The notes beneath the pieces are model-generated. The model saw only the letters and a list, made by a program, of their open reading frames with translations, was not told where the DNA came from and made no database searches. Shown in pieces: positions 1 through 47,033 of a DNA stretch of 47,033 nt (positions within the stretch are counted from its first letter, which is position 1; each line of letters begins with the position of its first letter). Source of the DNA: a virus. The translations under genes and the position numbers were made by a program. The stretch lies in IMG/VR virus record IMGVR_UViG_3300027880_000010, positions 1-47,033 of that record, one strand, 5' to 3'.

Positions 1-1123
1 CCCTGTCCCCCCCCCCGCAGGGGGAGGGGGACCCCTGGCGGGGTCCCTGGCGAAGGAGGAATGGGCGGCCCCTAAAAGGCCGCCCACCGGGTTAGTCAGG
101 AGCGGCGGAGCCGCACTGGGAAAGGGCCGGTTCCACCGGCCGCCCTTCCGGCCCCTCCGGGCCGGTCGCGCCGGGAGGCGCTCTAAAGGAAGGGTTGTTT
201 TTAAGAACGCGCGAAACGCGTTCAGGTTTACCCGATTGTGATGTGACTCTCGTCACACAGGTCCTGACCTGGGAAAACGCGGGGAAAAAGTTCCCAAATC
301 CTCCGGATGTTGGGAACAAGGGTGGGCGACACTGGCCCGTGTCGCCCCCAGGGGGGCCGCATATTTTGGGAAAAAATATCGGAGGGGACTGTAGAGGGGG
401 AGGGGGGTGCCCCGGTTTAAACCCCCCCGGGTCAAGATCGTTGGACCGATCCAATCTCATCTGGAACGGTCCATTGGAACGCTCCACCTGGGCCCTCCAC
501 TAGGCAGACTTCTGGCGCAGTCTGCTTAGATCCCCTGGTCAGGGGCTTGATCACGAGAGATCAGCCCCGTCCTGGCCATATGCGGGGCGATGGACCCGGT
601 TAGTCAGCCTGAAGGGCTGACATTCCCCCCTCCCTATTGGACGCGCCCCCCAATAGGCCCTCCCCTCCGCTCCCCCTGGGGTGCGCCTCCGACGGGCCCT
701 GCCCCTGCCGCGCCGTCTGACCCCCACCTGACTCCCGGTCAGTGCTGGCTGTAGTGCCAGCACGCCCGAGGGCCTCTGTCTGCCCTGTCATGGACCGGAT
801 GTCCGGTTTTTGGTAACAGAACGGCCACGGTCCCATCACGTGTGTGTCTCAGCCCTTCCCCCCTCTCCCTACGTAGGGAAATGTCCGGAGTGCTCGCCAC
901 CGGTCACCACGACGGAGGGGAGCGGCAAGACCCCCGGATCACCGGGCGAGTCAGCCGAGAGGGGCCGAACGTGGCCCCCGCTCCCAGATCAGGGCCAACC
1001 GGGTCTGGGGGACCACCCGCCACTTGCATGGCGCGTCGGTCCCCCCACCTGGACGGCATAGCTGGGGGAGCGGGGAAGCGTGGCAGCCCCCACTTCACTC
1101 AAATCTCTCGAATGGAGACGATC
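1..1123. other. Non-coding left end rich in inverted repeats
   Basis: I find no convincing gene in the first 1.1 kb. Reading frames here have biased composition and lack ribosome-binding sites. The region holds many perfect or near-perfect inverted repeats: TGTGAC/GTCACA at 242-257, TTCCCAA/TTGGGAA around 291-316, GGGCGACAC/GTGTCGCCC around 327-350, GCAGACT/AGTCTGC around 503-527, GTCAGCC/GGCTGAC around 603-621 and GTGCTGGC/GCCAGCAC around 741-762. A short AT-richer patch lies near 195-310 and 360-385. Such a stretch at a phage genome end commonly holds promoters, operators or replication and packaging signals. Which of these applies cannot be decided from the sequence. Confidence 0.6.
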
Positions 1124-1651
1124 ATGAGCACTGAGCCCTACCCCATGGTGGCGCACGTCAAGGAGGGTCTCCTCCCCGTCCTGGTCCTTACCGACGATCT
1201 CTGTCGGTACGACTCCAAGGGCAGGTGGATGGCCCTCTGCGAGGCGCAGCGCGCCATGGGCGGCATCACCAAGGGTCAGCGGGTCTGGGTGACCAGGTCC
1301 ATGCTCTCCCGGCCTACCGAGGTCAAGCCGCGCTCTAGCGCGTCCAAGCGTCGGGACCGTCGGAAGATCATGGACATGGCCGCCCACAACCGGCTGGCCC
1401 AAGGCGGTGCCGCAGACCAGGCGAACACGCCTGTACCCACGCGGGACGCTCAAAGCGTCGCTAAGCCCCTGGGAACGGAGTCCGCTCCTTACCGGGCCGC
1501 TGTGCGGCTAGAGCGCCCTGAGTACGTACGGGCCGAACGCAAGCACCTCTGTGACGGGGGTTGCGGGACTGAGCTGATCTTTACCGAGACGCTCGCCACC
1601 GCTACCCGTATCACGACGTGCCCCGCCTGTAAGGCCAAGTACAACGCGTGA
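1124..1651 (+). CDS. Hypothetical protein with C-terminal zinc ribbon
   Basis: Predicted product of 175 residues, first gene of the rightward block. I chose the ATG at 1124 because GGAG lies six bases upstream; the frame stays open further upstream but shows no coding character there. The N-terminal third is a compact alpha/beta-looking segment, followed by a basic stretch rich in Lys, Arg and Ser near residues 65-85. The C-terminus has a CDGGC...CPAC arrangement typical of a four-cysteine zinc ribbon. I do not recognise the family. A nucleic-acid or protein-binding early role is only an inference from the zinc ribbon and position. A strong hairpin follows at 1664-1689. Confidence 0.75.
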   Translation: MSTEPYPMVAHVKEGLLPVLVLTDDLCRYDSKGRWMALCEAQRAMGGITKGQRVWVTRSMLSRPTEVKPRSSASKRRDRRKIMDMAAHNRLAQGGAADQANTPVPTRDAQSVAKPLGTESAPYRAAVRLERPEYVRAERKHLCDGGCGTELIFTETLATATRITTCPACKAKYNA

Positions 1652-1663
1652 TCGTCTCCGCCA

Positions 1664-1689
1664 GACCCCCCGGTGACCCCCGGGGGGTC
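1664..1689 (+). terminator. GC hairpin after first early gene
   Basis: An eight-base-pair stem, GACCCCCC at 1664-1671 with GGGGGGTC at 1682-1689, lies 12 bases after the stop of the preceding gene. There is no U tract, so it may be an attenuator or RNA-processing structure rather than an efficient intrinsic terminator. Confidence 0.5.
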
Positions 1690-1778
1690 ATCCCCTTGCC
1701 CTTGTGGTCCCCCTGCGGGCCCATCGGGGTATCGGATGACCCCCCCTACGGCGGGGAGGTACCCCCTCCCCGCCTAGT

Positions 1779-1798
1779 GGCCTGAGCAAGCTCAGGCC
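1779..1798 (+). repeat. Hairpin copy 1 of a repeated leader element
   Basis: GGCCTGAGC, a two-base loop and GCTCAGGCC form a nine-base-pair hairpin just before CAACCGAGAGAG and the next start codon. Nearly the same unit recurs at 7633-7656, again followed by CAACCGAGAGAG. The pairing of hairpin and ribosome-binding element twice in the genome suggests a duplicated regulatory cassette. Confidence 0.7.
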
Positions 1799-1820
1799 CA
1801 CAACCGAGAGAGAGGCCCCC

Positions 1821-2126
1821 ATGCCCCTGTTCTACGGCGAGCACGTGACCCTTCTGATCAACGAGGGCGAAGTGGTCAAGGTCGGTACGGCCGAGGTCTG
1901 GCCGATCCGGATCCGATACGTGTTTGAGCCCGACCGTCAGGTCGGGAAGCTGGTCCTTCAGGGCCACCGCATCTACGTGCGTGACCTGACCTCCTGCGGC
2001 GACCCCCTGCCCGTGCCGTTCGGCGTTGCCGTCTGCGGCCTTGAGGGGGTCCTGGCCTACGCCAGTGGCCTTTTCGGCGAGCCCCGTTACGAGATCAACC
2101 CGGACGGCGTCCGGGTATCAGCCTGA
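1821..2126 (+). CDS. Hypothetical early protein, 101 aa
   Basis: A 101-residue soluble protein beginning with ATG at 1821, preceded by the repeated GAGAGAGAGG element. The sequence is dominated by short beta-strand-like segments with conserved-looking Val, Ile and Gly and no cysteine cluster (two isolated Cys). There is no transmembrane segment or signal peptide. I do not recognise the family. It stands alone between two hairpin-bearing intergenic regions, so it may be translated independently of its neighbours. Confidence 0.7.
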   Translation: MPLFYGEHVTLLINEGEVVKVGTAEVWPIRIRYVFEPDRQVGKLVLQGHRIYVRDLTSCGDPLPVPFGVAVCGLEGVLAYASGLFGEPRYEINPDGVRVSA

Positions 2127-2129
2127 CGA

Positions 2130-2220
2130 ACCCGTAAGAGTGAGGCAGGGACCCCCGGCCCCTGCCCTGCTCCATGTGGTCGTCAGCCACATGACCTACG
2201 TCCGGGAACTCTGTTCCCTG
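2130..2220 (+). other. Hairpin-rich intergenic leader
   Basis: Three inverted repeats follow each other: GGCAGGG with CCCTGCC around 2142-2168, CATGTGG with CCACATG around 2173-2193 and GGGAAC with GTTCCC around 2203-2217. They end about 45 bases before the CGAGAGAGGAG element of the next gene. A regulatory or RNA-processing role is inferred from the shared pattern in other gaps. Confidence 0.5.
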
Positions 2221-2275
2221 ACTAGTCCGTGTCCAAGCCTTGCTCGGGCACACCCTCACGAGAGAGGAGATCGCC

Positions 2276-2602
2276 ATGACGGCGAAGCCACGCAAGCAGC
2301 CGGGCCGCAAGGCCCCGGTGGCCAGTGGCCCATGGGCCGACCGGTTCTACTACCCGATGCCCAACCCCCCGGTACCGACGTACCTGGTGGCCGCATGGGA
2401 GGGCCTGGCCGGCTGGGCCAAGGAGCACGCCCTTGCGGAGCAGGCGCGCAAGAAGGGCGGCAAGCCGCCCGTGTGCCCCGACTGCAAGCAGCAGGTCATC
2501 ACCTACCCCTTCCATGCGGTTGAGTCCTGGGAGGGCGTGTGGTGCCGACCGTGCGCCTACGCACGCAACGACAGAGGGAGGCAGGCACATGCCCACGCTT
2601 GA
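2276..2602 (+). CDS. Small zinc-ribbon protein
   Basis: A 108-residue protein starting at ATG 2276 behind CGAGAGAGGAG. The first 12 residues are very basic. A CPDC pair near residue 73 and a CRPC pair near residue 96 make a C4 zinc ribbon, with a Trp/Phe-rich spacer between them. The family is not recognised. It overlaps the next gene by 14 bases, so the two are probably co-translated. The basic N-terminus plus zinc ribbon fits nucleic-acid binding, as an inference only. Confidence 0.75.
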   Translation: MTAKPRKQPGRKAPVASGPWADRFYYPMPNPPVPTYLVAAWEGLAGWAKEHALAEQARKKGGKPPVCPDCKQQVITYPFHAVESWEGVWCRPCAYARNDRGRQAHAHA

Positions 2603-2840
2603 GGGAATCACCTTCGACCAGGCCATCACCCCCGAGGTTCTCAAGGGGTACGGCGGGGAGGTCAAGGGGAGCCCCCCGGGGGACGCAGAGGAGGTCACCC
2701 TGACCTTCCCCAACATGCACAGCGCCGCATCCTGGGCGGCGACGGCCGGGCTGAGCGACTACACGTGGTTCAGCAAGACATGGGGTGCCTTCGGCAGCGC
2801 GGTTGAAGTGGACGTCATGCGTCCGCACCCGGAGGACTGA
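2589..2840 (+). CDS. Hypothetical early protein, 83 aa
   Basis: An 83-residue protein. The ATG at 2589 is chosen because GGGAGGCAGG lies just upstream inside the tail of the preceding gene; the same frame upstream of it has the composition of an out-of-frame reading of that gene. The product is acidic, has no cysteine and no membrane segment, and is not recognised. It is followed after 12 bases by another small gene with its own GAGGAG. Confidence 0.7.
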   Translation: MPTLEGITFDQAITPEVLKGYGGEVKGSPPGDAEEVTLTFPNMHSAASWAATAGLSDYTWFSKTWGAFGSAVEVDVMRPHPED

Positions 2841-2852
2841 GAGGAGAACACC

Positions 2853-2984
2853 ATGCCGACGTTCGGCAACACGGTCGTCTATACGACCGAGACCCCACCC
2901 CCGGCACCCCGCAAGCCGGGCTACTGGGACACCTACAGCGAGCTGGAGGCCACCCCGGCGGAACGGTACGCGGCCATGCTCTAG
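2853..2984 (+). CDS. Hypothetical small protein, 43 aa
   Basis: A 43-residue frame starting at ATG 2853, with GAGGAG seven bases upstream and only 12 bases after the previous stop. The product begins MPTFGNTVVY, has a short proline-rich middle and a helical, acidic C-terminal half ending in PAERYAAML. Good ribosome-binding site, tight spacing and normal codon use support it. No function can be assigned. Confidence 0.6.
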   Translation: MPTFGNTVVYTTETPPPAPRKPGYWDTYSELEATPAERYAAML

Positions 2985-2996
2985 CAAGACCAAGCC

Positions 2997-3131
2997 GGGG
3001 CCTCAGCTTCGATCTGAGGCCCCTAGCTCCTGGGATGTCCCATCCCAGGAGCCCGTGCCCCTCCGGGGGTGTGAGCCAGGTTCAGGCCTGGCACGGGCGC
3101 GCAGCAATGCCCCAGGGTCCGGGTAGGACCC
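2997..3131 (+). other. Four successive hairpins in an early leader
   Basis: GGGGCCTCAG/CTGAGGCCCC at 2997-3023, GCTCCTGGGAT/ATCCCAGGAGC at 3026-3052, GCCAGG/CCTGGC at 3075-3092 and GGGTCC/GGACCC near 3115-3131 lie back to back between two early genes. GCCCGTGCC near 3051 can alternatively pair with GGCACGGGC near 3090, giving competing folds. The first two stems have 10 and 11 perfect pairs. It may act as terminator, attenuator or RNase-processing site. Confidence 0.6.
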
Positions 3132-3154
3132 ATCCTTCGAGGGAGGAGAAAACA

Positions 3155-3511
3155 GTGGAACGTCAGAGATACAGGTACCTGGACCTCGGGGACGTCCGCG
3201 TCTACCAAGTCGGGGATGAGCCCGGTAAGCCCACAGGCTCTCCCTGCGGTCGCCAGTGGCTGGTGTCACGTCGCCGTCTTGATGCAGAAGCAGCGAACAC
3301 CAGCATCGGCCGGATCGCCAAGGCGGACGGAGGGTACTGGTACGCCAGCCCCATGATGGACCGGAGCCCCATGGACGGGAACTGCCCTGCCCGGCACACC
3401 GGCAGGAGCAAGGCCGAAGTCGTCGCTTGGCTTCAGGGTGTCCATGACGCTTCTCAGACCTGGTTTCAGCGGGGCATCGAGGATGCCCTTCGCAAGGAGG
3501 GCAAGCTGTGA
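3155..3511 (+). CDS. Hypothetical early protein, 118 aa
   Basis: A 118-residue protein from GTG 3155, preceded by GAGGGAGGAG at ideal spacing. Sequence before this point in the same frame lies in the hairpin region and is not credible coding. It carries several aromatic residues and a helical C-terminus, without a zinc motif or membrane segment. Its stop overlaps the GTG of the next gene by four bases, making it the first gene of a coupled three-gene set. Family not recognised. Confidence 0.7.
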   Translation: MERQRYRYLDLGDVRVYQVGDEPGKPTGSPCGRQWLVSRRRLDAEAANTSIGRIAKADGGYWYASPMMDRSPMDGNCPARHTGRSKAEVVAWLQGVHDASQTWFQRGIEDALRKEGKL

Positions 3512-3837
3512 GGTTCACCGCTGAGACGGACCGGGCGCACATGGCCGGGGAACAGGTTGACTGGTACCGGGTCTGGTGCGGTGCCAACGGCATCGGCCAC
3601 TACGTGGACATCCACAAGTTCGGATCCTTCGGGGATCGCGACTACTCGTGGTACTTCGTCTACACCATTGGCAACGAGGTGATCTACAGCCTCACAGACA
3701 TCACGGATGAACAGGCCAAGCTGCCTGAGCAGGAGCTTAAGGAGCTTGCCCAGGGCTACGTGTCCGGGGCCGTCAGCAAGTGGCAGATCCACCAGACGTG
3801 GGCCACCGAGGTCGCAGAGAAGAGGGCGGCCAAGTGA
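3508..3837 (+). CDS. Hypothetical early protein, 109 aa
   Basis: A 109-residue protein starting with GTG at 3508 in a GTGA overlap with the upstream stop. It is rich in Tyr and Trp in its first half (VDWYRVWCG, YSWYFVYT) and ends in a helical, charged tail. The N-terminal WYRVWC signature resembles the YRVWCETGDL start of the next protein, hinting that the two may be related. No known function. Confidence 0.7.
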   Translation: MRFTAETDRAHMAGEQVDWYRVWCGANGIGHYVDIHKFGSFGDRDYSWYFVYTIGNEVIYSLTDITDEQAKLPEQELKELAQGYVSGAVSKWQIHQTWATEVAEKRAAK

Positions 3838-4145
3838 CCTACCAGAGCAAGGAGTACCGGGTCTGGTGCGAGACCGGCGACCTGGTCGGCCTGGCCACCG
3901 TCACCCCCGGCAATGGGTGGTTCAAGGTCACCGTGGACCCGTTCAACAAGCGGGATAAGCAGCGCAGGCCGGGAAGCTTCCGGAACCAGCAAGCGGCCGA
4001 GGACTACGCCAGGACGCTCGCAGATCGGTTCATGGCCGAGGCCATCGACTGGGAGACCAAGGAGCGGGGAGAGCCCCCGGTGGGGGTCCTGACGCCGCAC
4101 GGGTACAGCATCCAAGAGGTAGAGAACGAGACCAAGGAACCGTAG
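3834..4145 (+). CDS. Hypothetical early protein, 103 aa
   Basis: A 103-residue protein from GTG 3834, four-base overlap with the upstream stop. It opens with YQSKEYRVWCETG, then a short beta-rich region and a helix containing AAEDYARTLADRF near residue 60. The shared YRVWC segment with the preceding protein suggests an old duplication. Not recognised. Translation is probably coupled to the two genes before it; a 10-base-pair hairpin follows at 4155-4190. Confidence 0.7.
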   Translation: MTYQSKEYRVWCETGDLVGLATVTPGNGWFKVTVDPFNKRDKQRRPGSFRNQQAAEDYARTLADRFMAEAIDWETKERGEPPVGVLTPHGYSIQEVENETKEP

Positions 4146-4154
4146 ACAACGGGA

Positions 4155-4190
4155 GCCGGTTCAGTGGCCCAGCGAGGCACCTGAACCGGC
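4155..4190 (+). terminator. Hairpin after coupled gene set
   Basis: GCCGGTTCAG at 4155-4164 pairs perfectly with CTGAACCGGC at 4181-4190 around a 16-base loop. It lies 10 bases after the stop of the preceding gene and precedes another CGAGAGAGGAG element. There is no T tract, so termination strength is uncertain. Confidence 0.5.
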
Positions 4191-4238
4191 CCGCCCGTAG
4201 GTGCAGTTCCGCCTACTTCCTTCGAGAGAGGAGACGCA

Positions 4239-4547
4239 GTGAACACCGCAGAGCACATCGCGGACGCTCAGGCCAAGGCCGAGGGTATCCGCCAGGAACT
4301 CCACGCGGCCGGGGCCAAGACCGCCAGGCTCAACCTGGCGACCAGGGTCTATAACGACCTGGTCGACATGGACGGCCAGCGGAGCGAAGTCAGGGCGATC
4401 CTTGAGGGTCTCCAGGAGTACCTGGCGGGCGGCAGGGCCGCCCTGGAGATGCAAGACGTCAAGGACCCCCTGTGGGACCGTCTGCATGCCCTCCTGGCCC
4501 CCCTGGGAGCCCACCTGGCCTACGTGGAGGCGTACGGCCCGGAATAG
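4239..4547 (+). CDS. Hypothetical helical protein, 102 aa
   Basis: A 102-residue protein from GTG 4239 behind CGAGAGAGGAGACGCA. The sequence is almost entirely alpha-helical in character with heptad-like Leu and Ala spacing and alternating charges, so a coiled-coil or helical-bundle fold is likely. There are no cysteines. Not recognised. It is followed by a gap with two inverted repeats (GGCCTCAA/TTGAGGCC near 4567-4593 and GGCAT/ATGCC near 4600-4612). Confidence 0.7.
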   Translation: MNTAEHIADAQAKAEGIRQELHAAGAKTARLNLATRVYNDLVDMDGQRSEVRAILEGLQEYLAGGRAALEMQDVKDPLWDRLHALLAPLGAHLAYVEAYGPE

Positions 4548-4645
4548 GCAGTGTGACCTTTCTTTTGGCCTCAAGCCAAGACCGGTTGAGGCCATTAGCG
4601 GCATCGCAATGCCGGTTAGTAAGACCTCACGAGAGAGGAGATGCA

Positions 4646-4855
4646 ATGTACACACTCAAGCTGGACCTGTCCGAGGCCGAGTTGATGACGCTCAAGACGG
4701 TCCTGATCGTGGACCTCCAGAGGTCGGAGAGGGAGGGCACCAGCGACAGCGACCACGCGGTCAACGTCGCCAAGGTGCTGGACGCCACTCAGGCGTACGG
4801 CGAGTCCCTGTCTCACGCAGTCAGGATCGCCGAGCGCCGCCGGGAGGAGGCATGA
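4646..4855 (+). CDS. Hypothetical small protein, 69 aa
   Basis: A 69-residue protein from ATG 4646 immediately behind CGAGAGAGGAG. Largely helical, beginning MYTLKLDLSEAELMTLKTVL and ending in a strongly charged RIAERRREEA tail. It resembles small phage helical adaptors but I do not recognise a family. Its stop overlaps the next start as ATGA, so the following gene is coupled. Confidence 0.7.
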   Translation: MYTLKLDLSEAELMTLKTVLIVDLQRSEREGTSDSDHAVNVAKVLDATQAYGESLSHAVRIAERRREEA

Positions 4856-5133
4856 CCATGCAGGCATACCCCGAAGAGGGTGGCGAGGCCATCGCCTACG
4901 GGGCCACGATCACCAGCGACGGGGTGGAGGCTTTCTACCTCGGGGTCGTTCGTGTGCCCAAGGGCAGCAGCCCCGGCCGCATCGCGGCCATTCGCCCCGG
5001 ACCGAACTGGCCGAACTACCAGGAGCCGACCCTGAAGGCGCTCCTAGCCGACCGAGACAGGCACTCCTGGCCCGAGCGGGGGGCCCACTACGCCGAGTAC
5101 CTCCCGCACGTCTACGGGCTGGTGATCCGGTGA
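4852..5133 (+). CDS. Hypothetical protein, 93 aa
   Basis: A 93-residue protein from ATG 4852, in an ATGA overlap with the upstream stop and GGGAGGAGG just before it; a second ATG two codons later is possible. Mixed alpha/beta composition with a proline/glycine-rich middle near PGPNWPNYQEP. No metal-binding or membrane features. Function unknown. It continues a coupled run of four genes ending at 5683. Confidence 0.7.
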   Translation: MTMQAYPEEGGEAIAYGATITSDGVEAFYLGVVRVPKGSSPGRIAAIRPGPNWPNYQEPTLKALLADRDRHSWPERGAHYAEYLPHVYGLVIR

Positions 5134-5456
5134 AGCCCTACGCCTGGACCATCGACCACGACCTGCGTCCGGCCAGCCGGCTCGGCGACGGTGGACTGGT
5201 CGGCCCCGGGGACGCCTCTAAGGCCGCTGGGGATCGGATCGCAGAAGACGAGGCCGCCGGGACCAGGTTCCTCCTCCAGGACGAGGAGGGCCAGCTCCGG
5301 TACATCGGCCGGTTCCTCCACGGGGAGGAGATGGCCGAGGACAAGGGGGATGACTGGTTCGCCCCCCTGAACGAGTTCGGCAAGTCCAGGGGATGCACGG
5401 AGATCCTGTACTTGATAAGGGACTCCACCGGCTTCGCTGCGTGGGTGATGCTGTGA
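5130..5456 (+). CDS. Hypothetical protein, 108 aa
   Basis: A 108-residue acidic protein from GTG 5130 in a GTGA overlap. The central part (residues 45-75) is rich in Asp and Glu, and the C-terminus contains TEILYLIRDSTGFAAWVML, which is strand-like and hydrophobic but too short to be a confident membrane segment. Not recognised. Confidence 0.7.
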   Translation: MKPYAWTIDHDLRPASRLGDGGLVGPGDASKAAGDRIAEDEAAGTRFLLQDEEGQLRYIGRFLHGEEMAEDKGDDWFAPLNEFGKSRGCTEILYLIRDSTGFAAWVML

Positions 5457-5683
5457 TCTACGTCCTGACCCGGATCCTGCCCGAGGGGCAGGAGAAGACC
5501 AGCACGGTTGAGCACCAGGAGAAGAAGCGGGCCGCCATGCAGGCGGCCCGCGCCCACCGTGACAATCTCGTTTTCGGCCACACGGAGATGGACGCCGTCT
5601 ATGACGCGCTGATCGAGGCCATCCCCGGCACCAAGGTGGGCCCGTTCAGCGGGTACTGCTACCGGATCGACAGTTGGCTCTAG
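5453..5683 (+). CDS. Hypothetical protein, 76 aa
   Basis: A 76-residue protein from GTG 5453 overlapping the previous stop by four bases. It has a helical, basic middle (EKKRAAMQAARAHRD) and an aromatic C-terminus. It is the last protein gene before the tRNA cluster, with 16 bases to the first tRNA-like gene, so the tRNAs may be read through from this operon. No family recognised. Confidence 0.65.
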   Translation: MIYVLTRILPEGQEKTSTVEHQEKKRAAMQAARAHRDNLVFGHTEMDAVYDALIEAIPGTKVGPFSGYCYRIDSWL

Positions 5684-5699
5684 CAAGGGGGCCCCACTC

Positions 5700-5776
5700 G
5701 CCCTCTTAGCCCAAACGGCAGAGGCAAGGGGCACATTAGAACCCCTGAGTTGCCGGTTCGAACCCGGCAGAGGGCA
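5700..5776 (+). tRNA. tRNA-like gene with 10-base anticodon loop
   Basis: The acceptor stem is perfect (GCCCTCT at 5700-5706 with AGAGGGC at 5769-5775, discriminator A). The D arm has GCC/GGC with the GG of the loop, and the T arm is GCCGG-TTCGAAC-CCGGC. The anticodon stem AGGGG/CCCCT is perfect, but it encloses 10 bases (5732-5741) instead of seven. Read from the 3-prime side the loop would offer TAG (Leu, CUA); read otherwise it contains CAT. CCA is not encoded. The three extra loop bases make normal decoding doubtful. Confidence 0.75.
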
Positions 5777-5840
5777 CCCCTCCGCAATGGCCTCTTGGCT
5801 TGGCCGGTCGGGGGGCATGGTGAACCAATATCCCCGGAGA

Positions 5841-5856
5841 AAGGAGACCTATGTAA
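5841..5856 (+). other. Start-stop mini-ORF behind a strong ribosome-binding site
   Basis: AAGGAG at 5841-5846 lies four bases before an ATG at 5851 that is followed directly by TAA. This is a minimal ATG-TAA reading unit 66 bases upstream of the tRNA-Ile gene. It could be a remnant of a gene separated from its leader by tRNA insertion, or a functional start-stop element. Confidence 0.4.
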
Positions 5857-5877
5857 CCAGTCCAACGCTTCGCATAG

Positions 5878-5905
5878 CCCTGCCGGGGCGCATCCCCCGG
5901 CAGGG
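5878..5905 (+). terminator. Hairpin between tRNA genes
   Basis: CCCTGCCGGGG at 5878-5888 and CCCCGGCAGGG at 5895-5905 form a perfect 11-base-pair stem with a six-base loop. It is followed by TCTCTCCC rather than a true T tract. It may terminate, or define a processing boundary upstream of the tRNA-Ile. Confidence 0.55.
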
Positions 5906-5922
5906 TCTCTCCCATCGCATCG

Positions 5923-5995
5923 GCCTGTGTAGCTCAGCGGAAAGAGCGGCCCTCTTATAAGGGGCAGGTCACCGGTTCGAATCCGGTTACAGGTA
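5923..5995 (+). tRNA. tRNA-Ile, anticodon TAT (decodes AUA)
   Basis: A canonical 73-base cloverleaf. The acceptor GCCTGTG pairs with TACAGGT including two G-T pairs, with discriminator A. The D arm is GCTC/GAGC; the anticodon arm is GCCCT-CTTATAA-GGGGC with TAT at 5956-5958 and purine 37; the variable loop is AGGTC; the T arm is ACCGG-TTCGAAT-CCGGT. It reads AUA, a very rare codon in a high-GC host, so it may relieve a codon shortage or replace a host tRNA that is damaged during infection. CCA is not encoded. Confidence 0.9.
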
Positions 5996-6024
5996 CGCAA
6001 GACCTCATTCCGAGAGGCATCCGG

Positions 6025-6063
6025 GTGAGCGTGAGCAGGAGACGGGCCAGGCGGCCTAGCTAA
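6025..6063 (+). CDS. Possible 12-residue arginine-rich mini-ORF
   Basis: GTG at 6025 opens a 12-codon frame ending in TAA at 6061-6063, giving the peptide VSVSRRRARRPS. CCGAGAGG, resembling the repeated start-associated element, lies upstream at 6011-6018. It contains consecutive AGG AGA codons, which are rare in high-GC actinobacteria. It sits between two tRNA genes. There is no other support, and it may be chance. Confidence 0.25.
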   Translation: MSVSRRRARRPS

Positions 6064-6091
6064 CCGCTGACTCCCCATCCGTGGCTCACAC

Positions 6092-6167
6092 GGGGCTGTA
6101 GTCCTAGTGGTTGGAACACCGCCGATAGGTACGACTGGCGACGTGGGTTCGAATCCCACCAGCCCCG
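6092..6167 (+). tRNA. tRNA-like gene with expanded anticodon loop
   Basis: The acceptor stem is perfect (GGGGCTG at 6092-6098 with CAGCCCC at 6160-6166, discriminator G), and the T arm GTGGG-TTCGAAT-CCCAC is perfect. The D arm GTCC/GAAC has one C-A mismatch and retains the loop GG. The anticodon arm is CGCC/GGCG enclosing 13 bases (6124-6136) rather than a five-pair stem with seven bases. Outer bases 6119 and 6141 do not pair. No anticodon can be placed with confidence. It starts 96 bases after tRNA-Ile. Confidence 0.7.
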
Positions 6168-6192
6168 CGTCAATTCCGAGAGAGGAGACAGC

Positions 6193-6801
6193 ATGAAACG
6201 CAACTACCAGTACGACCTCCCCGAGGGCACGGTCTACGTGACCATCCGCCCGGCGGAGGTCAGGGCGGTCCACGTCAGGGACAGGGGGCGAGTGGAACAG
6301 CACACCCCGTTCGTGGTGGTGTCCACCAGGCCCCGGTTCTCCGAGGACGGGCGGAAGTATCTGCTCGACGAGCCGCACGGCTACCTGAAGGTGGGTAGCC
6401 AGCGCTACCGGGTGGAGGACAACTACCGGCCGAGCACCCCGGCGGAGCGGGACCGGTGGATCAGGGGGGACGGCCCCCAGCCCTGGACGACGTCCGGGGT
6501 ATCCAGTCCCTATGAGGATGGCATTTACCGGGAGAGCGGTACCAAGGTGGACTGGAACAAGCCGATCCTCAAGAAGATCAACCCGATCATCATGAGGGCC
6601 CTGGAGCAGTTCAAGGAGGAGGTCCCTGACTGGGACTTCCGGAGCATCGCCCTTCACCTGGAGCAGGAGGCCGACCACAAGGGGCAGCAGGTCGCCGACG
6701 CCAAGGCGTCGCTAGGCAAGGCCGAGGAAGAGCACCTCAAGGCGATCCAGGCTCTGGTGGACTACCGGGCCAGGTTGCACCTGGAGTCGGCTGATGTCTG
6801 A
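6193..6801 (+). CDS. Hypothetical protein, 202 aa
   Basis: A 202-residue protein from ATG 6193 behind CCGAGAGAGGAGACAGC, 25 bases after the last tRNA-like gene. The N-terminal half is beta-rich with many Val, Arg and Tyr residues. A loop region around residues 75-115 is rich in Pro, Gly and Ser. The C-terminal 70 residues are helical and look coiled-coil-like (KGQQVADAKASLGKAEEE). Not recognised. It overlaps the next gene by eight bases. Confidence 0.7.
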   Translation: MKRNYQYDLPEGTVYVTIRPAEVRAVHVRDRGRVEQHTPFVVVSTRPRFSEDGRKYLLDEPHGYLKVGSQRYRVEDNYRPSTPAERDRWIRGDGPQPWTTSGVSSPYEDGIYRESGTKVDWNKPILKKINPIIMRALEQFKEEVPDWDFRSIALHLEQEADHKGQQVADAKASLGKAEEEHLKAIQALVDYRARLHLESADV

Positions 6802-7294
6802 CGAGCGGAAGATGGATCGGGAGGTCCACGAAATCCTCGAACTGCTCAAGCCGGTCGGGGAGGAGATCCCCGCCAGCCACTGGCACGTGGCCCATGGCCT
6901 GGACGGCTATGGGCCCAACACGGACCCGGACAGTGACTGCGTCCGGGTCGCGGACTTCGGGGGCCTGCTCCGGACGATCGCCGGGGAGCTTGAGCACGAC
7001 CTGGAGTACATCGGTGGGCAGTGCGACACGGACGCCGACGCTGGCGACGGCGACAACCTGCTCAGGGACTACCGCTTCATGCGGGCTGTCCGGGATGCCG
7101 AGGTGGAATTCACCGCCGCAGTCGAGAACCGGGACAACGACTTCTGGAAGGACAAGCGGGAGAAGTTCGACGCCCGGTGGACGGCGAAGATCTTCCAGAC
7201 CTTCCCCTTGCAGGTCAGCCACAACACCAACCTGCATGTCTGGGTGTGCGAGTCCCCCGATATCTGCGAGATCGACCAGGAGGAGCAGCCCTGA
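6794..7294 (+). CDS. Hypothetical acidic protein, 166 aa
   Basis: A 166-residue, strongly acidic protein from ATG 6794, starting inside the end of the previous gene. An Asp-rich loop (DTDADAGDGDN) near residue 80 is flanked by helices, and the C-terminus is CESPDICEIDQEEQP. The acidity could suggest a DNA mimic or protein-binding role, but that is speculation. Its stop and the next start share the bases TGATG. Confidence 0.7.
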   Translation: MSDERKMDREVHEILELLKPVGEEIPASHWHVAHGLDGYGPNTDPDSDCVRVADFGGLLRTIAGELEHDLEYIGGQCDTDADAGDGDNLLRDYRFMRAVRDAEVEFTAAVENRDNDFWKDKREKFDARWTAKIFQTFPLQVSHNTNLHVWVCESPDICEIDQEEQP

Positions 7295-7533
7295 TGAGCC
7301 TGCACAGGGAGATCCACTACTCGGCCACCTGTGACGTGTGCAAGGTGACCTCGCCGGATCTCGTGACCGGCAGGGGCTGGTTCGAGCGCGCCATGGGCAT
7401 GGACCAGTTCGCCCGGAACGTCCGGGCACTCGGCTGGCAGGTGGGCAGCGGCTATGTGGTCCGCCGCATGAAGGAGAAGCGACACCCGGACGTGTGCCCG
7501 GACTGCATCGCAGCGGGCAAGGGGTGGAAGTGA
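7294..7533 (+). CDS. Small zinc-ribbon protein, 79 aa
   Basis: A 79-residue protein from ATG 7294 in a TGATG junction. A CDVC pair at residues 13-16 and a CPDC pair near residue 70 bracket a segment with basic and aromatic residues, consistent with a C4 zinc ribbon or knuckle with a long spacer. This is one of many small zinc-binding proteins in the block. Specific function unknown. Confidence 0.75.
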   Translation: MSLHREIHYSATCDVCKVTSPDLVTGRGWFERAMGMDQFARNVRALGWQVGSGYVVRRMKEKRHPDVCPDCIAAGKGWK

Positions 7534-7550
7534 TCTGACCCATGGCCTTG

Positions 7551-7581
7551 GCCCTGCTCCGCTTCCCTGGAGCAGGGCTTT
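7551..7581 (+). terminator. Intrinsic-terminator-like hairpin
   Basis: GCCCTGCTCC at 7551-7560 and GGAGCAGGGC at 7569-7578 make a perfect 10-base-pair stem with an eight-base loop, followed by TTT. It lies 17 bases after the stop of the preceding zinc-ribbon gene and probably ends that transcript at least partly. Confidence 0.65.
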
Positions 7582-7600
7582 AGCCAGCAGTCAGCTGGTT

Positions 7601-7625
7601 TCTCCCCTCTCCCGGAGAGGGGAGA
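7601..7625 (+). repeat. Perfect 11-bp inverted repeat
   Basis: TCTCCCCTCTC and GAGAGGGGAGA flank a three-base loop. It is the second of three consecutive hairpins between 7551 and 7656. The descending arm contains GAGAGGGGAG, similar to the ribosome-binding element used nearby, so the structure could mask or mimic it. Confidence 0.6.
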
Positions 7626-7632
7626 TGACCCC

Positions 7633-7656
7633 GGGCCTGAGCAGAAGCTCAGGCCC
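7633..7656 (+). repeat. Hairpin copy 2 of a repeated leader element
   Basis: GGGCCTGAGC and GCTCAGGCCC form a 10-base-pair stem with loop AGAA, followed by CAACCGAGAGAG and the start at 7685. It matches the unit at 1779-1798 in both hairpin sequence and downstream element. Confidence 0.7.
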
Positions 7657-7684
7657 TCGGAACCGTACAACCGAGAGAGTACGC

Positions 7685-8341
7685 ATGCAGACAGAAGAGA
7701 AGCAGGCCGACACCAACCCCGAGGACCGGAGCGACCAGACCACCGGCCTGGAGCAGCACTGGCACGTGGTGACCCTCAAGGAGGGCGAGGTCTACCAGGA
7801 CCTGGCCCTCACGGGCAGCCTGACGTCGGTGATCACCAGGATCCACCAGATCCTGCACGTCTCCTACGAGACGGCCGGGGACGAGCTGGTGGAGATCAGC
7901 AAGGAGGACAACCCCAGTCCACTCCTGGCGGGTGAGCAGCTCCTCCGGGTCACGCGCCTGTCCGATCTGGAGGACGCCTTCGACCCCAAGCTGTTCAAGC
8001 ACCACCTGTTCGACGACTTCATGACCCAGGAGCTCCTGGAGGAGGCGTTCGTGGCGGCCCTGGAGGAGTTCGGGGAGGTCGGGGTCCTGCCGGACCGGTC
8101 CCTCCGGATCTACGGCTGTGACGAGCAGTGCGAACCGCTGACCCAGGCCGAGCAGGGCCGGGAGAAGGGCCATGGCGACCTCTCGGCCCTGCTGAGCCAG
8201 GCGGAGGGCCAGATGGCGAAGGTCTTCGCCGCCGCCGGGATCCCCGTCCAAGCGATCAAGTTGGAGGTCGGAAGGGACGAGGAGGGCAACCTCCAGTTCT
8301 CATCGACGATCTCCAAGCCGGGCACCAACGGCCAGCAGTAG
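7685..8341 (+). CDS. Hypothetical acidic protein, 218 aa
   Basis: A 218-residue protein from ATG 7685, the first start after the CCGAGAGAG element. The first 25 residues are polar and probably disordered. The core alternates helices rich in Glu and Leu (FMTQELLEEAFVAALEEFGE) with short strands. The region near residue 160 contains LSALLSQAEGQMAKVFAAAG. No cysteine cluster or membrane segment. Not recognised. A GC hairpin follows at 8352-8381. Confidence 0.7.
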   Translation: MQTEEKQADTNPEDRSDQTTGLEQHWHVVTLKEGEVYQDLALTGSLTSVITRIHQILHVSYETAGDELVEISKEDNPSPLLAGEQLLRVTRLSDLEDAFDPKLFKHHLFDDFMTQELLEEAFVAALEEFGEVGVLPDRSLRIYGCDEQCEPLTQAEQGREKGHGDLSALLSQAEGQMAKVFAAAGIPVQAIKLEVGRDEEGNLQFSSTISKPGTNGQQ

Positions 8342-8351
8342 CCAGCAAGCA

Positions 8352-8381
8352 GGGGGAGGGACCAACGGGGGCCCCTCCCCC
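8352..8381 (+). terminator. GC-rich hairpin
   Basis: GGGGGAGGG at 8352-8360 pairs with CCCTCCCCC at 8373-8381 around a 12-base loop, 10 bases after the preceding stop. No T tract is present; it may be an attenuator in front of the winged-helix gene. Confidence 0.5.
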
Positions 8382-8401
8382 AGCCCGGAAGGGAGGACCT
8401 G

Positions 8402-8743
8402 ATGCCAAGGATTGGCGCAGGGGCGATGAGGTGGACCGAGAACCATCGGGCCATCCTGATCCACATGTGGGCTGCGGACCGTCCGGAGTTCCTGGTGGCC
8501 CGGCTGACGTCAGAGCTGGAGATCCCCCATGCATCCGTGATTTACGCGCTGCGCCGCATGCTGTTCTGCGGCTATGTCGCCCAGAGAAAGGGCGGCACTA
8601 ACCGGCCGTTCGGCCATGAGTTCAACGGCGACAGCAGCTACGGAACCCTCAGCAACGCCAACCTCTGGAGCATTACCGACAAGGGCAAGGTCAAGGCTTC
8701 CGCCCTGGCCGCCGAGAGGGAAGGTCCGCATGGCGTGCAATAA
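8402..8743 (+). CDS. Winged-helix DNA-binding protein
   Basis: A 113-residue protein from ATG 8402 with GAAGGGAGGACCTG upstream. Residues 12-65 read as a winged helix-turn-helix: a helix RAILIHMW, then LVARLTSELEIPHASVIYALRRM as the HTH, then strands CGYVAQRK with a long wing, and LWSITDKGKVKASAL as the closing helix. The ITDKGK phrase is typical of MarR/PadR-like folds. It is probably a phage transcription regulator. The next gene overlaps it by 14 bases. Confidence 0.7.
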   Translation: MPRIGAGAMRWTENHRAILIHMWAADRPEFLVARLTSELEIPHASVIYALRRMLFCGYVAQRKGGTNRPFGHEFNGDSSYGTLSNANLWSITDKGKVKASALAAEREGPHGVQ

Positions 8744-8990
8744 ACACGCAGACTCAGGTATGGGGCACTGCGGCCCCTGCAACGAGTGGTACTGCAAAGG
8801 CTGCGGGCATTCCTGCCCGAAGGCCCAGCGAGAGGAGAGGGATGAGAACACCAACCCCCCCGGACGCCCAGGAGAGGGTTCTGGGGTACCTGCGGGCTCA
8901 CCCCGAGGGGAGCTCCGTCGTCCAGGTCGTTGTCGGCACCGGACTTACGGAATCGACCGTCCGCAGGAAACTGCCCGCCCTGCGGGCTGA
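8730..8990 (+). CDS. Cysteine-rich zinc-finger protein overlapping the next gene
   Basis: An 86-residue frame from ATG 8730 with GAGAGGGAAGG upstream. The first 31 residues hold seven cysteines and two to three histidines (CNKH, HCGPC, YCKGCGHSC), a pattern like a B-box or treble-clef zinc finger. The remaining 55 residues are proline, glycine and arginine rich and lie wholly inside the following winged-helix gene in another frame. The zinc finger looks real; the tail may be a by-product of the overlap. Confidence 0.6.
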   Translation: MACNKHADSGMGHCGPCNEWYCKGCGHSCPKAQREERDENTNPPGRPGEGSGVPAGSPRGELRRPGRCRHRTYGIDRPQETARPAG

Positions 8991-9114
8991 GGGCCTGGCC
9001 GAGCAGGAGAAGGGCAATAGGGGTCACGGAATCCCGGACGCCTGGAGAGCTACGGGAGAAGGAGAAGATGATCTTGGAGCAACACGAATTGAGGCTGACG
9101 GCTCCGCTGGCTGA
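8842..9114 (+). CDS. Small winged-helix DNA-binding protein
   Basis: A 90-residue protein from ATG 8842 behind GCGAGAGGAGAGGG. Residues 10-70 form a winged helix: ERVLGYLRAHPEGSS, the HTH VVVGTGLTESTVRRKLPALR and AEGLAEQEKG as strand and wing. It resembles small phage MarR- or Rrf2-like regulators. It overlaps the upstream zinc-finger gene by 149 bases and the downstream gene by 47 bases, an unusually deep three-gene overlap. Probably regulatory. Confidence 0.65.
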   Translation: MRTPTPPDAQERVLGYLRAHPEGSSVVQVVVGTGLTESTVRRKLPALRAEGLAEQEKGNRGHGIPDAWRATGEGEDDLGATRIEADGSAG

Positions 9115-9376
9115 CGGCTGGACTCTGGAGGCCGTCGCCTTCGCCGGTCCTCGTCAGGCCGACTGGCAGGTGACCATGGCCCACTGCGATGGCATCTACC
9201 AGGTGGTCCGGACCAAGCCCGGCGAGGGCGAGCAGCCGCCGATCGAGAAGCTGTGGTACTCCGGGCTGAGCAACGAGGCCGCCACCGAGCTCTACCTGCT
9301 GGCGGTCCGGTCCATGACCCGGGAGGCCCGGGGGCTGCCCTGGATGGCAGCGGATGAGATGCCCACCACTGGATGA
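9068..9376 (+). CDS. Hypothetical protein, 102 aa
   Basis: A 102-residue protein from ATG 9068 preceded by GAAGGAGAAG. It begins MILEQHELRLTAPLADGWTL and reads as alternating strands (GWTLEAVAFAG, WQVTMAHCDGIYQVVR) with a helical C-terminus. Not recognised. The deep overlap with the preceding winged-helix gene suggests coupled production. Confidence 0.7.
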   Translation: MILEQHELRLTAPLADGWTLEAVAFAGPRQADWQVTMAHCDGIYQVVRTKPGEGEQPPIEKLWYSGLSNEAATELYLLAVRSMTREARGLPWMAADEMPTTG

Positions 9377-9381
9377 GCCTT

Positions 9382-9485
9382 GAGCAGGTCCCCCCGATCG
9401 GGGCTGTCCGGTGAGCTTCGCTCGCCTGACGGCTAGTCGGACCCCCCTATCGGGGGTGGGGTCCGACGTAGATGGGGACCTGCTC
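9382..9485 (+). promoter_or_regulatory. Multibranched structured leader
   Basis: GAGCAGGTCCCC at 9382-9393 pairs perfectly with GGGGACCTGCTC at 9474-9485, closing a domain that holds inner stems. These are a palindrome CCCCGATCGGGG at 9392-9403, GGTGAGC/GCTCGCC around 9410-9425 and GTCGGACCCC/GGGGTCCGAC at 9436-9467. CCCCCGAT at 9391-9398 can instead pair with ATCGGGGG at 9449-9456, so two mutually exclusive folds exist. The element ends 33 bases before the start codon of the ParB-like gene. Confidence 0.6.
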
Positions 9486-9518
9486 TTTCGCCCGGCAGTC
9501 GTCGGAGAGAGGACCCAC

Positions 9519-10805
9519 ATGACGGACATACTGAACAGCGAGACTCTTGAGGAGAAGCTGCGCGAGGTCGATGACACCGCAGGCTTCGGGGTCAAGTTCA
9601 ACGGCGATAACTTCATCGCCTGCAACAACGGCACCGGCAAGCAGGTCCGGGGGCACGTTGTCCCTGGTGCCAACCGCGCCAACCAGGTGACCCTGGAGCG
9701 GCTGGTCTCCGACCTGCGCTGGCCACCCCAGGCGGCAGCTCCGGTCGTGAACAGGCCCTTCAAGGGGCCCGGCAAGTCTCCGCGTGAGAAGTTCATGGAG
9801 ACCATGCTCAAGGTCGAGAGGCTGGGCAAGGCCGACCCCAGGACGCAGGCTGCCCAGCTGGAGCAGCAGGCGTTCGACCTGACCGGCCTGAACATCACCT
9901 ACGAGCCGACTCTGATCGGCCCCAGGGAGGCGAAGGAGTTCCTCCTGACCTTCGGGGGGCTGGAGAAGGACGGCAGGCCTGCTCAACGGAACTTCAGCCA
10001 GGTCCGGATGAAGAAGTACGTCGATCAGATGATCATCCCGGGAGCCTGGTACCTGAGCCCCGACCCCTGGGCCTACGACCAGGAGGGTATGGGGTTCAAC
10101 GGCCTGCACCGGGCCATGAGCATCGTCTACGCGGGGCTCAGGCTGCCCTTCATGGTCTCCCACGGGTGGACCAGGGATGCGTTCCTGGCCCTGGACAAGA
10201 ACTTGACCAGGACGTCAGCGACATCCCTCTTCCTGTCCGGGGAGAAGCACCCCACCTACCTGGACAGGGCCGCGACCCTTCTGCACAAGGTGGAGAAGGT
10301 CCCGCTCATCTCGGCCTGGTCCGACACCGGGGCCATGCGACCGGAGGAGGCCCGCAAGCTTCAGCTGGTGGAGCAACGGCCCGCACTCCGCGAGGCCGTT
10401 GCCTGGGCTCGCAAGGACGTGCCCAAGATGATGCATAACACCGCCCTGGCGATGTCCTACGCCCTGGCTGCGGAGGCCTGCGGCCAGGGCGTGGTCGACG
10501 GGGTGGTCACCTTCGACATGAACCGCCCGGCCAAGTTCTTCAACAGCCTGAAGCACGGCGACGGGCTCGGCTTCAAGCAGCCCGCCCACACCGTCCGGAA
10601 GTGGATCGAGACAGACGGCAAGAGCGATGGTGGTTATGTTCGCCAGTCCATCCTCCTGCCCAAGGAGGCGTTCCACGCCTACCTGTTCCTGACCGGCTGG
10701 AACCGGGATGTTCTCCGAGAGGAGTGGCCCTCGGTCATGTACAAGGCGAAGGAGATCACCATCCCCAGGGCCCTGCGGCCGGGGGACCTGCCCAAGCTGG
10801 GCTAG
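9519..10805 (+). CDS. ParB/sulfiredoxin-fold-like protein, 428 aa
   Basis: A 428-residue protein from ATG 9519 behind GGAGAGAGGACC. Residues 185-240 match the pattern of a phage/plasmid ParB-like domain family: a turn MGFNGLHRAMSIVYAG where most relatives have NGQHR, then a strand FMVSHGW and DKNLTRTSATSLFL where relatives have D-x-G-x-x-R-S. The C-terminal 190 residues are mostly helical. Relatives are usually annotated as ParB-like nucleases or partition-type proteins, function often untested. It is the largest early gene, with its own structured leader and a strong terminator, so probably an independent unit. Confidence 0.55.
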   Translation: MTDILNSETLEEKLREVDDTAGFGVKFNGDNFIACNNGTGKQVRGHVVPGANRANQVTLERLVSDLRWPPQAAAPVVNRPFKGPGKSPREKFMETMLKVERLGKADPRTQAAQLEQQAFDLTGLNITYEPTLIGPREAKEFLLTFGGLEKDGRPAQRNFSQVRMKKYVDQMIIPGAWYLSPDPWAYDQEGMGFNGLHRAMSIVYAGLRLPFMVSHGWTRDAFLALDKNLTRTSATSLFLSGEKHPTYLDRAATLLHKVEKVPLISAWSDTGAMRPEEARKLQLVEQRPALREAVAWARKDVPKMMHNTALAMSYALAAEACGQGVVDGVVTFDMNRPAKFFNSLKHGDGLGFKQPAHTVRKWIETDGKSDGGYVRQSILLPKEAFHAYLFLTGWNRDVLREEWPSVMYKAKEITIPRALRPGDLPKLG

Positions 10806-10820
10806 GACCAACAACGAGGA

Positions 10821-10850
10821 GGGGGGAGGCCAGTCGCCTCCCCCCTTTAT
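10821..10850 (+). terminator. Intrinsic terminator
   Basis: GGGGGGAGGC at 10821-10830 and GCCTCCCCCC at 10836-10845 form a perfect 10-base-pair stem with loop CAGTC followed by TTTAT. It directly follows the ParB-like gene. Confidence 0.8.
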
Positions 10851-10869
10851 TCAGTGAAAGGAGAGAGCA

Positions 10870-11157
10870 GTGATTCACCAGGTCAAGGCCCTCCCCGTGG
10901 AGGGCATCAAGTTCATTCGAGCCAAGTGTGGCTTCGCCACTGACGATCACTCCCTGCTCGCTGAGACAGAGGAGGACATCCCCGAGGGTGCCGCCAAGTG
11001 CCGCCGGTGCTGGCGCTCCGACGAACCGACCGACCGGACCAAGCTCAAGCAGATCAAGGCCCACCTGGATGGGCCTGAGCTGGACCGTGAGGTCATCCGG
11101 GCGATCCTTGAGGGTCGCTTCTACACCGAGAACCGCAGAAGCCCGAAGGCAGCCTAG
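10870..11157 (+). CDS. Hypothetical protein with zinc-binding cysteines
   Basis: A 95-residue protein from GTG 10870 with AAAGGAGAGAG upstream. Cysteines occur in AKCGF near residue 20 and CRRCW near residue 45, with a His between, giving a likely C2HC- or C3H-type zinc knuckle similar to small actinobacteriophage proteins with RAKCGFATDDH. The C-terminal half is helical and basic. It is translated from a new unit after the terminator. Specific function unknown. Confidence 0.7.
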   Translation: MIHQVKALPVEGIKFIRAKCGFATDDHSLLAETEEDIPEGAAKCRRCWRSDEPTDRTKLKQIKAHLDGPELDREVIRAILEGRFYTENRRSPKAA

Positions 11158-11158
11158 T

Positions 11159-11183
11159 CCGTGGGGGTGACGTCATCCCACGG
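11159..11183 (+). repeat. Nested hairpin with TGACGTCA core
   Basis: CCGTGGG and CCCACGG enclose an 11-base segment that contains the palindrome TGACGTCA. The hairpin begins one base after the stop of the upstream gene and precedes AACGAGAGAAGG. It could be a terminator or a protein-binding palindrome. Confidence 0.5.
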
Positions 11184-11227
11184 CCAACCAGGCCATCGCC
11201 ACGGCACATCAACGAGAGAAGGACAGC

Positions 11228-11692
11228 ATGGGAATCCGCAAGCGCACCGTCGAGACCTACACGTGCGACCGCAAGGCGTGCCCGGTGAGCAGCGAGAACA
11301 AGGGGGATTTCGTGGTCCTCGATCAGCTGATCAACGGGAAGAAGGAGAAGCTCGTCCTGTGCGCCAAGGACGCCGGGAGGCACAAGGCGTTCATGGAGGA
11401 GTACGAGGTGGAGGGAGCCACAACGACCGCCCCCGAGGGCAAGGAGTACGACCCGCAGACCTACCGGACGATGCAGAAGCTGAGCCCGGAGGACCGGACC
11501 AGGCACCACCAGGCGAAGGTCTGGGCGCTGGGCCCGGACTCCACGATCGCCCGGAGCAGCCGGCCGGAGGGGGTGAGGGGCCCGGCCGGGACCAAGGTCC
11601 TGACCGCCTACGAGGCCTGGCTGAGAGAGAAGGAGATTAAGGAGGCCGCCGAGAAGCTGGCGGCCGAGGCCAAGCAGCCTGTCCCGGCGTAG
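11228..11692 (+). CDS. Hypothetical protein with N-terminal cysteines
   Basis: A 154-residue protein from ATG 11228 behind ACGAGAGAAGGACAGC. The N-terminus has TCDRKACP with a third Cys near residue 57 (LVLCAKDAGRHK), suggesting a zinc-stabilised beta fold. The last 70 residues are helical and charged, ending TAYEAWLREKEIKEAAEKLA. The arrangement of a basic loop followed by an AYEAW helix faintly recalls the Lsr2 C-terminal domain, but the RGR hook is absent, so I do not assign it. Confidence 0.65.
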   Translation: MGIRKRTVETYTCDRKACPVSSENKGDFVVLDQLINGKKEKLVLCAKDAGRHKAFMEEYEVEGATTTAPEGKEYDPQTYRTMQKLSPEDRTRHHQAKVWALGPDSTIARSSRPEGVRGPAGTKVLTAYEAWLREKEIKEAAEKLAAEAKQPVPA

Positions 11693-11705
11693 CAGTACCA
11701 ACCTG

Positions 11706-11732
11706 CCGGGGGCCGGACCCACCGGCCCCCGG
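11706..11732 (+). terminator. Strong GC hairpin followed by TTAA
   Basis: CCGGGGGCCGG at 11706-11716 and CCGGCCCCCGG at 11722-11732 form 11 perfect pairs with a five-base loop, then TTAACC. It separates the preceding gene from a small membrane-protein gene with its own CCGAGAGAGAG element. Confidence 0.6.
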
Positions 11733-11755
11733 TTAACCAACCGAGAGAGAGATAG

Positions 11756-11950
11756 ATGAGAGACAAACTGGCGGTCGCAGGATTCCTGCTCGCCCTGGCT
11801 AGTGTCGTGCTGTTCGTGACCGTGTCGTTCTACGTGGACGGCTGGCTGTCCTGGACGTACTCCGGCCTGGCCGTCGCCTCCTACGGGCTGGCGATGTGGC
11901 ACATGCCCAACGCCCTGCGACAGGTCAACCGCTGGCGGGCTCGTCGATGA
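11756..11950 (+). CDS. Small membrane protein with two TM segments
   Basis: A 64-residue protein from ATG 11756. Residues about 5-27 and 31-50 are hydrophobic and likely span the membrane, and the C-terminus is basic (RQVNRWRARR), favouring a cytoplasmic tail. It could act in superinfection exclusion or membrane stress, but nothing specific shows this. Its stop overlaps the next start as ATGA, coupling it to the SLOG-domain gene. Confidence 0.7.
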   Translation: MRDKLAVAGFLLALASVVLFVTVSFYVDGWLSWTYSGLAVASYGLAMWHMPNALRQVNRWRARR

Positions 11951-12522
11951 GCTGGCGTCCACCGACCCCCGCCAAGCTGGCCTGCCCCCGCTGCGAGCGG
12001 CCGTTCCAGCCCCGGGGGGCGGGTCACGACCCGGACTGCTTCGTCGGGGAGCAGTACCAGATCCCCGGGGGGATCCATCAGGGCTTCCGACTCCTGGTCT
12101 TCGGGTCCCGGAACGCTCCGCCCAGGGCGGTCGCCTACATGCAGGGCTTTCTGGATGACGTGCTGGCCAAGCACCCGAACCTATCCCTGCTCCACGGCGG
12201 GGCGACCGGGGTCGATACCGAGGCCCAGGTCTGGGCCGACAAGCAGGGCGTGGCCGCCGAGGTCTGGCGACCGCAGTACGAGCTGATCCCTCGGTGGTTC
12301 GCGCCTCTGTGGCGCAATGCCGAGATGGCCCACAGGTACCCGAACGCGGCGCTGGGCCTGATCGGGCCCTGCGCCAAGGAGGGGTGCCCGATGGGGTCTG
12401 AGCATGGCTCTCACGGCTCCGTGGACATGGCCGCCAGGGCACTGGACCTGGGGGTGCCGGTCTTCCCGCATGTGTGGGGCGGCCTGGACCAGCTGGCCGA
12501 CTGGATCAAGGGGCGGCAGTGA
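11947..12522 (+). CDS. SLOG-domain (DUF2493/YspA-like) protein
   Basis: A 191-residue protein from ATG 11947. Residues 13-31 carry CPRC and a later Cys, an N-terminal zinc ribbon. Residues 47-190 match the SLOG (DUF2493, cpYpsA-related) fold: strand LLVFGSRN at 49-56, the nucleotide-binding turn LLHGGATGVDTEAQVWA at about 81-97 and the WRNAEMA motif at 122-128. SLOG proteins bind nucleotides or their derivatives; in phages they may act on nucleotide signals or DNA-repair ligands. Here it is coupled to a membrane protein upstream and two tiny cysteine proteins downstream. Confidence 0.75.
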   Translation: MSWRPPTPAKLACPRCERPFQPRGAGHDPDCFVGEQYQIPGGIHQGFRLLVFGSRNAPPRAVAYMQGFLDDVLAKHPNLSLLHGGATGVDTEAQVWADKQGVAAEVWRPQYELIPRWFAPLWRNAEMAHRYPNAALGLIGPCAKEGCPMGSEHGSHGSVDMAARALDLGVPVFPHVWGGLDQLADWIKGRQ

Positions 12523-12632
12523 GGGCCCTGCTCTGCCGCCTGGGCTGGCACCGCTGGGCCTACTGGGGTGAGACAGACAGCAGGACCGTACTGATTCGCT
12601 GCCGCCACTGCCCACGATGGAGGTCACCATGA
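12519..12632 (+). CDS. Tiny Cys/His/Trp-rich protein, 37 aa
   Basis: A 37-residue frame from GTG 12519 in a GTGA overlap with the upstream stop. The sequence VRALLCRLGWHRWAYW then IRCRHCPRW places Cys6, His11, Cys28 and Cys31 as likely ligands of one zinc ion. The CRLGWHRW start is a pattern I know from many small actinobacterial and phage proteins of unknown role. It overlaps the next gene by four bases. Confidence 0.6.
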   Translation: MRALLCRLGWHRWAYWGETDSRTVLIRCRHCPRWRSP

Positions 12633-12745
12633 CCGACAGCCCACCCACCTGCCCCGCCTGCGGAAGCGTGACGGTGGCCGGGCTCTGTCCCGAGACGGAG
12701 TCCTGTCCGATCGGCCGTCGCCAAGGCGAGGGCCCCGACAGTTAG
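12629..12745 (+). CDS. Tiny zinc-knuckle protein, 38 aa
   Basis: A 38-residue frame from ATG 12629 in an ATGA overlap, with GGAGG eight bases upstream. CPAC at residues 8-11 together with Cys20 and Cys26 could bind one zinc. It is the last gene of the rightward block, ending ahead of a strong convergent-terminator region. Function unknown. Confidence 0.6.
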   Translation: MTDSPPTCPACGSVTVAGLCPETESCPIGRRQGEGPDS

Positions 12746-12797
12746 CTTTCCCTGGATGCTGCGCTGCCTGAGCGACGGAGGGCGCGCAGCAGAACCC

Positions 12798-12825
12798 GGG
12801 GGCCGGTGGTAGGACACCGGCCCCC
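12798..12825. terminator. Convergent terminator hairpin 1
   Basis: GGGGGCCGGTG at 12798-12808 and CACCGGCCCCC at 12815-12825 form 11 perfect pairs with a six-base loop. It lies between the end of the rightward block (12745) and the end of the leftward operon (12921), so it can serve both directions. Confidence 0.7.
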
Positions 12826-12870
12826 GCCAAGCCGCCGTGTCGCCGGACCGGACACCACGGCGCATGGCAG

Positions 12871-12898
12871 AGCCCCCCGGCCGGGATACCGGGGGGCT
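12871..12898. terminator. Convergent terminator hairpin 2
   Basis: AGCCCCCCGG at 12871-12880 and CCGGGGGGCT at 12889-12898 make 10 perfect pairs. Placed 23 bases past the last leftward gene, it is the likely terminator of the central leftward operon. No long T tract is seen on either strand. Confidence 0.65.
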
Positions 12899-12920
12899 CA
12901 CCTTCCTCTTCCTGCTGCCG

Positions 12921-13175
12921 CTACGGCCTGGAGATCTCCTCCCAGCCCCGGCGGACGCCCTCGGCGAAGACGCTGACCGCGCCGGCCTCGGATCGGCTCA
13001 CCCACCATCCCGGGTCCAGCCGCTGGGGGTGTCCAGAGGAGACGATCACGTAGACCGTCCCGTCCTGGGCCACGATGACTTTGTCGTCGCCGACCAGCTC
13101 CGTGAGCACGGTCAGCCCCATCCGGGGCCACTGCTTGGCCTCGAAGGGCACCGGCTTGGGGATGAACCAGCTCAC
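12921..13175 (-). CDS. Hypothetical phage protein, 84 aa
   Basis: An 84-residue protein from GTG 13175, in a GTGA overlap with the upstream stop. It opens with WFIPKPVPFEAKQW, close to the kPvpvEAvqW opening of a common small phage family with a PGDYG-type core, and ends with a WWVSRSEAG segment and a helical tail, as in that family. That family has no defined function. It is the last gene of the central leftward operon. Confidence 0.65.
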   Translation of the reverse strand: MSWFIPKPVPFEAKQWPRMGLTVLTELVGDDKVIVAQDGTVYVIVSSGHPQRLDPGWWVSRSEAGAVSVFAEGVRRGWEEISRP

Positions 13176-13573
13176 TCGGCGGTCCTCACGATCTCCCGGA
13201 CGATGGAGACCAGGATGGTCTTCTTCTTGTTCCTCTCCCACTCGTCCAGGGTGCCCCGCACGTTGTCCACCATGGCGGACACCTCCTGGTAGTGCTTGCC
13301 CGTGAAGTCCTCTACCCAGCCCGTCCCCTCCGGGGGCGTCGGGTTCTCCAGGGTGTGGCGCAGCTGGGCCAGGATCTCCACGGCGGCGCGGCGCACCTCT
13401 ACGATGCTGCCCCCGTCCAGCGTGTCCTGCCAGGCCCGCATTTGATCTTGGATGTTCATCGTCTTCTTCTTCCCTCTAGATCTCTTGGGCACGGTGCCCT
13501 CTTGCTTGCCGATGGTCGTGAGCTGGCCCCGGGGTATGTGCCTCTTGAACCCGATGGCCTTCCTAAGGGTCAC
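13172..13573 (-). CDS. Hypothetical helical protein, 133 aa
   Basis: A 133-residue protein from GTG 13573 in a GTGA overlap. The first 38 residues are very basic (KRSRGKKK); the remainder is helical and acidic with heptad-like Leu. An internal ATG at 13459 (MNIQDQMRAWQD) is an alternative start, which would remove the basic arm. I prefer the coupled start. Not recognised. Confidence 0.65.
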   Translation of the reverse strand: MTLRKAIGFKRHIPRGQLTTIGKQEGTVPKRSRGKKKTMNIQDQMRAWQDTLDGGSIVEVRRAAVEILAQLRHTLENPTPPEGTGWVEDFTGKHYQEVSAMVDNVRGTLDEWERNKKKTILVSIVREIVRTAE

Positions 13574-13716
13574 GGGTACCGCACCCCCTTGTCGTGCTGG
13601 CAGGTGCAGCCGTGCGGCTGGATTGCCAGGTCCCGGCAGGCCGCCGGGTCATGGTCGGCCGTGGTGACCAGGAGCTTGGCCTGGTCCGCTGCCCGCTGGC
13701 AGCCGGGGCAGATCAC
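13570..13716 (-). CDS. Small cysteine-rich protein, 48 aa
   Basis: A 48-residue frame from GTG 13716 in a GTGA overlap with the upstream gene. CPGC at residues 3-6 and CTC near residue 37 with nearby His residues suggest a zinc knuckle. Earlier codons in the frame belong to a shadow of the upstream gene. Unknown function; part of the chained operon. Confidence 0.6.
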   Translation of the reverse strand: MICPGCQRAADQAKLLVTTADHDPAACRDLAIQPHGCTCQHDKGVRYP

Positions 13717-13841
13717 AGCTCCCCCGGCTTCGGCTGGTTGTCGGGGTGGTCCCACCACTCCGGGCCATACCTGTCTTCCAGCATGAGCTCGAAACAGATC
13801 TGGCACCCGGCACAGCCGGGGTGGTAAGGGTTGTGGCTCAT
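13713..13841 (-). CDS. Small cysteine-rich protein, 42 aa
   Basis: A 42-residue frame from ATG 13841, in an ATGA overlap with the upstream stop. It begins MSHNPYHPGCAGCQICFEL, so His and three Cys in C-x2-C-x2-C form lie within 20 residues. The CxxCxxC spacing is typical of metal-binding knuckles. The C-terminus is acidic and Trp-rich. Unknown function. Confidence 0.6.
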   Translation of the reverse strand: MSHNPYHPGCAGCQICFELMLEDRYGPEWWDHPDNQPKPGEL

Positions 13842-14080
13842 GGGTTCAGCTTCTCCCACTGGCCGATCCTCTTACGGATCTCCTCGGTGGCTGCCTCGTT
13901 CTCCCTGATCTGAGCCTCGGTCCTCATGATGTTGAGGCTCAGGAGCCCGGCAATGCCCAGGCCGACCATGGCCTGCCAGTGATAGCCGAATGCCCAGGCG
14001 TTCCCTGCTGCCACGGCGTTCAGGGCGACGGCAGTGACGGGGAAGGTCCGCCGGTTCCAGAGCCTGCTACCAGCCCTCAC
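13838..14080 (-). CDS. Small membrane protein with helical tail, 80 aa
   Basis: An 80-residue protein from GTG 14080, which lies inside the end of the preceding tiny gene. Two hydrophobic stretches, about residues 14-31 and 36-52, look membrane-spanning; the remaining 28 residues are a charged helix (QIRENEAATEEIRKRI), probably coiled coil. The N-terminus is basic. It could be an inner-membrane phage protein of the central operon; function not assignable. Confidence 0.65.
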   Translation of the reverse strand: MRAGSRLWNRRTFPVTAVALNAVAAGNAWAFGYHWQAMVGLGIAGLLSLNIMRTEAQIRENEAATEEIRKRIGQWEKLNP

Positions 14081-14162
14081 GGTGGTCCTTCCACAGGTAG
14101 ACGAGCCGCTCACCGAGCACCCAGAGGAAGGCGGCCCAGCCGGGCAGGTCCGGCCAGTTCAT
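14067..14162 (-). CDS. Tiny hydrophobic/aromatic protein, 31 aa
   Basis: A 31-residue frame from ATG 14162 in an ATGA overlap with the upstream stop. The middle (WAAFLWVLGERLVYLW) is an aromatic, amphipathic or short membrane helix followed by a charged tail. Coupling on both sides supports translation. It lies next to the two-TM protein and may partner with it. Confidence 0.55.
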   Translation of the reverse strand: MNWPDLPGWAAFLWVLGERLVYLWKDHREGW

Positions 14163-14497
14163 TCCCGCTCCTGGGCGAGCTTGGCGGAGGCTTCGGCCTC
14201 CCCGTAGACCAGTGCATCCCTGGCCATGTCCAGGACCAGGCTGACGTTTGTGGAGGGAGCCGCCGTGCGTGCCCCCGCTTGCTCCTGAAGCGTCTTCTCC
14301 GGGGCCGGGAAGGCGTTCAGGACCTTCCGTGCCAGGGCGTAAGCCCCGTCCGGCCTGAAGTGGGTGAGCCGTCCGATCGACTCGTCGTTGATGACTACGA
14401 CGTAGTCGCAGATGCCGTCGAGCGGTCCCCGCTGGTAGTGCGCCTCGATCTCGTGCAGCTCATCGTCGTTGATGGCAATGGTGATCTTGAGCGTCAT
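14159..14497 (-). CDS. Hypothetical protein, 112 aa
   Basis: A 112-residue protein from ATG 14497 with ACGAGAGAGGAGG upstream, so this gene has the same start-associated element as the rightward block. N-terminal strands MTLKITIAI precede an alpha/beta body; the C-terminal 50 residues are helical. No cysteines. Not recognised. The 83-base gap upstream is the only sizeable gap in this part of the operon and may hold an internal promoter. Confidence 0.7.
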   Translation of the reverse strand: MTLKITIAINDDELHEIEAHYQRGPLDGICDYVVVINDESIGRLTHFRPDGAYALARKVLNAFPAPEKTLQEQAGARTAAPSTNVSLVLDMARDALVYGEAEASAKLAQERE

Positions 14498-14580
14498 CGC
14501 CCCTCCTCTCTCGTGGAAGTCCTGACCGTATCTCGAAGATCGTTGCCCGGAAAGCAACGATTCCGTAACGCCGGGAATCT

Positions 14581-14802
14581 CTAGCTGCTCCCAGGGCATG
14601 GGATCTCACCTGCCTCTCGGGCCTTGCGCCGGGCCCGGACGACGGTCGGGACGGAGATCCCCATCTGCCGAGCGACCAGCCTGGCGGAAAGCCCCGCCTC
14701 GGTGGCGAAGACGATGATCTCGTCTCGCTTCCTCTCCTGGGCCACCCACTCGTCCATCATGTCCATGGCCCTGAGCTGCGTCCGTCGGTCGATCTTGGTC
14801 AT
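14581..14802 (-). CDS. Helix-turn-helix DNA-binding protein, 73 aa
   Basis: A 73-residue protein from ATG 14802, in an ATGA overlap with the primase TOPRIM gene. Residues about 28-60 contain a resolvase- or transposase-like HTH: ATEAGLSARLVARQMGIS then VPTVVRARRKA. The N-terminus is basic and helical. It may be a regulator or a DNA-binding accessory to the primase it is coupled with. Confidence 0.7.
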   Translation of the reverse strand: MTKIDRRTQLRAMDMMDEWVAQERKRDEIIVFATEAGLSARLVARQMGISVPTVVRARRKAREAGEIPCPGSS

Positions 14803-15461
14803 AGTCCGCCTGCCTCGATCAATGCGCCCACTCCGTGGTCGCGGTGGGTCCAGGACACATCGTCCTGGAGATCGACCACCATAACCTTTTGACCGACATC
14901 TCGAACAAATTGATCGGCCAGGCGTCGCCCGGCCTTGTCCGGGTCCGCCCACAGGCGGATCCTCCGGTGACCCTCGAACAGCAGGGCCCACCAGGGATTG
15001 GCCTTCCAGGTGTCCACGCCGGGGATGCTCACGACCGACAGGCCCAGGACGCCGGACAGGATCCAGGCGTCCGGCTCCCCCTCGGCGACGTCGAGCTCAT
15101 CCGTGGGGTTGAGCATGGCGTCCGTGCCATACAGCCAGGTCCTGGCACCGGGCACGGACCTGAACTTCGGGTGCTCGTCGTGACACTCCTCGCGAGTGTT
15201 GACCTTGCACTCCTCTCGGATGCAGCGGAAGCGCATCCCCTGGACCACCCCCCGCTTGATGATGGGGATGCTCAGCATCCCCTCGTACCGGCGGTGTTCA
15301 GGCGGGGCATCGTGCACGAGCCCAAGCCGGAAGGAGTCCACTGCTGCCGGTGGGACCCCCCGCCCAGCCAGGTAGGAGAGAGCCCCCTGATCTGCCGCCT
15401 TCTGATACAGCGAGCACTGGTCCTCCAGCCAACTCCGCTGCGATGCGTCGAGCCTCGTCAC
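14799..15461 (-). CDS. Primase TOPRIM domain protein (separate gene)
   Basis: A 220-residue protein from GTG 15461. The start is inferred: GGAGGGAG lies six bases upstream, inside the zinc-domain gene, and homology to primases begins right after it (WLEDQCSLYQKAADQGALSY). A cysteine cluster at residues 80-93 may bind metal. The TOPRIM core is clear: acidic VAEGEPDAW at 125-133 with catalytic-type Glu127, and WADPDKAG at 171-178 with the DxD pair. It should act with the adjacent zinc-domain protein and helicase in replication priming. In relatives both parts are usually one polypeptide; here they are in different frames. Confidence 0.75.
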   Translation of the reverse strand: MTRLDASQRSWLEDQCSLYQKAADQGALSYLAGRGVPPAAVDSFRLGLVHDAPPEHRRYEGMLSIPIIKRGVVQGMRFRCIREECKVNTREECHDEHPKFRSVPGARTWLYGTDAMLNPTDELDVAEGEPDAWILSGVLGLSVVSIPGVDTWKANPWWALLFEGHRRIRLWADPDKAGRRLADQFVRDVGQKVMVVDLQDDVSWTHRDHGVGALIEAGGL

Positions 15462-15660
15462 GGGTGACTCCCTCCATCTCTTCGATGAACTGGTAGATCC
15501 CCCCGGCCCGGCCACAGGACTGGCAGTGGAACAGCCCCTTGTCCATGTGCAAAGAACAGGAGGGACGCCGGTCGTCATGACCGGGCAGCGGGCAGTTCAC
15601 GACGAACTGCCCTGACTCGGAGCGGTAGTACACGCCGTACCGCTCCAGCAGCTTGGCCAT
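15298..15660 (-). CDS. Primase zinc-binding domain protein (CHC2 type)
   Basis: A 120-residue protein from ATG 15660 with CGGAGGG five bases upstream. Residues 23-49 hold the CHC2 zinc ribbon of DnaG-type primases: Cys23, His28 in PGHDDRRPSC, then Cys46 and Cys49 in FHCQSCG. Helices with DEARRIAAEL follow. After about residue 75 the frame runs into a Gly/Pro/Ser-rich tail that overlaps the TOPRIM gene, which continues the primase homology in the +1 frame. The protein may bind the primer start site in trans, or a +1 frameshift near residue 75 may make a full primase. Confidence 0.75.
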   Translation of the reverse strand: MAKLLERYGVYYRSESGQFVVNCPLPGHDDRRPSCSLHMDKGLFHCQSCGRAGGIYQFIEEMEGVTRDEARRIAAELAGGPVLAVSEGGRSGGSLLPGWAGGPTGSSGLLPAWARARCPA

Positions 15661-15672
15661 CAGACCCTCCGG

Positions 15673-15696
15673 AGGGGCAGCGGTCTCCCGCTGCCC
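15673..15696 (-). terminator. Hairpin before primase genes
   Basis: GGGGCAGCGG and CCGCTGCCCC form a stem around a short loop in the 52-base gap between the upstream gene and the primase zinc gene. There is no T tract, so attenuation is possible rather than full termination. Confidence 0.5.
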
Positions 15697-15712
15697 CCAC
15701 CTCGGGAGGAGG

Positions 15713-16066
15713 CTAGAGCCCATAGCTGGTGCGGACCTTGTCGAGCTTGGTGCAGAGGTCCTGGTACACGGTCAGGGCGATGGAGTTGCCCATGCTGCCG
15801 CGTGTCCAGAGACCCGTCTCACTGTGAGCGTTCCGCTCCTCGCGGGTCCGCTCCAACAGGTAGTCCGTGAACTCGTTGAGCGCCTTGAGGGGCGCTTCCA
15901 TCTCGGCCCCCTTGACGATCGTCTCCTGGGCCTTGAGGTTCGCCTCTGCCAGGTCCCGCCTCAGGACATGGACCTTAATGGAGTCCGCCACCATCTGGTT
16001 GGCGAGACGCTCGCCCGACCTCGCCGCCAGGTCCAGGATCATCTTCGTCACCTGCTCGTCGTTCAC
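15713..16066 (-). CDS. Hypothetical helical protein, 117 aa
   Basis: A 117-residue protein from GTG 16066 in a GTGA overlap with the upstream small gene. Mostly alpha-helical with charged heptads (DLAARSGERLANQMV, LKALNEFTDYLLERTREE). No cysteines or membrane segment. Not recognised; replication-operon context. Confidence 0.7.
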   Translation of the reverse strand: MNDEQVTKMILDLAARSGERLANQMVADSIKVHVLRRDLAEANLKAQETIVKGAEMEAPLKALNEFTDYLLERTREERNAHSETGLWTRGSMGNSIALTVYQDLCTKLDKVRTSYGL

Positions 16067-16239
16067 TCGGCACCCACGCTCAGGTTGTAGGCGGTGGTGG
16101 CAGCGGCGACCCAGGCCTTCTGGATGGTCTCGCCCAGCGCGGACCAGGCGGGCATCGGGTCCCCCTGGAAGTCCCGGTGGCCGGTCACCTCGCCGTAGGA
16201 GTAGTACATCTCCTTGGCGATCTCTTCCATGTCGATCAT
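16063..16239 (-). CDS. Hypothetical small protein, 58 aa
   Basis: A 58-residue frame from ATG 16239, overlapping genes on both sides by four bases. It begins MIDMEEIAKEMYYSYGEVTG and contains WSALGETIQKAWVAAA, an amphipathic helix. It resembles short phage proteins with a paired helix fold, but the family is not named. Double coupling strongly supports it. Confidence 0.65.
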   Translation of the reverse strand: MIDMEEIAKEMYYSYGEVTGHRDFQGDPMPAWSALGETIQKAWVAAATTAYNLSVGAE

Positions 16240-16490
16240 GAGACTCCAAACATTCGCTTGATGTAGCTGGCTTGGGTAGCGAGCAGTGCTTCACGCTCGC
16301 CCTCGCTCAGGGCCTCACAGAACGAGTTGGTGCTGACCATCTCGTCCCCCTCGCCCAGGGCCTCGATCACTGCGTAGAGGCAGGCATTTCGGATGTCCTC
16401 GCGGGTCCTGGTCGTCTCTGACCCAGGGAACGCCAGCGCCCCGGCGGCGATGCCGACAAGGAGAACCACGACATAAGCGGCGACCCTCAC
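16236..16490 (-). CDS. Membrane-anchored or secreted small protein, 84 aa
   Basis: An 84-residue protein from GTG 16490 in a GTGA overlap. Residues 1-20 (VRVAAYVVVLLVGIAAGALA) form one hydrophobic helix that could be a signal anchor; the rest is soluble, with two Cys and a Ser/Glu-rich C-terminal helix. It may sit in the membrane with its body outside. Function unknown. Confidence 0.65.
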   Translation of the reverse strand: MRVAAYVVVLLVGIAAGALAFPGSETTRTREDIRNACLYAVIEALGEGDEMVSTNSFCEALSEGEREALLATQASYIKRMFGVS

Positions 16491-17053
16491 GCCGCTTCCT
16501 CTTCCAGGTGGCAGGAGCATTGGCAGGGCTCCCCGATGCAGGCTGAGTGCTTGCCGTCCCGGCAATCCGGGTCCAGCAGGGGGGCCGGAGGCGTGGGCTG
16601 CTCGCCCGCACCTCGGTCCGTGTCCCGTTCCGGGACACCGGCCAGCGGGAGCATGGCCTTGACCGTGTTCACCGCCAGGGGGTGGCCCTGCTGGTCCCTG
16701 CCCCCGTCGTAGGACCACCTCTCGGTGGCCGGGTCATACAGCCAGCCCATGAAGAACGGGGGGATGCGGGGATCCGGGTGGTTCACCCGGATCACCAGGG
16801 TGATGGGGCCGAAGCCCCACCCGTGTTCCCTAGCCAGCTTCAAGACCGACTGGGGAGACCGGGGCAGCCCGTTGGGCAGGAGTTCCTCCTGCCCCCCCCA
16901 GGGTCCGTCAGGGTTGGACCTGGTCATGCTGGCCGCTTCGGCCGGGGGCTTCTTCTTGATGGGGGCTCCGGCCATGCCGGGCAGCTTCTCGGGTGGATCG
17001 AAGTAGATGTCCACCGGCTGGAGCATCGAGGCCGGGAGTTCCAGATCATCCAT
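16487..17053 (-). CDS. Hypothetical protein with C-terminal cysteine cluster, 188 aa
   Basis: A 188-residue protein from ATG 17053. The first 50 residues are proline-rich; the middle (LVIRVNHPDPRIPPFFMGWLY) reads as an actinobacteria-typical beta region. The last 25 residues contain CRDGKHSACIGEPCQCSCH, a Cys/His cluster I know from many actinobacterial and phage proteins and which probably binds metal. Overlaps the upstream gene by eight bases. No defined function. Confidence 0.65.
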   Translation of the reverse strand: MDDLELPASMLQPVDIYFDPPEKLPGMAGAPIKKKPPAEAASMTRSNPDGPWGGQEELLPNGLPRSPQSVLKLAREHGWGFGPITLVIRVNHPDPRIPPFFMGWLYDPATERWSYDGGRDQQGHPLAVNTVKAMLPLAGVPERDTDRGAGEQPTPPAPLLDPDCRDGKHSACIGEPCQCSCHLEEEAA

Positions 17054-17453
17054 CGAAGCCCCCGAGGGACTTGAGCATCGCGGCGTAGAAGTCCGGATCC
17101 TTCTCTTGGACGTAGTCCCGCAGGGCCTGGAGCTCCGCCCACTGCCGCCGGAAGTCCCCGAGGTGGCCCATGTAGGGCCAGTCCTTGGTGGTGGCCGGGC
17201 CGTACCCGTCCGGCTGCCAGATGACGATGGGCATCTCGTCGTCATCGCTGTTCTTCCTGGACTGCTTGAGCCAGGCCAGCGGCTCGAAGTCGCGCCTGGC
17301 CTTGACCTCCACAGCCAGGCCCGGCGTGTTCCTCAGGTCGCGCCCAGGGGCCGCGCCGCTGACGGTGTTGACCCAGGGGAAGAGGGGTCGGAGGAAGTCG
17401 GCAGCGTGGACCTGAGCCCTCATGCCCCTGGTCTTGCGGCTCTCGTTACTCAC
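17046..17453 (-). CDS. Putative PDDEXK/VRR-type nuclease (resolvase-like)
   Basis: A 135-residue protein from GTG 17453, GTGA overlap. Residues 10-75 match the pattern of small phage Holliday-junction-resolvase-like nucleases: an N-terminal helix RAQVHAADFLRPLFPW, GRDLRNTPGLAVEVKARRDF with the acidic Asp and the E-V-K pair, then a helix WLKQSRK and strand MPIVIWQPDGYGP. The D...ExK motif with a downstream P-x-V strand is the core of the PDDEXK fold. A role in resolving replication or recombination intermediates is inferred. Confidence 0.6.
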   Translation of the reverse strand: MSNESRKTRGMRAQVHAADFLRPLFPWVNTVSGAAPGRDLRNTPGLAVEVKARRDFEPLAWLKQSRKNSDDDEMPIVIWQPDGYGPATTKDWPYMGHLGDFRRQWAELQALRDYVQEKDPDFYAAMLKSLGGFDG

Positions 17454-17686
17454 GCGAACCCCTGGGGAATCTGGGGGGCGCTTACTGCGCCCCGGTCCTG
17501 GGCAATGGCCCGGCGGGTACGGTCGGGTCCGGTCTCTTCCGGCTCGACCTCCCCCGCCTGCCGCTGGTGCCACTCTGTGTGCTTGAGGGTGGAGTAGTAG
17601 CTGACGGCCGCGCCGCACTCCTGGCACTCCTCAAGGTCGTCGCAGTAGGCGGACGTCCCCAGGGTGCTGTACCTGATGTCGATCAC
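17450..17686 (-). CDS. C2H2-type zinc-finger protein, 78 aa
   Basis: A 78-residue protein from GTG 17686, GTGA overlap. CQECGAAVSYYSTLKHTEWH at residues 25-44 spaces Cys-x2-Cys and His-x3-His as in a classic C2H2 finger, which is common in small actinobacteriophage proteins. The remaining C-terminal part is polar and probably flexible. Probably nucleic-acid or protein binding. Confidence 0.7.
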   Translation of the reverse strand: MIDIRYSTLGTSAYCDDLEECQECGAAVSYYSTLKHTEWHQRQAGEVEPEETGPDRTRRAIAQDRGAVSAPQIPQGFA

Positions 17687-17907
17687 TCCTCCCCTCCGAT
17701 CAGGTTCCGCACGGTGGCGATGTCCAGCTGCATCTCCATCAGCCGGTTGCAGATCGGGGAGTACATGACCTTGTCGCTCAGGTGCTGGGCGGCGTGGCTC
17801 TCGCTCTGCTTCTCGAAGTAGGCCGAGCACCGCTTCGCGGTCTCCTCCCACTTCTCCAGGTAGCGCAGCAGATTGTTCTCGTCGATCTTGTGGTTGATGA
17901 TGCTCAT
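17683..17907 (-). CDS. Hypothetical helical protein, 74 aa
   Basis: A 74-residue protein from ATG 17907 with AGAGAGAGGGACACC upstream (start-associated element) and an ATGA overlap with the XRE gene. All-helical with charged faces (LLRYLEKWEETAKRCSAYFE). Not recognised. Being paired directly with a regulator gene, it could be a partner or antirepressor-like protein, but this is only positional. Confidence 0.65.
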   Translation of the reverse strand: MSIINHKIDENNLLRYLEKWEETAKRCSAYFEKQSESHAAQHLSDKVMYSPICNRLMEMQLDIATVRNLIGGEE

Positions 17908-18143
17908 GGTGTCCCTCTCTCTTCCGCGTAGTGCCTCAGGTCGTCCTTGAGCCACATGCAGATACTGGTGAGGGCATCGGTGTCGGGCCGGTGCCCCTGG
18001 TTCAGTCGGGTGATTACGTTGGGCGAGATGCCCAGCTTCCGGGCCAGCTCCCGCTGGCTCATGCCTTCGTGGTGTCGGACCGCGTCGACCACGAGCGCCA
18101 GCTTGGGTACATCGAGGGTCCAGGCGCTGGACCCGCTGCTCAT
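17904..18143 (-). CDS. XRE-family helix-turn-helix regulator, 79 aa
   Basis: A 79-residue protein from ATG 18143. Residues about 15-70 form a lambda-repressor-like (XRE) domain: VVDAVRHHEGMSQRELARKLGISPNVITRLNQG is the five-helix core with recognition helix SPNVITRLNQG, then TDALTSICMWL. No C-terminal oligomerisation or protease domain is present, so it is Cro-sized. It may control the lysis/lysogeny choice or the operon it sits in; TGTGAC repeats at 22402-22421 are candidate operators. Confidence 0.8.
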   Translation of the reverse strand: MSSGSSAWTLDVPKLALVVDAVRHHEGMSQRELARKLGISPNVITRLNQGHRPDTDALTSICMWLKDDLRHYAEERGTP

Positions 18144-18559
18144 TCGGAGTACCCCACTTCCTTCAGGTGGGCGCTCAGTCGCCCGTCCAGCTTCTCGACC
18201 AGGCGGACCAGGTCTCTGATCTGGGTCTGCTGCATCCCCAGGAGGTCGTTCATGTGGGTGACCATTCGGTCCGTCAGGGTCCAGGCCATGTTCTCCTTCA
18301 GGGATGCCTCGTTGGTCTTCCTGAGGTCCTCGCGTAGCTGGTCAATGTGCCGCCGGTTCTGGAGGTAGGTCTCCCCGAAGTTGTCCAGGGCCTGGTCTAC
18401 CTGCTTCTGCCAGGTCTCCCAGTAGGTCAGCCTCTCGCGGTCCTTCACGGCGGCCTCGGTGAGCGCGTCGATCGCGCTCTCGACCCCCGGCCGCCACTGC
18501 TGTACGGCGCTGACGGCGTGCTGAAGGCTGATGATCGACGGTGCATATGGGTCCGTCAC
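18140..18559 (-). CDS. Coiled-coil protein, 139 aa
   Basis: A 139-residue protein from GTG 18559, coupled to the ATPase gene upstream by a four-base overlap. From about residue 25 to the end it is one long helix-rich region with heptads and charges (RHIDQLREDLRKTNEASL), so a coiled coil is likely. No enzyme motif. Position suggests it may be an accessory (for example loader) of the neighbouring helicase-like ATPase, which is inference. Confidence 0.65.
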   Translation of the reverse strand: MTDPYAPSIISLQHAVSAVQQWRPGVESAIDALTEAAVKDRERLTYWETWQKQVDQALDNFGETYLQNRRHIDQLREDLRKTNEASLKENMAWTLTDRMVTHMNDLLGMQQTQIRDLVRLVEKLDGRLSAHLKEVGYSE

Positions 18560-19410
18560 TGGTCTCCCCTCTCGTTGAAGTAGCTGGGCCCGGCCCAGCT
18601 GGACTGGTAGCTGACCTTCGGGTCGGAGATCCGGCCGGAAGGTCCGTCGAAGTCGAGCTCCAGGTACTCCCGTGCCATCGGGTCTGCCTGCCCGTGCCGG
18701 TTCTTCACGGCCGCCATGCGGAACTTGCCCGCCTTGGAGTCGGCCGCCACCGTGCAGACCAGGGCGGGCAGTTCGGAGATCTGCCCCTTGACCGCGTTCA
18801 TCGGCGCGGGCTTGGTCAGGACGGTGTCCTTGCCGGAGAGGTTCACGTGGTGGAGGACCAGGGTGGCGATCTCCTTTTCCTGGGCCAGCCAGTGCATGAT
18901 CTGGCTCAGCTCCCGCAGCCCGGCGATCTCGTCAGCTCCGCTGGTCGCCACGTTCATCGCGTTATCGAGAACCAGGAGGGCGGGAGGCTCTCCCCAGATC
19001 TCCTCGAAAGCCATCTCGTAAGACGCGATGGCTTCCGGTGTCGGCCGCGACGCGTGCGAGATGAAGAGGTGCTGGGTGTTCTGTGCGATGCCATCGCGGA
19101 CCGTTCCTCTCCTGAGTGGATCTTCAAGTGCTTCTTCTACCTGCTTGTTCGATTGACCGGTGATGATGGAGTAGAGCTTGACCCCGGTCATGTGCCCCCC
19201 CATGTCGCAGGACACGTACAGGGCGGGGACTCCTGCTTCGACGGAGTACTGAAGGGCTGCCGCCGACTTCCCCCCACCGGGGGGGCCGGCCCACAGGGCC
19301 AGCTCCCCCCGGTAGAGGCGCACATCGTTCTTCTCGAAGGTCCGCCAGACCGGCGGTAGGGCCTGTCCCGCCCCGGTGTCCCGGTCAAGGGACCGGAACG
19401 CTGGGATCAC
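18556..19410 (-). CDS. RecA-fold ATPase, DnaB/RepA-like helicase
   Basis: A 284-residue protein from GTG 19410. Walker A AGPPGGGKS lies at 41-49, a strand ALYVSCDM at about 63-70, and Walker B ALLVLDN at 144-150. A conserved His pair sits in LVLHHVN at 185-190, and an arginine-finger-like KNRHG follows near 236. This order matches the RecA/DnaB helicase core without the DnaB N-terminal domain, as in phage RepA- or RadA-like ATPases. It is likely the replicative helicase or a recombination ATPase, acting with the split primase. Confidence 0.75.
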   Translation of the reverse strand: MIPAFRSLDRDTGAGQALPPVWRTFEKNDVRLYRGELALWAGPPGGGKSAAALQYSVEAGVPALYVSCDMGGHMTGVKLYSIITGQSNKQVEEALEDPLRRGTVRDGIAQNTQHLFISHASRPTPEAIASYEMAFEEIWGEPPALLVLDNAMNVATSGADEIAGLRELSQIMHWLAQEKEIATLVLHHVNLSGKDTVLTKPAPMNAVKGQISELPALVCTVAADSKAGKFRMAAVKNRHGQADPMAREYLELDFDGPSGRISDPKVSYQSSWAGPSYFNERGDQ

Positions 19411-20036
19411 TAGCCGGTGACCAGGTTCGGGTCAGTCCCGATGCCCCGGCCGTTGGCCTCCACGACCTTGGAGTTCCAGATCAGCTCCTCGCACCAGGTG
19501 ATCTTGTGCTGGGGGTTCTGCGAGCAGACATGGGCGTTGCAGATCTTGTTGGACCGCAGGGTCTTGGTGGTCAGGTAGGTCGGTGCGCCGCAGTCGCGGC
19601 ACTCACAGCTGTGCATTTTGCGGGGGCTGGCCGCCCAGCACTGGCCGGTCAGCAGAGAGCTGGTCGGGGCCGCCTGCTGCGGCATGACCGCCTGGCTGGT
19701 GACGGTGGGCCCCTGGTACACCGGCTGGGGCGGACCGGCCTGGATCGGCTGCTGGGGGTAGACCGGCGGTGCCGGTGCCTGAGGGGCCTGGGTCAGGACC
19801 GGGGCGAGCCCGGCCTGCTGGAGCTGGCCGGTCACGTTCCCCACGCCGGACCGCAGGAGCCGGGAGACCGTGTCGGCCAGGCCCACCGCCAGGGGGGCCA
19901 GCCGCTCGGCGGCCTGGTTCATGATGGCTTCTGCCGTCGCCACGTCCTGATTGTCGTCCAGGCGCAGGATGACGTAGGCCGGGTCGGTCTCCCGCAGTGG
20001 AGTGCCGATCTGGAGCAGGGGCTGGTGTTCGCTCAC
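19410..20036 (-). CDS. Hypothetical protein with proline-rich linker and zinc ribbon
   Basis: A 208-residue protein from GTG 20036, GTGA overlap with the exonuclease gene. Domains in order: an N-terminal helical domain (residues 1-75), a Pro/Gln-rich linker about 85-125 (PVYPQQPIQAGPPQPVYQ), and a C-terminal cysteine-rich domain (CECRDCGAPTYL ... CNAHVC ... CEEL) likely to bind one or two zinc ions. Placed between helicase and exonuclease, it may bind single-stranded DNA or recruit these enzymes. Not recognised. Confidence 0.65.
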   Translation of the reverse strand: MSEHQPLLQIGTPLRETDPAYVILRLDDNQDVATAEAIMNQAAERLAPLAVGLADTVSRLLRSGVGNVTGQLQQAGLAPVLTQAPQAPAPPVYPQQPIQAGPPQPVYQGPTVTSQAVMPQQAAPTSSLLTGQCWAASPRKMHSCECRDCGAPTYLTTKTLRSNKICNAHVCSQNPQHKITWCEELIWNSKVVEANGRGIGTDPNLVTG

Positions 20037-20929
20037 GCGGTGATCTCCTTCTTGATTTCCTTCGGCCGCATGCCGAAGGTCAGGCTCTGGGCCCAGGGGC
20101 AGGTCTTGTTGAAGGTGCAGTAGGTGCACTGACGTCCCGGCCGGGCCAGGAAGTGGCCCGTCTCCGCCGTGGCCACGAACCCCTCGATCAGTTCGATGAC
20201 GTCCATCGTCCCGATGGTCTGGCCGAGTACCTCAGGGTGAATGAGCTTGCCCTTGCGGGCATCCCAGAAGCCGCCCAGCTCAGGGCGGACTCCATACCTG
20301 AGGTCGATGGCGGAGGCGTACAGCTCCAGCTGGAGGATCGTCTCCGGCATGGTCCGGCCGGACTTGACGTCCATCACCATCAGCTTGTTGCCGAGGGTGA
20401 AGACCCGGTCGATGAACCCCTTCATCGGGGTGCCGCCGAAGTCCAGGAGGAAGCTCAGTTCGATCCCGACTTCGCCGTCCGGGGTGAACCACTCTTGGTA
20501 CCCCGGGTTGGCCTCGCGCCATGTCTGCCAGTTGCGGCAGTACTGCTCCCCCTTGTCCCGCCAGAACGTCTCGTTCTCCCGGTCGGGGTACTTCACGGTC
20601 GGCTGGCCGTAGACGGTCCAGCTGTCCCGGGTGGTGCCGTTCTGCTGTTCCTCCTCCAAGACGGTGGCCTCGAAAATCCGAGGCCACTCGACGGCCCAGT
20701 CCCAGACGGCTGGCGTGCCCTCGGGCACGGCGTCGCCCAAGAGAACCCACTGGTCGTACTCCTCGGTGCCGGTGTGCACCGCCTTGCCCCCCACCAGGGC
20801 CCAGCTGAGGGACTCGGCGTGGCCGAGGATCCTCTTGCGCCGGTACTTCTCCGGGCAGTCCAGGTACTGGTTCAGCGCCGACCAGGAGGACCTCTCCAGG
20901 GCCGGGTGGGTGAACTTGTCTGAGGGCAT
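20033..20929 (-). CDS. Cas4/RecB-like PD-(D/E)XK exonuclease
   Basis: A 298-residue protein. I chose ATG 20929; a TTG twelve codons upstream is possible but weaker. Nuclease core: a conserved Glu in EVGIELSF near 156, GFIDRVF with Asp174, MVMDVKSG with Asp187 and Lys189, then Gln/Tyr in QLELYA near 200. Cys25 (LDCPEKY) plus Cys268, Cys271 and Cys277 match the four cysteines of the Cas4/AddB iron-sulfur cluster. Expected activity is DNA end resection for recombination or replication. It is the first gene of the central operon, with a hairpin abutting its start codon. Confidence 0.8.
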   Translation of the reverse strand: MPSDKFTHPALERSSWSALNQYLDCPEKYRRKRILGHAESLSWALVGGKAVHTGTEEYDQWVLLGDAVPEGTPAVWDWAVEWPRIFEATVLEEEQQNGTTRDSWTVYGQPTVKYPDRENETFWRDKGEQYCRNWQTWREANPGYQEWFTPDGEVGIELSFLLDFGGTPMKGFIDRVFTLGNKLMVMDVKSGRTMPETILQLELYASAIDLRYGVRPELGGFWDARKGKLIHPEVLGQTIGTMDVIELIEGFVATAETGHFLARPGRQCTYCTFNKTCPWAQSLTFGMRPKEIKKEITA

Positions 20930-20952
20930 GGGGGAGACAGTAGGTCTCCCCC
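20930..20952 (-). promoter_or_regulatory. Hairpin abutting exonuclease start codon
   Basis: On the minus strand GGGGGAGAC, a five-base loop and GTCTCCCCC form a perfect nine-base-pair hairpin directly before the ATG at 20929. The purine arm is the only Shine-Dalgarno-like sequence in range and is sequestered in the stem, so translation may be controlled by melting or by a protein that binds the palindrome. Confidence 0.55.
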
Positions 20953-21037
20953 GGATCGTTTGCAACAGATCTCTATGGGTTTCCCAGAGGTATTACGCAG
21001 CCCCAGGTCAGGCCCATGATCAGGTCACAGGAGGGTA

Positions 21038-21072
21038 ACAAAAAAGACCCCGGGCACCGAGGCCCAGGGTCT
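21038..21072 (-). terminator. Intrinsic terminator (minus strand)
   Basis: On the minus strand AGACCC-TGGGC and GCCC-GGGGTCT form a stem with a six-base loop, followed by TTTTTTGTT. It lies 13 bases after the stop of the 81-residue gene and separates that gene from the exonuclease-led operon. Confidence 0.85.
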
Positions 21073-21084
21073 TCGGGTCTTGCG

Positions 21085-21330
21085 TCAGAGCAGCTCCATC
21101 ACAACCTGGCCGTCCTCGATCGTGACGGTACCCGTCCGGGTGTAGCCCAGGCCTCTGATCAGAGACCTGGCCTCGGCCAGGTCCGCGTCACACTCCGGGG
21201 TGACGCCGCCGTACTGACAGCTGAACAGGTCCACGCCCAGGTATGCACCCGACCTGCCCACGTCCACGCCGACCAGGCCGTTGGCCATGATCCAGGCACC
21301 TTCGACCATCACTCCCTCAACATCGCTCAC
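21085..21330 (-). CDS. Hypothetical protein, 81 aa
   Basis: An 81-residue protein from GTG 21330, chosen because CGGGGAG lies at good spacing; a TTG at 21396 would extend the frame without a good ribosome-binding site. It reads as a mainly beta protein with Gly/Val-rich segments (GLVGVDVGRSGAYLGVDLF) and two Cys. It forms its own transcription unit, ended by a clear intrinsic terminator. Not recognised. Confidence 0.65.
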   Translation of the reverse strand: MSDVEGVMVEGAWIMANGLVGVDVGRSGAYLGVDLFSCQYGGVTPECDADLAEARSLIRGLGYTRTGTVTIEDGQVVMELL

Positions 21331-21465
21331 GCTGGCTCCCCGCTGCTTAGGACGCTGACCGTACCGGCGGCCGGACAAAAGGATCAAGCCCGGCAAGCCG
21401 GGTGACCTGGTCTTTTTTTTGACCTCAATCCCTACGTGACCGGGGGGTTATTGAGCGGAGCCACA
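21331..21465. other. Intergenic region with hairpin and T8 tract
   Basis: CCCGGC/GCCGGG at 21389-21402 is followed on the plus strand by an eight-T run at 21413-21420. No plus-strand gene ends here, so it may block antisense transcription. On the minus strand a promoter for the 81-residue gene is expected; TTGATC at about 21385 with TACGGT 18 bases later is a weak candidate only. Confidence 0.4.
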
Positions 21466-21499
21466 AAGAGAGGGCCCCCTTGGGGAAGGGCCCTCTCTT
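21466..21499 (-). terminator. Strong hairpin terminator (minus strand)
   Basis: AAGAGAGGGCCC at 21466-21477 pairs with GGGCCCTCTCTT at 21488-21499, twelve perfect pairs with a 10-base loop, followed on the minus strand by TGTGG. It lies 23 bases past the two-TM membrane-protein gene and should end that transcript. Confidence 0.7.
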
Positions 21500-21522
21500 C
21501 TGCTTCTCGGAGCGGTGCCAGG

Positions 21523-21747
21523 CTACCGCCTGCGGCGGCCCCGTGGCCTCTCGGCGACCAGGAGGGACAGCGTGGAGGGCCAGGCGACGGCCGCCCCCAG
21601 GACGGCCAGGACCCGGAGCGCCAGGGGCGTACGGTCCAGCTCAGCGAACAGCGTGGCGGACGGCATCGCCCTGATGGCGATGACCAGGATCAGTAGGCCG
21701 CCGAAGGTCCAGCCGTACATGCACAGAACAGCCTGGGCCATGGTCAT
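21523..21747 (-). CDS. Small membrane protein with two TM segments, 74 aa
   Basis: A 74-residue protein from ATG 21747 in an ATGA overlap with the upstream HTH gene. Residues about 6-28 and 42-66 are hydrophobic helices, and the C-terminus is strongly basic (ERPRGRRRR), so both ends are probably cytoplasmic. Being co-produced with a putative DNA-binding protein near the integrase, it may be a lysogeny-related membrane protein (for example superinfection immunity), which is inference. Confidence 0.65.
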   Translation of the reverse strand: MTMAQAVLCMYGWTFGGLLILVIAIRAMPSATLFAELDRTPLALRVLAVLGAAVAWPSTLSLLVAERPRGRRRR

Positions 21748-22334
21748 GCGTTCCTCCGGGTGAGTGAGCCGCCTTCGGCGATCCGGTCGAATTCGCGCCA
21801 GCGGACCCAGGCCTCCCGGCGCTCTCCGGGGGGCTCGCCGGCCAGTGCGGTCTCCAACTCCAGCTGGGCGTAGTCCGGGCGGGGCTGCTTCAGGTAGCAG
21901 CCTTCCTCCCAGGGCAGAGCGATCCGGTCGATGAACCCCGAGGACTGGTGGTAGTCCACCACCAGTCCCAGACGCAGCCGCTTGGTCACGTAGGCCTCGG
22001 CCGACCGGGTGGCCTGGGTGTCGCCGAGCAGCCCGGCGCGGTAGCGCTCGTAGGTGGTCAGCTGGACCCAGGCGTTCGTCGCCTTGTGCGGGCGTTCGAT
22101 CGAGCCCAGCGCCCGGGCGCATTCGTAGTCCAGGGCGGGGATGTCGCCGGGCGGGGCTGGCTCGTCCAGCTCCCATTCGGGGTGCCGTGCGAGGACCCCC
22201 CGGATGTATCCGGCGGAGCAGGGCTTGCCAACTCGCCGGGCGAGGATCTGGGCGGCCTGGGCCGATGACGGCCTGGGGACGGCCGACATCACCTGCCGGA
22301 CGTCTTCCGGATCGAAGTCGGGCTTGCGGGGCAT
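21744..22334 (-). CDS. Putative helix-turn-helix protein, 196 aa
   Basis: A 196-residue protein from ATG 22334 with GCGAGAGAGGCC upstream. The N-terminal 60 residues (DVRQVMSAVPRPSSAQAAQILARRVGKPCSAGYIRGVLARH in order) look like an HTH with recognition helix SAGYIRGVLA. The rest is a mixed alpha/beta domain without recognised motifs. It is divergent from the integrase across a 251-base regulatory region, so it is a good candidate for a lysogeny regulator or excisionase-type control protein. Confidence 0.6.
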   Translation of the reverse strand: MPRKPDFDPEDVRQVMSAVPRPSSAQAAQILARRVGKPCSAGYIRGVLARHPEWELDEPAPPGDIPALDYECARALGSIERPHKATNAWVQLTTYERYRAGLLGDTQATRSAEAYVTKRLRLGLVVDYHQSSGFIDRIALPWEEGCYLKQPRPDYAQLELETALAGEPPGERREAWVRWREFDRIAEGGSLTRRNA

Positions 22335-22401
22335 GACATGGCCTCTCTCGCGGTGGATGCCAAGGTCATCGTAAGCGTCGTTTCAGCCGAAGACCCGGGA
22401 A

Positions 22402-22553
22402 TGTGACGCATTCGTTGTGACATTCGCTGCGCCGCGTGCGGACTTACCGGCTAGCTTGAGCTATAACCACCCTCTGACCTGGACGGCGACGACTTATGGC
22501 GATCTGCCTAACTTGCCTTGAAGTCCACCAGGTCTATTTTAGAGATGTGTGAC
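22402..22553. promoter_or_regulatory. TGTGAC repeats in divergent control region
   Basis: TGTGAC occurs at 22402-22407 and 22416-22421 as part of GTGAC...ATTCG direct repeats, and again at 22548-22553. The same hexamer forms a palindrome with GTCACA at 242-257 in the left-end region. They are candidate operators for one of the phage HTH proteins. Evidence is repetition and location only. Confidence 0.35.
22513..22540 (+). promoter_or_regulatory. Candidate integrase promoter
   Basis: TTGCCT at 22513-22518 and TATTTT at 22535-22540, with a 16-base spacer, resemble -35 and -10 boxes. They lie 46 bases upstream of the integrase start, in the most AT-rich stretch of this region. The match to a sigma-70-type consensus is only moderate. 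Confidence 0.4.
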
Positions 22554-22585
22554 AAACGAAGACCCGCCCCTCGAAAGGACCCCTC

Positions 22586-23737
22586 ATGAACGAAGAGCCC
22601 GACGTCGCGGTCGAAGATCACGAAGACGAAGCCGATGCCTACGAAGGCCCGGACTACCTCTACGAAGCCCTCGGGAACTGGTACGTCTACATGCGCGACG
22701 TGGCCCAGTACTCCAAGTCCTCGATCAAGGGGAAGCTGCAAGAGGCCACCAAGCTCACGAACTGGCTGGGCAACCAGGACCTGATCAGTACCCGGGAGAT
22801 CACGGCCGAGCTGGTCTCGGCCTACATGGTCGCCAGCCACGCCGACCGGGCCGACCGGACCTACAACCTGTACCTCTCCCACCTGCGGATGTACATCGAC
22901 TTCCTCCGCAAGAGGAAGCTGCTCGGTGAGGATCAGAACCCCGAAGCGGATCTGATCCCCCGCAGGCGGCCGGAGTCGGCGAAGGCCAAGGCCTTCATCT
23001 ACCCCCAGGAGGTCCTCGGCCTGGCCGAGAAGGCGGCCCGCTGGCATGACCGCGACAAGTACTACCTGCTGTTCACCTTCTACATGGCCCGCCGGGCGGG
23101 CGAGATCTGCGATCTGCGCTGGAAGGACATCGACACCACCAAGCGGCCGGGCTATCCCTGCGGCATGTTCATCTTCAAGAACAACAAGATCGGCGGCGAC
23201 GCCAAGAAGAAGCCGATCGACCCGCTCTTGCTGCCCTTCATCGCCGAGTGGCGGGAGCGGTACCAGGAGCTCTTGAACGAGCGGTTCGGGTTCGATGAGA
23301 AGGGCAGGCCGGAACGGAAGGCCCGGCCCTCGGACTGGGTCTTCCCTCCGGTGGACATCGCCCCGGGCAAGTCCATCGAAGGCGCTCGCCGCCCGCTGTG
23401 GATCTTCCCTGAGAACCAGCTGTCCTACAGCAGCGTCCACAAGAGCCTCAAGAAGGCTGGGGTCTTCGGGATTCACTCCGCCCGGCGGGGCGGACTGATC
23501 GGCCTGAAGGAGCGCTTCGGGATGGAGGCCGCACGGGTCATGGCCGACCACAAGACGCAGGCCCAGACGGCCGAGTACATGGACGAGGACCGGGAGGCCG
23601 AGAACCTCGGCGAGATGTTCGCCGCAGAGCAGGCCGCCCAAGCCTCCGAGAAGGCTCCTGAGCCGGTCGAGGTCGCGGGCGTTACCAGTCTCGCCGACCG
23701 GCGCGCCCGGTCCCGAGGGACCGCCAGAGGCGCTTAG
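22586..23737 (+). CDS. int: Tyrosine recombinase (integrase)
   Basis: A 383-residue protein from ATG 22586 behind CGAAAGGACC. After an acidic N-terminus (residues 1-25) comes a SAM-like core-binding domain (about 26-125). The catalytic domain follows: Arg169/Arg170 in YMARRAGEICDLRW, a Lys in IFKNNKIGG near 198-201, His297 and Arg300 in GIHSARRGGL, His322 in MADHKTQ and the nucleophile Tyr331 in TAEYMD. All positions of the R-K-H-R-H-Y set can be placed. It should integrate the phage at an attachment site. The 45-residue C-terminal tail is disordered. It is the only rightward gene in this half. Confidence 0.9.
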   Translation: MNEEPDVAVEDHEDEADAYEGPDYLYEALGNWYVYMRDVAQYSKSSIKGKLQEATKLTNWLGNQDLISTREITAELVSAYMVASHADRADRTYNLYLSHLRMYIDFLRKRKLLGEDQNPEADLIPRRRPESAKAKAFIYPQEVLGLAEKAARWHDRDKYYLLFTFYMARRAGEICDLRWKDIDTTKRPGYPCGMFIFKNNKIGGDAKKKPIDPLLLPFIAEWRERYQELLNERFGFDEKGRPERKARPSDWVFPPVDIAPGKSIEGARRPLWIFPENQLSYSSVHKSLKKAGVFGIHSARRGGLIGLKERFGMEAARVMADHKTQAQTAEYMDEDREAENLGEMFAAEQAAQASEKAPEPVEVAGVTSLADRRARSRGTARGA

Positions 23738-23785
23738 GATGGGCGACGGAGAACAGGTAGCCCCCTATCTCTTCTCCTCTCTCGG

Positions 23786-23860
23786 GCCCTTGCCGGGGCA
23801 CAGTTCGGTAACAGGCCCCCGCTGACGACCGAATCGCCCCGGCAGGGGCTTAATCTTTCC
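23786..23860 (+). terminator. Nested long hairpin after integrase
   Basis: GCCCTTGCCGGGGC at 23786-23799 pairs with GCCCCGGCAGGGGC at 23836-23849 (14 pairs, one G-T). Inside, GTTCGGT at 23803-23809 pairs with ACCGAAT at 23828-23834. TTAATCTTT follows. It is either the integrase terminator or a compact structured RNA. Confidence 0.65.
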
Positions 23861-24036
23861 TTGGGTCCGACCTGATCAAGGGGGTTAGGGACGGGCCCTG
23901 AGTGTTCCCCCGCTTGGGGCAGGTGGAACACGGCCCCCGGGGGACCGCCTCACCCCCGGTCCCGGGGGTCACTCAGCCCCCTCCCTGTTCTTTGCGCCGC
24001 AGTGGAGGGTGGGCCGGTCAGATACCGGCCCAAGCG

Positions 24037-24084
24037 AAGGCCCGGCCGGGTCGCCGTCACACGTCACCACCGGCCGGGCCTTTT
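24037..24084 (+). terminator. Intrinsic terminator facing the late operon
   Basis: AAGGCCCGGCCG at 24037-24048 pairs with CGGCCGGGCCTT at 24071-24082, followed by TTTTGC on the plus strand. It would stop rightward transcripts from the integrase before they run into the late genes. Confidence 0.75.
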
Positions 24085-24117
24085 GCCCACAGGCTTCCTC
24101 TTTGAGCGGAGGAACAG

Positions 24118-24148
24118 AACGGCCCAGGGCTAGTCCCCCTGGGCCGTT
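24118..24148 (-). terminator. Terminator of the late operon
   Basis: AACGGCCCAGGG at 24118-24129 and CCCTGGGCCGTT at 24137-24148 form 12 perfect pairs with a seven-base loop, 46 bases past the endolysin stop. On the minus strand CTGTTCC follows, a weak T tract. Confidence 0.7.
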
Positions 24149-24194
24149 CGCTTTCCCGCGACAGGGCGGGGTTCTTCTTGGCGGTACCGCCAGG

Positions 24195-24872
24195 CTACGG
24201 GAAGAGAAGCTTCCAGGTCACCGGGCCCACCTTGCCGTCGATCTCGACCTTCGGATTTTTGGAACGCTCCACTCGCTGGAAGGTTTTGACCTCGCGCACG
24301 GTCTCGACGCCGAAGATCCCGTCAGCCCCGTACCGCGCCAGCGGGTAACCCAGCTTGATCAGGCGCTTCTGCACCTGCGCTACCGCAGGGCCTCGGGAAC
24401 CGAGGATGAGCATCTTGCCGGGGTAGGCCAGCGGTGCCGGGAGGTAGGCCGGATGGGCGAACGCCTGGACGTCCCGCATGAAGCGGACCCGGCGGGCGAC
24501 CTCATCCGAGGTGTTGCCTTCGAGGGTCTTGAAGGAGCCGTCCGCGTTGCGCGCCTCCACGACCCCGACGTGATCGGCTACGCCGTCATCGTCCCAGTCG
24601 AAGAAGACGATGGCCCCCTTGGCGGGGACCTTGTCCACCAGGCCCAGCCGCCTGAACCAGTTGAGATGGCTAGGGCAGTAGGCGAACTCGCCGACCACGC
24701 CCTTGAGACCAGCCTGGTCCGCGCAGTAGGACAGGAACATGTCGCACCAGGCAGCGGTGAGGTACTCGTTGCCGTGTCCGGCGGCGTACCACCGGGTCGC
24801 CACGTTGGGGCGACCTCGCATCCCGATGCGGGACCGCATCTCCGCCAGGAGGAGGTCAGCCTGCGTCGCCAT
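24195..24872 (-). CDS. Endolysin: CHAP peptidase plus peptidoglycan-binding domain
   Basis: A 225-residue protein from ATG 24872. The CHAP domain spans about 1-140, with the nucleophile Cys43 in AAWCDMFLSYC, His101 in ADHVGVVE and a polar third residue near EGN at 118-120. A PG_binding_1 domain spans 157-224 (LGSRGPAVAQVQKRLIKLGY, GADGIFGVETVREVKTFQ, DGKVGPVTWKLL). There is no signal peptide, so it needs a holin to reach the cell wall. It cuts peptidoglycan peptide cross-links or amides to release progeny. It is the last gene of the late operon. Confidence 0.9.
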   Translation of the reverse strand: MATQADLLLAEMRSRIGMRGRPNVATRWYAAGHGNEYLTAAWCDMFLSYCADQAGLKGVVGEFAYCPSHLNWFRRLGLVDKVPAKGAIVFFDWDDDGVADHVGVVEARNADGSFKTLEGNTSDEVARRVRFMRDVQAFAHPAYLPAPLAYPGKMLILGSRGPAVAQVQKRLIKLGYPLARYGADGIFGVETVREVKTFQRVERSKNPKVEIDGKVGPVTWKLLFP

Positions 24873-24963
24873 CAGGCTCCTCGTCCTCGGGGACCCAGTT
24901 GGGATCCTGACTGACAGGGGGCCCCTTCGGGACCTCCACCTCTTGAGGCAGCGGCTCGGTCAT
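24856..24963 (-). CDS. Small acidic/proline-rich protein, 35 aa
   Basis: A 35-residue frame from ATG 24963 in an ATGA overlap with the upstream gene; it ends 17 bases inside the endolysin gene. The sequence is Pro/Glu/Asp-rich and probably disordered (VPKGPPVSQDPNWVPEDEEP). Coupling supports translation. In this position it could be a minor lysis or tail protein; no motif shows that. Confidence 0.5.
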   Translation of the reverse strand: MTEPLPQEVEVPKGPPVSQDPNWVPEDEEPDGDAG

Positions 24964-25439
24964 TCCGGTCTCCTTAGTCGCCTGATGTCGATACGTCCCA
25001 CCGACTTGCCGTTGGTCAGAACCTGATCCTCCGTGTAGTGGCCGGGGGTATCCCCCGGCCGCCCCACTCCGAGGTTCAGGGTCGATGGGGGGCCCATCGG
25101 CCAGTCGTTGGGGATGGTCTCGGGGATGGCCCCGAGTACCGACAGCAGGTTCTGTTCGGGGTAGTCCGTGAACATCGGGGTGTCGTTCGCCACGACCAGG
25201 ACCGTGAACATCTTCCGGGTGGCGTAGTGCAGCCGGTTCTCCTGGGTCGCGGGGTTCATCGCCACCAGCTCCCCGTCCAGGGGGTTCCACACCAGGTTCG
25301 GCTGGGTCATACGGATGTTCATCCGCTGGGCTACCTGGGTAGCCGACGTCTTCTCGGGGTCGTCCCCAGAGATGGCCCACAGGCACTGAGTGGGGGGCTC
25401 CGCCATCGGGAGGGTGCTGGCGTAGGAGAAAGTGTCCAC
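24960..25439 (-). CDS. Hypothetical protein near lysis genes, 159 aa
   Basis: A 159-residue protein from GTG 25439. It contains alternating strands with Asn/Pro/Thr-rich loops (MTQPNLVWNPLDGELVAMNP, FTVLVVANDTPMF) and no membrane segment. The style is that of a virion surface or tail-associated beta protein. Located between the candidate holin and the endolysin. Not recognised. Confidence 0.65.
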   Translation of the reverse strand: MDTFSYASTLPMAEPPTQCLWAISGDDPEKTSATQVAQRMNIRMTQPNLVWNPLDGELVAMNPATQENRLHYATRKMFTVLVVANDTPMFTDYPEQNLLSVLGAIPETIPNDWPMGPPSTLNLGVGRPGDTPGHYTEDQVLTNGKSVGRIDIRRLRRPE

Positions 25440-25453
25440 CCGGTCAGGCTACG

Positions 25454-25696
25454 TCAGTGGCTCAGGTGACCGCCATTGCTGATGTGGTCGTCAAGCCTGC
25501 CCTGGAGGTTCTCCAGTGTGGTCGTGTTGATCTCGACCGCATCCTTGATGTCCGTCAGCCCCCCCACGACTTCCCGGCGCAGGAAGTTCCTGAGCGGCCT
25601 GACCATGGCGAAATGCAGGAACCCGAGGATGGCGACCAGGGCACCCGCCAGGGTGCCGGAGTAGATGACCCCGTTGAGAAGCTCCTGGATGGTCAT
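25454..25696 (-). CDS. Candidate holin: single-TM protein with coiled coil
   Basis: An 80-residue protein from ATG 25696, sharing TGATG with the stop of the nozzle gene. Residues about 8-32 (GVIYSGTLAGALVAILGFLHF) span the membrane, then a basic segment RPLRNFLRRE, then a helix with heptads (LTDIKDAVEINTTTLENLQ) and a His-rich end. Small size, one TM, charged C-terminal helix and proximity to the endolysin fit a holin or membrane-anchored lysis protein. Topology alone cannot prove it. Confidence 0.55.
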   Translation of the reverse strand: MTIQELLNGVIYSGTLAGALVAILGFLHFAMVRPLRNFLRREVVGGLTDIKDAVEINTTTLENLQGRLDDHISNGGHLSH

Positions 25697-27606
25697 CAGT
25701 CCAGCGTCCTCATGCTCAGGGTCAGGATGCCCCCCCATGGGGACTGGGTCATCCCGCCAGGAGAGATCTGGGCGAACTCCAGTTCCTCGATGGTGACCAG
25801 CGTGGAGAAGCCACTGGAAAGTTCCTCGAAGAGGACCACCGTCCCCTCGGAGGCAATCTCCTGAATCGCTGTCAGGCGCTCCGACCCATACCCCTTGTTG
25901 CCCATCACCCCGCCCTGCCCGTCCTTCTCGGAGTCAAAGCAGAGGAAGGGCATGACGTAGGTGTACTGCCGGGGCCCGCCCGGCAGGGCCTTGAACTGGT
26001 ACCCACGGAAGGTCGGGCCGGTGTCGGCGTCCAGCTCCTGGAGGACGAACCGCAAACCGAGGGACTCCTGGGGGTCGTCCGGAGCGTTGATGACCAGGTC
26101 CGGGTTCAGGTCAGAGTTGTCGTCCAGAGTGGCAACCGTGACTTCGTTGCCACTCTTGTCCACGGTGGACACCACCAGGTGTCCCAGGATCTTGGCCCGC
26201 ACCGAGAGCCGCTTGAAGAGCTTGGGCCACAGGGTGTTGTATCGGGTCTGGGCGCAGAGCAGATACCCCTCATCGACCAGATCCGTCTCGTTCTCGAAGT
26301 AGATGCCCAGCTGGTTCTGGGACAGCGCCAGCCTCCCCGACTTCCCGATGACCGCGACCGAGTCTGGCTCAAAGTGCCCGGACAGCTTGAGGTCGGTCGC
26401 ATAGGCGTACCGACCTGAGGGGTTCAGGACCGACAGATCCACCCGGATCAGCCCTGAGTTCACGAAGTCACCATCGGTGAAGTAGATGAACCGGTCCTGG
26501 CCGACCATGTCGTTGACGTTGCCATCTGTTTCAATCAGCGGGCCGTAGGCCAGGCTGCCCCCAGAGTCGATCTCGGCCACCCGGAAACCCTTGTTCGTGC
26601 CGATCCCCATCTTGGTACCGAGGTAGGTCCTGATGCAGTAGGGAAACTCTCCCGTCGGAAGCGCGGCCACCTCGGTAGCTCCCGTCATCACCGGCAGTGC
26701 GCCTTCGCTGTCCACCAGGATCCGCATGATGGTGCCCCGGTTGCCGGAATACCCGGCGGCGTAGATGGCCTCGGGCCCGGCAGTGAAGGACGTCCACGTC
26801 CAGTTCACCGCCTCTGCGGTGAAGACAGCGGTGGGCAGAGCGTGCGGCGGAGCGCCGCCCGGATCGATCAGCTCGTAGATCTTCTGGCCCAGACCGAGCA
26901 TCAGGCGGCCCTTCACCCATCCGATGGCCAGATCATCGTCAGCAGGGATCGTCCAGAGCTTGTCGAAGGTGTACGTGATGGGACCTACGCCGGTGAAGGT
27001 GATCTGCCAGACGCCCTCGCCATTGGCTACGAAGTAGCAACCTCCGTCTGAGGTCAGGCTCTTCCACTCATACGTCGGAGACCCTGACGTGGCCGTCATG
27101 ACGGCCTTGGTGCCGTCATCCAGGATGTACCCGACCTCGGTCTCACAGGCGTAGACGATGCAGTCATCCCCGAGCAGGTCACCACCCACCATCAGGCTGG
27201 GGAACACGCTGCTCTGGGCCAGCTGAAGGTCGATCTTCTTGAGCAGGGTCACTTCGCCTGGCGTCCAGACGTTGACCCCCTCGGACTCCTTGAACCGGAT
27301 CGGGGCCGACTCATCCAGGGACGGGTCGCTGAACTGGAGCCCGGCCCCCGCGTGGAAGGACAGCTGGCTCCGCACCCACCAGCCGGTCAGGGACTGTTCG
27401 CCCGGCTCCACCGACTGGTCGATCTGGGCTTTGCGGAAGTCCGCCGACTTGATGATCCCGGGATTCTCCCGGGACATCGCCGACAGGAAAGGGATGCCCC
27501 CCACGGCGAAGTCGTAGGCGTTGTAGGGGTCGGTGTACCCGGTGGTGAACTCCGAGGCCGACGCCCCGATCCCGAACCTGATCCGTGAACGGATCTTCTT
27601 GGACAT
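25696..27606 (-). CDS. Large beta-rich tail protein, nozzle/tubular-B-like
   Basis: A 636-residue protein from ATG 27606. Repeating short strands separated by Gly/Asp turns, with blade-like motifs (FIYFTDGDF, RIYELIDPG-type turns) through residues 150-450, suggest a beta-propeller followed by a beta-sandwich, as in the nozzle or tubular B proteins of short-tailed phages. It is placed between the fibre-like gene and the lysis genes. No signal peptide. It likely forms the distal tail tube. The assignment is by length, fold style and order, not by a named motif. Confidence 0.6.
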   Translation of the reverse strand: MSKKIRSRIRFGIGASASEFTTGYTDPYNAYDFAVGGIPFLSAMSRENPGIIKSADFRKAQIDQSVEPGEQSLTGWWVRSQLSFHAGAGLQFSDPSLDESAPIRFKESEGVNVWTPGEVTLLKKIDLQLAQSSVFPSLMVGGDLLGDDCIVYACETEVGYILDDGTKAVMTATSGSPTYEWKSLTSDGGCYFVANGEGVWQITFTGVGPITYTFDKLWTIPADDDLAIGWVKGRLMLGLGQKIYELIDPGGAPPHALPTAVFTAEAVNWTWTSFTAGPEAIYAAGYSGNRGTIMRILVDSEGALPVMTGATEVAALPTGEFPYCIRTYLGTKMGIGTNKGFRVAEIDSGGSLAYGPLIETDGNVNDMVGQDRFIYFTDGDFVNSGLIRVDLSVLNPSGRYAYATDLKLSGHFEPDSVAVIGKSGRLALSQNQLGIYFENETDLVDEGYLLCAQTRYNTLWPKLFKRLSVRAKILGHLVVSTVDKSGNEVTVATLDDNSDLNPDLVINAPDDPQESLGLRFVLQELDADTGPTFRGYQFKALPGGPRQYTYVMPFLCFDSEKDGQGGVMGNKGYGSERLTAIQEIASEGTVVLFEELSSGFSTLVTIEELEFAQISPGGMTQSPWGGILTLSMRTLD

Positions 27607-28448
27607 CAGGTGCGACCCAGAAGGGTCGCGCTCAGCCCCGCGTCATGGACGTTCATGGACGAGCCATTCGTCTGCTTGAGGTTCAGGTAGATCTTCTCGC
27701 CGGCGGCCAGGACCACCGAGTCGGACGCCGAGGCGTCCATCCAGTCGGCCGCACCGGTCCCTGCCGTGGACGCCTTCACCACGATGGAGCTGTCACTGTC
27801 CCGCCGGGCCTGGACGTTCCGCGCCCCAGTGTTGGCCCCGGTCGCCTCGAAGGTCGCGGCGATACTCACCTGGTACGTACCGGCGATCGGCACCTCGATC
27901 GTGTACGTCGAAGCCCCGGCGAAGACGAACCCGCCCACGTTGAGGTCGGTCGTGTCCAGCTGGGCCCGGACGTCGGTGTTGTTGGCCACCGACTGGGAAG
28001 CCGCCTTGCGCCGCTTGCACCGGGGCGGATAGGCGGTAATGACTGGAGTGCTGATGGTGGGGGTCGTCAGCGTCTTGTTCGTCAGGGTCTGGGTGTTGGT
28101 CGTACCGACCACGGCCCCGGTCGCCCCATGCGCGGCAGTGGACCCCAGGTGGTCCTGGGGTTCTTGGAAGTCTCGGGCGGACACGCCATGGATCACAGTG
28201 GCACCCAGGCTGTGGGAGACGGCTGAGCTGCCGTCCACCCCCCGGGTGACGTCGAAGTTCAGACCGCTCACATTGGTGACGGTCATGATCTCTTCGGAGC
28301 TGTTGCCCAGGTCCACGTGAACCGTGAAGGGAACCGAGGCCGGGTATCCCGTGGCGCTCGCCACGCTGATCGTGGTCGAGCTGTTGGAGATACCGGCGGT
28401 CAGGGTCGTCTCGACCGCATTGCTGGAGTAGTACCGGTTCGGTGCCAT
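27606..28448 (-). CDS. Tail fibre / receptor-binding-like protein
   Basis: A 280-residue protein from ATG 28448. The N-terminal 100 residues (TLTAGISNSSTTISVASATG, then DVTRGVDGSSAVSHSLGATV) and the linker HGATGAVVGTTNTQTLTNKT are the familiar actinobacteriophage fibre-start module. The C-terminal 130 residues are a strand-rich domain like a C1q/TNF jelly roll (AGTYQVSIAATFEATG, AGEKIYLNLKQTNGSS). A short very basic patch (RCKRRKAA) sits at the junction. It probably binds the host surface as a trimer. Confidence 0.7.
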   Translation of the reverse strand: MAPNRYYSSNAVETTLTAGISNSSTTISVASATGYPASVPFTVHVDLGNSSEEIMTVTNVSGLNFDVTRGVDGSSAVSHSLGATVIHGVSARDFQEPQDHLGSTAAHGATGAVVGTTNTQTLTNKTLTTPTISTPVITAYPPRCKRRKAASQSVANNTDVRAQLDTTDLNVGGFVFAGASTYTIEVPIAGTYQVSIAATFEATGANTGARNVQARRDSDSSIVVKASTAGTGAADWMDASASDSVVLAAGEKIYLNLKQTNGSSMNVHDAGLSATLLGRT

Positions 28449-29341
28449 CAGTACCTCTTGAAGTGCAGGAGGGTCGGGTTCTCCTTCAGGAAGCGCATCC
28501 GCGCCGCCTCCAAGGACTGCTGGTAGAGCGCATAGAAGTACTTCGCGGTGTCCGACGCACTGCCGGTCTCCACGTAGGCGCTCCTCTGCGAGGTCTCCAC
28601 GGCCCTGGCTTGAAGCCTGGGGGCGTCCAGCCAGCCGACCATCCGGTAACAGGCCCCGTAGACAACGGTGGTCTCCACGTAGGTCTCAAGGCCCGTGCTG
28701 GTGAACTGGTCGGTCGGTGCCGACAGCCCCGTGGGCCTGCTCATGTAGTCCACCTTGACCGTCCGGCCGGGAACGATCGGAGACCAGATGTCGATGGAGC
28801 GGCCGGTCGGGAACTCGGTGGTGTCGGCGCGGGGATTGAAGTCCCAGCGCCTCACCGGCTCCCAGTACTTCGTGGGGCCGATCACGTCCCACGTCACCAT
28901 CGTGACGTTCCTGGACGCAGCCGGGAGTTCGTAGGTGGCACGGGCCGCGACGAAGGGGAAGGTGGTGGACGTCAGGACGTACAGGTCCGGATAGAGGTTC
29001 TCCAGGACCTGATCGATGGCGATCTTCACCTGGCTCCGGGGGAACAGGGGGTTGTCCGTGACCCGGGCACCTTCGGCGTGCGAGGCCGCCGTGGTGCTCA
29101 GGTACCCCCGGCCGAACGGTGACACCGTCACCGTGCTGGTCTCCCGGTTAACCGACTTGACCCACATCAGCTCGTCCTCGACCTGGACGATCCCCCGGGA
29201 CACCAGGGCCGGTTCGTCCACGATGAACGTCAGGTCGTCGGAGTCCATGGCGGTGGTCACGTAGGTCTGCTCGGCCTGGTCCTGGACGTAGCCCTGAAGG
29301 TTGATCTCGACCTGGTCCATCAGCTGCTTGAGAGTGCTCAT
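28448..29341 (-). CDS. Tail adaptor / tubular-A-like protein
   Basis: A 297-residue protein from ATG 29341. Helical N- and C-termini (MSTLKQLMDQVEINLQGYVQ; AKYFYALYQQSLEAARMRF) flank a beta-rich middle with strands such as DLTFIVDEPALVSRGIVQVE. This arrangement fits a ring-forming head-tail adaptor or tail tubular A protein that joins portal to nozzle. Late position and neighbours agree. Assignment is by architecture only. Confidence 0.55.
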   Translation of the reverse strand: MSTLKQLMDQVEINLQGYVQDQAEQTYVTTAMDSDDLTFIVDEPALVSRGIVQVEDELMWVKSVNRETSTVTVSPFGRGYLSTTAASHAEGARVTDNPLFPRSQVKIAIDQVLENLYPDLYVLTSTTFPFVAARATYELPAASRNVTMVTWDVIGPTKYWEPVRRWDFNPRADTTEFPTGRSIDIWSPIVPGRTVKVDYMSRPTGLSAPTDQFTSTGLETYVETTVVYGACYRMVGWLDAPRLQARAVETSQRSAYVETGSASDTAKYFYALYQQSLEAARMRFLKENPTLLHFKRY

Positions 29342-29622
29342 CCGCCGAACACCCCTTCGCCGAACGCGCCGAACCCGAACATGCCCATGGTGTCCACCAG
29401 GGACAGGGCGCGGGCCGTGCCCAGCCCTGTGGTGCCTGCGAGTAGGTTGGCCACGCCCTGCATGTCCAGCCAGTTGGCCGGGTTGGTGATACCGGCCGCG
29501 ACGTTGAGCGCACCGACCGTCTCGTACCCGGTGGTCCTGGCGATCAGGTTGGCCGCGCCGGCCTCCCCGACGCCGGAGGTACCGGCGATCCGGTTCAGCT
29601 CTCCCTGGACGTCGAGCGGCAT
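29338..29622 (-). CDS. Small repeat-containing virion protein, 94 aa
   Basis: A 94-residue protein from ATG 29622. It holds two to three degenerate repeats of an L-x-x-I/L-A-G-T-T/S-G-x-G pattern (NRIAGTSGVGEAGAANLIAR, then ANLLAGTTGLGTARALSL) and a Gly/Phe-rich end (MFGFGAFGEGVFGG). Similar short proteins with LAGTTGLG occur in actinobacteriophage structural clusters. Overlaps its neighbours by four bases or fewer. Likely virion-associated. Confidence 0.6.
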   Translation of the reverse strand: MPLDVQGELNRIAGTSGVGEAGAANLIARTTGYETVGALNVAAGITNPANWLDMQGVANLLAGTTGLGTARALSLVDTMGMFGFGAFGEGVFGG

Positions 29623-30140
29623 CAGACCACCAGTCTCGCGGAAGACCAGGCCCCCGCCTTGATGACGTTCGTGTGGGTACCGTCCCCGGCGAACTGGGGG
29701 ACCAGCGTCCCAGAGGCGTTCGTGGTGACCCTGCCGAACATCCGGGCGACGTAGATGGTCCCGGCCGTGGTGACGGCCGCCCCGGTGAAGCTGGAGGCGA
29801 AGGCCGTCCTGGTCACCTCGGTCTTCGCCGAGGCCGAGGACTGCACGTAGATGAAGTACCCGAGGAAGGTGTTCGTCGGCCCCGACAGAGACAGGGTGAC
29901 CGGGGCGTTGGAGTTCGTGTCGCCGGTGTAGGGCAGGTAGAAGTCGAAGTCATACGTGCTGGTCGCTTCCAGCGACAGGTTCAGGCTGGTGACGTCGGCC
30001 AGAACCGCCGTGCCGTTGGACTGGTCTCCTGCCTTGCTCCCAGTGAGCGGCTTGTTGGCCTTGGCCGCCTCGATGGCCAGGATGTAGTTCCGCAGGTCCG
30101 TGCCCCAGGGGGCCGGGTCACCCTGATTCGGCAGCGCCAT
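29622..30140 (-). CDS. Beta-rich minor structural protein, 172 aa
   Basis: A 172-residue protein from ATG 30140 behind AGTAGGAGTTCCCT. After a short helical start (WGTDLRNYILAIEAAKA) it is a beta-sandwich-like domain with Thr/Ser/Ala-rich strands (TYDFDFYLPYTG, GTIYVARMFGRVTT). The N-terminal segment resembles that of fibre-associated proteins. It overlaps the end of the upstream small gene by 23 bases. Probably a decoration or tail protein. Confidence 0.6.
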   Translation of the reverse strand: MALPNQGDPAPWGTDLRNYILAIEAAKANKPLTGSKAGDQSNGTAVLADVTSLNLSLEATSTYDFDFYLPYTGDTNSNAPVTLSLSGPTNTFLGYFIYVQSSASAKTEVTRTAFASSFTGAAVTTAGTIYVARMFGRVTTNASGTLVPQFAGDGTHTNVIKAGAWSSARLVV

Positions 30141-30387
30141 AGGGAACTCCTACTTCTTCTGATGCCCGCATGGCCCGCCGGATGTCCGGCGTCCTGGTGG
30201 TCTCTGGCTGCACGCCCTGACGGCGTGCGTCCCGGTACTCCTGGAGCCCGGACTGAAAGCGCTTCTCGCTGGACAGGTCGAACCCTGCGGCCGACCTGGC
30301 CCAGCCCACCCTGATCCCCTTGGCCCGCATGCAGGCCCCGAAGGTGGGGTGGCCACCCTCGGGGCACCGGCAGACGTGAGTGCTCAC
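30118..30387 (-). CDS. Conserved small actinophage protein with Cys/His start
   Basis: An 89-residue protein from GTG 30387 in a GTGA overlap. It starts VSTHVCRCPEGGHPTFGACM, placing His4, Cys6, Cys8, His13 and Cys19 as probable zinc ligands, then RAKGIRVG. This HPTF...C...RAK..RVG pattern recurs among actinobacteriophages next to tail genes, where its role is unknown. The C-terminal part is helical and basic. Confidence 0.7.
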   Translation of the reverse strand: MSTHVCRCPEGGHPTFGACMRAKGIRVGWARSAAGFDLSSEKRFQSGLQEYRDARRQGVQPETTRTPDIRRAMRASEEVGVPYGAAESG

Positions 30388-30854
30388 GTGTAGGTGTACG
30401 CACCGACCATGGTGTCGGTGCCCTCCAGGGTGGTGATGACGATGTCCACCGCCCCGTTGGCGTGGGCACCGGTCACGCACGAGATCGTGGTGGCGTTGGA
30501 GCGGACCGTGGTGCAGGCCACCCCACCCACCGTGACGGCAACCGAGGTGGAGTTGAGGCCGGTGCCGGTGATGACGATGGTGGTGCCACCGGCATTGGTG
30601 CCCGAGGTCGGCGAAACCGAGACCCCGTCAGGGTCCAGCGGGTCGTTGTAGGTCAGGGCGTACCCGGCCATCGCCGAGTACTGGTCCGTCAGGTCGGTGA
30701 TGGACGTGGTCATCGGGGTGGAGTAGCTGTTCGGAGCCAGCTGGTACTTCCGGTAGACGGCCCGGCCGTCGCCATAGACGACACCCAGCACGTCAGCATC
30801 CGGCAGGGTCCCCGTGACGATGGAGAACCGGCGGAGTTCTGAGCTGTAAGCCAC
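30384..30854 (-). CDS. Virion protein with IPT/TIG immunoglobulin-like domain
   Basis: A 156-residue protein from GTG 30854, directly after the stop of the upstream tiny gene. Residues about 75-156 are an IPT/TIG-type Ig-like domain: SVSPTSGTNAGGTTIVITGT opening, VTVGGVACTTV and a closing AVDIVITTLEG with YTYT end. Such domains decorate phage capsids or tails and may bind carbohydrate weakly. The first 70 residues form a separate domain of mixed structure. Probable capsid decoration or tail protein. Confidence 0.7.
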   Translation of the reverse strand: MAYSSELRRFSIVTGTLPDADVLGVVYGDGRAVYRKYQLAPNSYSTPMTTSITDLTDQYSAMAGYALTYNDPLDPDGVSVSPTSGTNAGGTTIVITGTGLNSTSVAVTVGGVACTTVRSNATTISCVTGAHANGAVDIVITTLEGTDTMVGAYTYT

Positions 30855-30968
30855 TTACTTGCCCTTCTTCTTCTTGGCCATGGCCTTCATCTCGGCCGGG
30901 GTCATCTTCATTGGCATGGCGGGCTTCTTGCCCGCCTTCTTCTTCGGCTTGGCCTTGCTGTAAGCCAT
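30855..30968 (-). CDS. Tiny lysine/methionine-rich protein, 37 aa
   Basis: A 37-residue frame from ATG 30968, with GAGGGAG eight bases upstream and its stop touching the next GTG. It has 14 Lys and six Met in 37 residues (KAKPKKKAGKKPAMPMKM), so it is highly basic and probably disordered. It lies between capsid-associated genes. DNA binding or condensation inside the capsid is a reasonable guess but only from charge. Confidence 0.6.
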   Translation of the reverse strand: MAYSKAKPKKKAGKKPAMPMKMTPAEMKAMAKKKKGK

Positions 30969-30979
30969 GGCCAACTCCC

Positions 30980-31246
30980 TCAGGGGATCGCTGTGATGTA
31001 CGCGCCGTACCCGGCGGCGACCAGATCGTCCCGGGTGGCCTGATCGATCGTGGAGACGTGGCCGCCAAGCCAGAACGCGGCGGCCTCCTCCAGCTCCGTC
31101 TGGGAGGGGAACCGTTGCTCGTAGTAGGTCCCGGCCTGGCGCTTGATGACCGTCAGGCCCCGGTCGATGGAGACCCGGACGAACAGCCGGTCCCGGGCAG
31201 CCGGGCCCTGGGCCACTGTCGGTGGCGTGAACAGGTAGTCGGTCAT
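30980..31246 (-). CDS. Head-associated hypothetical protein, 88 aa
   Basis: An 88-residue protein from ATG 31246, with GGAGGGGCC upstream, just downstream of the capsid gene. It begins MTDYLFTPPTVAQG and contains FVRVSIDRGLTVIKRQAGTYYE, then a helical segment and a Gly/Tyr-rich end. Proteins of this size and opening often follow capsid genes in actinobacteriophages, with undefined roles at the head. Confidence 0.65.
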   Translation of the reverse strand: MTDYLFTPPTVAQGPAARDRLFVRVSIDRGLTVIKRQAGTYYEQRFPSQTELEEAAAFWLGGHVSTIDQATRDDLVAAGYGAYITAIP

Positions 31247-31265
31247 GGCCCCTCCAGGGGCGGAA

Positions 31266-31287
31266 GGGGGTAGGTCTCCCTACCCCC
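31266..31287 (-). terminator. Hairpin after capsid gene
   Basis: GGGGGTAGG at 31266-31274 pairs with CCTACCCCC at 31279-31287 around a four-base loop, nine bases past the capsid stop; TTCC follows on the minus strand. Hairpins here commonly reduce downstream expression or stabilise capsid mRNA. Confidence 0.7.
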
Positions 31288-31295
31288 TCAGCCGC

Positions 31296-32261
31296 TTAGG
31301 CGATGGTTGACCACGTCTCGGCGCGGATCAGGGCGTCCTCCCGGTACCGGGCCCAACCCAGGAGGCCGTACCAGCCCATCGGGGTGAAACGCCGGAGGGA
31401 GTCCACGACCTCACCGAACACGATGTGCGGCTCTTCGGCCACGGCCTCCGCCAGGGCCTGCTGCCCCAGGAAGAAGGTCCGGTAGACCTTTGCCGAGGAG
31501 GCACCGTCAAGGGCGGTGGGGAGCCGAGGGGACTCGATGTAGTAGCACCCCTCGTAGACCCCGATCGACCCTGCCCAGATGCTTTCCGCACCCGAGAAGT
31601 TGTGGGGATCCCGCCAGGCCGCAGCCCCAGTTTCAGCCCTGAGGTCGTGACTTACATCAGGGTGGACCCAGCAGCCGAACAGCTCGCCCTGCCGGGGGAC
31701 CACCTTGTTGGTCCGGAACTTGGCGGTGGCCAGACGCGGGATCTTGGACGTGAAGGAGTCAGTAGCTGCGCCAGTGATGGCACCAGTGGTGCCAGCGCCG
31801 CCGGTCAGCATGTCGGACTTCACGACGCCAGAGTTCATCCGGATGACGTGGGTGCCTGCCGCCAGGATGGGGGACACCAGGGAGTCCAGGGAGTCCCTCA
31901 TGTTGTACGCGGCGATGTTCGCCACGCCCTCGTCTACGTTGGACAGGGCCACCAGCTGGAGCTTCCTCGTCATGAGGATGGCGTTGCCGTACTCCTGGAG
32001 GGTCACCGTGACCGAGGAGGTGGACGGCACCGCGACAGCCGTGACGTCAGCGGTTTCCGTGAGGGGGGTCGTTGCCACGCTCAGGTCGTTGTAGAACTGC
32101 ATGACGACGCTGGAGCCAGGCATGGCCTGCTGGCCTGGGGATTTGTCCGCCAGCGCCCGGAAGCAGGGCATGGAACGAAGCTTGTACTCGACCAGACGAT
32201 CGTAGGCGGTCTGGACGAGAGCGGTACCCAGGGATGCTGGGTCTGTAGAGGTAGCAGTCAT
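31296..32261 (-). CDS. Major capsid protein
   Basis: A 321-residue protein from ATG 32261. Sequence style fits the HK97-fold group often called N4-gp56-like: an N-terminal arm with MTATSTDPASLGTALVQTAYD, a spine-helix region DEGVANIAAYNMRDSLDSLV near 130-150, a P-domain strand set and a C-terminal FLGQQALAEAV...EVVDSLRRFTPMGWYGLLGW close to its typical ending. Length matches small HK97-fold capsids. The preceding gene is scaffold-like. It assembles the icosahedral shell. Confidence 0.8.
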   Translation of the reverse strand: MTATSTDPASLGTALVQTAYDRLVEYKLRSMPCFRALADKSPGQQAMPGSSVVMQFYNDLSVATTPLTETADVTAVAVPSTSSVTVTLQEYGNAILMTRKLQLVALSNVDEGVANIAAYNMRDSLDSLVSPILAAGTHVIRMNSGVVKSDMLTGGAGTTGAITGAATDSFTSKIPRLATAKFRTNKVVPRQGELFGCWVHPDVSHDLRAETGAAAWRDPHNFSGAESIWAGSIGVYEGCYYIESPRLPTALDGASSAKVYRTFFLGQQALAEAVAEEPHIVFGEVVDSLRRFTPMGWYGLLGWARYREDALIRAETWSTIA

Positions 32262-32288
32262 GGGACTGTCTGGTCCTTCGGCAGAGGG

Positions 32289-32783
32289 CTATGAGCCCTG
32301 GGCAGCACCCTTTCGAATGAGTGCCCAGATCTCCTCTTCAGAGGAGGCCGCCATCAGATCGGCCTTACTTACCTGCCGCGTCTGTCCCTTGATCTCACCG
32401 GTCGCTGCAACGTTTTGCATCTGGTTCATCGTCTGGACCTCAGGGGGGACCTCCTGGTCCTCCGGTCCGCCAGCCGAAGACGTGGTGCCTTGGGGTCCAG
32501 CCCCGAAGACATCCCCGTACTCCTTCAACCATTCACCTACCGCTTCTGCGGTGGGCTCCACGTCGCTCGGTACAAGGAAAGCAACCTTCTCGTTGACTCC
32601 GGCTCCCTTGAGGAGTTCTGACAGTGCCGTCTTCCGGCTGGTCTGTCTGAGCTTGGCGACCTCTTCGAGCAACTCCTTCTCGGCCTTGGACTTGGCCTTG
32701 AGCTGCTTGCGGAGGTCCTGCACCAGACGGTTGCCGTCCTGCGGCTGGTCGTCTTCGTCCTCGTAGTCGTCGTAGTCGGTCAT
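32289..32783 (-). CDS. Scaffolding-like protein, 164 aa
   Basis: A 164-residue protein; ATG 32783 is chosen because GAAGAGGGCGAG precedes it, giving MTDYDDYEDEDDQ. An acidic N-terminus is followed by a coiled coil (LRKQLKAKSKAEKELLEEVAKLRQ, residues about 20-45), a flexible Gly/Ser/Pro middle and a helical C-terminus. Size, charge pattern, coiled coil and position directly upstream of the capsid gene fit a scaffold that guides shell assembly and then leaves. Confidence 0.75.
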   Translation of the reverse strand: MTDYDDYEDEDDQPQDGNRLVQDLRKQLKAKSKAEKELLEEVAKLRQTSRKTALSELLKGAGVNEKVAFLVPSDVEPTAEAVGEWLKEYGDVFGAGPQGTTSSAGGPEDQEVPPEVQTMNQMQNVAATGEIKGQTRQVSKADLMAASSEEEIWALIRKGAAQGS

Positions 32784-32891
32784 GCTCGCCCTCTTCGTTT
32801 CACAGACCATGCCTGCCCCAGGGGATGGGGTCGGTCAGCTCCTGCTACCGGACTCACTACACATCGGGGGGCCGGTGGATCCCCGAATGGG
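32784..32891. other. Spacer between tRNA-like pair and scaffold
   Basis: A 108-base gap with no reading frame of note. TCGGGG/CCCCGA around 32867-32886 forms a short hairpin that could serve as the end of the tRNA-like transcript or as a processing site. Confidence 0.4.
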
Positions 32892-32961
32892 CCACACACC
32901 CTGGACTCGAACCAGGAACCACCCGAAGTGGCGGGCGCTCTGCCAATTGAGCTAGTGCGTG
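32892..32961 (-). tRNA. tRNA-like gene with shortened anticodon arm
   Basis: The acceptor stem is perfect (CACGCAC at 32961-32955 with GTGTGTG at 32899-32893), starting with a C-G pair. The D arm is GCTC-AATTGGCA-GAGC and the T arm CCTGG-TTCGAGT-CCAGG. Between them only 20 bases remain, folding best as CCCG-CCACTT-CGGG: a four-pair stem with a six-base loop. That is three bases short of a normal anticodon arm, so no standard anticodon can be read. CCA is not encoded. It lies six bases after the next tRNA-like gene within the late operon. Confidence 0.65.
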
Positions 32962-32967
32962 AAAACG

Positions 32968-33044
32968 CGGCGCGTACAGGACTCGAACCTGTGACCTCCC
33001 GTGTCCCCTCAGACCGGGCGCTCTACCAACTGAGCTAAGGCACC
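32968..33044 (-). tRNA. tRNA-like gene with expanded anticodon loop
   Basis: The acceptor GGTGCCT pairs with ACGCGCC with one C-C mismatch, discriminator G. The D arm GCTC-AGTTGGTA-GAGC, variable AGGTC and T arm ACAGG-TTCGAGT-CCTGT are all normal. The anticodon arm is CCCG/CGGG around 13 bases (GTCTGAGGGGACA), the same four-pair, 13-base design as the gene at 6092-6167. CTGAGGG could offer GAG (Leu), or GTC/GAC could pair inside with a bulge. Decoding is doubtful. Confidence 0.65.
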
Positions 33045-33050
33045 GACGGG

Positions 33051-33071
33051 GGTCCGCCCGTAGAGCGGACC
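33051..33071 (-). terminator. Hairpin before tRNA-like pair
   Basis: GGTCCGC at 33051-33057 and GCGGACC at 33065-33071 form seven perfect pairs. On the minus strand it lies between the stop of an internal virion protein gene and the first tRNA-like gene and may release the tRNA precursor. Confidence 0.5.
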
Positions 33072-33120
33072 TCCTGGTCCAGATAGTAACCCCTAAATGA
33101 CCACCCAGTCATCTATGGCG

Positions 33121-34185
33121 TTAGTACTCACCTCTGGACTTCTGGGACAGGCCCTTCTCTCCAAGGCCCCCGGTGCCCTGGTACTGGGCCATCTCCAGGT
33201 TGGCGAGCCGCCTGCGCTTCTGGCTGGCCAGCTCGTTGCGGCCCAGGAACTCATCCTCCAGAGTCCCCTGGTCCACCTGCTCGCCGTACATGGAGGACAG
33301 GCTGTTGGCCCGGGGCAGTGCTGCTGCCACGGTGGAGTACGCCTGGTGGGCGAACTGGGAGTCGATCCCGCCGTTAGCGTCGGCCAGCAGGCTGTAGAAC
33401 TTGTTCGCCCGGTCCTGGTTGAACCCGAGGCCAGCGCCGAGGGATGCGGCACCCAGCTTGGAGGTGCCGATGGTCTTGCGCAGGACGGGCAGGGCCCGGT
33501 TCTGGTCGAGCATCGCCGCCGTGAGGTCCCCGGTGTTCAGGCCCATCTGCCCAAGGGCTTCCAGGTAGTGGGGGTCGCTGTTGAGGGCGGCGTCGGTCGC
33601 GAACCCGACTCGCTCGGAGATCTCGGTGGCTGAGACGTTGTTCCCGATCCAGCTGGCGAAGTCGTCCGGGGAGTCGTAGAAACCCTTGGGCAGGCCAGCA
33701 CTCTGCAAGATGCGCTGGTAGGCATCCTCCACCTGGAGGTAGTCGGCCGGCTCCAGGGCGGCATAGCCGTTCTTGATCCTGGCCTCGTTGCCGCTGAACC
33801 TCTTCTTGTAGGCGTCGCTCTTGCGGAGCTCCAACAGGATCTGGTTAGTGCTGTAGTCCTGCTGGATCATCCCGATGACCGTGCCGGTCAGGGAGTCCAG
33901 GCCCCAGGCCTGGAGCATCATCGTCAGGGTGGCCAGGGCATCGGCCTGGTACTTCTCGTTCTCCTTGGCGGCTGCCGCGTCCTTCTCGGCCTTCGCTGCG
34001 GCGTCCTTGGCAGCCGCCTTCGCCTTGGCGTCGGCGACCGCCTTCTTGATCGCGTCCTGGACCTGCTTGCCGCCGAACCCCGAGGACTTCGGCTTGGGCT
34101 TGGGCTTGAAGGGAACGTCGGGGTCCGGCGGGGGCCGCCGGGCCGCGCCGACCGTGCTCGTCAGTGCGTTCTCGGTGATCGGCAT
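33121..34185 (-). CDS. Internal virion protein candidate, 354 aa
   Basis: A 354-residue protein from ATG 34185. Domains in order: a Pro/Lys-rich start (DPDVPFKPKPKPKSSGFG), an Ala/Lys-rich helix about 40-80 (KAKAAAKDAAAKAEKDAA), then a helical body. The segment LLELRKSDAYKKRFSGNEAR near 117-136 resembles the LRNTKWFK...YRRRF segment of the next upstream protein. This motif family is common in phage internal or tail-tip proteins. It probably is packed in the capsid and ejected. Confidence 0.55.
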   Translation of the reverse strand: MPITENALTSTVGAARRPPPDPDVPFKPKPKPKSSGFGGKQVQDAIKKAVADAKAKAAAKDAAAKAEKDAAAAKENEKYQADALATLTMMLQAWGLDSLTGTVIGMIQQDYSTNQILLELRKSDAYKKRFSGNEARIKNGYAALEPADYLQVEDAYQRILQSAGLPKGFYDSPDDFASWIGNNVSATEISERVGFATDAALNSDPHYLEALGQMGLNTGDLTAAMLDQNRALPVLRKTIGTSKLGAASLGAGLGFNQDRANKFYSLLADANGGIDSQFAHQAYSTVAAALPRANSLSSMYGEQVDQGTLEDEFLGRNELASQKRRRLANLEMAQYQGTGGLGEKGLSQKSRGEY

Positions 34186-34186
34186 G

Positions 34187-35098
34187 TCACATCAGTCCGA
34201 AGTCTTTGAGGATGGCGTTGCCCACGTCCATGGCGGAGTCCTTAGCGGCCTTGGTCCCCAGGTACCTACCGTCGGCCTTGAGCTTGCGTCTGAAGGCCCC
34301 CAGGGACATGAGCCCGACCTTCCCGTCTGGGTTCTGCCACTGGAGCGCGTCAGAGATCGTGGGGTCCTTGAGGTTGATGCCGACCGGATTGAGCTCAAAG
34401 GTGTTGGCCATCTCCTGGATGTAGGGGTCGGCCAGCTGGCGCACGGTCTTGCCCGCCCTGATCTCGTTGCCCAGCCCGGAGTAGGACGACTCGGCCTGGC
34501 CCTGGATCCAGGCCTTGTAGTCCTGGAGGGTGTTCCTCTGGGCGACGATCCCCTTCAGCCACTTCTTGATGGTCGGGTCCGACAGGGTCACCCCCTGGTC
34601 CGCCGCGTACTGTCGAAGCTCCTGCTCCGCAGCACCGGCCTCGCCACCGAAGTGGCCCTTGGTCCCCCCGACCTGCTTGAGGTACATGCTCAGGGTGTTG
34701 CGAAGCTGAGCTTCCCCCCAGTCGAAGTTCATCGCGTTCCGGGCGATCAGCGAGGCCTGACCGTTGGTCAGGTATACGCCGGTCAGCTGGACCGACAGGT
34801 CCTGGATCTCCGCCTTCTTGGACTCGAACCTCCGCCGGTAGGTCGCCGGGTCCGTCTTCTGGAGGACCGCGTTCTTCCGGGCGGTATCACCGTGGGTCTT
34901 GAACCACTTGGTGTTGCGGAGCTTGGCCACGAACTGGGAGGTGTCCCACTCCCCCTCGACCGCGTTGAGGAACAGCTTCCACAGCTCGGGGGTGGACTTC
35001 AGAAAGGAGATGGCCCAGCCGTACTTGGCGGCCATCTCCTCCCGGACGTCCTGCTCCGCCTGGTCGTTGGGCTTGGCTTCTTCGATGGGTGGTGGCAT
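34187..35098 (-). CDS. Internal virion protein candidate, 303 aa
   Basis: A 303-residue helical protein from ATG 35098. It contains FVAKLRNTKWFKTHGDTARK near residue 57, followed by TYRRRFESKKAEIQ, the same type of motif as in the downstream protein. The last third ends with VGLMSLGAFRRKLKADGRYL, a helical region. One base separates it from the downstream gene. A capsid-internal or tail-core role is inferred from neighbours. Confidence 0.55.
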   Translation of the reverse strand: MPPPIEEAKPNDQAEQDVREEMAAKYGWAISFLKSTPELWKLFLNAVEGEWDTSQFVAKLRNTKWFKTHGDTARKNAVLQKTDPATYRRRFESKKAEIQDLSVQLTGVYLTNGQASLIARNAMNFDWGEAQLRNTLSMYLKQVGGTKGHFGGEAGAAEQELRQYAADQGVTLSDPTIKKWLKGIVAQRNTLQDYKAWIQGQAESSYSGLGNEIRAGKTVRQLADPYIQEMANTFELNPVGINLKDPTISDALQWQNPDGKVGLMSLGAFRRKLKADGRYLGTKAAKDSAMDVGNAILKDFGLM

Positions 35099-36285
35099 CA
35101 GATCCCCGCGTAGTTCTCGATGGCCCCTGCCCCGATGGAATCGAGACCCTGGGCCAGGGTGAGGGTGGGTTCCTCTTGGGGCACGTCAACGGTGGGAGCG
35201 GAAGCGCTGACGCCAGCCCCCGCTGCGGCACTGATCCCGCCACCCCCGGCAAGAGACAGTTTGATACCAACCATGCCCCTGTTGACAGGGGCAATCTTCA
35301 CGACGTCCCCGGTGGAGGGGGCGACCAGCATCTTTCCCTCCCCGACATAGATGCCGATGTGACCCCCGTCCGGGGCCGCCACCAGGTCCCCGGGCTGGAG
35401 ATTGGAGATCGCGGTCTGGGTGCCCAGCTTCATCTGCTGGGCAGCGGTCATCTGACCGGCGTCCATTCCGGCGGCCTGGAGGTAGATCCGGACCAGGCCT
35501 GAGCAGTCGATGCCCTGACCGGTCCGGCCGCCTGAGATCCCTGGCTTGGCACCATGGCCGCCGCCGTAGGAGTAGGGGGTGCCCAGGAGCTTCATCGCCG
35601 CCGCGATGCCTGCCTCCCTGGCCCCCCCTCCAGCAAGACCGGTGGTGGCCGGGAAACCGTTGTCCAGGCCTGGGGTCAGCTCCGGGTCGGTAGGCCTGGG
35701 CTGGGTCGGAGGGAGGACCACCGGGTCGGTGCTGGCCCCCGTCCCGGGTGCCGCCCCGGTGTCCTCGGTGGAGGCACCCACCCCGGCCGGGGCCGCCTGG
35801 AGGGCGACGTCGATGGTCGGCTGCTCGGGCTTGACGGCCATGATGCCGTCATCGTCCAGGTCCATCTGGGGGGTGTCGATGGGCCAGGGCAGCCCGCCCT
35901 TCTCCCCGATGAAGTTCAGCATCCTGCGGGCGTCGTTCTCCCGGTCGGCGTAGGCCGATGGGTAGGCCGACTTCTGGACCGACTGGGCCGCCTGGGACAG
36001 GGTCATGTTGTTCCGGTTGCGCACGCTCTTGAGCGCGCTGAAGAACTTCCGGCTGGCATAGATCGGGTCGGTCACCTGCTGGACCGTTCCCCACCCCTGG
36101 CTCGGCCTCTGCTGGAAGAGGCCCCGGGAGTCCCGGTCTCCGCCGTTGAGGTTGCGCAGGGAGGACTCCTGCATGGCGGCCATGATGGCAATGAGGATGT
36201 CCCGACTGGACATCTTCATCTCCCGCCCTACGGCGGCGATCAGACGCGCGTTGGCGTACTGCTCCTCGTCCCAGCTAGACGCCAC
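35098..36285 (-). CDS. Virion peptidoglycan hydrolase: transglycosylase-like plus NlpC/P60
   Basis: A 395-residue protein from GTG 36285. Residues 1-135 read as a lysozyme/transglycosylase-like domain: ILIAIMAAMQESSLRN with candidate catalytic Glu40, then SRGLFQQRPSQGWG. A Pro/Thr/Gly linker spans 150-215. Residues 222-330 are an NlpC/P60 domain: LLGTPYSYGGG, Cys261 in GIDCSGLVRIYLQ, LQPGDLVAA and His309 in GGHIGIYVG. It probably opens the wall locally for DNA entry. A Gly/Ala-rich tail completes it. Confidence 0.8.
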   Translation of the reverse strand: MASSWDEEQYANARLIAAVGREMKMSSRDILIAIMAAMQESSLRNLNGGDRDSRGLFQQRPSQGWGTVQQVTDPIYASRKFFSALKSVRNRNNMTLSQAAQSVQKSAYPSAYADRENDARRMLNFIGEKGGLPWPIDTPQMDLDDDGIMAVKPEQPTIDVALQAAPAGVGASTEDTGAAPGTGASTDPVVLPPTQPRPTDPELTPGLDNGFPATTGLAGGGAREAGIAAAMKLLGTPYSYGGGHGAKPGISGGRTGQGIDCSGLVRIYLQAAGMDAGQMTAAQQMKLGTQTAISNLQPGDLVAAPDGGHIGIYVGEGKMLVAPSTGDVVKIAPVNRGMVGIKLSLAGGGGISAAAGAGVSASAPTVDVPQEEPTLTLAQGLDSIGAGAIENYAGI

Positions 36286-37159
36286 CCGGGGTCCCCAATG
36301 CGCCCATCATCGCGTCAAAATACGTGGTCGCCGCCTGGTAGGCCCCGTACTCGGTCTTGTTGTTCTCCATGGTGAAGTCGTCGGCGACCTGGGCGGGGTT
36401 GACTCCGCCAGAGGTCTCGCCGACCGTGGTGTTGTATCCGCCGGTCTTCTCATCCAGCGTGTAGCTGGTCTTGGTCACCGTGGGGTTCTTCCTCTGGGCG
36501 GCGTTGAGGGCCGCCAGGAAGCTGTGCTTCTCCGCGTCGGTGGGTGCCCGGCCCAGTCGCTGTTGGAGGGTCTGGTTCAGGAGCGAGGCCGCCTCGGTCG
36601 GGTCCGACAGGGACACCTGGGTGTTGGTGGTGGTGTACTGCTTGGGCTTGGCCTCGCCCCCACCGCTGGCGTCCCCCACGGGACGCTTCATGAAGCTCTG
36701 GAGGACCGTCTCCACGGTCGGAGCCTTGTCCGGACTGGAGGCGTACATCGCCGCCGCCTCCAGCAGGATGCCCTTACGGAAGGCCTCCCAGACGTCGGAT
36801 CGGGTGACGTTGATGCTGGGCAGCATGTTGGCCTTCACCAGCTTCTCGGCCAGCTTGTCCACCTGCTTCTGGTCCCACTGCCAGAACCAGTACATGATGT
36901 CGCCGATCTTCATCAGCGGCTCCGTGCCGTTGGGGTGCAGAGACCCGTTCGACTTGACGACCATGGTGCTGCCCGCGTCGGTCCACCAGATGCCGCCCCC
37001 GGTAGGCCCCCCGGTGCCTCCGTATTTCTGCCTCTGGTACTCCGCGAAGCCAGGGTCAAGCCCCGGCGCGGGACTCGGGGTGGTGTTGGGGGCAGGGGCA
37101 GCCCCACTGGGGGTGGCAACCGGATCAGCCACCGGAGAAGGGGTGTCCCTGGGGATCAC
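36275..37159 (-). CDS. Virion-associated hypothetical protein, 294 aa
   Basis: A 294-residue protein. GTG 37159 is chosen: CAGGAG lies five bases upstream and it overlaps the upstream stop by four bases, whereas an upstream TTG has no such site. A Pro/Ala-rich first 50 residues precede a Trp/Gly-rich patch (GGGIWWTDAGSTMVV), then a helical body with GRAPTDAEKHSFLAALNAAQ, a motif often seen in actinobacteriophage tail proteins next to hydrolases. It overlaps the hydrolase gene by 11 bases. Likely an internal or tail component. Confidence 0.6.
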   Translation of the reverse strand: MIPRDTPSPVADPVATPSGAAPAPNTTPSPAPGLDPGFAEYQRQKYGGTGGPTGGGIWWTDAGSTMVVKSNGSLHPNGTEPLMKIGDIMYWFWQWDQKQVDKLAEKLVKANMLPSINVTRSDVWEAFRKGILLEAAAMYASSPDKAPTVETVLQSFMKRPVGDASGGGEAKPKQYTTTNTQVSLSDPTEAASLLNQTLQQRLGRAPTDAEKHSFLAALNAAQRKNPTVTKTSYTLDEKTGGYNTTVGETSGGVNPAQVADDFTMENNKTEYGAYQAATTYFDAMMGALGTPGGV

Positions 37160-40100
37160 TTCAGCTCCTGGAAGTAGTCGTTTCCGAAGTATCGGTCCAG
37201 CCAAATCTCCGAGAAACGGGTGTCCTTATGTGCAAGGTACTCCCGGTAGTCGTCCCAGTCTCGAAGGAGATCCTGGTTGCTCTTGGCATTGATGTTCAGG
37301 GACCCCTGCTCGGTGGCCCCTCTGGTCGCGAGCTGCTCGGCGAACCAGTCCCTCCCCGCGAGGTAGGACCGGAGACTCTGAAGCTCCAGGGTCCGGTGGG
37401 GGTCGGTCGGCAGATTCTTATCTGCCGCCACGATTCGGGCCTGCTCCAGGATGCGCCGCTTCCGCCCCAGATTGGGCGACCCATAGGCGTCCTTCCAGTC
37501 AGGGTTGGTCTCGCCGATGTAGTCGATGTAGTCCGACTTCAAGTCCTTCAGGTCCTGGGCCCCCGGGTCGTTCACCGTCTGGAGGCCCCGGGCCTCCAGC
37601 TCTCCCCGGAGGTAGTCCATCATCTTGGAGTACTTCTTCCACCCCTCCCCGGCCTTGGCCAGGGGTACCAGGGTGGCCGGGTCCCGGACCTCCCGGAACT
37701 TCTCCCCGGTCGCGGGGTTCCACTCCTGGTTCATCTCCGCGTCGTAGACCGCCGCGTCGAACTTCTTGTACTCGTGGTTCTGGACCCCGGCGGCAGAGTC
37801 AAAGATGTCCGGCACCTTGGACGCCAGATACTTGACCTTCTTGGCCTTGCCCCAGCTCTCGGAGTTGGCGGGGATGCCCGACTTGTTGTCGGAGGTGGCC
37901 TGCATGTAGATCCACATGTCGGGGAAGTCCCGGAGGAATTCCTCCTCCCCCTGCTCGGGGGTGTCGGCCGCCGCCCGGTACTGCCGGAACTTGGCCGCCA
38001 GGAACTGGTAGCCCTTGGGGAGCTTCTCCCACTCCTTGGCGTAGTAGACCGGCTGGGCCGAGAAGGGCAGCAGGAAGCTCTCCCACTTGCGGAGCCGGGT
38101 CAGGTCGTCGGCCTTCCTCCGGATCTCCGACAGGTCGGTCAGCGGGGGCCTCTTGCCCTGGGCCGCCCTGGCGGTCTCCACCCGGAGGATGTTGATGAAC
38201 GCGGTGGTGTACTGCCGGTTCTCCAGCCCCTCCTCCCCGGCGGTCGCCCGCTTCTGCCAGCTGGGCGCGGCCTGGTCCCTCCAGGACTCGCCTGCCCCGA
38301 ACGGCAGGACCCCGGTCTCCTGGGCCAGCTTGCCCAGGGCGGGCTTGGCGTCCCCGGTGGGGACGATCCCCAGGGCGTCGTCACCCCGGATGATCTGGGC
38401 GATCGGGATGGTCACGAACGGCCCGAAACCCGCGTTGTACCAGGGGTCGCCTTGCAAGACCGTATTGAAGCTCTTGAGAGGGATGACCCGGCCGGGGGCG
38501 TCCTCGAAGGACGCGCCTCCGGGAACGAACGGGGTCCCGCCCAGCTTCTTGGCGATGGCCTCGGGGAGGCGCATCACGATCTTGTTCTTGGTGTTCATGC
38601 CGTAGATCTCAGAGGCCGATTGGCGGGGCCTGCCGTTCTCGTCCAGCTGCTCGCTGACCGGCAAGCCGTTCTCGTCGACCACGTCGAAGGGCTTGTGCAG
38701 CCCCTGCCAGCCCTGGGCCGCCCTGGCCACCAGGGAGGGGTCCTCTGCGATGGCCGTGGCCCACCGGGCGATGCTCGCCCGCCACGCCCCGAAGAACGGC
38801 ATGACGAAACGCAGCGCCGTCTGGGGGCTGGAGAACAGGTGGTCCTTGAAGGTCCTGTCCATCTCCTTGACGGTCCAGCGACGAGCCGCCTCTTCGGCCC
38901 GGTAGAGCTTCTCGGGGTGTTCGGCGACCCGGACGCCCTGGGCCTCCATGTGCGCCACCATCTCCCGGAGGCGCTTCTGGTAGAGCATGTCGGCCACGGG
39001 GTGCCGGACCAGCTTGTCCGTGGGCAGCTTGCTGGCGATCTGGTAGAAGCCGTTGGTGATGTTGCTCATGGCACCATTGGCCGCGCCGACGCCCCGGGAG
39101 TAGTCGATCTGCCCGCCGTGGACCGGCGGCCGGTTCTCCACCGGGATGCGCCGCAGCATGGCGGGGGTCACCTTGCCCTCGGCCGCCGCACGGGCCAGGG
39201 CCATGTCGCCCTTGGTGTAGGAGTCCACCATGAAGGCGACCGACTTGACCCAGTCTTCCGGCTGGTGCGCCATGTGGGGCATGGACTTGGCGTAGGCCTG
39301 GCCCTCGGGGCTGGACTTCAACCACTTCAGCACCGAGGCGTAATCCTCGCCCAGAAGGAATTGGCGGGCCAGCTTGTCCTGGCCCAGCTGCAAGTTCAGG
39401 GCGTGGGTCCACGCGGCCAAGTGGGTGACCTCCTTCTTGGGGTCGAGCACCCCCCAGCTGGTCCCCTTCCGGAGTTGGTGGAGCAGGTTGTCGTAGATCT
39501 GGAACAGATCGCGCTGGTCGGCGCTCACCAGGGACCGGTTGATGTCACCGGTCGGTCCACCTGCGAATCCCCGGGCCATCCAGGAGTCCTTGCCGACCCA
39601 GACATCCTCACGGCCCCGCTGGTGCGGGGGCCTCTTCAGCTCATGCTCGGGGAGCTGGCGCTTGAATCGGGCCCTTCGGTTCTCGGCCCGCCGGGCCGCG
39701 TTGCCCAGCCGGGTTGGAACGTTCCGAACCGTGCGCGCGGTGCCCTCGATCGCTCCGGCGTAGTAGACCAGGCTGCCCAAGGCGGCCGACGCCAGAAGGA
39801 CCTCATCCGAGACGGTCCGGATCGGGTAGCCCACCCGGGCCAGGACGCTCGTCTTCCAGATCCGGTTGGCCAGCTGGGTCCATTCCACGATGTTGTCGCG
39901 GAGGGCCAGGCTGCCCTCTCCCCGCAGCCACTTGCCGTCCCGCCTGAACGCCCGGTACAGCTCATCGACGGGCAGCAGTGGGTGTTCGTCCAGAAGCTGG
40001 GTCGCGACCTGGGGGCCAGGCACGATGGCCACACCATCGGGGGTCAGGCCAGCCGGGGCCAGGCCTTTGGTGGAATTGACCGCCGAGTACGCCCCGTCCG

Positions 40101-42417
40101 CGCTGGCGTGAGGGTCCGCCTGGGCGGACCGCTCCAGGATGGTGTCCGCCATCCGCCCGACGTAAGCCTTCCTGCTGCCCAGCGTCACAGCGGTGATCGA
40201 CTCGATCGTCTCGTAGTCGTGGACGCCCTGCGTGTGGAGCATGTGCCGGATGACCGTGGCCTCCATCTGCTCCACGATCCGCAGCTTTTCCGTGTCCTCC
40301 GTGGCCGCCATCAGCTGACGGACCCAGGCCCCCCGGGCTGCGGAGGACAGGTCCGGCACGCGCTTGAGCCAGATATCCACGTCCTTCCAGCCCTCGGGGT
40401 CGGCCGTCCTGAAGTGAGTCGGCACCAGCCCCCGGCTCAGGCCGTCCTGAAGCTTGGCGGCGTAGTACACCGGGCGGGACAGAAAGCCGTAGTGCCGCAG
40501 TTCACCGTCATACCGGCGCTGGTAGGCCTTGTCCATGAACCGGCCGACCTTGACCGCGCTCTCGGCCAGACTCGCGTAGGCCCCGCCCTTGGGGAGCTCC
40601 CGGGCCGATCCGAAGATGCCGGGGCGTACCCCGGTCCGGTCAATGCCCGCCGCGTCATCGATGAGGCGCTGATAGAACCCCACGCCCTCGTCCAGCTGGC
40701 GGAGCTCCGGGGTCAGGTAGTCATCGAAGAGGTCGAGCTGGCCCTTCATCTTCGCCTGGTGGTCTGCCACCTTGGCCACGTCGTAATCCCACATGGCGTA
40801 CTTCTGCTCGACCGGGCCCATAAAGGGCTCGGGAGCGGGGCGGCCGGGGACTGCCGCCCGCATGTCGCCCTTGGTGACCTTGGCCCCGGCGTCATCAGCG
40901 AACCGGATCGGCTTCTGGCCCTTGAACCGGGTCTCTGCCCACGGCGAGACGAACCGTGAGGGGATCGGCTCGTCAGCCGCAAGTCCGGTGCCCAGTCGGT
41001 CCCGGTTGACTCTCCTCTGGCCCTTGAGCGGCTTGGCCAGCTCGGAGACCCGCAGGTGGCGCTGTGAGGTCAGGACCGCGTCCTTGAACCCCTGGTACTC
41101 CTTGAGCGCCTTGGTCAGGTCATCCGGGGTCCGCTCCAGCTGGCCCGAGATGTTGAACAGCATCCTCGTCTGCTGGGCATCTCCGAGAGGCTTGTAAATG
41201 GTCGAGTAGGTGTTGTACACCCGGTGCGCCGACTCCGGCAGGGTCCGGGAGGAGAACGGCCCCTCCAGGTGCGGGTTGAACTCCGAGTCATTCAGCTTGA
41301 GGGTCGTCCGATTCTCCCGGGCGTACTGCTCCAGCTCCTGCCGTCTGGGACCGATCAGTCGCTTCTTCTGCTCGGCCGACAGGGGGATCTTCTTGCCGTC
41401 ACTGCGCACGGTCGCGGTCAGGGAGGGCAGGGTCTTCAGCTGGAAGAACTCGACCTGGCCACGCATCCGCAGGTACTGCTGGGCGATGGCCGGAGCGGTC
41501 CGCTGGAGGTCGGCCAGGGCGCGCTCGTCACCGGCCACCAGGCGGAAGATCAGGTCCTTGTCCATCGTGGTGGCGTGCGACAGCAGGTCGGCGATCTGCC
41601 CCCGCTCCGGGTTCCGCTTGAGGAACCGGTGGTTGGCAATCGCCTCTGGCGTCTGCCCTTCGGTCCACTTCAGGAACCGGCTGACCGGCTCGCTGACCAT
41701 GAGGTTGTCGAAGTCCTCGGCGGTCTCCAGCATTCCCGGCTTGAGCGGTACCACCGTCGAGAAGGCATGGGCGGCCTTGGCGGCCTTGGCCGTCACGTAG
41801 AGGGGGTCCAGGAACATGACCGACAGGAAGTCGGTGGTGCCGGACAGGGCGGTGAACCGCCAGTCGGACTCCATCTCCTTGAGCTCGGCGTTGGAGGTGC
41901 CGAACTCCCCGAGGTGGTCCAGGTCCTGAAGGCTCAGGCCCTTGTCCAGGACCCCCACAGACTTCCAGAACCCCCGGCCGACCGAGTCCTTCTCGGACTG
42001 CATCATGATCTGATGCCAGGACCGGCCGTCGAACAGGGCGTCCCACGTGCTGTCCGCGTTGATCTGGTTCTGCCAGTCTTCGTTGAACAGCACCGGGATG
42101 ACGTGAGTGATCGGGCTCAGGACGTTCGTGGACAGCTGCTTGTAGGGGTAGGCCAGCGCCTTGAACAGCGGGTCCCCCATGTCCACGACTTCGCCCAGGG
42201 CCCTGGTGAAGTCGCCGAAGACCCCGCCCTCCTCCTTGGACTTCTGGGAGTCGGCCAGGTACTGCTGGATCTTGGGGTCGGCGTTGGCCCAGGGGGCGGT
42301 GGCCTGGTCCAGGGTCAGCCCGTACCGGTCGTTCGGCACACCGCCCTGCTGGGCGTATTGGGCCTGGAGAGTGTCGAGCCGGTCCCACCAGTGCATGGTG
42401 TTGAAGTTGTAGCTCAA
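37156..42417 (-). CDS. Giant internal virion protein candidate, 1753 aa
   Basis: A 1753-residue protein taking 11 percent of the genome. The start is judged to be TTG 42417, with AAGGGG five bases upstream and a TTGA overlap with the previous stop; ATG 42396 has no ribosome-binding site. It is largely helical and charged, with a hydrophobic segment near residues 185-215 (LSVMFLDPLYVTAKAAKAAH) and another near 890-920 (VLLASAALGSLVYYAGAI), and a hydrophobic stretch near TALRFVMPFFGAWRASIARW. I see no enzyme motif. In short-tailed phages a protein of this size among portal and hydrolase genes is typically an ejected internal protein that builds the DNA channel. Confidence 0.65.
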   Translation of the reverse strand: MSYNFNTMHWWDRLDTLQAQYAQQGGVPNDRYGLTLDQATAPWANADPKIQQYLADSQKSKEEGGVFGDFTRALGEVVDMGDPLFKALAYPYKQLSTNVLSPITHVIPVLFNEDWQNQINADSTWDALFDGRSWHQIMMQSEKDSVGRGFWKSVGVLDKGLSLQDLDHLGEFGTSNAELKEMESDWRFTALSGTTDFLSVMFLDPLYVTAKAAKAAHAFSTVVPLKPGMLETAEDFDNLMVSEPVSRFLKWTEGQTPEAIANHRFLKRNPERGQIADLLSHATTMDKDLIFRLVAGDERALADLQRTAPAIAQQYLRMRGQVEFFQLKTLPSLTATVRSDGKKIPLSAEQKKRLIGPRRQELEQYARENRTTLKLNDSEFNPHLEGPFSSRTLPESAHRVYNTYSTIYKPLGDAQQTRMLFNISGQLERTPDDLTKALKEYQGFKDAVLTSQRHLRVSELAKPLKGQRRVNRDRLGTGLAADEPIPSRFVSPWAETRFKGQKPIRFADDAGAKVTKGDMRAAVPGRPAPEPFMGPVEQKYAMWDYDVAKVADHQAKMKGQLDLFDDYLTPELRQLDEGVGFYQRLIDDAAGIDRTGVRPGIFGSARELPKGGAYASLAESAVKVGRFMDKAYQRRYDGELRHYGFLSRPVYYAAKLQDGLSRGLVPTHFRTADPEGWKDVDIWLKRVPDLSSAARGAWVRQLMAATEDTEKLRIVEQMEATVIRHMLHTQGVHDYETIESITAVTLGSRKAYVGRMADTILERSAQADPHASADGAYSAVNSTKGLAPAGLTPDGVAIVPGPQVATQLLDEHPLLPVDELYRAFRRDGKWLRGEGSLALRDNIVEWTQLANRIWKTSVLARVGYPIRTVSDEVLLASAALGSLVYYAGAIEGTARTVRNVPTRLGNAARRAENRRARFKRQLPEHELKRPPHQRGREDVWVGKDSWMARGFAGGPTGDINRSLVSADQRDLFQIYDNLLHQLRKGTSWGVLDPKKEVTHLAAWTHALNLQLGQDKLARQFLLGEDYASVLKWLKSSPEGQAYAKSMPHMAHQPEDWVKSVAFMVDSYTKGDMALARAAAEGKVTPAMLRRIPVENRPPVHGGQIDYSRGVGAANGAMSNITNGFYQIASKLPTDKLVRHPVADMLYQKRLREMVAHMEAQGVRVAEHPEKLYRAEEAARRWTVKEMDRTFKDHLFSSPQTALRFVMPFFGAWRASIARWATAIAEDPSLVARAAQGWQGLHKPFDVVDENGLPVSEQLDENGRPRQSASEIYGMNTKNKIVMRLPEAIAKKLGGTPFVPGGASFEDAPGRVIPLKSFNTVLQGDPWYNAGFGPFVTIPIAQIIRGDDALGIVPTGDAKPALGKLAQETGVLPFGAGESWRDQAAPSWQKRATAGEEGLENRQYTTAFINILRVETARAAQGKRPPLTDLSEIRRKADDLTRLRKWESFLLPFSAQPVYYAKEWEKLPKGYQFLAAKFRQYRAAADTPEQGEEEFLRDFPDMWIYMQATSDNKSGIPANSESWGKAKKVKYLASKVPDIFDSAAGVQNHEYKKFDAAVYDAEMNQEWNPATGEKFREVRDPATLVPLAKAGEGWKKYSKMMDYLRGELEARGLQTVNDPGAQDLKDLKSDYIDYIGETNPDWKDAYGSPNLGRKRRILEQARIVAADKNLPTDPHRTLELQSLRSYLAGRDWFAEQLATRGATEQGSLNINAKSNQDLLRDWDDYREYLAHKDTRFSEIWLDRYFGNDYFQELK

Positions 42418-42875
42418 AGCATCCCCTTGATCCGGCGGACATAGCTCCTGGTGCCGGGCGAGGCGTTCGGGAGGCTGGCCATCCACTCCAGGTAGGGCAG
42501 GTACGCCTGGAGTTGGGCCATGTCCTCCTTGGTCAGCCGCTCGTCCGGATCCTGGAGGCCGAGTGAGTCAAGGCCTGGGCCCGGGCCGGAGTCGGCACCA
42601 TGGGTGACCGGCTCATCCGGCCGGGCGGAGGGTGCTCCAAAGGGGGTCACCTCCACTGGAGGAGCCCCGCCCTCCCCTTGGGGCGGGCTGGCGGAGGGGG
42701 CACCCGCCATGGGTGCCCCACCCTGTGCCTCTTGGAAATCCCGCTGTTCCCCATATCCGGCGTCCGGCAAGTCCCGCATAGGCTGAGGGCCACCGTCCGT
42801 CCGCTTGGACAGGGCTCCAGGCCCGCTCACCGGAGCGGGCTTGCTGGGCCTGCGGGGCCCACCGTGCTGGGCCAT
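42414..42875 (-). CDS. Hypothetical virion-operon protein, 153 aa
   Basis: A 153-residue protein from ATG 42875. The first 100 residues are Pro/Gly/Ala-rich and disordered (PPQGEGGAPPVEVTPFGAP); the last 45 are helical (KEDMAQLQAYLPYLEWMASL) and end in RRIKGML. The layout suggests a tether with a C-terminal binding helix. It overlaps the giant gene start by four bases. Confidence 0.6.
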   Translation of the reverse strand: MAQHGGPRRPSKPAPVSGPGALSKRTDGGPQPMRDLPDAGYGEQRDFQEAQGGAPMAGAPSASPPQGEGGAPPVEVTPFGAPSARPDEPVTHGADSGPGPGLDSLGLQDPDERLTKEDMAQLQAYLPYLEWMASLPNASPGTRSYVRRIKGML

Positions 42876-42878
42876 GGG

Positions 42879-43073
42879 TTACTTGGCCTTCCGGCCGTGC
42901 GCCGGGCCCCAGGTGCCGGTACCCCCGGTGCCCTTGTTGCCCCGGTTCTCCTGGTCAGTGCAGTAGCTGCCGCCCTGACGCTGCTTACGGCTGATGGACG
43001 GGGTCCCCGAGGTCATCGGGGGCTGCTCGTACGCCCGGCCGGTCTTGCCGGACTTCGGGCTCGGGTGGCTCAT
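42879..43073 (-). CDS. Small basic protein, 64 aa
   Basis: A 64-residue protein from ATG 43073, overlapping the portal stop by four bases. It is polar and basic, rich in Gly, Ser, Thr and Lys with almost no hydrophobic core (SISRKQRQGGSYCTDQENRG). Likely disordered. A packaged DNA-binding role is possible but unsupported beyond charge. Confidence 0.6.
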   Translation of the reverse strand: MSHPSPKSGKTGRAYEQPPMTSGTPSISRKQRQGGSYCTDQENRGNKGTGGTGTWGPAHGRKAK

Positions 43074-44881
43074 GCTGGCATGCTCCTCTTGATGTTGGTG
43101 TTCAGGGTCGGACCCCCGCCGGAGTTGAGCCCGGCGAGCATGGTGACGAGGTCCGGACGTCCCCCTGGGCCCATGGTGGCCTGACCCGGAGCTACTCCTT
43201 CGGGAAGACCGGAGGACTGGAGTCCTTCCAGACCCCCGCCACCTCCCCCCATCATCGCCGCCAGGGGGTCCTGGGGTCCACCAGGTGGCTGCTCGGGCTG
43301 CGGTTCGGGGGCGAATGCCTTGGCCACCACGTCCTCCAGGGCCTTCCCGGTCTGAACACCCTTGATGATCTCGGCCAGGCGGCCGAGTACCTCCCCAGGG
43401 TCCTGCCCGGCCTGGGCCAGCATGGGGATCGCCTGGGCATACCCGGCTACCGCCTGTACCAGCGCCTCACGGAGCCCCTCAGCCTGAATGCGTTGCTCCT
43501 CCTGGGTGACGTTGATGTCGAAGGGGAGCTCCCTTCGCACCGTGTCCTTGCTGAGCAGACCTCCCCCAAGTACCTGGAGCAGGAACACCAGGGCTCGGTT
43601 GGGGTCCAGGCCCGCCGCCATGCCATAGCGAACCTCGCAGTCATGCGCCCCATCGATGTCCTTCCGGGGGGTGTACTTGATGTCGTAGGGGACCCCGTCT
43701 GCCCGCTGGCCGGTGATGGACTTCTCAGCCTTGGGCCAGTACCGCTCGTCCGTCATGAAGGACAGCCGCATCAGCTCCGTGAAGGTGACCTCGAAGACCT
43801 TCTGGCCGCCCTTGATCTGGCTGTCGTAGCCCCCCTCCAGGGCCTTGACCCCCTGGCCGGTGATGATCGAGGCGTCCAGATTCCCGGACCTGACCCCGGG
43901 GTAGCGGGCTCCCGCCTTCATCTCCGCGTCCAGCATCTGGCCCTCTACGAAGGCCGCCTGCGGCAGCTCCTGGCCGACCTTCCGGATCTTCTCCGGGGTG
44001 TTGGACCTCAGGCCGGCCATAGGGCCGATGGCGATGTCCTGCACGTCCATCGGCAGGGCGTAGGGCGCTTCCACCGCCTGCTCGGCCGCCTGCATGGCCA
44101 TCATGGTGAACCTGTTGCGGGCCACCTGGATCCACATGACGTCGTCGTACTGGCCCCGGGTATTGTCCGTGACCCCAGGCCGCTCCGCGATGGCCACCGG
44201 GCACTCGCCCAGGAGGTTGGGGACCCAGGAGAGGGTGACGTCGTTGCGCTCGGGGACGAACATGCAGACCTGGTCGTCATCCCGGTAAAGGATGACCTCC
44301 AGCTTGGCCTGGGAGTTCTCGTCGTTCTTGTCGTCGGTCAGCCGGTGGGCGACCTCGGGGTAGAGGGCGCACAGCTCCTGGATGGTCTTCCGGAAGACCC
44401 GGCTGTAGGAGGTGACCCTGCCCCACCGGTTCTTCTCGTAGTAGGCCCCACGCGGGTTCTCGAAGACCCACCGGGGCATCTTGGCCTCGAAGTCGGGTTC
44501 GATCAGGACCGGCATGAAGCCGTAGGAGGCGTAGTAGTCGGCCCCGGTGAACATGTTCCTGCTCACCTTGTTGAACTCGACGTAGTTGGCCGCGATCATC
44601 GTCCGCTTGTCGGCCCTCTTGCGGGCCGCATCGGACACCATGTTGCCCGGCGAGCAGTTGAAGGAGGGTAGGGGGGCCAGGGACTCGGCCACGTCCCGTG
44701 CCGCAGTGTCGATGAAGTTGGCCATGACCGGGGCGGGGAAGTCGTCGGAGAACAGCCCAGGGAAGACGTCCGCGATGCGGCCGTCCCTGATGGCGTAGAC
44801 GTCCTCCATGGACTGGTCTTTGACGACCCGTTCGGCCCGGAGCACCCGGACCTTGCCGGAGATCTCGGCGGGGGTCCTCAT
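43070..44881 (-). CDS. Portal protein
   Basis: A 603-residue protein from ATG 44881, overlapping the upstream stop. It has the order expected of a portal: an N-terminal alpha/beta region (FIDTAARDVAESLAPLPSF), the stem and clip regions with long helices near residues 250-400 (VARNRFTMMAMQAAEQAVEA; KVFEVTFTELMRLSFM), and a Gly/Pro/Met-rich C-terminus (DPLAAMMGGGGGGLEG). Length and location directly after terminase agree. It forms the dodecameric vertex ring through which DNA is packaged and ejected. Confidence 0.8.
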   Translation of the reverse strand: MRTPAEISGKVRVLRAERVVKDQSMEDVYAIRDGRIADVFPGLFSDDFPAPVMANFIDTAARDVAESLAPLPSFNCSPGNMVSDAARKRADKRTMIAANYVEFNKVSRNMFTGADYYASYGFMPVLIEPDFEAKMPRWVFENPRGAYYEKNRWGRVTSYSRVFRKTIQELCALYPEVAHRLTDDKNDENSQAKLEVILYRDDDQVCMFVPERNDVTLSWVPNLLGECPVAIAERPGVTDNTRGQYDDVMWIQVARNRFTMMAMQAAEQAVEAPYALPMDVQDIAIGPMAGLRSNTPEKIRKVGQELPQAAFVEGQMLDAEMKAGARYPGVRSGNLDASIITGQGVKALEGGYDSQIKGGQKVFEVTFTELMRLSFMTDERYWPKAEKSITGQRADGVPYDIKYTPRKDIDGAHDCEVRYGMAAGLDPNRALVFLLQVLGGGLLSKDTVRRELPFDINVTQEEQRIQAEGLREALVQAVAGYAQAIPMLAQAGQDPGEVLGRLAEIIKGVQTGKALEDVVAKAFAPEPQPEQPPGGPQDPLAAMMGGGGGGLEGLQSSGLPEGVAPGQATMGPGGRPDLVTMLAGLNSGGGPTLNTNIKRSMPA

Positions 44882-45090
44882 CAGTCGTCGTCCATCTCTT
44901 GGTCCTCCAGCCACTGGTACTTGATCTCGTTGCCGAACTGCCAGGCGTGGAAGTCGATGTGGTCATCGACCCTGGCCAGGAGCCGCTGGGCGGCGATCTG
45001 CCGAGGGGGCTTCATGAAGGGGAGGCGAGGTCCTGAGTACTCCACGGTCAGGTGCTGCTCGCAAAAGGCGCAGTACCACTTCAGTTCCAC
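44881..45090 (-). CDS. Small Cys/His protein between terminase and portal, 69 aa
   Basis: A 69-residue protein from GTG 45090, overlapping the terminase end by 10 bases and the portal start by a few. It starts VELKWYCAFCEQHLTVEY and has further His in DDHIDFHAW, so Cys7, Cys10 and downstream His could bind zinc. Very acidic C-terminus (EDQEMDDD). Being tied to terminase and portal, it may help packaging; function not known. Confidence 0.65.
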   Translation of the reverse strand: MELKWYCAFCEQHLTVEYSGPRLPFMKPPRQIAAQRLLARVDDHIDFHAWQFGNEIKYQWLEDQEMDDD

Positions 45091-46937
45091 TCGCTCAGCT
45101 CTCCTACCCTCACCGTCAACTGCTTGCTCTGCCTGTACCTGGGAAGGTACTTGCTGTCCATGTGGGACCAGGACCTCCCCAGGGCCTGGTCCATCACCGC
45201 TCTGGCCCTCAGTTCGGCGAACCACAGCGCCATAGGGAGGTCCTGGACCAGTTTGGACCCCTTTACCCCGGGACGCCAGGTGACCAGCTGGTCCACCAGG
45301 GCCTTGACCCCCTCGCAGTTGTGGCTGGAGGGCAGGGAGATGAGCCGTTCGGTGAACAAGGGGGCCAGGGACGCCACCCCGAAGTCAGGGTCAATCTTGT
45401 TGGTCGAGGTGTAGTGCTCCAGCATGGAGCAACCCCGGTTGGCCAGGAAGGTCCTGATCTCCTCGTCCCGGGTCAGGTAGAGCTGGAAGGCGTTCTTCTC
45501 GATCACCCAGGTCTGCGGCTTGTACTTCTCCGTCCAGGCGAAGATCAGGTCCTTGATCTGGCTGGGCCGGGGGGCTGTCATCCGGTGGGAGTCCAGGACG
45601 TACCGCTTGCCCGTCTTGATGTCCACGGCGTAGGCGATGCTCGCCGTCTCCCCCGCCATCGCGGGGTCCATGCTGCAAATGACGTAGAGGTCGGCCATTC
45701 CCTGGGGCCGCTCGTGGTACTCGTTCTCTCCGACTATCAGGCCATGGTTGCGGCGACCATTGACGCACGCCTTGACGTCGGCGACGGGGAAGATGGCGTC
45801 CTCGGAGACGTCCATCTGCTGGTAGACCATGCTCCAGGTCCTGGAGTCCAGCATCTTGCGGCGGTGGGCCAGGTGCGGCCCATCCCACCGGGGGTAGAGG
45901 CCGTCGGCGTCAGGCTGATCGGTGGTCCCGGTCCAGGGCCGGTCGGACTTGGGCCACAGGGTGACCCAGTCCTTCGGGTCGTCAGCGAACTCCAGGACCG
46001 CCGGCTGGGCCAGGTAGGTCCAGGGGGAGACACCATCCGGGTACCGGTTGGGGTCTCGGATCTCCTTGTAGAGGTCGATGGGGTCCACCCGGGTCCCGGA
46101 GATGACGATGCGGCCCCCGGGGCCGATCCGGGTGATGACCTCCTGCTGGAGCCAGCGGATCTGGCTCTCGTACTCATTCGCATTGGTCAGGACGACGCTA
46201 TCGTCGATCAAGATCAAATCTGCCCTATTGCCATAGATTCTGCCTTTGACTCCGAGGGCCTGGAGGGTGGGGTCCTTCTCGGTGGAGTCTCGGAGGGCAC
46301 TGCCCAGGTAGACCATGTTGGCCTGCCAGACGGCCCCGCCCCCGGCGAACCCTTCGGCCGGGGCGAAGTTCAGCTGGAGCTTGGTGTACCGGGGGTGGGT
46401 CAGCCGCTGCTTGATGGCGTACAGCATGGACGCGGCCAGCTGCTGGTTCATCGAGACCACCAGGATCTTGATGTTCGGGTCCTTGCAGATCCGGTAGGTC
46501 GCGTAGTCGATGGTCATGGTCATCGACTTGGCGTGCTCAGGTGGCGTGTTGATGAGCAGGTACTGGGGGTCCCCCGGCTCATAGGTCATCGAGGGGTGCA
46601 GGTCCCTCGGGGGCCTGCCCTCGATGATGTCAATCCATCGCGACTGGTGCGGGAAGGTCTTGGTGTTGAGGTAGGTCTCCCTGAACTCCTCGAATGTCGA
46701 GGCGTTCTTCCCCCGGTCCACGTCGGCGGAAGCCTTCTTGATGGCCCGGAAGAGGTCTACCTCCGCCTTCCACTTGCCATCGGTGCTCCGCCAGTAGTCG
46801 TACGTCTTCTCGTGACGTCCGACCTCCATCATGGCCTCACGGATCGTGCGGCCCGCGCGGATGGCGTTGAGAGCCAGCCGCTTGGCCTCCTTGATCCCGG
46901 GCTTCCCAGAGGCCGGAGAGGCCTTCCGGTGCTCCAC
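45081..46937 (-). CDS. terL: Terminase large subunit with N-terminal HTH extension
   Basis: A 618-residue protein from GTG 46937, first gene of the late operon. Residues 15-66 read as an HTH-like DNA-binding segment (LALNAIRAGRTIREAMMEVG, HEKTYDYWRSTDGKW). ATPase: Walker-A-like NTPPEHAKS at about 130-138 and Walker B LILIDD at about 240-245. RNase-H-type nuclease: SMDPA at 422-426, VIEKN near 478, and DLPMALWFAEL near 566. It drives DNA packaging and cuts concatemers. No separate small terminase gene is visible, so the N-terminal extension may do that job. Confidence 0.85.
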   Translation of the reverse strand: MEHRKASPASGKPGIKEAKRLALNAIRAGRTIREAMMEVGRHEKTYDYWRSTDGKWKAEVDLFRAIKKASADVDRGKNASTFEEFRETYLNTKTFPHQSRWIDIIEGRPPRDLHPSMTYEPGDPQYLLINTPPEHAKSMTMTIDYATYRICKDPNIKILVVSMNQQLAASMLYAIKQRLTHPRYTKLQLNFAPAEGFAGGGAVWQANMVYLGSALRDSTEKDPTLQALGVKGRIYGNRADLILIDDSVVLTNANEYESQIRWLQQEVITRIGPGGRIVISGTRVDPIDLYKEIRDPNRYPDGVSPWTYLAQPAVLEFADDPKDWVTLWPKSDRPWTGTTDQPDADGLYPRWDGPHLAHRRKMLDSRTWSMVYQQMDVSEDAIFPVADVKACVNGRRNHGLIVGENEYHERPQGMADLYVICSMDPAMAGETASIAYAVDIKTGKRYVLDSHRMTAPRPSQIKDLIFAWTEKYKPQTWVIEKNAFQLYLTRDEEIRTFLANRGCSMLEHYTSTNKIDPDFGVASLAPLFTERLISLPSSHNCEGVKALVDQLVTWRPGVKGSKLVQDLPMALWFAELRARAVMDQALGRSWSHMDSKYLPRYRQSKQLTVRVGELSEWN

Positions 46938-46945
46938 TCGGGGGT

Positions 46946-46972
46946 CCCCTCACGCGTGAACGACGTGAGGGG
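46946..46972. promoter_or_regulatory. Right-end hairpin before terminase
   Basis: CCCCTCACG at 46946-46954 and CGTGAGGGG at 46964-46972 form nine perfect pairs, nine bases upstream of the terminase start. It may control terminase translation or be part of the packaging (cos/pac) site. The purine-rich stretch GAGGGGACC in this hairpin is the nearest ribosome-binding sequence. Confidence 0.5.
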
Positions 46973-47033
46973 ATGCCTCCAGGGTATCTCTACCGGAGGA
47001 ACCCCCGGTTTTTTCTAGGGGGTCGCCCCTGGG
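46973..47033. other. Right genome-end segment
   Basis: The last 60 bases have no gene. CCTCCAGGG and CCGGAGG can pair, and GGGGGTT/AACCCCC copies occur near 46999-47011. Ends of such genomes usually carry the packaging recognition site and overhang; the exact end cannot be told here. Confidence 0.4.

Follow-up and report, generated by a model that had tools for sequence, protein, structure and literature searches.

We found that two tRNA-like genes with abnormal anticodon arms, A and B, lie in tandem directly upstream of a structured leader RNA that precedes the scaffold gene of a 47,033-base virus record (hereafter the window, meaning the whole stretch of DNA analysed). Comparison across relatives strongly supports the leader as a conserved structured RNA, which is apparently undescribed. 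For A and B, we put at about even the chance that they are tRNA-shaped punctuation of the late transcript, which would free a scaffold-capsid mRNA with the leader at its 5′ end. The features on which this proposal rests are collected in Table 1.

Table 1. Features of the window discussed in the text, with positions, strand and supporting details
Feature	Position	Strand	Details
Major capsid protein gene	31296..32261	(-)	phrog_1357, E 7.6e-66; 52% identical to Streptomyces phage FlowerPower
Scaffold protein gene	32289..32783	(-)	phrog_7813; Dennebes and JPandJE annotate the gene in the same position as scaffolding protein
Conserved structured scaffold leader RNA	32781..32891	(-)	P1, PK1, P2, P3 and Shine-Dalgarno region; covariation, covariance model
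Leader P2, enclosing P3	32802..32845	(-)	P2 GCAGG (32845-32841) with TCTGT (32806-32802)
Leader hairpin P3	inside P2, 32802..32845	(-)	long; CCCCA/TGGGG, C-rich loop
Leader pseudoknot PK1	32847..32876	(-)	P1-loop strand ACCGG (32876-32872) paired with CCGGT (32851-32847)
Leader helix P1	32862..32889	(-)	CAT-T-CGGGG (32889-32881) with CCCCG-ATG (32869-32862)
tRNA-like gene A	32892..32961	(-)	ARAGORN (called 32888-32962), sequence reading, fold
tRNA-like gene B	32968..33044	(-)	ARAGORN; Rfam tRNA 49.0 bits; acceptor 6/7, D 4 bp, T 5 bp
Gene 5′ of A and B	33121..34185	(-)	phrog_8424, family of unknown function
tRNA-like genes of the rightward early region	5700-5776, 5923-5995, 6092-6167	(+)

The first-pass annotation had described two leftward tRNA-like genes, one long and one short in the anticodon arm, and both points hold: ARAGORN places A and B on the minus strand with six bases between them, and the spacing from the D stem to the T stem, normally 23 nt, is 27 nt in B (4 nt long) and 20 nt in A (3 nt short). 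By sequence reading, gene A has a fully paired acceptor (7/7, CACGCAC/GTGTGTG), D stem (4/4) and T stem (5/5), a 6-nt anticodon loop and a discriminator G at 32892, followed by CC and then by the leader; it received no score from the Rfam tRNA model (RF00005), even at E<=10. Gene B, whose score with the same model is above the gathering threshold of 29, has one C.C mismatch in its acceptor and complete D (4/4) and T (5/5) stems. The Rfam alignment gives B a 4-pair anticodon stem with 13 unmodelled bases, and its minimum-energy fold is an 8-pair arm capped by a GAGG tetraloop. A normal 5-bp anticodon stem with a 7-nt loop was found neither in A, with its 6-nt loop, nor in B, with 13 nt or a tetraloop, and neither the fold nor the Rfam alignment allowed a paired stem bearing a 7-nt loop to be drawn convincingly for either gene. 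It is very improbable that A and B are expanded-loop tRNAs that read four or more bases as frameshift suppressors: B can be drawn with a loop of 13 nt and the early gene at 5700 with one of 8 to 10 nt, both above 7 nt, but A is short instead of long and the best fold of B ends in a tetraloop.

The bodies of A and B are more than chance. A scan for an acceptor combined with D and T arms, the range of which just missed gene A owing to its short arm, returned no false match in 0.45 Mb of shuffled sequence. A Y RNA (YrlA) at this position was rejected, the match being sub-threshold (23.2 bits, threshold 69) and arising because the T arm of B adjoins the D arm of A; ARAGORN found no tmRNA in the window. 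A strong GC-rich hairpin (GGTCCGC/GCGGACC; 33045..33080, minus strand; -20.3 kcal/mol, z -2.3) lies directly 5′ of gene B.

Gene B had also been described as repeating a four-pair, 13-base loop design of the early gene at 6092, and this repetition had been taken as an argument against random decay. We rejected a common 13-base design: the D-T spacings differ (27 nt in B, 25 nt at 6092), and the minimum-energy folds depart from the proposed drawing, that of 6092 breaking the D arm. With the shared design gone, the argument built on it is unsupported. Within the early cluster the gene at 5923 (Ile, TAT) is the only one with a normal anticodon arm, and of the five tRNA-like genes in the window four are aberrant, no two in the same way (D-T spacings 20, 25, 26 and 27). 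For the gene at 5700 the best alignment is with the tRNA-Leu(TAG) encoded by Streptomyces phages of the subfamily Beephvirinae, a tRNA that itself has no long variable arm; from this resemblance, it may be a Leu tRNA carrying extra loop bases.

The pair stands between the scaffold gene and the gene at 33121-34185, as had been noted, though the label of internal virion protein given to the latter did not survive: the gene matches a family of unknown function and is annotated as hypothetical in relatives. The capsid protein of the window is 52% identical to those of Streptomyces podoviruses of the Beephvirinae and 62-66% identical to those of three metagenomic contigs, L005-L007. In the Beephvirinae, which are cultured Streptomyces phages such as FlowerPower, Manuel, Immanuel3 and Abafar, the same slot holds 14-23 annotated tRNAs (14 in Abafar, up to 23 in WRightOn) on the same strand and between the same flanking genes as A and B, and L005-L007 carry 2-3 tRNAs there. 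The window shares the position that characterises these arrays, on the late strand with the pre-scaffold gene on one side and the scaffold-capsid pair on the other. Judged from these genomes, the placement of A and B is ancestral and ordinary, and their abnormal anticodon arms are particular to the window genome: among the tRNAs of relatives whose arm could be parsed all anticodon loops are 7 nt, whereas the window has two tRNA-like genes, both aberrant. Conservation of position and of loop length in related genomes had been proposed as a check, and these genomes share the position but not the abnormal loops. Because the window genome alone is aberrant, selection on the A and B bodies is unmeasurable in close relatives.

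These arrays in the same slot also feed the main rival to punctuation, in which A and B are functionless remnants of a tRNA array of the Beephvirinae type, their bodies still intact-looking since decay is recent or since tRNA finders report only intact-body cases. We regard this as a serious possibility, though one short of an even chance. It agrees with the different lesions of the four aberrant window genes, with the acceptor mismatch in B, with the pseudo-tRNA annotated within the array of phage JXY1 and with a 5′ fragment in L006 (6985-7035) that resembles the tRNA-Met of L005, apparently the remnant of a tRNA that decayed in this slot. It is harder to reconcile with the perfect body of A, where the lesion is confined to the anticodon arm, with the adjacency that A keeps to the leader, and with the persistence, in the slot of relatives, of anticodon-less bodies with covarying acceptors (see below).

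It is improbable, on the other hand, that A and B are working tRNAs with anticodon arms altered to escape host anticodon nucleases. Mutations in the anticodon loop of phage tRNAs have been proposed to bring about such escape (van den Berg 2023, PMC10264068), and the authors describing Abafar cite the idea for its tRNAs (PMC11536984). However, the published cases are loop mutations in recognisable tRNAs, and a search of the text of the former paper (PMC10264068) returned no mention of insertions or loop length, while A and B have no convincing 7-nt loop and the parsed loops of relatives keep this length throughout.

The leader fills the ~110 nt between gene A and the scaffold start, is conserved in sequence and length, and is found upstream of the scaffold gene in nearly all relatives examined, many of which have no tRNA there. 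In an alignment of 48 distinct leaders (A3), 18 of the 21 pairs assessed showed changes on both sides, 86% of cells were paired as against 26-46% when the partners were slid by 1-3 columns, and none of 500 shuffles gave a covariation score as high as that observed. P1 is just 67% paired in this alignment, since its register is offset by one in subgroups. In a 26-leader alignment that takes in seven cultured Streptomyces phages, the four core pairs of PK1 are 100% paired in all sequences, with double changes at each. The window has the full set of elements that defines the family (P1, PK1, P2 and P3, immediately ahead of the scaffold start), and its leader scores 64.7 bits (E 4.5e-12) with R2, a covariance model built from A3 with the window in the training set. 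Applied to loci fetched through the phrog_8424 gene and not through the capsid gene, some of which (e.g. L096 and L100) also belong to the training set, R2 gave one match per locus, just downstream of that gene, and no match elsewhere in the 727 kb of these loci at E<=1. New branches of the leader came from this set (L103, L127, L131/L136/L146, L135/L139, L119, L147/L149 and L154). The leaders of the Streptomyces phages are too diverged for R2 and therefore score 17-21 bits. Rfam 15 gave no match for the leader at the gathering threshold and none credible at E<=10.

A self-cleaving ribozyme, considered because of the pseudoknot, was rejected as no Rfam ribozyme matched the leader. The P3 loop is complementary to the Shine-Dalgarno sequence over mostly 4-5 nt across lineages, with a matching change in the Streptomyces phages (CCUAG/CUAGG); in most lineages this complementarity is suggestive only, and with just 3 pairs in the window we make no claim that the loop masks the Shine-Dalgarno sequence. 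The scaffolding protein of phage P22 is under autogenous control, and by analogy autogenous control of the leader by the scaffold protein is an attractive model. The P22 leader is likewise structured and directly before the scaffold gene, and T4 gene 32 has a pseudoknot with the ribosome-binding site downstream, as in the window; both likenesses are architectural, with no sequence relation shown to the window leader.

At the junction with the leader in the window, L005, L006, the Beephvirinae (where the last tRNA of the array ends in A73-CC) and L102, the tRNA body ends in N73-CC and P1 follows immediately. Most lineages that have a tRNA or a tRNA-like body show this arrangement. The junction of L007 has one extra nucleotide, and it is slightly longer than CC in a few tRNA-like lineages, e.g. 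L131, L154 and L099. At the alanine-type structures described below, several junctions read CC and others CTC, CAC or CTCC. In L172 the tRNA lies ~90 nt upstream of the leader and the two do not abut. In relatives without a tRNA-like element, which include most low-GC relatives, the leader comes directly after the upstream stop codon, indicating that cutting is not essential to leader function. The mean best score for a sigma-70-type promoter at the leader in such lineages is 7.57, compared with 7.53 in controls, so there is no general promoter signal; individual exceptions are L156, L167 and L067. In L156 and L167 the slot has no tRNA-like element but a small hairpin and a promoter-like sequence of the TTGACA type, no more than about 80 nt upstream of a weak leader match (6909, 6915).

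In about eight lineages in which ARAGORN found no tRNA, the bases upstream of the leader hold an anticodon-less tRNA-like structure. It consists, in order, of a 7-bp acceptor, a single-stranded AGGTYAGA that resembles a D loop (the structure having no D stem), a single hairpin variable in length and sequence, a T arm with the loop TTCRATT, A73 and the leader. Among 15 sequences of relatives, all acceptor cells are paired (100%), with covariation at pairs 4-6 and with G1-C72, G2-C71 and G3.U70 invariant (15/15); the T stem is 94.7% paired and has double changes at four of its five pairs. The first-pass annotation had named loss of acceptor/T-arm pairing among relatives as evidence against its reading, and in these structures the pairing is kept and covaries. 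Most of them start 5-7 nt past the upstream stop codon (17 nt in L127) and they end within about 2-4 nt of the leader. A 7-bp acceptor with a T arm arose by chance in 1 of 9000 shuffled-sequence trials. The Rfam tRNA model gave no score to any of the four alanine-type structures tested (L119, L135, L136 and L099), and L135 matched tmRNA models weakly, below threshold. A related three-helix form in the slot of L103 and an acceptor/T-arm minihelix-like form in L014 are less certain. When viral contigs were scanned for the pattern, nearly all matches were these slot loci; one more was L182, a different phage in which an anticodon-less structure with G3.U70 and an encoded CCA (1860-1935, plus strand) has no leader match beside it.

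Known tRNA-Ala conserve G1-C72, G2-C71, G3.U70 and A73, with G3.U70 as the main alanine determinant (PMC9976931). In many lineages the same features would make the slot element a tRNA-like RNA built for alanine charging by the host, and as far as could be found in the literature searched, these structures would be an unreported kind of phage RNA. They share a G3.U70 acceptor, A73, a T arm and the lack of a D stem with the tRNA-like domain of tmRNA (ssrA) but differ from tmRNA in being 75-87 nt long, in having no message part and in scoring below every Rfam cut-off. Neither A nor B belongs to this type: G3.U70 is absent from both, G3.U70 with A73 was not found in the window, and A has C3-G70 as its third pair and G as its discriminator. 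We tentatively propose that in a group of tailed phages an alanine-type anticodon-less RNA, serving as a cut site or sensor, is fused to a leader that controls scaffold and capsid expression; the aberrant window tRNAs would represent this device in an intermediate or convergent state.

What RNase P and RNase Z read in a tRNA is its acceptor/T-arm body and not the anticodon, so that the anticodon arm of an element cut by them would be free to drift. In the punctuation that we propose for A and B, host RNase P together with RNase Z (or 3′ tRNA-processing exonucleases) would recognise the two bodies and excise them, leaving a scaffold-capsid mRNA with its 5′ end 2 nt before P1 of the pseudoknotted leader. 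With two bases ahead of a stable pseudoknot, such an mRNA should resist 5′-end-dependent decay, and the leader would then govern the stability of the scaffold-capsid message, its translation, or both. Decoding would not be what selection maintains here, hence the abnormal anticodon arms of A and B.

Intact bodies, a conserved slot, the N73-CC-P1 adjacency, a covarying leader and covarying anticodon-less structures all argue for punctuation, while the C.C mismatch in the acceptor of B, the dissimilarity of A and B to the alanine type and the tRNA standing off the leader in L172 argue against it. The earlier suggestion that A and B could mark processing points for head-gene mRNA ends gains partial, indirect support: the slot carries tRNA arrays, one to three tRNAs or anticodon-less structures at the leader, but many relatives have no tRNA-like element there and the 13-base argument does not contribute. 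In mitochondrial transcripts, mRNA ends are set at intergenic tRNAs, which RNase P and RNase Z cut. The arrangement proposed for the window likewise has tRNAs between genes; it differs in belonging to a phage late operon, where the cutting is predicted from sequence.

The usual explanations of phage tRNAs invoke codon usage or an escape from tRNA nucleases. If punctuation is correct, some of them would have a concrete non-decoding role. The leader is in addition a strongly supported, apparently undescribed RNA for capsid genes. As it is present in cultured Streptomyces phages, it is directly testable.

A minor observation concerns phage JXY1 (NC_048854.1, L179), whose major capsid gene is annotated in two pieces (locus 8654-9522) whereas relatives have one gene; the split is possibly a sequencing frameshift.
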